Of a stretch of 20,752 nucleotides of DNA, positions 1-20,752 are shown one piece after another (within the stretch, counting starts at the first letter, position 1; every line of letters starts with the position of its first letter). The position numbers and the translations under genes are program-made. The DNA comes from a virus, in IMG/VR virus record IMGVR_UViG_3300035438_000701, positions 1 through 20,752 of that record. One strand, written 5' to 3'. Below the pieces are notes generated by a model. The model made no database searches, had not been told where the DNA came from, and saw only the letters and a list, made by a program, of their open reading frames with translations.

Positions 1-642
1 GAAAGCATTAGTTTTTAGCTCCTTGTTGGCTACTTCGTACACATCGGGATAGTTGGCTCTGTACTTCTCAGGAACTTCCCATTGGTCACCTAAAACAGCG
101 TCATACTCCGTGCTTAGCTTAGAGCCTGTCTTAGACAAGTCCATGTTAAAGCCTTCTTCAAAATCAGTAAACCCATCATCAGTTCCGTTCTGAGCTGATT
201 TGTGTGTAGCTCTTTTGTTAATCTGCTTTAATAGCATCGTGCCCGTAGATAAAACTTTAGCTTTATCATCTACAACTTTGTAATCGTCCTCACCCTTGCG
301 CTCTAAGTGTAAGATAGGTAAGTAGTACTCGTATTTACGCTCAATGTCTTTGTGCTCAGCTAAAGCTTTTAAGCCTTTATCTTTAGTCTGCGTCTTGGCT
401 TCATCCACATGAATTTGGATGATGTCCTTCTTTCCGAATGTGGCAGGGCTTACATATTTTTTACCCTTAATCCACCAAACTATTACCTCTATAAAGTATT
501 TACCTTGTAATGATTCTAGCGGAGGTAAAATTCTCACAACTGTATCATCCGTAAGGTCTTTACCATAGAGGAAGTTTTTGTCGCCTGTACGTTCGTTCAG
601 GTCTTGCGTCACTTTCTTAAGTGCTCCGAGGTTTAATGCCAT
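1..642 (-). CDS. T4 gp32-like single-stranded DNA-binding protein (C-terminus cut by window edge)
   Basis: An open frame of 214 codons starts at the ATG at 642 and runs off position 1 without a stop. Seen: a VVRILPP motif near residues 35-41, a WWIKGKKYVSP strand region near 56-66, a KYEYYLPIL strand near 103-111, and near 157-184 the segment DGFTDFEEGFN then MDLSKTGSKLSTEYDAV. This layout matches the OB-fold core of gp32-type phage SSBs, which coat ssDNA at the fork and recruit replication proteins. Unlike T4 gp32, there are no Cys residues where the zinc ligands would be. The acidic C-terminal tail expected for the family lies outside the window. The gene has its own promoter at 679-711 and follows the polymerase terminator, so it is probably expressed separately from the replication operon. 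There is no Shine-Dalgarno sequence; the leader is A-rich. The family call is by motif pattern, not by alignment. Confidence 0.7.
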   Translation of the reverse strand, partial: MALNLGALKKVTQDLNERTGDKNFLYGKDLTDDTVVRILPPLESLQGKYFIEVIVWWIKGKKYVSPATFGKKDIIQIHVDEAKTQTKDKGLKALAEHKDIERKYEYYLPILHLERKGEDDYKVVDDKAKVLSTGTMLLKQINKRATHKSAQNGTDDGFTDFEEGFNMDLSKTGSKLSTEYDAVLGDQWEVPEKYRANYPDVYEVANKELKTNAF

Positions 643-678
643 TGGTTTTTGGTTTTAGTTATTAATAAATTTGATAGT

Positions 679-711
679 GTAAATATAGTAATTATTTTGA
701 AAGCTTGCAAA
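679..711 (-). promoter_or_regulatory. Bacteroidetes-type promoter for the SSB gene
   Basis: On the minus strand a TTTG (708-711) is followed after exactly 20 bases by TATATTTAC (679-687). This fits the Bacteroidetes sigma-factor consensus TTTG/TAnnTTTG with its usual spacing. The predicted start lies about 30 bases upstream of the SSB ATG at 642. The 23 bases at 677-699 match those at 8085-8107 in 22 positions. Confidence 0.7.
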
Positions 712-739
712 AAGAATACGCATAAAACGTGCTTTATTC
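709..739 (-). terminator. Rho-independent-like terminator after the polymerase gene
   Basis: The minus strand reads GAATA, AA, GCA, loop CGTTTTA, TGC, G, TATTC and then TTTTT. That gives an 8-bp stem with a small internal loop and a T5 tail. It starts inside the last codons of the polymerase gene. Its T-tail overlaps the TTTG box of the SSB promoter at 708-711. The stem is AT-rich, so termination may be partial. Confidence 0.5.
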
Positions 740-3358
740 TTCATAGGGTTTTAGGCTAAGCCAATTAGTATCTGACAACTCTATGTCTATCGCTAAAGAT
801 ACTGACTCCAAGCCTTTACCAAAGTATTTAAGTAGTGGTAAATTTTCACAAGTACTCCTAACTGTTTTAACCACAGTAGACAACAACTTAGGATTGAAGT
901 CTAGGATAATACTGTCATGTACTGTATTAACTAGCAGCACATCTTTAGGCAATCTATCCCTTAATAAAGCTAGTGCAAATATAGTAAGCTCTCCCGCAGT
1001 CCCTTGTATAGGGCTGTTGATAGCTACACGCTCATCCATCCCTCTAATAAAGTCGCTCTTATCTTCTATCATTGGCACATGGCGCTTTCTACCTAACAGC
1101 GTTCTGACATACCCGAATTTTACACCTTTACCTATGTAGGTAGCATGGTAATCTAGTAGCTTGTTATATAGTGAGAAAAAGTCCTTTCTTATTTGTACAG
1201 CCTCAGCTAGAGTAATAATAACACCGTAGTTACTCTTAGAGTAATCCACCAAGCTTTCCGCAGACATTCCATAGATAAGCCCGAAGTTAACTGCTTTAGC
1301 TTTAGTTCTGTTCCTCTTTATATCTTCCTTGCTCTGCTTATAAAAAGCTTCTAGGCTCAGCCCCATAGTCTTTGCAGCCGTAATAGCATGAATATCTTTC
1401 TTTTCTTTGTATGCAGTCAGCATTGTGGTATCGTTAGCGAAATCGGCTATAACCCTCAATTCTACCTGTGCATAATCCGCTTGTTGTAATATGTTGCCGT
1501 CCCTAGGAATGTATACTTCCTTAATCATCTTAACAGCCTCTACAACCTTAGCACTAGATAACTTAGCTAAATTCGGTATGTTCTGTAGGTTTGGTTTCCT
1601 ACTAGATAGTCTGCCTGTTTCTGTACCGTGCAGCAAGAAACTTGTGTGTACAAATCCGTTATCATCTATCTTATTCTCTAGCCCTAGCAGGTATGTAGAT
1701 AATATCTTAGATAGCGACCTGTACACTAACAGCTCAGCTATAAATCCAGTCTTATCTTTAAGCTCCGCTAGAATATCCTTGCCCGTAGATTCTACCTCTT
1801 CCTGCTTCTTCCAATCCCAAGTTTTCTTAAACTTGAATCCGTCCTTTGAGTACAGTAAATTACCTAATTGAGTCGGACTGTTAAAGTTAATCCCTTCGTA
1901 GTAAGTAACCTCCCCACGTTCTAGCTCTTTTATGTTTGTTTCTAACTTAGCTTTAGTAAGCCCTTTGGAAGCGTCTGCCTTAACACGCATTATGTCTAAC
2001 TGCTTAGCGTTAATGCTTTGCTCTTTTAATACTTCGTATGAGGCTACTACTCTGTGATTCCTTAATATCTCTTCCTGCTCCTCTACAAGCTGCTTACACC
2101 TGTCAATATTGGCGTATAACTTATCCCTATCAATGCGCATCCCATTAAGCTCTGCATCAAATAAAGCTTTGAAACTATACATTACTAAATTTCTTAATAG
2201 CGTGTATAGCTTATCGTCCTTAAGTAAGTAGCTTTCCAATATCGTGAATACTCTTAGAGTTAAGTCTGTATCAGCTCCTGCGTATGGGACAAGTATATCC
2301 AATGGTATTTCATGCCACCTGTTCTTGAACTTCTTTACGTCTGCTTCATATCCCTTAAAGTCAGGGAAGAAAAATGCACTTACTTCTTTTAATCCGTGCC
2401 TAGCATCCTCATCCCACAAGTGGTGCATTAGCATGGTATCCGCTATACGACCTCTAAAATCCCTTATACCATAGCGCCAACATACCTGCATATCGTACTT
2501 TATGTTGTGCCCTATTTTATCAATGTTCCTATTACTGAACACCTCCTTGCCGAACATGGTTAAAATATCCATAGCCTCGGCAGGCGTGAAAGGGCTTTCA
2601 AAGTGGAACAATGGCATCACCCAAGAGCCTCCTTCCTGAAATGATACTGATAAAGCTGTGGCTGCGAACTGTGGGTCGAATACTCCTAAGTCCGTTATAC
2701 TAGTGGTCTCAAAGTCAAAGCAACACGTCTTAGTTTGCTTAACATACTCTATAAGCTGCTCAACCTGCCCAATCGTTTCCACTCTAGTAATTAAAGTAGC
2801 TTTAGCTTTTGCATAATTACCGTATGCTTTATCCTGCGCTTTCTGCATATCGTAGGCTAGCTTTTCTACACCGCTAGATGTCTTTCTAGCATAGCCTACA
2901 CCGTATGTAGCTACAACAGGTGTTTTAACTCCTGCAATGCTTATAGTTTCTTCTCCTGTAGTTTGGGATACCTTGACCCCTAATAAAGCTTTACACACCA
3001 CATCTCCCAATAACAAAAGAGCTTTAGGTCGTATAACCTTAAGCTCTGCTACTAAGTACTCTCCACAAATTTGTATTTCTTTATTGGTAACCTTATTTTC
3101 GTAAGGACTACACTTCACTAGGTAGGTCTTGTACACCTCTTCCTTTTTAAATCCCACCACATTGTACAATAGCGTATCTAGTAGCGTGTCCCTGTGTGAG
3201 CTGAATGGCGCTCTATTAGAATCGTCTACAGAGTTTGGATAATCTGATATGAGCACAACGTCAGCATACTTAGTGACGTTAGGCATTAAGCATACAGACT
3301 GTAGGTCAGGGCTTGCACATAAATCGCAAGCCATACATGATGTGTTACGTAGTTTCAT
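734..3358 (-). CDS. polA: Family A DNA polymerase with N-terminal uracil-DNA-glycosylase-like domain and 3'-5' exonuclease
   Basis: This 874-residue protein has three parts. Residues 1-130 resemble family 4/5 uracil-DNA glycosylases: Cys at 8, 11, 14, 83 and 98 (possible Fe-S ligands), the segment VYKTYLVKCSPYENK and a PKALLLLGD strand. The usual GEAPG catalytic loop is replaced by ISDYPNS, so glycosylase activity is doubtful. Residues ~208-380 form a DnaQ-like exonuclease: D215 and E217 (DFET), HNIKYD at 284-289, Y359 and D363 (YAGAD), all intact. Residues ~395-874 are the polymerase: motif A DYAQVELR with D628, motif B around R684, K688 and Y696 (NFGLIYG), motif C VHDS with D815. It should be the phage replicative polymerase. 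A UDG-like N-terminus is known in the SPO1 polymerase. It overlaps the preceding gene in a TAATG and is last in its operon. Confidence 0.95.
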   Translation of the reverse strand: MKLRNTSCMACDLCASPDLQSVCLMPNVTKYADVVLISDYPNSVDDSNRAPFSSHRDTLLDTLLYNVVGFKKEEVYKTYLVKCSPYENKVTNKEIQICGEYLVAELKVIRPKALLLLGDVVCKALLGVKVSQTTGEETISIAGVKTPVVATYGVGYARKTSSGVEKLAYDMQKAQDKAYGNYAKAKATLITRVETIGQVEQLIEYVKQTKTCCFDFETTSITDLGVFDPQFAATALSVSFQEGGSWVMPLFHFESPFTPAEAMDILTMFGKEVFSNRNIDKIGHNIKYDMQVCWRYGIRDFRGRIADTMLMHHLWDEDARHGLKEVSAFFFPDFKGYEADVKKFKNRWHEIPLDILVPYAGADTDLTLRVFTILESYLLKDDKLYTLLRNLVMYSFKALFDAELNGMRIDRDKLYANIDRCKQLVEEQEEILRNHRVVASYEVLKEQSINAKQLDIMRVKADASKGLTKAKLETNIKELERGEVTYYEGINFNSPTQLGNLLYSKDGFKFKKTWDWKKQEEVESTGKDILAELKDKTGFIAELLVYRSLSKILSTYLLGLENKIDDNGFVHTSFLLHGTETGRLSSRKPNLQNIPNLAKLSSAKVVEAVKMIKEVYIPRDGNILQQADYAQVELRVIADFANDTTMLTAYKEKKDIHAITAAKTMGLSLEAFYKQSKEDIKRNRTKAKAVNFGLIYGMSAESLVDYSKSNYGVIITLAEAVQIRKDFFSLYNKLLDYHATYIGKGVKFGYVRTLLGRKRHVPMIEDKSDFIRGMDERVAINSPIQGTAGELTIFALALLRDRLPKDVLLVNTVHDSIILDFNPKLLSTVVKTVRSTCENLPLLKYFGKGLESVSLAIDIELSDTNWLSLKPYEE
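2791..2805. repeat. 15-bp palindromic repeat, one mismatch, inside the polymerase gene
   Basis: The plus strand reads TTAAAGTAGCTTTAG, one base off the TTAAAG-NNN-CTTTAA family. In the polymerase frame it encodes part of KATLI (residues 186-190). Confidence 0.5.
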
Positions 3359-3867
3359 TAGTCTAGTTGTAGCATTTTAATTTTAGTATCTATCAACTGT
3401 AGGTTGCCCATATCATCCACTTCCCTTATGATGCCTTCTAGCACCTTGTCACTAGCTAACATAAGTCTATGCTCTAAAGTGTCTATAGCCTGCTGCATCT
3501 GCATAATCTGAGTAGTTATTTTGTTCTCCTCTTCTTGCCAAGCAGCGTAATCTTCATGGTAGTTACCTCCTATTTCTAAGAACTCCTCTACGGGAATACG
3601 TATATGACCTTTCGATTGGTTACTGTCTGATTTATCGTCCCACCTATCCCAAATACCGAACACTTTTTTACCCTTCTCTAATCTTCTGTCTATAGAGTTC
3701 TTAATATCTTTAATGCTTTTAATCTTATAGTTATCAGACATTAAAGCTTTATGCAAATACTTCTCGTAGTCAGGCTCACTAGGTATACTCGCTTTTAATG
3801 TTTTCATTCTAAGCTCTGCCTCGTCCTTTATTTTCTTTATGAGATAATCTCTCTGCTTCTGATTCAT
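3358..3867 (-). CDS. Unrecognised replication-operon protein, 169 residues
   Basis: I do not recognise this protein. It is highly charged and predicted mostly helical, with a Lys/Arg-rich first half, a central IWDRWDD segment near residues 72-78 and a likely amphipathic or coiled-coil stretch near 112-145 (EENKITTQIMQMQQAI). No cysteine cluster, membrane segment or nucleotide-binding motif is visible. It sits between the 147-residue Cys-motif protein and the polymerase. Its end shares one base with the polymerase ATG (TAATG), and its start overlaps the previous gene by 4 bases, so translation of the three is probably coupled. Position suggests a polymerase or fork accessory factor, but that is inference from context only. 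Confidence 0.75.
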   Translation of the reverse strand: MNQKQRDYLIKKIKDEAELRMKTLKASIPSEPDYEKYLHKALMSDNYKIKSIKDIKNSIDRRLEKGKKVFGIWDRWDDKSDSNQSKGHIRIPVEEFLEIGGNYHEDYAAWQEEENKITTQIMQMQQAIDTLEHRLMLASDKVLEGIIREVDDMGNLQLIDTKIKMLQLD

Positions 3868-4307
3868 GCTTTTATAATTTTACCTTGTTTAGACTTGTAC
3901 CCTTTATCTTCAAATACCCGCTTGATTAGATTAACTATAGCCTCATCATCTGTGTTACGGCTTTCCTTGGCTATCTTATCAAATAGTTTTTCAGTAGTAT
4001 CGCTTCCTGCGATAATCCACTTCTCTACCTGCTCATGGGTTAAGTTATGCAGCTCTGATAAGTCCAAGTACTTTTGTACTTTCTCCATCTCCACTACTTT
4101 CTCCCTTTGATTCTTTCTGAACATGATGCCGCAGATTTCAGTATCTGCACATTGTCTGCATGACCTGTCAACTGCATCCCACATATTGCTAAAGCAGTCC
4201 TTACCTGCGGATACTCCTTGATTCTCTACAGGTACACTTAAATCTAAATCGGGATATGTAGCAGTCTTTCTGCTACTCCTTGATTGGCTTTCCTCGTTTT
4301 TGCTCAT
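3864..4307 (-). CDS. Unrecognised protein with a four-Cys (putative zinc) cluster, 147 residues
   Basis: The N-terminus (1-35) is Ser/Lys-rich and probably disordered. A compact cluster follows with C38, C50, C53 and C59 (spacing C-x11-C-x2-C-x5-C), which could bind one zinc. The rest is helical and charged (DLSELHNLTHEQVEKWI near 82-98). I cannot name the family. The start overlaps the end of the UvsW-like helicase gene by 35 bases. A shorter start would lose the Ser-rich leader but no other Met lies before the Cys cluster except M42 inside it, so the long start is preferred. The cluster and its place between helicase and polymerase suggest a DNA- or protein-binding replication accessory factor, by inference. 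Confidence 0.75.
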   Translation of the reverse strand: MSKNEESQSRSSRKTATYPDLDLSVPVENQGVSAGKDCFSNMWDAVDRSCRQCADTEICGIMFRKNQREKVVEMEKVQKYLDLSELHNLTHEQVEKWIIAGSDTTEKLFDKIAKESRNTDDEAIVNLIKRVFEDKGYKSKQGKIIKA

Positions 4308-5715
4308 AGTGATATATTATTTCAAACTGTTCATTTTTATAAATACTAATCCTTTTTCTACTGTGCTCTTCAACCCATTCCCCTACATCGTAGAAGTCAT
4401 ATATTTCTGCATACTCTGATACTCCGTCCTGCCTTTCAATCCTGCCCGAATACTGTGACAGTACCGTTTCAGATTTTCCACCCTGCGCAAATATCAATAC
4501 TCCAATATCCGCTATGTTTATGCCTATTTGCATAATGCGTGAAGTTAATAAAATTTTACCTTTGGAAGCTTTAAAGTCTGCTATTTTACTATCCCTTTCG
4601 GGGTCAGTTCCATGTACAATTTCACAGTCAATTAAAGCAGCTTTAATATACTCATACATAAAATATCCGTGCTCCTTAGACTCAAAGTTTATAACAATCT
4701 TCTTTCCCTTGTTAGCCTTTAGTATATCTACAATAGTTTGTATTCTAGGGGCTGAGAACATTACACACTTAGCGTATTCTTCATTATAGTCAATGCCTGT
4801 TTGCTTGGACTCGTTTAGATAGATATGTACTTTAACCTTAAGCGAAACCCCTTTATCCATAAGCTCTTTCTTAGATACCTTGTGTAGCACCTTGCCTGAC
4901 ATTCCGATTACTTTTAGCTTATCCACTATATCATCATGCGCTAGCGGTGTACCGCTTACGAATAATCTCATACCTGCGTTTATCTTAGATATTACTCTAA
5001 CATAAGTATCGCTACTAGCTAGATGGCACTCGTCTACAACTAGTATATTAAAGTGATTGCGCAACATATTTAGCACGTTCATACTCTCTAACTTGTTGTT
5101 AAGTACTTTTACCATTGCTAGAGTTACAGGCTGTGGGTCATACTTTTTAGATGTTATGACCCCTACATTAAACTCAGTAGACAAAGTCTCGTATAACTGA
5201 TTAAAAAGCTCCTTCCTGTCCACAAGCACTATAGCGTTATCGCCTGCGTTTTTTATAGCAGATACGATAACGCTAGATTTGCCCGAATTTGTTGCGTGGT
5301 CTACTATCCCCCTAGGGAATCTTAACTCACCCTTACTGTGCTTTATAACATTAGTGAATAAAGCTTTTACTGCTTCTTCCTGATGGCTAAATAGTTCGTG
5401 CTCCCCTGCCTTGGTATCTATCGCCTTAGCCATTGGCGGTATGTTCTCACGTTGGTCTATAATTTCTAATGGCACTTCTAGCTCTTCTAGGAACGGTATG
5501 ACTAGCGGTAAGAACCCTGTAGCGAATACGCCCTTCTTAGTTATGAAGTGTTTATACCCGTCCCATTGGTGTCTCTTAAATGATGCTACGTGTTGGTAGC
5601 CTTTAGGACGCACCTTTAGGAATGTGTCTAGCTCATTGAACACATTAATCGGTAAGAGATTATCTAGCCCCCCTATGACTGCCGTAGTAGTTGTATTTCC
5701 TATTATCAGTTTCAT
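4273..5715 (-). CDS. uvsW: UvsW-like superfamily 2 DNA helicase
   Basis: This 480-residue ATP-dependent helicase carries the ordered SF2 motifs. Seen: a Q-like motif FSHQEEAV (Q112), Walker A ATNSGKSS (G145, K146, S147), DECH at 228-231, SGTP at 254-257, TSRIMQIGINI near 391-401 and motif VI QYSGRIER (Q421, R425, R428). The N-terminal 80 residues, with a KRHQWDGYKHF segment, match the substrate-binding domain of T4 UvsW-type helicases. Such enzymes unwind branched DNA and R-loops, shifting replication from origin- to recombination-dependent mode and rescuing stalled forks. The Walker A is slightly unusual (ATNSGKS instead of AxGxGKT). The gene overlaps the upstream gene by 4 bases (ATGA) and sits in the middle of the replication operon. 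Confidence 0.9.
   Translation of the reverse strand: MKLIIGNTTTTAVIGGLDNLLPINVFNELDTFLKVRPKGYQHVASFKRHQWDGYKHFITKKGVFATGFLPLVIPFLEELEVPLEIIDQRENIPPMAKAIDTKAGEHELFSHQEEAVKALFTNVIKHSKGELRFPRGIVDHATNSGKSSVIVSAIKNAGDNAIVLVDRKELFNQLYETLSTEFNVGVITSKKYDPQPVTLAMVKVLNNKLESMNVLNMLRNHFNILVVDECHLASSDTYVRVISKINAGMRLFVSGTPLAHDDIVDKLKVIGMSGKVLHKVSKKELMDKGVSLKVKVHIYLNESKQTGIDYNEEYAKCVMFSAPRIQTIVDILKANKGKKIVINFESKEHGYFMYEYIKAALIDCEIVHGTDPERDSKIADFKASKGKILLTSRIMQIGINIADIGVLIFAQGGKSETVLSQYSGRIERQDGVSEYAEIYDFYDVGEWVEEHSRKRISIYKNEQFEIIYHYEQKRGKPIKE
4632..4646. repeat. 15-bp palindromic repeat, perfect, inside the helicase gene
   Basis: TTAAAGCAGCTTTAA is a perfect palindrome with 7-bp arms around one central base. 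It lies in the UvsW-like gene and encodes the KAAL of residues 358-361. Confidence 0.65.
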
Positions 5716-6584
5716 TTTTTCTTAGCGTTTTTTATAAGGTCAAAGTAATCTAGGTCAGCCCCTTTTATTTTCTTAATGTCTGCCTCATCTCCTAGAGCTG
5801 TAGCATCTTTCTTCTTAGCTGAGGTTGCAGCCTGCATATACTTATCATAGCGTTTTAAAGCGTTATCCCCGTACATCTGATTCAGTTCGGGTATGGCGCT
5901 TAAGAAAGCTAGCCCTTCAAACTGAGCATCAATCCAATTAGCGAATGAGGCTTTCTTAGCCTTAGCCGCATTTTTACCCCTTACTAAATGCACATAGTCA
6001 GATACTTTTTTAATTGTTGGACATTCTCCAACACGCTCTAGCATTATGACTTTCCAACACTCTTGAAAAGCTTTGGTATCATCCTTGGTCTTGTCCTCTG
6101 ATATTTCTACCGCACACTCAAACGTCTCGCAAATAGAAGTGTTATAATACTTGAACTTGCTTAAGCCGTACTTGTTGCCCATCAGCTCTAGCCCTGACTC
6201 TATGTAGTAAGTGTAAGCCTCATCAGTAGCATCTATCTTATACTTAAGCTTGAAAGCCTCCGCTAGGGAAGCTATCTCCATGAGAATTACGTACTCCGAT
6301 GTGCCCTTACCTATGACACTTGTAAACCTGTGATTAGCTTTCAGCCTCAGTTGGTTTAAAAGCCTATTGAACATCTGCACATTACCACTAGTGTTGTCCA
6401 TAACTTTCTTAACTGCCTTCCCGTCCTTACCTACAGCCTTTAGCAAGTACCTGTTCTTGATTTGGTATACAGCCGCCTTTTCAAATATCCTTTCAATGTC
6501 AGCATCCTCGAAAGGAATTAAAGCTGCTTTAAGAACTTTGACTAAATTAGATTTAGTGATGTGTAAACTAGGGTCTCTTTTCAT
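5712..6584 (-). CDS. Unrecognised replication-operon protein, 290 residues
   Basis: I do not recognise the family. The protein appears largely alpha-helical and basic, with a Lys-rich tail (residues 250-290, many KK pairs). It has three Cys, at 151, 156 and 175, the first two closely spaced (SICETFECAVEIS), but no convincing zinc pattern. There is no P-loop, TOPRIM or membrane segment. It lies between the one-TM peptide gene and the UvsW-like helicase, overlapping the latter by 4 bases. The phage replisome seen here lacks an obvious helicase loader or primase-helicase linker, so such a role is possible, but nothing in the sequence proves it. Residues ~19-22 (KAAL) are encoded by one of the palindromic repeats. 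Confidence 0.8.
   Translation of the reverse strand: MKRDPSLHITKSNLVKVLKAALIPFEDADIERIFEKAAVYQIKNRYLLKAVGKDGKAVKKVMDNTSGNVQMFNRLLNQLRLKANHRFTSVIGKGTSEYVILMEIASLAEAFKLKYKIDATDEAYTYYIESGLELMGNKYGLSKFKYYNTSICETFECAVEISEDKTKDDTKAFQECWKVIMLERVGECPTIKKVSDYVHLVRGKNAAKAKKASFANWIDAQFEGLAFLSAIPELNQMYGDNALKRYDKYMQAATSAKKKDATALGDEADIKKIKGADLDYFDLIKNAKKK
6518..6532. repeat. 15-bp palindromic repeat, perfect, near the start of the 290-residue gene
   Basis: TTAAAGCTGCTTTAA is a perfect palindrome (7-bp arms, single central base), about 50-65 bases inside the 5' end of the gene. Confidence 0.65.
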
Positions 6585-6586
6585 AG

Positions 6587-6790
6587 CTAGTTTTGTCTAA
6601 AGTCCCCGTCAGCATCTAAGTGGCTTGGAGACCAACCCCTACACAGTACCATAATCATTCTCAATGTGCGGGTGTAAAAGCTGCGTGTGTAATCTAATAC
6701 CATACCTAGTACTATGGCGGCTATGATTAACAACAACAAACAACCAAAAAAGGTTGCACCACTACTGAACATAAAATTTAATACCTCCAT
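6587..6790 (-). CDS. Small one-TM membrane peptide, 67 residues
   Basis: The peptide has a short N-terminus, one hydrophobic segment near residues 12-33 (FFGCLLLLIIAAIVLGMVL) and a basic tail (RSFYTRTLRMIM, CRGW) ending in a hydrophilic stretch. By the positive-inside rule the tail should be cytoplasmic. The start shares one base with the primase stop (TAATG, with AGGA just upstream) and the end lies 2 bases before the 290-residue gene, so it belongs to the replication operon. The function is unknown. It could tether the replisome to the membrane or act on the host; a lysis role is less likely this far from lysis genes, none of which are seen here. Confidence 0.65.
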   Translation of the reverse strand: MEVLNFMFSSGATFFGCLLLLIIAAIVLGMVLDYTRSFYTRTLRMIMVLCRGWSPSHLDADGDFRQN

Positions 6791-7776
6791 TATCCTAATA
6801 TTTTTATGACATCTAAGTCTGTTAATACTTTACTCTTTTTTACCATTTCCATTACCTTATCTCTGCCTATGGCGTTAGCGTCCTTACCGCTTTCCTTGGT
6901 GTATCCGAAAGCTTCAAAGTTTACTACGGTTACTTTTTTGTTTCCCATAAACTTGATAGCTGTAGATACTGCCTGCTGATAGAATCCCACATCTGCCAAC
7001 ACTACCAAGTTCTTACAGCTACTGCTGTTAATAATAAAAAGTTGGTCAGCGCTAACTGACCAACCTTGTGTTGATATTCCTGAGTTCCCCATCGTTACTG
7101 CATCGCTCCACCCCTCAGTTAGGTAGCAAGTGTTATAGATATTAAGCGCATCCTCATTGAACACTAGCTCAGATTTACCTACCCCGCATATCTCCTCCTT
7201 TGGATTCTTGTACCGTAGGAAGTTGCCTATGTAGTCCCTGCCCAAGTAGTAAACTATCTTCCCTTTCTTGGAGAATGGCACTATGATGTATCCGAAGAAG
7301 TTTTCCTCAGAGTCCTTATGCTGTACATCGCAAAAGCCGAAGCCTGCTGCGTCCATAGCCTCCACATCAAAGCCTCTCCCATCTAGGTAAGCGCAAGCCC
7401 TATCCCTCATAACCGTGGACTTACCCACCAATGGTTTAAATCCTTTAGGCATTTCTATAGATACTAGAGCTGTCTTGCGTTCTACTCTTATAGCTCCTGC
7501 GGTCTCTAGGGTGATTGAAGATTTCTTTTCGCTATCAATAATCTCCTTAGCCTCAAAGTAAGAAACATCTAATACCTCTGATACAAACATTGCTATGCGG
7601 TCTTTGTAGCCGCACACCCAACACTTGCACGTTTCGTATTGGAAGTTTACAGACATCTTAGCTGCACCATCCCCATCAGGACAAAAAGGACAGTCGAATG
7701 GATACCACCCATTCGACTGCTTTTTAAGTACGTAGTTGTTGTTAAACCACGTATATGCTTTCCTAGAATCTAACAT
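6790..7776 (-). CDS. DnaG/T7 gp4-type primase (zinc finger + TOPRIM)
   Basis: This 328-residue protein makes RNA primers. The N-terminal zinc-binding domain has C29-x2-C32 and C52-x2-C55, giving template recognition. The TOPRIM core shows TEGWSDAV (catalytic E221), LVVLADVGF (D262) and GKDANAIGRD (D299), the same order as in phage primases of the T7 gp4 N-terminal type. The second Asp of the usual DxD pair is absent: the sequence reads D262-V-G. No helicase domain is fused; the DnaB-like helicase is encoded separately at 8130-9479. The gene lies 1 base after the 94-residue gene and shares one base with the next start. A weak GAG-containing sequence precedes the ATG. Confidence 0.9.
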   Translation of the reverse strand: MLDSRKAYTWFNNNYVLKKQSNGWYPFDCPFCPDGDGAAKMSVNFQYETCKCWVCGYKDRIAMFVSEVLDVSYFEAKEIIDSEKKSSITLETAGAIRVERKTALVSIEMPKGFKPLVGKSTVMRDRACAYLDGRGFDVEAMDAAGFGFCDVQHKDSEENFFGYIIVPFSKKGKIVYYLGRDYIGNFLRYKNPKEEICGVGKSELVFNEDALNIYNTCYLTEGWSDAVTMGNSGISTQGWSVSADQLFIINSSSCKNLVVLADVGFYQQAVSTAIKFMGNKKVTVVNFEAFGYTKESGKDANAIGRDKVMEMVKKSKVLTDLDVIKILG

Positions 7777-7777
7777 C

Positions 7778-8062
7778 TTACTCTAAGCCCGCTTTCTTTA
7801 GAATTTCCTTAAGCTCATCTAGCCCCTCTCTGTAAGCAGCTATGTAAGTTTTAAGCGTATGACTTCTACCTGTAGATACTAGGTTAAGCTTTACAACTGC
7901 CGCAAGTAATCTGTCTAGCGATGTATAGTGTCCTATAGCCTCAGCTTTAGCCGAGCCTGCATTAGCACCTGTAACCACCTTGCTATTTTTTATTAAGTTG
8001 TATTGGCTTTCCTCAACTTCTATTGAGTACGGTGTTAACGCCAAATCGTTTATAACTATCAT
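7778..8062 (-). CDS. Small phage protein, possibly DUF5405-like, first gene of the replication operon
   Basis: This 94-residue protein begins with a strand-rich part (IVINDLALTPYSIEVEE), followed by HYTSLDRLLAAVVKLNL (residues ~45-61) and a long helix near 66-91 (HTLKTYIAAYREGLDELK). The order of a beta-strand start, a 'y.sL..ll.av.k' helix and a closing helix resembles the DUF5405-type small phage proteins found in replication regions, but I recall this only by pattern. It is the first gene after the promoter at 8087-8119, with a 25-base A/T-rich leader and no Shine-Dalgarno sequence. No biochemical function is known to me. Confidence 0.75.
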   Translation of the reverse strand: MIVINDLALTPYSIEVEESQYNLIKNSKVVTGANAGSAKAEAIGHYTSLDRLLAAVVKLNLVSTGRSHTLKTYIAAYREGLDELKEILKKAGLE

Positions 8063-8086
8063 TTTTTGTATTGTTTTAATTAGGGT

Positions 8087-8119
8087 GTAAATATAGCAAT
8101 TATTTTGTTAGTAACCAAA
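8087..8119 (-). promoter_or_regulatory. Bacteroidetes-type promoter of the replication operon
   Basis: On the minus strand TTTG (8116-8119) is followed after 20 bases by TATATTTAC (8087-8095). Spacing and -7 box are the same as at 679-711, and the segment AAAATAATTRCTATATTTAC is shared between them. It would drive the genes from 8062 down to the polymerase. Confidence 0.75.
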
Positions 8120-8129
8120 TTAATTATTT

Positions 8130-9479
8130 TTAATCGTCTGTGAGGTCTTTCCGCTTCTTAAGCTTCTTGTTTATCTCCGTCAAGTCTTTTTCGGCTATAA
8201 ACATTCGTGCTTCATCTATTTCTAGGTAACAAGCATTACTGCCCGTGAAAGCTTCCCCGTCTCTTTGAGCTACAGGAACTAGTCTGCCCATGCCCAACTC
8301 TACCTCATCGGGTGTTCTGCATAAAGCGAAAGCTGCGTGACAGTTATAAGCCTTAGCGAAATCCTCCCCAAAGTGTTTCATGTTGATTACCGCCTTGTTT
8401 ACTGCATCCCTGTTAACTGTGGATACTGTGAAAGCGAAAGTGTCCCACTTGTGATTAATGCGTATTGAATGATGGTAGATGTCCTGTATTTGAAAGCGCT
8501 TGTCCTTCTTCTGAATAGTTATATCCTCAGGCACAAAGTTATCCAAGTAATCATAGAAGATGATGTCGGGCACAAAAGCACGCTCATCTCTGTAGTACTC
8601 TAGGTTTACCTCAACATCTCCTAGGCTGCTTTTGTTAGCAGGGAAATAATCTATCACTAGCTCACCTCCCATTACACCGTACTGTCTCATCATGTCCTCA
8701 GCTAGCTTTGCGTTTTCATCCTGCATAAGCTCAGCTCTAGTACACTCCAAAATAGATTGCCTAGCCCTAGTCCTAATTGCGTTTACACTATTTTCAGTAT
8801 CTGCGTAATAAACCTTGTACCCATCCCGCACATACTCCATTGCTATCTTTAGCATTAGACCCGTCTTAAATGCTTTGGGCGCTCCCATCAAAACAATCAA
8901 CTGAGGCGAGTAGAATCCTTTGGCAGCAGTCAGCTTGTTTAGACCTTTCAAGAATGTTGGGCATCCTTCAACCCTATCAAACTTGTGGTCAGCTCTGTCT
9001 GCCAATAATAGCCCGCCCCTGTTTTTATCTTCGTCCAAGGAGTCCTCTGTGCGTAAAGCTATCTTACCCATTTTTTTATAGAGCTTCTGAAAGAAATCTT
9101 CATCCCCTTCTTTTACAGCTTCTATGTTGTTTAAGAATAGCTGCTTAGTCTCAGCCCGCTTACTGTAGTTGAGTATCTCTTCCCTTATCAGCCCTGTGTT
9201 TTCAGTTAACGGTGTGTAGGCTCTCCGTATAGCTTTTTCTATGACGGCAGCAGCCTCAGGCTTAACTTTACTTTTCTTGGCTTCTAGTCTGAAATACTCT
9301 AGTGAACTTGCTAATGATGGCACTCCCCCATACTCTTCAACATACTTGCTAAATATGTCAAATACTAACTGCATCTCAGGCTTCTCAAATATAGCTGAGT
9401 CTAGTATTTTTATGTACTTCTTACCCGCCTTAGCCTGTGCTAAAAATTGGATTAGTTCTTGTTGAAATTCGGGTGTCAT
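8130..9479 (-). CDS. dnaB: DnaB-like replicative DNA helicase
   Basis: This 449-residue RecA-fold helicase should unwind DNA ahead of the polymerase. The C-terminal motor domain begins near residue 170 with FLKGLNKLT and the H1/Walker A GAPKAFKT (199-206, K205, T206), continues with KVYYADTEN (H1a-like) and the Walker B strand DIIFYDYLDNF (305-315). TVSTVNRDA and a YLEIDEARMFI strand follow near the C-terminus. The first 140 residues are helical (QELIQFLAQAKAGKKY) and presumably correspond to the DnaB N-terminal domain. The length is typical. It is separated from the primase by only the 94-residue gene and the promoter at 8087-8119. The ATG is preceded directly by a palindromic repeat at 9481-9495. 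Confidence 0.85.
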   Translation of the reverse strand: MTPEFQQELIQFLAQAKAGKKYIKILDSAIFEKPEMQLVFDIFSKYVEEYGGVPSLASSLEYFRLEAKKSKVKPEAAAVIEKAIRRAYTPLTENTGLIREEILNYSKRAETKQLFLNNIEAVKEGDEDFFQKLYKKMGKIALRTEDSLDEDKNRGGLLLADRADHKFDRVEGCPTFLKGLNKLTAAKGFYSPQLIVLMGAPKAFKTGLMLKIAMEYVRDGYKVYYADTENSVNAIRTRARQSILECTRAELMQDENAKLAEDMMRQYGVMGGELVIDYFPANKSSLGDVEVNLEYYRDERAFVPDIIFYDYLDNFVPEDITIQKKDKRFQIQDIYHHSIRINHKWDTFAFTVSTVNRDAVNKAVINMKHFGEDFAKAYNCHAAFALCRTPDEVELGMGRLVPVAQRDGEAFTGSNACYLEIDEARMFIAEKDLTEINKKLKKRKDLTDD

Positions 9480-9480
9480 A

Positions 9481-9495
9481 TTAAAGCTACTTTAA
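9481..9495. repeat. 15-bp palindromic repeat, perfect, abutting the DnaB-like start codon
   Basis: TTAAAGCTACTTTAA lies one base upstream of the ATG at 9477-9479, where a ribosome binding site would be, and just after the stop of the 77-residue gene. A bound protein here could act on transcription; the RNA could also fold weakly. Confidence 0.65.
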
Positions 9496-9497
9496 TT

Positions 9498-9731
9498 TTA
9501 GTTTCGTACATACTGATTGTAAGCAACTGTTACAACAAAGGCAATAATACCGTTCTTAGTTTTTACGGTGCTTGTAGCTACAGAGGTTATCTCTATAAAT
9601 GGACTTCTTGTGAGGTGTCTCAACTGTGGCAGAATGTCTGTTGAAGAGTCACTCTCACAAGCAAACACTTCCACCTTGCTAACCCTAGAGCATCTCAGCT
9701 TCTTAAACCATATCTTAATATTTGTTCTCAT
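9498..9731 (-). CDS. Small hypothetical protein, 77 residues
   Basis: The predicted protein has a basic N-terminus (IKIWFKKLRCSRVSK), a middle with few features and a mildly hydrophobic strand-like end (NGIIAFVVTVAY). I do not recognise it. It is accepted because it is collinear with its neighbours, fills the gap before the DnaB-like gene and is preceded by an A/T-rich leader (AATTTAAAGAAATG) like other genes here. A plus-strand frame of similar length overlaps it, but an isolated plus-strand gene would be out of keeping with the rest. The reality of the gene is uncertain. Confidence 0.5.
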   Translation of the reverse strand: MRTNIKIWFKKLRCSRVSKVEVFACESDSSTDILPQLRHLTRSPFIEITSVATSTVKTKNGIIAFVVTVAYNQYVRN

Positions 9732-9782
9732 TTCTTTAAATTTTAATTTTTCTATTTACCGCTTAACGGATAATCGGAACAG

Positions 9783-9831
9783 GCACTGAGGGTATACCCC
9801 CCTAAAGGGGGTTATAACATCTCAGAGGTGC
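9783..9831 (-). terminator. Long imperfect hairpin in the 9732-9910 gap, possible terminator or RNA structure
   Basis: The core (9793-9816) pairs TATA-ACCCCC with GGGGGG-TATA around a TTTA loop with one mismatch. Outside it TGAG (9787-9790) can pair with CTCA (9821-9824), and GCAC (9783-9786) with GTGC (9828-9831). There is no T-tract after it on either strand, so a classical terminator is not certain. It follows the 92-residue gene and precedes the 77-residue gene. The remainder of the 179-base gap holds only a possible 21-codon frame at 9812-9877. Confidence 0.45.
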
Positions 9832-9877
9832 ATTTTTCCATAATATCCATCGTTTTAGCGTTGTTATTTAATTGCAT
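9812..9877 (-). CDS. Possible 21-residue micro-ORF or readthrough extension
   Basis: ATG at 9877 opens 21 codons (MQLNNNAKTMDIMEKCTSEM...) and stops in the hairpin at 9812-9814. The frame is also open back to the TAA of the 92-residue gene (9911-9913), so readthrough of that stop would add 32 residues. It is too short to call on coding statistics, and may be chance. Confidence 0.2.
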   Translation of the reverse strand: MQLNNNAKTMDIMEKCTSEML

Positions 9878-9910
9878 CGCAGTCGTAGCAGCGCTTTTCG
9901 AGAAGAGAGA

Positions 9911-10189
9911 TTATTCATCATCTTCCTTTTCTATGGGTGAAGTCTCTATCTCGTAAACATCTTCATCTACGTCAGGCGAGTATCCGAAATAGTCGGGCGT
10001 TGTAGTAGGGTAGATATAACCACCTGTTCTATTGCACACCGCTATCGGCTTCTGTGTTGACAATATAGTTGAGCCATCGCTGCGACTAACGATATGCACA
10101 AAAGGCTCATTAAGCTCATTCGTTATTGGCATATCTTGGTTGAATGATTTTAACTGTTCGATTAGAACTTTAACGGTTGTTTCAGCCAT
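9911..10189 (-). CDS. Small conserved-type phage protein, 92 residues
   Basis: The N-terminus TVKVLIEQLKSFNQDMPI (5-22) has the shape of the many small phage proteins that begin 'TVKELIExLxxxpxDxxV' and have no assigned role. The centre is strand-rich with a VCNRTGGYIYPTTTP segment, and the last 20 residues are very acidic (DVDEDVYEIE, EKEDDE). No zinc or nucleotide-binding motif is seen. It has an A/T-rich leader and no Shine-Dalgarno sequence. It is read in the same direction as the DnaB-like helicase but separated from it by the hairpin gap and the 77-residue gene. The acidic tail might allow it to mimic DNA or contact basic proteins, which is speculation. Confidence 0.7.
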   Translation of the reverse strand: MAETTVKVLIEQLKSFNQDMPITNELNEPFVHIVSRSDGSTILSTQKPIAVCNRTGGYIYPTTTPDYFGYSPDVDEDVYEIETSPIEKEDDE

Positions 10190-10323
10190 TTGGTTGTTTT
10201 TTAGGTTTGTGATAGGTTATTAATACCCGTTTTTAAGTGGTTTTTAATCGTTGTGAGCTTAGATTGTAGTCTTTTGATATATAGATAAGGCTAGATATAT
10301 TTAGTCTCCTATTAACGCTGTTT
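10190..10323. other. Non-coding gap of 134 bases
   Basis: No start-stop frame worth naming is present. The sequence is AT-rich with a near-palindrome GGTTATTAATACC at about 10213-10227. I find no TTTG/TAnnTTTG pair at the right spacing and no hairpin with a T-tract. A promoter for the 92-residue gene would have to be here, but I cannot point to it. Confidence 0.4.
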
Positions 10324-10581
10324 TTAACTTTGTGCTTGTACTAACTCTGTGGGCTGAATTAGCATCTTAGCTATATCGTCATTCACGATTACAGCCAATG
10401 GTTTAATTAGCATCTCACTATTATCCACATCTAGCACATAGTTAAGCGCCATTACTATACAATCTTTTTCACCATCAGGTGTTTTAATCTTACACTTGAT
10501 AAGTGAAATCTCATCTTTCTTTCCATGCTCATCAATTAGTTTAATGTTTTCTTTTTCTTCATCCTGCATTTCTAAATTCAT
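10324..10581 (-). CDS. Small hypothetical protein, 85 residues
   Basis: The N-terminus is acidic (EMQDEEKENIK), followed by alternating strands: SLIKCKIKTPDGEKD, IVMALNYVLDVD and MLIKPLAVIVNDDIAKML. This suggests a small beta-rich fold. I do not recognise a family, and no metal or nucleotide motif is seen. The gene lies 16 bases after the Ros/MucR-like gene. Its start codon overlaps one of the palindromic repeats (10580-10594). Confidence 0.65.
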   Translation of the reverse strand: MNLEMQDEEKENIKLIDEHGKKDEISLIKCKIKTPDGEKDCIVMALNYVLDVDNSEMLIKPLAVIVNDDIAKMLIQPTELVQAQS

Positions 10582-10594
10582 AAAGTAGCTTTAA
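10580..10594. repeat. 15-bp palindromic repeat, one mismatch, overlapping a start codon
   Basis: The plus strand reads ATAAAGTAGCTTTAA; the first two bases are part of the ATG of the 85-residue gene (10579-10581). One base departs from the TTAAAG-NNN-CTTTAA consensus. Confidence 0.55.
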
Positions 10595-10597
10595 TTT

Positions 10598-11023
10598 TTA
10601 CTGTTTATCGCCCCATCTAGCTTTATTCCCTAACCCGCTCTTTGCGAGTTTTATCCCTGACTTCCTCATAGCTTCTTTCATTGGAGCTGTGGTAAGCCTC
10701 TTCTTTAACCTAGCTTTAGTCTGTGCCGATACCTTTTCTTTAGTTCTGCCATCATGCCCGTTTGTAAACCGTGTGCGATTACCGCCCTTTAACAAATTCT
10801 CTGCTATTACTTTGTCGTAATTATTTAATGCGTGTTCTCTAGCTATTGCAGCGCTATCAGGACTGCATATACCTGTATGTAAATCTAGCCCATAGAACTT
10901 CTTATATTCGACTGCGCTCATGTCATGCTTTTGCCTAACATGAGTCATTAGCCGTTTAAAGGAAAGCCCACATATTTCACATATAGGCTTTCCGTCTAGG
11001 TCGTATGCTATTCTTCCGTACAT
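10598..11023 (-). CDS. Ros/MucR-type C2H2 zinc-finger DNA-binding protein
   Basis: The 141-residue protein has a single finger near its N-terminus: C15-x2-C18-x9-H28-x4-H33, followed by MSAVEYKKFYGLD. This CxxC...HxxxxH plus 'eYkkkYgL' arrangement is characteristic of the Ros/MucR bacterial zinc-finger family, whose known members repress transcription at AT-rich operators. The C-terminal half is rich in Lys/Arg (AQTKARLKKRL, GNKARWGDK) and may add non-specific DNA contacts; it is longer than the finger alone. It could also be an HNH-like or intron-type DNA-binding module, but no nuclease motif is seen. The start overlaps the 331-residue gene by 16 bases. It is the only recognisable candidate regulator in the window. 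Confidence 0.75.
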   Translation of the reverse strand: MYGRIAYDLDGKPICEICGLSFKRLMTHVRQKHDMSAVEYKKFYGLDLHTGICSPDSAAIAREHALNNYDKVIAENLLKGGNRTRFTNGHDGRTKEKVSAQTKARLKKRLTTAPMKEAMRKSGIKLAKSGLGNKARWGDKQ

Positions 11024-12003
11024 TGCTCTTTATCTTTTACCCATACTGTGATGTAACCGCCTAACCCGCCTATAGCCATTGAGCCATATCCAAAGATAGT
11101 AATTTTATTCTTAAGTTCATCTATTTTTTCGCTCAGCCTGCTAAAGAATACGTCAGGCGATTGTGAGCCTGTATATCCGCTACCGACTAGCACATCTTCC
11201 ATGTTGTTGAATATGGTAAAGCCCTTGTCTAATAGCTCTGAGGTGTTCAAATCCATACCCTTAATAGTTTTGGTGCGTATAGCGTCCTCTACATCTATGC
11301 CCTCTAAAAACAAATGCTCTTCAAAACACTTTAAACAAACCATTTCCCCATCATCATCATCTAGGAATCTGTATTGTACCATCCAACCATTGCTAGGATT
11401 TTGTTGGCAGATGCTCCGTTGGCACTCACCACACTCAAAGTAAGCAAAGTCTTTTGAGTATATCTCGCCCTTGTTGCAGCGTACTGCGTAGTCGCAGCTA
11501 TACTTGCAATCTTCGGGAAAGCTGTCAAATGGTCTGCTCCACATTTCGGGCACTTCCATTTGCGAAGTATAGCACCATATACCAAACTCCGCACATTTGG
11601 TAGTGTCCGTATAGTTTTTAATTATGGGCATATCGGGAATAACCAATGGCTCTATTGGCGTAAGCTCAGGGAACAAAGATAGCTGACTGCATTTGTGCTT
11701 GTATTCTAGCTCTAGTGCTGCAATCCTTCTATCTCTTGTTTTTTCGCTGCCTACTAGCGGAGCGTAGTCTACTACTTCTATAGCATCTTTTTGAAATCCC
11801 CATTTTATCTTTTCCCATTTTTCTTTAAGGGCTAGGAACGCTAACTCCACACATTCTTCGATAGTGCTTTCATCGTCTCCGAAATTTTCCCATGATAAGT
11901 TTTCTGCATCCAAGTTTTCCTCTAGGGGTAAATACACTTCTTCTTCATAATCCGAGTAAGGCTCTTTGAATAATACTTTAACAGCTAATTTTTTTATGTC
12001 CAT
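11008..12003 (-). CDS. Unrecognised Cys-rich (putative zinc-ribbon) protein, 331 residues
   Basis: The acidic N-terminal third has no recognisable motif. The centre has many cysteines: C137, C144, C166, C170, C176, then C191-x2-C194 with C199, and C223-x2-C226. The last two CxxC pairs flank GWMVQYRFLDDDDGEM and look like a zinc ribbon or treble-clef site. The C-terminus ends with a Gly-rich segment (FGYGSMAIGGLGGYITVWV). I cannot assign a family. It is the first gene after the terminator at 12037-12076, with a TATCTTTAC box at 12029-12037 that could be its -7 element. It overlaps the Ros/MucR-like gene by 16 bases, so the two are probably co-expressed. Confidence 0.75.
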   Translation of the reverse strand: MDIKKLAVKVLFKEPYSDYEEEVYLPLEENLDAENLSWENFGDDESTIEECVELAFLALKEKWEKIKWGFQKDAIEVVDYAPLVGSEKTRDRRIAALELEYKHKCSQLSLFPELTPIEPLVIPDMPIIKNYTDTTKCAEFGIWCYTSQMEVPEMWSRPFDSFPEDCKYSCDYAVRCNKGEIYSKDFAYFECGECQRSICQQNPSNGWMVQYRFLDDDDGEMVCLKCFEEHLFLEGIDVEDAIRTKTIKGMDLNTSELLDKGFTIFNNMEDVLVGSGYTGSQSPDVFFSRLSEKIDELKNKITIFGYGSMAIGGLGGYITVWVKDKEQCTEE

Positions 12004-12028
12004 GATTAATGCGTTTTTAATTAATAAT

Positions 12029-12037
12029 GTAAAGATA
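12029..12037 (-). promoter_or_regulatory. Possible -7 promoter box for the 331-residue gene
   Basis: The minus strand reads TATCTTTAC, one base off the boxes at 679-687 and 8087-8095. No TTTG lies 20 bases upstream (ACAC there), so the promoter would be weak or need an activator. It abuts the T-tract of the terminator. Confidence 0.35.
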
Positions 12038-12076
12038 GAAAAAAGAAACCTGCGTAGGTGTTAATTACGCAGGTTT
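12037..12076 (-). terminator. Rho-independent terminator of the nucleotide-metabolism unit
   Basis: An 11-bp perfect stem AAACCTGCGTA / TACGCAGGTTT (12066-12076 and 12046-12056) has a 9-base loop. On the minus strand it is followed by CTTTTTTCT. It lies 20 bases after the stop of the MazG/HisE-like gene. Confidence 0.85.
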
Positions 12077-12095
12077 ACGACAAAGATTACCGATG

Positions 12096-12617
12096 TTACT
12101 TTATGTACTTTTCTAATGATACTTTAACGTGGTCATGAGGCTTGATTAACTTGCCATCTTTGTTATAAAGTAGTACAGCTCCTCCGTTTAGTACTATCTC
12201 AAATGTGCCGCCTACTTTGTTCATGGTCTTGTCAGCGTGGTCTACAGTCCTGTGAGCTTTATTCATGTTGTTCTCATGCACTTGTTTAAAGGCATCCGCA
12301 AACACGTAATGAAAGCCTGCTGATACTATCTTACCTTGTAGGACATATTCTAGGTCTGCTAGTGCGTCAAGCTCTTCTAACTTGTTTACGTTATCGCCAT
12401 CAGATATTGGATGCTCTACACCCTCACTAGCTGCTAAGCATAAATTTATTAACGTAGCTTTAACATCGGAAGCTTCTGCTAATTCTGACAACTCTTCAAA
12501 GATTAGCTTTACTCGTAGCTGTCTGCTTTCTAAGCTTTCTACACAAGTAGGACTTTCACCTACAGGAAACTCAAAGGTTTCACTAAATTCTTTTACTGCC
12601 TTAGTTGATACCATCAT
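12096..12617 (-). CDS. MazG/HisE-like (all-alpha) nucleotide pyrophosphohydrolase
   Basis: This 173-residue protein has the paired acidic helices of the all-alpha NTP-pyrophosphatase superfamily: EELSELAE (E42, E45) and EELDALADLEYVLQG (E81, D84, D88), which bind Mg. HENNMNKAHR (115-123) and the DGKLIKP segment near 154-160 resemble the phage branch annotated as phosphoribosyl-ATP pyrophosphohydrolase-like. The probable reaction is hydrolysis of an (d)NTP to (d)NMP and pyrophosphate, cleaning or shaping the nucleotide pool, or lowering alarmones. It lies 23 bases after the dNMP kinase gene and just before a strong terminator. Two adjacent ATGs are possible starts. Substrate cannot be read from sequence. 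Confidence 0.8.
   Translation of the reverse strand: MMVSTKAVKEFSETFEFPVGESPTCVESLESRQLRVKLIFEELSELAEASDVKATLINLCLAASEGVEHPISDGDNVNKLEELDALADLEYVLQGKIVSAGFHYVFADAFKQVHENNMNKAHRTVDHADKTMNKVGGTFEIVLNGGAVLLYNKDGKLIKPHDHVKVSLEKYIK
12449..12463. repeat. 15-bp palindromic repeat, one mismatch, inside the pyrophosphohydrolase gene
   Basis: TTAACGTAGCTTTAA differs from the consensus at one base. In frame it encodes KATL (residues 53-56). Confidence 0.5.
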
Positions 12618-12640
12618 ATTATATTTGTTTTAGGGGTGTT

Positions 12641-13402
12641 TTAAGCGTTACTAGGGATTATCTCTAGCTGTTTGAGTATATACTTGACATCTCTTCTAAG
12701 TACTGTCATATCGTAGTTATTTTTAATTTTGAAATCAAACTCTGCTGCGTCTAATTCAGTTTCAGATATGTGAGTGCCTACAGCGCATGAGTCTCTATCA
12801 ACTCTGATAGTTATGCCGCCTCTGTCCTTAACGGCTGCTAGCTCATTCTGAAATCTTAAATCCGTGATAATCCAATTAGGCATTTCTTGATTAGGTGTCG
12901 GACTCATAATCGTTCTACGCTCTACAGGTTTGTAATCAGCGAACAAAGCATTTATCCACACATTCGGATGAACTTTATCCCTCATTGCATCAGTTCCTAG
13001 CTCTTGTAGTAATTGTCGTACAGTCATTTTATGGGCGTATAACTCGTCCTGCGAAGCGTTATCGTGTGTCCTTATAGGAAACGGTGAGTTAAACAGCTTT
13101 GTATGCTTAAGGTGGTCTACATAGTAGTTCCACATTGGAGGCAGTATAGATTTCTTCACTTCAGCATCTTCCAAATTTCTTACAGGTATGCCCGTCAGTA
13201 TTGATGCTATCTGTTTAAGCTTACCTGCGTACTTTTTTATCTCCCATTTGGATATAGCTTCCAAGCCCTCAGGAGATAATACGTTTACGTACTCTTGGCG
13301 CTGACCGCTAGCTAGGCAAACCTCCTGTTGAATGATTTTACCCACAGTATCTTTGCCGCTCCCTAGTTTGCCCGATATACCAATTAAAGTAGCTTTAATC
13401 AT
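12641..13402 (-). CDS. Deoxynucleoside monophosphate kinase
   Basis: This 253-residue kinase phosphorylates dNMPs to dNDPs for phage DNA synthesis. Seen: P-loop GKLGSGKD at 11-18, MTVRQLLQELGTDAMR (126-141), and the WIITDLRFQNE segment (D181, R183, F184, N186, E187), which is typical of phage dNMP kinases related to T4 gene 1, although those are variable. HISETELD (211-218) is also a family-like feature. The start overlaps the preceding gene by 8 bases and, unusually for this window, has a strong Shine-Dalgarno sequence (AAGGAGGG, 13407-13414). Codons 2-6 are formed by one of the palindromic repeats. Its neighbour, the MazG/HisE-like enzyme, also acts on nucleotides. Confidence 0.88.
   Translation of the reverse strand: MIKATLIGISGKLGSGKDTVGKIIQQEVCLASGQRQEYVNVLSPEGLEAISKWEIKKYAGKLKQIASILTGIPVRNLEDAEVKKSILPPMWNYYVDHLKHTKLFNSPFPIRTHDNASQDELYAHKMTVRQLLQELGTDAMRDKVHPNVWINALFADYKPVERRTIMSPTPNQEMPNWIITDLRFQNELAAVKDRGGITIRVDRDSCAVGTHISETELDAAEFDFKIKNNYDMTVLRRDVKYILKQLEIIPSNA
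13384..13398. repeat. 15-bp palindromic repeat, perfect, at the start of the dNMP kinase gene
   Basis: TTAAAGTAGCTTTAA covers codons 2-6 of the kinase gene, immediately after its ATG. Confidence 0.65.
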
Positions 13403-13871
13403 TTGACCCTCCTTCCTGCTTAACCTCAGGTGCTTTAGCCGCAGCCACTTCCACTTCGTCTAGCACTACTTCTGCAATGTTACAGCAGTTTGAGATGTCG
13501 AAAGGCATATCGTCTAGCATATTTTGACATACTTCCTTAATACCTAAAGTAGCTTGGAAATTGTTATAAGGTATAGCAGCAATAAATTTGTCCGCTAAAG
13601 AGCTAGCTAGCCCCATGTAACAGCCTAATTCACCTAGCGTTAAGTCTTTCGGCTGTAGTAGTTTAACTAGTATGCCTAAAGCTAATTGTTTCCCACCGCT
13701 TCCTACATAGCCCCAATTAAATCCTTCCTTAGTAAATTCTACTATAGCTGTAGAGTCCTCTACTTTCAAATACTCACCGTTAATAGTTACGGCTCTTAAA
13801 ATACCAAAGCCTTCCATCTCTATTGAGGTCGGAAGGCTTTGTATCATTTCTTGTAAATACTTTAGTTCCAT
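13395..13871 (-). CDS. DUF6166-like protein, 158 residues
   Basis: The segment GFNWGYVGSGGKQLALGIL (residues 50-68) matches the signature I associate with DUF6166 proteins ('GFxWGYxGSGPxQLALxiL'). Here GP is replaced by GG. Upstream strands ILRAVTINGEYLKVED fit the N-terminal beta part of that family. The family occurs in phages and mobile elements and has no established function. The last 25 residues are Ala/Glu-rich and probably disordered. It is the first gene after the promoter at 13902-13934, followed by the dNMP kinase with an 8-base overlap, so a link to nucleotide metabolism or early takeover is possible. Leader A-rich, no Shine-Dalgarno sequence. Confidence 0.75.
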   Translation of the reverse strand: MELKYLQEMIQSLPTSIEMEGFGILRAVTINGEYLKVEDSTAIVEFTKEGFNWGYVGSGGKQLALGILVKLLQPKDLTLGELGCYMGLASSLADKFIAAIPYNNFQATLGIKEVCQNMLDDMPFDISNCCNIAEVVLDEVEVAAAKAPEVKQEGGSND

Positions 13872-13901
13872 TGGCTTTTGTTTTATTTATTTTTAATAGG
13901 T

Positions 13902-13934
13902 GCAAATTAAATAAATAAAAACCGCCAAAGCAAA
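13902..13934 (-). promoter_or_regulatory. Bacteroidetes-type promoter of the nucleotide-metabolism unit
   Basis: On the minus strand TTTG (13931-13934) is followed after 20 bases by TTAATTTGC (13902-13910), one base off TAnnTTTG. The predicted start is about 25-30 bases upstream of the ATG at 13871. I see no convincing hairpin between the tail-fibre stop at 13943 and this promoter, only a T-rich run. Confidence 0.6.
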
Positions 13935-13942
13935 TTGTTTCG

Positions 13943-15355
13943 CTAGAATAACGTAGAGAATCTGATAGAGCTTAAATCTAAAGTTTTTAAATCTTGTGGC
14001 GTAGTTGTTATCTCCCCTGTACTTCTTACAGTTACTATGAGCACTTCGTTATTACCTGCTCCGTTATACACACACGGACATACAAATGACTGTGTTCTAG
14101 CAGGTCTGAATTTAGCACTCCCTATTGTACCTATAATATCATCTCCCGCACCCGCATATCCTAAAGGGTCAACGAACTTAACTAGTCCATTTAATGTGAC
14201 CTCAGTACCTTTTTTATGGGCTACTAATTTACGAGTCCCTAGTAGGATACTGCCCTCGTAAGGTATAGCTGAGTTATAATACTCATATCCTTGTGGGTCA
14301 GTCCTCCACCCTTTACCTGTGCCGTCCAAAGGGGCTACTGATACTATAGCGAAGTTATGATACACTCCATATAAATCCGTAACTTTTTCAGCTAGTGAGT
14401 TGTAGGCACTTTTTACCATCCACTTACCATCAATCATCTGAAACGTCATAACAGCCTCAGGAGAAATCATAATGTTCCTAGGGGCTTGTGTATTTAACGA
14501 ATTTGTATAATCGTCTAAGTATATAGGCGATGAGTAGTCTCTGAATAAGAAACATCTAGTGGTACTACTAGCAGCGCTTCTGTAGCCAAATATTACAGTT
14601 ATCTCTTCTCCGTCTCCGTAAGCAGTTACAGCTCCTGTCACGGGATGCTTCTTTACGAAATTCAGTATGTAACTATCCGTAACGTGCGGGTCTACTAATA
14701 TCCTTTGGTAGTTGTAATCGGGGTGTAAGTAACATCTGTGCGTAGCATCACCTACGGTTTGACCATACCCCGCAGCCGTGTTATCTAAATACGCCCACTT
14801 TTGGCGCTTAGTAAACTGATGCTCTCTATTACGTATCAAACTAAGAATATCTGTAGCAAAAGGGGTTTCATCTCTTACCCAAGTACAATCAGCTAAATCT
14901 ACGTTAACTTCTCCAACATATAGCCTGCCTATAATGGTCTGCTTTTCGGGCACAGTAAGAGCGGGGTCTACAGGATTTAGGTCAGGAGTCCCTTCAATGA
15001 TTTTGTAGATAGCTGTTTGCCCTCCAATTATTTGAACTTTCTCGTGTTCAATTACTAGTAAATCTATGCGCACATAGCCCGACACATTAGTGCTTACAGG
15101 TATGTCAATGTACGCATCTTCTATCACTACTACACCCTGCTTAGTTTTAGTTATGCCTGCGTTATTAAGCTCGGTCAAATTTTCTTTTATGGATACTAAG
15201 CCTACCTCATGGTCTAAGCGCATGGTAAGTCCCGAAGGATTAGTGAAAATGTCAAAGCCTCTGTAGACCCCGAATTTTAAGATGCCTAAGTGCATCCTGT
15301 TAAATAAGTCAGAGGCATCATCCTCTTTCCATTCTAATAATCTAGTTTGTGCCAT
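13943..15355 (-). CDS. Tail fibre / distal baseplate protein, 470 residues
   Basis: The protein comes directly after the gpI-like gene, the position of the fibre gene H in P2-like phages. Residues ~20-170 (LKFGVYRGFDIFTNPSG, VRIDLLVIEH, EKQTIIGRLYVG) form a beta-rich adaptor-like domain similar to those that dock fibres to baseplates. The centre has no repeats. The C-terminus (AKFRPARTQSFVCPCVYNG, then a strand IVTVRSTGEI) looks like the beta-sandwich tips of phage fibres that contact the receptor. No chaperone domain, collagen-like repeat or enzymatic motif is seen. The assignment is from position and fold-like pattern, not from a strong family motif. It ends the tail block. Confidence 0.65.
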   Translation of the reverse strand: MAQTRLLEWKEDDASDLFNRMHLGILKFGVYRGFDIFTNPSGLTMRLDHEVGLVSIKENLTELNNAGITKTKQGVVVIEDAYIDIPVSTNVSGYVRIDLLVIEHEKVQIIGGQTAIYKIIEGTPDLNPVDPALTVPEKQTIIGRLYVGEVNVDLADCTWVRDETPFATDILSLIRNREHQFTKRQKWAYLDNTAAGYGQTVGDATHRCYLHPDYNYQRILVDPHVTDSYILNFVKKHPVTGAVTAYGDGEEITVIFGYRSAASSTTRCFLFRDYSSPIYLDDYTNSLNTQAPRNIMISPEAVMTFQMIDGKWMVKSAYNSLAEKVTDLYGVYHNFAIVSVAPLDGTGKGWRTDPQGYEYYNSAIPYEGSILLGTRKLVAHKKGTEVTLNGLVKFVDPLGYAGAGDDIIGTIGSAKFRPARTQSFVCPCVYNGAGNNEVLIVTVRSTGEITTTPQDLKTLDLSSIRFSTLF

Positions 15356-15360
15356 GTGTT

Positions 15361-16011
15361 CTAACTGTTATAATCAAGTGAATAATCTAATGAATAATCG
15401 AATGTAAGTCCTAGCGGACTGCCGTTGTAGCTTACTTCCTCTAGGATTGCGTGTATAGGCTGATTGAATGTTATAATACTCTCAATCGCTCTTAAAATAT
15501 CTACTGTTATGCTCACACCACCACTAAGCTCTAAAGAGTATCTAGTACATACATCACAACAGCCATCTAAGCGCCTATCATCATCGTCTATGGTTAATGG
15601 GCTATCTAGCCCACATATAATGTCGTATTCTGTTAAGCTAACTAGCGTTATGCCTAACAGATTGAACAGTACCTCGTAGCCACGCCTAGAGCCTCTTATT
15701 GGGTAGTATCTTAAAATCTTCTGAACTACTTGTCTGCGCCTTGCTATCGTACTGCCTAGAAATAGTATGTCTACTTCTTGTGAATAGCCTAGCTCGCTTT
15801 CTATGTATGGCACATACCTATCGTAACAAGTGATAGGCTCACAAACATTCGCTAATAGGTAGTCTAATAGCGGTTTGATGTTCTCGTCTATATCTTCCCC
15901 AATACTCTCGTTATAACGCTCTAAAGTGCCCTTCTCGTTAACGTCCTTATTGGTGTCTGTTCTCTTATCTTCCCCTGAGAAGTAATTGAATATTTTGTCT
16001 ACGAATAACAT
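15361..16011 (-). CDS. P2 gpI-like baseplate wedge protein
   Basis: Residues ~43-125 follow the gpI pattern: LLDYLLANVCEPITCYDRY, IESELGY, an IARRRQVVQKILRYYPIRG helix and a RRGYEVLFNLLGI segment. This corresponds to the 'rR.li......kGT..gv...l..lG' feature of phage tail protein I, which joins the wedge with gpJ. The C-terminal part is beta-rich and ends with a short repeat, FDYSLDYSLDYN. The start shares one base with the gpJ stop (TAATG) and has a strong Shine-Dalgarno sequence (AGGAGGT, 16017-16023). Family identity is from pattern and from its place after gpJ. Confidence 0.8.
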   Translation of the reverse strand: MLFVDKIFNYFSGEDKRTDTNKDVNEKGTLERYNESIGEDIDENIKPLLDYLLANVCEPITCYDRYVPYIESELGYSQEVDILFLGSTIARRRQVVQKILRYYPIRGSRRGYEVLFNLLGITLVSLTEYDIICGLDSPLTIDDDDRRLDGCCDVCTRYSLELSGGVSITVDILRAIESIITFNQPIHAILEEVSYNGSPLGLTFDYSLDYSLDYNS

Positions 16012-17690
16012 TAGATACCTCCTGTTGCGCTAATTGATATATCTGCTAATTCTATGATTGGTATTGAAGGCTCTAACAACTCTAGCGTTCCATAGAACGG
16101 ATAAGTGTAAAACTCCCATTGCTGCCCTGTTGTGTAAGTACTTACATTGCTTACTGTGAAGTTAATCTCAGAGAACGAATGAGCAGTCCCAGGATTGAAC
16201 GTGCCCAAATACACATTATTTCTTATTATCTCGTAAGAAGCCGCAGCTCCCACACCGCCTATTATTACCCGTATAACCCACTTAAGAGATACAGTACTTC
16301 CGATGTTTACTACTCTAGTCCAAAGTAGTTGGTATACGTTACTCCCTAAAGGTCTAGCGTATGGCACAGGGGTCATTTTCACAATGTTACTGTGCTTTAC
16401 GCCTGTGGTCTCTTCTATAGTTTCGTACACATCTGAGAGCTGCATAGTACCCATGATTTCTTGATTAGCTACCGAGCCGAAAACTACTAGCCTATCAGCT
16501 ACTAAAGCTGCCGTACTAGCGTTCACATACTGAGGTAGCACTCTTAAATCTATGATTAATTGTACGTGTACAGTACCCGCAGGCTTTACACGTACAGGCA
16601 CACATATTTCTCTTTTATCATCAAACCATGTTTCAGTATCTGAGCATAGTAAAGCTGTGGCTATACCGCCACCGTCAGGCACTATGTAGATGTCTACAGT
16701 CTTACCACAGTTAAAGAACTCTTTAGCTCTTGCCACACCCGCAGCTAGCTCAGCTATATCTCTGTAGTTGTAGCGTGTTACAGCCGTCCACATCGTTCTG
16801 ATAGATAGTGGTATTCTCTTCTTAAGCTGAGCCATTGTTTCTACGTCTTGACCTCCTACAGCAGGGTTAGGATTGTTACAAGTAATTGTAACACCTACAG
16901 GCAGCGTTATGGTGCTCACTATAGTGGTTATCGTTGAAGCAGCTACATTACCATCTAGCCCATCCGTAACGTAGTAGTTAGCTGTTAGTGTATCTCCCGC
17001 AGTAAGCTTTTTAGCGTTGAAGTCATTACCTACTATAAATACTGTTTCTTGTAGCTTGTTTACGCTCTGTACGAAGTGCTCATCTGCACCTAAACTAAAT
17101 GCTAAAGTTAACTTAGGTGTCCAAGGCGTACCGTTTACAATTAGTATAGCTGTATCGTTAGCTATAGATGTTCCGATAACTATTTCTTCTGACTCTGTGC
17201 CTAAAGCTATGCCTACTGCTGCCCCCACTACTTCTACTCTTTGCTTAGCGCTTACAACCCCTACAGTAGCTCCTATAGGTATGATAATCGTAGTTGAGGT
17301 AAAGTAGTCTATAGCACTACCCGTCTTTCTTACTCTTGTATTAGCAGGTATTGTTATGGCTGACGGAGCAGGTACGTTCAAAGTAAACTCTATATCCACC
17401 GTAGCGGGTATAGAGCTTTTTACAGGGTAATCTAATGTACGAGCTTTGGATATGTGTGAGGCATACAGACGAGCGGAATCTAAGTGAGACTCTCTAGCTA
17501 CGTTATCCGTATAGTACCCTAGCATTTCTGCGATAGCTGACCAAATGCTTAGCATCTTAACGAATATGTTACTTTCGCTGTGGTCAGTAATCTCAGGCAC
17601 TCTAGCCTGCATTATTGTTATTACTTGTGACTTAATTTGTTGGTAGCTACGGTCTACGTACCTAATCCAAGTATTCTCCATGAAACCCAT
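16011..17690 (-). CDS. Baseplate J-like protein (P2 gpJ / T4 gp6 type)
   Basis: This 559-residue protein should form the baseplate wedge ring. The N-terminus (residues ~20-80) has IMQARVPEITDHSESNIF and IAEMLGYYTDNVAR, then AITIPANTRVRKTGSAIDYF (111-130), a standard gpJ strand region. QDVETMAQLKKRIPLSI (281-297), RYNYRDIAELAAGVARAKEF (306-325) and the VDIYIVPDGGG strand (332-342) are the hallmark of the baseplate J family. The C-terminus (about 420-559) carries extra beta-rich sequence with a fibronectin-like look. It is preceded by the gp25-like gene with a TAATG overlap and followed by gpI. MENTW at residue 4 is an alternative start. Confidence 0.9.
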   Translation of the reverse strand: MGFMENTWIRYVDRSYQQIKSQVITIMQARVPEITDHSESNIFVKMLSIWSAIAEMLGYYTDNVARESHLDSARLYASHISKARTLDYPVKSSIPATVDIEFTLNVPAPSAITIPANTRVRKTGSAIDYFTSTTIIIPIGATVGVVSAKQRVEVVGAAVGIALGTESEEIVIGTSIANDTAILIVNGTPWTPKLTLAFSLGADEHFVQSVNKLQETVFIVGNDFNAKKLTAGDTLTANYYVTDGLDGNVAASTITTIVSTITLPVGVTITCNNPNPAVGGQDVETMAQLKKRIPLSIRTMWTAVTRYNYRDIAELAAGVARAKEFFNCGKTVDIYIVPDGGGIATALLCSDTETWFDDKREICVPVRVKPAGTVHVQLIIDLRVLPQYVNASTAALVADRLVVFGSVANQEIMGTMQLSDVYETIEETTGVKHSNIVKMTPVPYARPLGSNVYQLLWTRVVNIGSTVSLKWVIRVIIGGVGAAASYEIIRNNVYLGTFNPGTAHSFSEINFTVSNVSTYTTGQQWEFYTYPFYGTLELLEPSIPIIELADISISATGGI

Positions 17691-18085
17691 TAGTATTTTA
17701 GTTTAGTGTAAAAAGGATAAACAAAAGCTGCAATCTGATTGTACTTTGGGACGAATGTATTTATCGTAGCGGTACAACTACCTTCATCTGTGTTAGATGC
17801 GTACGTTATACTCTCTATAACAGCTCTAGTTTCCCATTTTTCTAAAGCTTCAAATATTACTAAATCTAATAAGGCTTCCACGCTTTCATCTAACACTTCA
17901 AATTGTACTTGTCTTAATCTACTTCCGTATTGTCTTAAGAATAGTCTAGTACCGATTGGTGTATTAAGAATGTCTTTAATAGATTGACCTACAACAGTCA
18001 AACCCGCTACTAGCTGAGGACTCCCATCCTGTAAGCTTATCGGGTATTCTATAGCTGTTCCTAAGTATATTATCGCATTATTCAT
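17690..18085 (-). CDS. gp25/gpW-like baseplate wedge and sheath-initiator protein
   Basis: This 131-residue protein has the family core: IKDILNTPIGTRLFLRQYGS (residues ~31-50), in which 'iL.Tp.GtR.....yGs' is diagnostic, then a helix with LDLVIFEALEKWETRAVIES and closing strands. T4 gp25 and P2 gpW start sheath polymerisation at the baseplate, so this implies a contractile tail. It is followed by gpJ in the usual order with a one-base overlap. A TAAATTTGC box sits 4 bases upstream of the ATG, which makes its own transcript possible. Confidence 0.9.
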   Translation of the reverse strand: MNNAIIYLGTAIEYPISLQDGSPQLVAGLTVVGQSIKDILNTPIGTRLFLRQYGSRLRQVQFEVLDESVEALLDLVIFEALEKWETRAVIESITYASNTDEGSCTATINTFVPKYNQIAAFVYPFYTKLKY

Positions 18086-18088
18086 GGT

Positions 18089-18097
18089 GCAAATTTA
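18089..18097 (-). promoter_or_regulatory. Possible -7 box before the gp25-like gene
   Basis: TAAATTTGC is an exact TAnnTTTG match, but 20 bases upstream there is TAAA rather than TTTG, and a palindromic repeat (18108-18122) fills the spacer and -33 region. The start point would fall at or near the ATG (18083-18085), giving a leaderless RNA. Confidence 0.35.
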
Positions 18098-18107
18098 TAA
18101 CAAATTA

Positions 18108-18122
18108 TTAAAGTAGCTTTAA
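18108..18122. repeat. 15-bp palindromic repeat, perfect, between two tail genes
   Basis: TTAAAGTAGCTTTAA lies 2 bases after the stop of the 150-residue gene and overlaps the spacer/-33 area of a possible promoter, an operator-like position. Confidence 0.65.
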
Positions 18123-18124
18123 TT

Positions 18125-18577
18125 TTATGTCCAAAGTACAGTAACTCCTAATACAGTAGCTGTCCCTGTCATAAACCAATCTTTTATAGTACTCGCCATA
18201 GATAAAGCTACAACCTCAGCGCTAGCTCCTGAGAATCCTAGAGCCGCACTAGTAGAAAAGTCTATGAGTGTTGGAGGGGGTACTGCTGCTAAACCTATCA
18301 TTCCGCTAGCTAATTGAGCTGCGTAGGCTGCGAACGCATTGCTTAAGCCTACCATACCTGTAACAGGCACTTGGGCTATTACTATTGCCTCGAACGCTGC
18401 TTTAGCTGCTGCGTGTGCAGTACTAATTGGTACAATATCTAAGGTGGTTTGCTTTACTATTTCTCCCCATTTATCCGCAGCGTCTACTATATCCGTAGGA
18501 AAACCGACAAATCCAGTATAGGAAGTGTCGGTTATCTCACGTATTAATAAAGCTATATCATTTAGTGGTAACAACAT
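18125..18577 (-). CDS. Unrecognised tail-block protein, ~150 residues
   Basis: From the ATG at 18577 the protein begins MLLPLNDIALLIREITD and continues with an Ala-rich helical stretch (HAAAKAAFEAIVIAQVP) and a Gly/Ala-rich half. An upstream GTG at 18643 also gives an open frame, but it would overlap the spike gene by 86 bases and add a basic, unlike segment, so the ATG (20-base overlap) is preferred. No PAAR, lysozyme or metal motif is seen. It sits between the gp5/gpV-like spike and gp25-like genes, where other phages encode PAAR tips or small baseplate parts. It is probably a tail or baseplate component. I cannot name it. Confidence 0.6.
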   Translation of the reverse strand: MLLPLNDIALLIREITDTSYTGFVGFPTDIVDAADKWGEIVKQTTLDIVPISTAHAAAKAAFEAIVIAQVPVTGMVGLSNAFAAYAAQLASGMIGLAAVPPPTLIDFSTSAALGFSGASAEVVALSMASTIKDWFMTGTATVLGVTVLWT

Positions 18578-19253
18578 TGGATAGTATAGTTTGAATCGTT
18601 GCTTGAATAGCTTGGAACGCAGGCGTATTAATTGGTGTACCACTAGCTCCGAAAGCTGTAGGAACTGTTATAGCTTGTATCTGAGCAAATAGCTGATTAA
18701 GTAAAGTTTCTAGTGTCTGCCCCTTAACTCCTTTTTCAACTCCTAATCCTGCGCCCTCAGAGCCTAGGTTAACTTTCCCTGCCCCGTCAGGAATCAAATT
18801 TATATGAGTATCTTTTAATACTACTTTTGCTCCTTTGGAATTTTTTATAGTTATCGCTCCTACTATATCATCGAAGATTATACTCTGATTTGCTTTAGTT
18901 AATATAAAGTGATATTGTACTCCTACCTTAGCTATATCAGGAACATCGTCAGTTCTCCAATTACCATATTCCCATATAGGAAATCTAGGTAGTCCATTTT
19001 CAAATGATACCCATACTTGGTCTCCTATATCGGGTATAAAGCTTATGCCCATTTTAGAGCCTTTTACCATACCTTTCGGGTGTGCCCAATAGTCGTAAGG
19101 CTCAGAGTAGATAGAGTTAACCATTACCTGTAATCTACCTTTATGTTCGGGGTCTGCGTTGTCCACAACAGTCCCTCTGTAAGATGCGTAGTACCTTTTA
19201 AAGTACTCCATGCCTACCCTTCTAAATATTCTTGATAGTTCTTGTGCAATCAT
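18558..19253 (-). CDS. gp5/gpV-like baseplate spike protein
   Basis: Residues ~20-100 form the OB-fold of gpV/gp5/VgrG spikes: YRGTVVDNADPEHKGRLQV, then GISFIPDIGDQVWVSFENG (a typical 'P.vGD.V.V.Fe.Gdp..P'), then FPIWEYGNW. Residues 115-165 give repeating strands (QSIIFDDIVGAITIKNSKG, KVVLKDTHINL), as in the beta-helix that makes the membrane-piercing needle. The C-terminus is helical (LETLLNQLFAQIQAI). No lysozyme domain is present, unlike T4 gp5. A strong Shine-Dalgarno sequence (GGAGG, 19257-19261) precedes the ATG, which overlaps the hub gene by 4 bases. Confidence 0.88.
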   Translation of the reverse strand: MIAQELSRIFRRVGMEYFKRYYASYRGTVVDNADPEHKGRLQVMVNSIYSEPYDYWAHPKGMVKGSKMGISFIPDIGDQVWVSFENGLPRFPIWEYGNWRTDDVPDIAKVGVQYHFILTKANQSIIFDDIVGAITIKNSKGAKVVLKDTHINLIPDGAGKVNLGSEGAGLGVEKGVKGQTLETLLNQLFAQIQAITVPTAFGASGTPINTPAFQAIQATIQTILSNVVTTK

Positions 19254-20752
19254 AATCCTCCGAATGTTGGGTATGCTGTCGCATCGTTTTTATTAACTAT
19301 TCTAGGTCTAACATATTGACCGTTGCTTAACTTGCTAGCTACAGGTATGTGACCATCTGCTGCATCATACACCGTAGCTTGATATGTTGGATTCTCAGTC
19401 TCAGGCTCTTCATTGCGCTTGCCCTCACCTACTCCATCATCAGTAGCATTTCTGCTAAGGTCTAAAGTAGTTTTGAAAGCTGTATCCACCTTATGCCTAA
19501 CACCTTGAATGTACCACTTACCTGAATGTCTTTTAGCTGCATTTTTAATGGTGATAATCGTATTCACTTCTCTGTCTACATCGCCTTCTATTTCTAGTAT
19601 GCAGACTTGCTTTTTATCTTTCTCTTCCGACTGTAAGCTCTCTGCTACTGCCTTAGCTTCCTCGTTGTTTTTACTAGGCATTGGGTACTTCTGATACCAT
19701 ATAGGATTACCTTTATCGTCTAGCCCTGTGTGAGCCATCCAATTACCTTCTGCATCAAACGCATTACCCTTGTACTTATCACCTACTAGTGTTTCAGTAT
19801 TGTTAGCTATACTAGATGTGGTCGCAGGTCTTTTACCTCCATTGCTCACATCTACATTACCTCCATAATCGCCTGCCGTTTCATCATCTAACAACTTGCC
19901 ATCGGGGTCTGTATAACCTAGAGCTGTTTCAGTCCCACCACCCTTTTTAGTGCTAGTGCGCTTGTGTATCTTAAAACTGTAAATAGTATCTACCTCTAGC
20001 GTAAACGTACGGGTGCTTTCTGAGTCGTAGGACTTCTTTACGTAATAAAGTGTACCATTGCTAACATACGATATGTATTTCGCTCCATTAACGCCATCTT
20101 TTGACCTATCAGCCAATTCTTGTATAAACTCAAAATCCGACAAGTTGCCTTGCGGGTAGTCAGAAGTTAAAGCTACTTTAGAAATATCGTCCGTCTTAAT
20201 CTTAAGACTATGCTTCCTGCCTAGGTCTTGTAGGATAGCTTCTAGCTGAGTGCCTTTCTTCCATACTTTATCAGAGCTAAACATTTTCATATCCTTACCT
20301 GTATCGCAACACCTTAAGATTAGGTGAGTCCCTGAGTCCAAGTAGTCAAAGTCAATATCCATGATGTACAACTGCATGGTCTTAGAAGTTTCTTCCAAGA
20401 ATCCGAATTGTACTACTACACCATTGCCCTCTGTACATAAAGCATTATCACATATAGTACGAGCGTGGATACCTGATATTTTAATCGTGAGGTTAGTGTC
20501 CTTGCTTATCGTATCCTCATAATCTATTGAAGTAACGAAATCTGATATGTCCGTAGTCTTACTGAAATCTATTGGAGCAGCCCTATACTCATCTATGTAC
20601 TCCCCGCCTTCGGGCGGTAAAACCTCACTTCCGTATAGGTCTTGCCACAGTCTTGTCTGATTAGCTTTCCCCACGTATAAGTCTCTATAGCCATCTTCTC
20701 CATATAAATCTATTGCATTTTTCTTGAAGTTTTCAAGTTTAACAGCTCTAGG
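19250..20752 (-). CDS. gpD-like baseplate hub protein with possible LysM-like N-terminus (start outside window)
   Basis: The frame is open from the stop at 19250 to the right edge: 500 residues are visible and the true start lies beyond 20752. A GTG at 20674 is not needed as a start, because 26 further in-frame codons precede it. The first visible ~50 residues (NAIDLYGEDGYRDLY, VGKANQTRLWQDLYGSEVLP) look like a LysM-type module, as in tail proteins that bind peptidoglycan or the hub. Then come strands ending at NLSDFEFIQELADR (visible 203-216), the 'sdleFLqrLa' segment of gpD/VgrG-type hub proteins. These form the ring to which the spike attaches and which passes DNA. It lies directly upstream of the spike gene, the expected order. 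Confidence 0.75.
   Translation of the reverse strand, partial: PRAVKLENFKKNAIDLYGEDGYRDLYVGKANQTRLWQDLYGSEVLPPEGGEYIDEYRAAPIDFSKTTDISDFVTSIDYEDTISKDTNLTIKISGIHARTICDNALCTEGNGVVVQFGFLEETSKTMQLYIMDIDFDYLDSGTHLILRCCDTGKDMKMFSSDKVWKKGTQLEAILQDLGRKHSLKIKTDDISKVALTSDYPQGNLSDFEFIQELADRSKDGVNGAKYISYVSNGTLYYVKKSYDSESTRTFTLEVDTIYSFKIHKRTSTKKGGGTETALGYTDPDGKLLDDETAGDYGGNVDVSNGGKRPATTSSIANNTETLVGDKYKGNAFDAEGNWMAHTGLDDKGNPIWYQKYPMPSKNNEEAKAVAESLQSEEKDKKQVCILEIEGDVDREVNTIITIKNAAKRHSGKWYIQGVRHKVDTAFKTTLDLSRNATDDGVGEGKRNEEPETENPTYQATVYDAADGHIPVASKLSNGQYVRPRIVNKNDATAYPTFGGL
20167..20181. repeat. 15-bp palindromic repeat, one mismatch, inside the hub gene
   Basis: TTAAAGCTACTTTAG departs from the consensus in its last base. 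Here the frame reads KVAL, unlike the KATL/KAAL of the other coding copies. Confidence 0.5.

Follow-up and report, generated by a model that had tools for sequence, protein, structure and literature searches.

A degraded uracil-DNA glycosylase-like domain with retained Fe-S-type cysteines at the N-terminus of a phage family A DNA polymerase

The family A DNA polymerase (PolA) encoded by a 20.75-kb virus fragment (IMG/VR record IMGVR_UViG_3300035438_000701; the whole stretch of 20,752 nucleotides is referred to as the window hereafter) carries a degraded uracil-DNA glycosylase (UDG)-like domain at its N-terminus. The original prediction had reported this domain from the letters alone, and the observation holds. 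We consider it fairly probable that the domain comes from a family 4-type [4Fe-4S] UDG that was fused to a phage PolA, and that it is now a non-catalytic, Fe-S-stabilised part of the replicative polymerase. The observations in support are the predicted fold, the lost residues, the four kept cysteines, the recurrence of these features together across many phage polymerases, and the constraint on those catalytically dead relatives that could be measured. The kept domain would then have a structural or DNA-holding role.

The domain, its cysteines and its uracil pocket

The polymerase ORF is unbroken and real and lies on the minus strand, a point absent from the original prediction; its Pfam matches follow the order UDG (PF03167, residues 32–130), DNA_pol_A_exo1 (193–376) and DNA_pol_A (469–866); the coordinates of all features are collected in Table 1. 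The PF03167 match has an E-value of 2.3e-12 and a score of 47.6 bits, the cut-off being 24.3. A phmmer search with residues 1–180 matched solved family 4 UDGs (1l9g, 1.7e-11; 1ui0, 6.2e-11), and thus the UDG likeness is not due to chance. The AF2 model of the domain was confident (pLDDT 93.5, pTM 0.90). When the Foldseek matches to this model were scored a second time (VIA), the Z-scores were 23.4 for UdgX (6l6s), 23.2 for the S. tokodaii UDG (4zbx) and 22.2 for Tth UDGa (1ui0); UdgX and the S. tokodaii, T. maritima and Thermus family 4 UDGs together gave Z of 21.8–23.4 at 1.6–2.4 Å over 169–180 residues, and the family 5 UDGb (2d3y) gave 18.9. The UDG superfamily alpha/beta fold is therefore present according to both Pfam and the predicted model, so that the proposed fusion of a UDG-superfamily domain to the replicative PolA stands, and the structure prediction by which it was to be checked gave a UDG fold with Z of about 22–23 to family 4 UDGs and UdgX. 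The extent given for it, residues 1–130, does lie within the domain but is too short: the boundary is at about residue 175 by alignment and models. The KCSPYENK and LLLLGD segments were located at residues 82–89 and 114–119, respectively.

C8, C11, C83 and C98, predicted as Fe-S ligands, are all kept in the alignment to solved family 4 enzymes, as had been proposed. The C-x2-C-x-L pattern aligns C8 and C11 with the first two conserved cysteines, and C83 and C98 are the remaining two; in family 4 UDGa the conserved cysteines at these four places are the cluster ligands. The UDGa enzymes 1ui0 (Tth) and 4zbx (S. tokodaii) share these positions and the fold with the window, as well as P41 and G118. 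C14 and C23 are extra cysteines beyond the predicted four. A cysteine at the place of C23 (3290–3292) was found in 89% of 47 intact and 53% of 58 other polymerase-fused domains of an earlier 105-row set, which still included rows cut by contig ends, and in none of four aligned solved stand-alone family 4 UDGs.

According to the available part of PMC5387724, the uracil pocket of Tth UDGa consists of E41, G42, E47, F54, N80 and H155, and k2/Km drops about 2,500-fold in H155S, about 890-fold in E41Q and about 44-fold in N80A. Five of these six positions are altered in the window (E41 to D39, G42 to Y40, E47 to D45, N80 to Y79, and H155 to G153), the sole unchanged residue being F54, which corresponds to F52. 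Motif 1, GE(A/G)PG, is absent, its position reading S38-D39-Y40-P41-N42. The degraded GEAPG loop was thus correctly recognised in the original prediction, but the loss goes beyond it: Y79 and G153 had been missed. The window residue N88 falls under Tth N89 in alignments A1 and A4 but not in A6 or the larger alignment, gap placement deciding the matter, and a K-x-R-G stretch frequent in dead relatives is Q-T-T-G in the window. Since the pocket and catalytic residues are lost, uracil excision by this domain is unlikely.

The rest of the polymerase is well preserved in its key residues: D215, E217, D363, R583, D628, R684, K688, H814 and D815 are invariant in an 80-sequence alignment, and N285, D289 and Y359 are conserved there at 90% or more. 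Because these exonuclease and polymerase residues are kept, the polymerase looks active. The AF2 model of the whole polymerase (pLDDT 94.0, pTM 0.88) suggests that the UDG, exonuclease and polymerase domains have a fixed arrangement. The adjoining genes (helicases, primase) are consistent with a phage replication module, and the baseplate genes in the window suggest a contractile tail. Two further observations were made on the same fragment. One is a match to PF05443, a Ros/MucR-type regulator, at 10598–11023 on the minus strand (E 8e-7), here in a phage. Another is that a PRA-PH/MazG-like pyrophosphohydrolase adjoins a deoxynucleoside monophosphate kinase (12096–13402, minus strand), so that nucleotide-pool genes share the fragment with the replication module.

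Table 1. Features of the polymerase gene in the window
Feature	Position	Strand	Basis or remark
Family A DNA polymerase gene with N-terminal UDG-like domain	734..3358	-	874 aa; ORF, Pfam and model
UDG-superfamily (family 4-like) domain, residues 1–175	2834..3358	-	Pfam, AF2 model, VIA Z
N-terminal cysteines: C8 and C11 as predicted Fe-S ligands, C14 and C23 as extras	3290..3337	-	alignments
Degraded motif 1 ISDYPNSVDD, residues 37–46 (GEAPG position)	3221..3250	-	alignments; Tth UDGa positions from the available part of PMC5387724
Residues 78–98, TYLVKCSPYENK...C98	3065..3127	-	Y79 replaces uracil-reading Asn; C83, C98 kept
LLLLGD strand, residues 114–119	3002..3019	-	G118 invariant in alignments A1, A2, A4, A5, A6
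Degraded HPS motif ATYGVGYARK, residues 150–159	2882..2911	-	G153 replaces catalytic His
3'-5' exonuclease domain, residues 193–376	2231..2782	-	D215, E217, D289, Y359, D363 kept
PolA polymerase domain, residues 469–866	761..1954	-	D628, R684, K688, H814, D815 kept

Spread among viral polymerases and selection on the domain

By tblastn and profile checks, the domain was found on the PolA of Serratia, Pseudomonas, Bacillus SPO1-like, Lysinibacillus, Streptomyces, Rhodobacter, Mycobacterium and other phages. The suspected wider group is real: 138 of the 186 distinct viral PolA proteins collected, IMG/VR relatives included, carry the domain (identical proteins counted once and three short ORFs dropped), a figure from a biased sample that is not a prevalence, the queries having mostly carried the domain themselves. 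The 48 rows classed as having no detectable domain include short remnants recognised by eye (L111, L120, L125). After four domains cut by contig ends were set aside, 134 were scored: 60 look catalytically intact, with E/Q, N and H present at the three key places, and the other 74, referred to as dead hereafter, have lost the excision machinery partly or wholly. All four cysteines are kept in 58 of these 74, where one row counted as dead and without the Fe-S set (L060) has no N-terminus and may be truncated. The Asn at 79 is lost in 69 of the dead domains, the His at 153 in 55, and both in 54. In the conservation ranking of the 175 columns of the dead set, cysteines 83, 8, 98 and 11 take ranks 3, 6, 10 and 11, and residues 39, 79 and 153 take ranks 41, 119 and 65, respectively.

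No relatives were confirmed when viral contigs were scanned with single sequences, either the window protein or its domain; relatives were found with alignment queries, two of which gave the best 80 of longer lists. A scan of genome contigs gave no UDG domain among 80 polymerase ORFs, the best 80 of a longer list. Records L011–L014, 'Bacteriophage sp.' from human faeces, had no polymerase-length ORF at the match and were set aside, as were the matches in L011 and LR756511 (L015), which are stand-alone, intact UDGa-type ORFs. Topoisomerase-like and release-factor-like ORFs of the bacterial housekeeping type were seen by eye in L012 and L013 (MT836347 and MT837376), which look like bacterial contigs. 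In L203, a 244-aa UDG-like ORF (958–1689) precedes by about 6 kb a PolA (7731–9635) in which no domain is detectable; the fusion may be split in two here. A second UDG match occurred in only 1 of 50 UDG-PolA records (G022), which may be incomplete, and dead domains are thus not generally replaced, within these records, by another phage UDG of the same superfamily model. The second match in G022, the record of L088, is at 20364–20765 in its own 177-aa ORF.

The history of the domain was followed on a quick tree of the exonuclease and polymerase regions (182 rows; LG+G4, SH-aLRT only, long branches flagged). It takes 20 changes to explain the intact/dead label on this tree (130 labelled rows), 8 for the Fe-S label (127 rows) and 7 for whether a domain is detectable (182 rows); by themselves these counts give no direction. 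The likely direction is loss of catalysis, because the stand-alone UDGa has the full residue set. The nearest UDG relative of the window is L023, which shows similar losses (GDFPSYADD, AYAVKC and TFACGYVDY); the two are 37% identical in the domain, 46% in the exonuclease and 51% in the polymerase, and the window's domain has therefore diverged faster than its polymerase. Together with L048 they form a three-row clade (99*) inside a 13-row clade (98*) of the same tree. In the latter, 7 of the 13 rows have no detectable domain, and an eroded domain without the Fe-S set is found in L048, L127 and L049, and also in L184, where the ORF is split; in the sister group L128–L134, also part of the window's clade, no domain is detectable. 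The domain thus looks less indispensable in the window's own clade.

These erosions among near relatives, together with the faster divergence relative to exonuclease and polymerase, are what would be expected if the glycosylase domain had become useless in the window lineage and were a decaying remnant on its way out. We consider this unlikely: the window and L023 both keep the four cysteines despite their low domain identity, the domain model is confident almost throughout, and dead domains are under strong purifying selection in five other lineages. The last point comes from 10 distinct dead-dead pairs with at least 80% polymerase identity (labels from the 105-row set), of which nine, from five lineages and not including the window's domain, gave a measurable dN/dS; the tenth, L020/L025, was saturated. 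In the nine pairs, one of which (L004/L066) belongs to a lineage that is also without the Fe-S set, dN/dS was 0.04–0.19 for the UDG domain and 0.01–0.14 for the polymerase, and the dead domain was less constrained than the polymerase in eight. Given these low values, the dead domains that could be measured are under purifying selection, that is, maintained and not decaying.

Gene neighbourhood and possible roles

A match to PF00303 (the thymidylate synthase (TS) superfamily) was found in 29 of the 50 UDG-PolA records, and in 27 of these 29 it lies no more than 4 kb from the UDG domain (Muddy has no Pfam UDG match, and its distance was taken from the 5' end of the polymerase). Only 2 of 27 records without a detectable domain on PolA have one. 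At E ≤ 0.001 the difference (29/50 vs 2/27) has a Fisher p of 9e-6, and over the family cut-off the counts are 26 vs 2; in this comparison records related to one another do not count as independent, some of the 27 are shorter, both sets contain L111, L049 and L111 among the 50 hold only a remnant undetected by Pfam, and the two TS-positive controls (L132, L133) are members of the window's own 13-row clade. The link does not separate the catalytic states, TS matches being present in 9 of 19 intact-domain records and 20 of 31 others. The TS-like protein of six named phages matches PHROG 160, 'thymidylate synthase', a match that does not tell TS from dUMP hydroxymethylase. In SPO1, a dUMP hydroxymethylase gene lies upstream of the UDG-PolA gene, and in MW202455, whose domain looks intact, a TS and a 'pyrimidine hmase' are near it. 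These genes near UDG-PolA suggest that the fusion may be linked to the making of thymine or its analogues from dUMP.

This dUMP-handling context, the UDG fold and the kept F52 would suit a domain that binds uracil or a modified base in the template or product without cutting it and makes the polymerase pause; archaeal PolB pauses at uracil through another pocket. The original prediction had offered 'uracil sensor or structural clamp', of which the clamp fits better. The sensor is improbable, because the uracil-reading Asn, which it would be expected to need, is Y79 in the window and is gone from nearly all of the dead domains; moreover, neither the 62.8-kb fragment of L023 nor the 78-kb fragment of L049 gave a TS-like match.

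The least probable reading is that the domain is still a glycosylase of altered chemistry or specificity, as a new UDG family: the changes from E to D at 39 and 45 are conservative, and several relatives have xDNP at motif 1 with the His kept, the Asn of xDNP resembling that of MUG/SMUG-type motifs, but the His, Asn80 and Glu41 are lost together, a bulky Tyr occupies the G42 position, and no other motif set that could make a complete active site elsewhere in the domain was seen by eye. That catalytic residues differ among UDG families (PMC5387724, available part) also speaks for it.

The favoured reading, of a non-catalytic Fe-S-stabilised module, can be put as follows. A family 4-type, [4Fe-4S] UDG would have become fused to a phage PolA, and uracil excision would later have been lost in the window phage with the domain kept as a polymerase part. 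The cysteines would still coordinate a [4Fe-4S] cluster, and this would keep the fold together. The domain may then help the polymerase to hold DNA or replisome partners, in processivity or docking, without base flipping and cutting.

Comparison with known systems

The fusion of UDG and PolA itself is already known, from PaBG and its relatives (available part of PMC7412058), from SPO1 by its sequence, and from PDB entry 9qhs. In the phage PaBG (gp205) and the 'Lupandier' phages, an N-terminal UDG domain followed by exonuclease and polymerase is found in all 11 members, and the authors read the domain as uracil-removing (PMC7412058, available part); the likeness to the window is by published description only. 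This is the one publication found on such a fusion, and in its available part it reads the domain as built-in uracil removal. Bacillus phage SPO1 gp31 likewise carries an N-terminal UDG-like domain on PolA, so that the parallel drawn in the original prediction is sound as to a comparable domain; nevertheless, it is not a close one, gp31 being almost the reverse of the window, with the Fe-S cysteines lost and the HP motif kept. UDGa and UdgX are stand-alone enzymes whose catalytic and uracil-reading residues are lost in the window. UdgX shares the fold with it, but the KRRIH insertion of the R-loop is missing from the window in the alignment to 6l6s, and SDYPN stands in place of GEQPG. The protein A0A6J5SR21 of an uncultured Caudovirales phage (BFVD/UniProt; 880 aa) is 41% identical to the window polymerase over 887 columns with a TM of 0.83 to its model, in a comparison of whole polymerases only, and is named only as a bifunctional 3'-5' exonuclease/DNA polymerase.

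The recurrent dead, Fe-S-keeping state is apparently new: no description of it was found in the open PMC literature, as far as the sources were available, and in particular none in the available parts of PMC2147016, PMC7886860, PMC5977210, PMC8670742, PMC11348598, PMC9629493, PMC7824862, PMC9069017 and PMC7143999. It is tentatively possible that phage replicases have many times turned a built-in [4Fe-4S] UDG into a non-catalytic, cluster-keeping module, a counterpart of the poxvirus D4 arrangement. Vaccinia D4 belongs to the family 1 UNGs and has no Fe-S cysteines; the polymerase that it serves, E9, is of family B. D4 has an essential role in processive synthesis that is independent of its glycosylase activity, and it is a protein of its own that A20 links to E9 (PMC4450493, available part). 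The likeness to the window is in the kind of role, a UDG-fold protein serving a viral polymerase, and not in membership. If the broader proposal were true, family A replicases would contain an Fe-S element, and a redox or DNA-holding role of it could control processivity. As 74 of the 134 scored domains have lost excision machinery, the name of the domain does not justify assuming a repair role. The fusion exists in both intact and dead versions, so that their processivity, uracil response and Fe-S dependence can be compared.

Finally, the PolA of Thermus phage phiLo (PDB 9qhs, released 2026-03-25) is a family A polymerase of solved structure whose N-terminus carries a UDG-like domain (profile E 5.4e-19; VIA Z 14.9 to the window domain model). 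Unlike that of the window, this domain looks intact (GEAPG, TN..C, HPS). No publication on 9qhs was found in the open PMC literature, and the entry was absent among the 50 PDB whole-polymerase fold matches listed, a list filled by Klenow-type chains. The polymerase ORF of phiLo (L289, MH673673, about 166.4–169.6 kb, minus strand) encodes 1183 aa with a CxxC in the first ~41 residues, and, judging from lengths and profile positions, the 9qhs chain (1142 aa) starts about 41 residues into this ORF, without the CxxC. The solved construct may thus be without two of the Fe-S ligands, perhaps as a result of the start-codon annotation.
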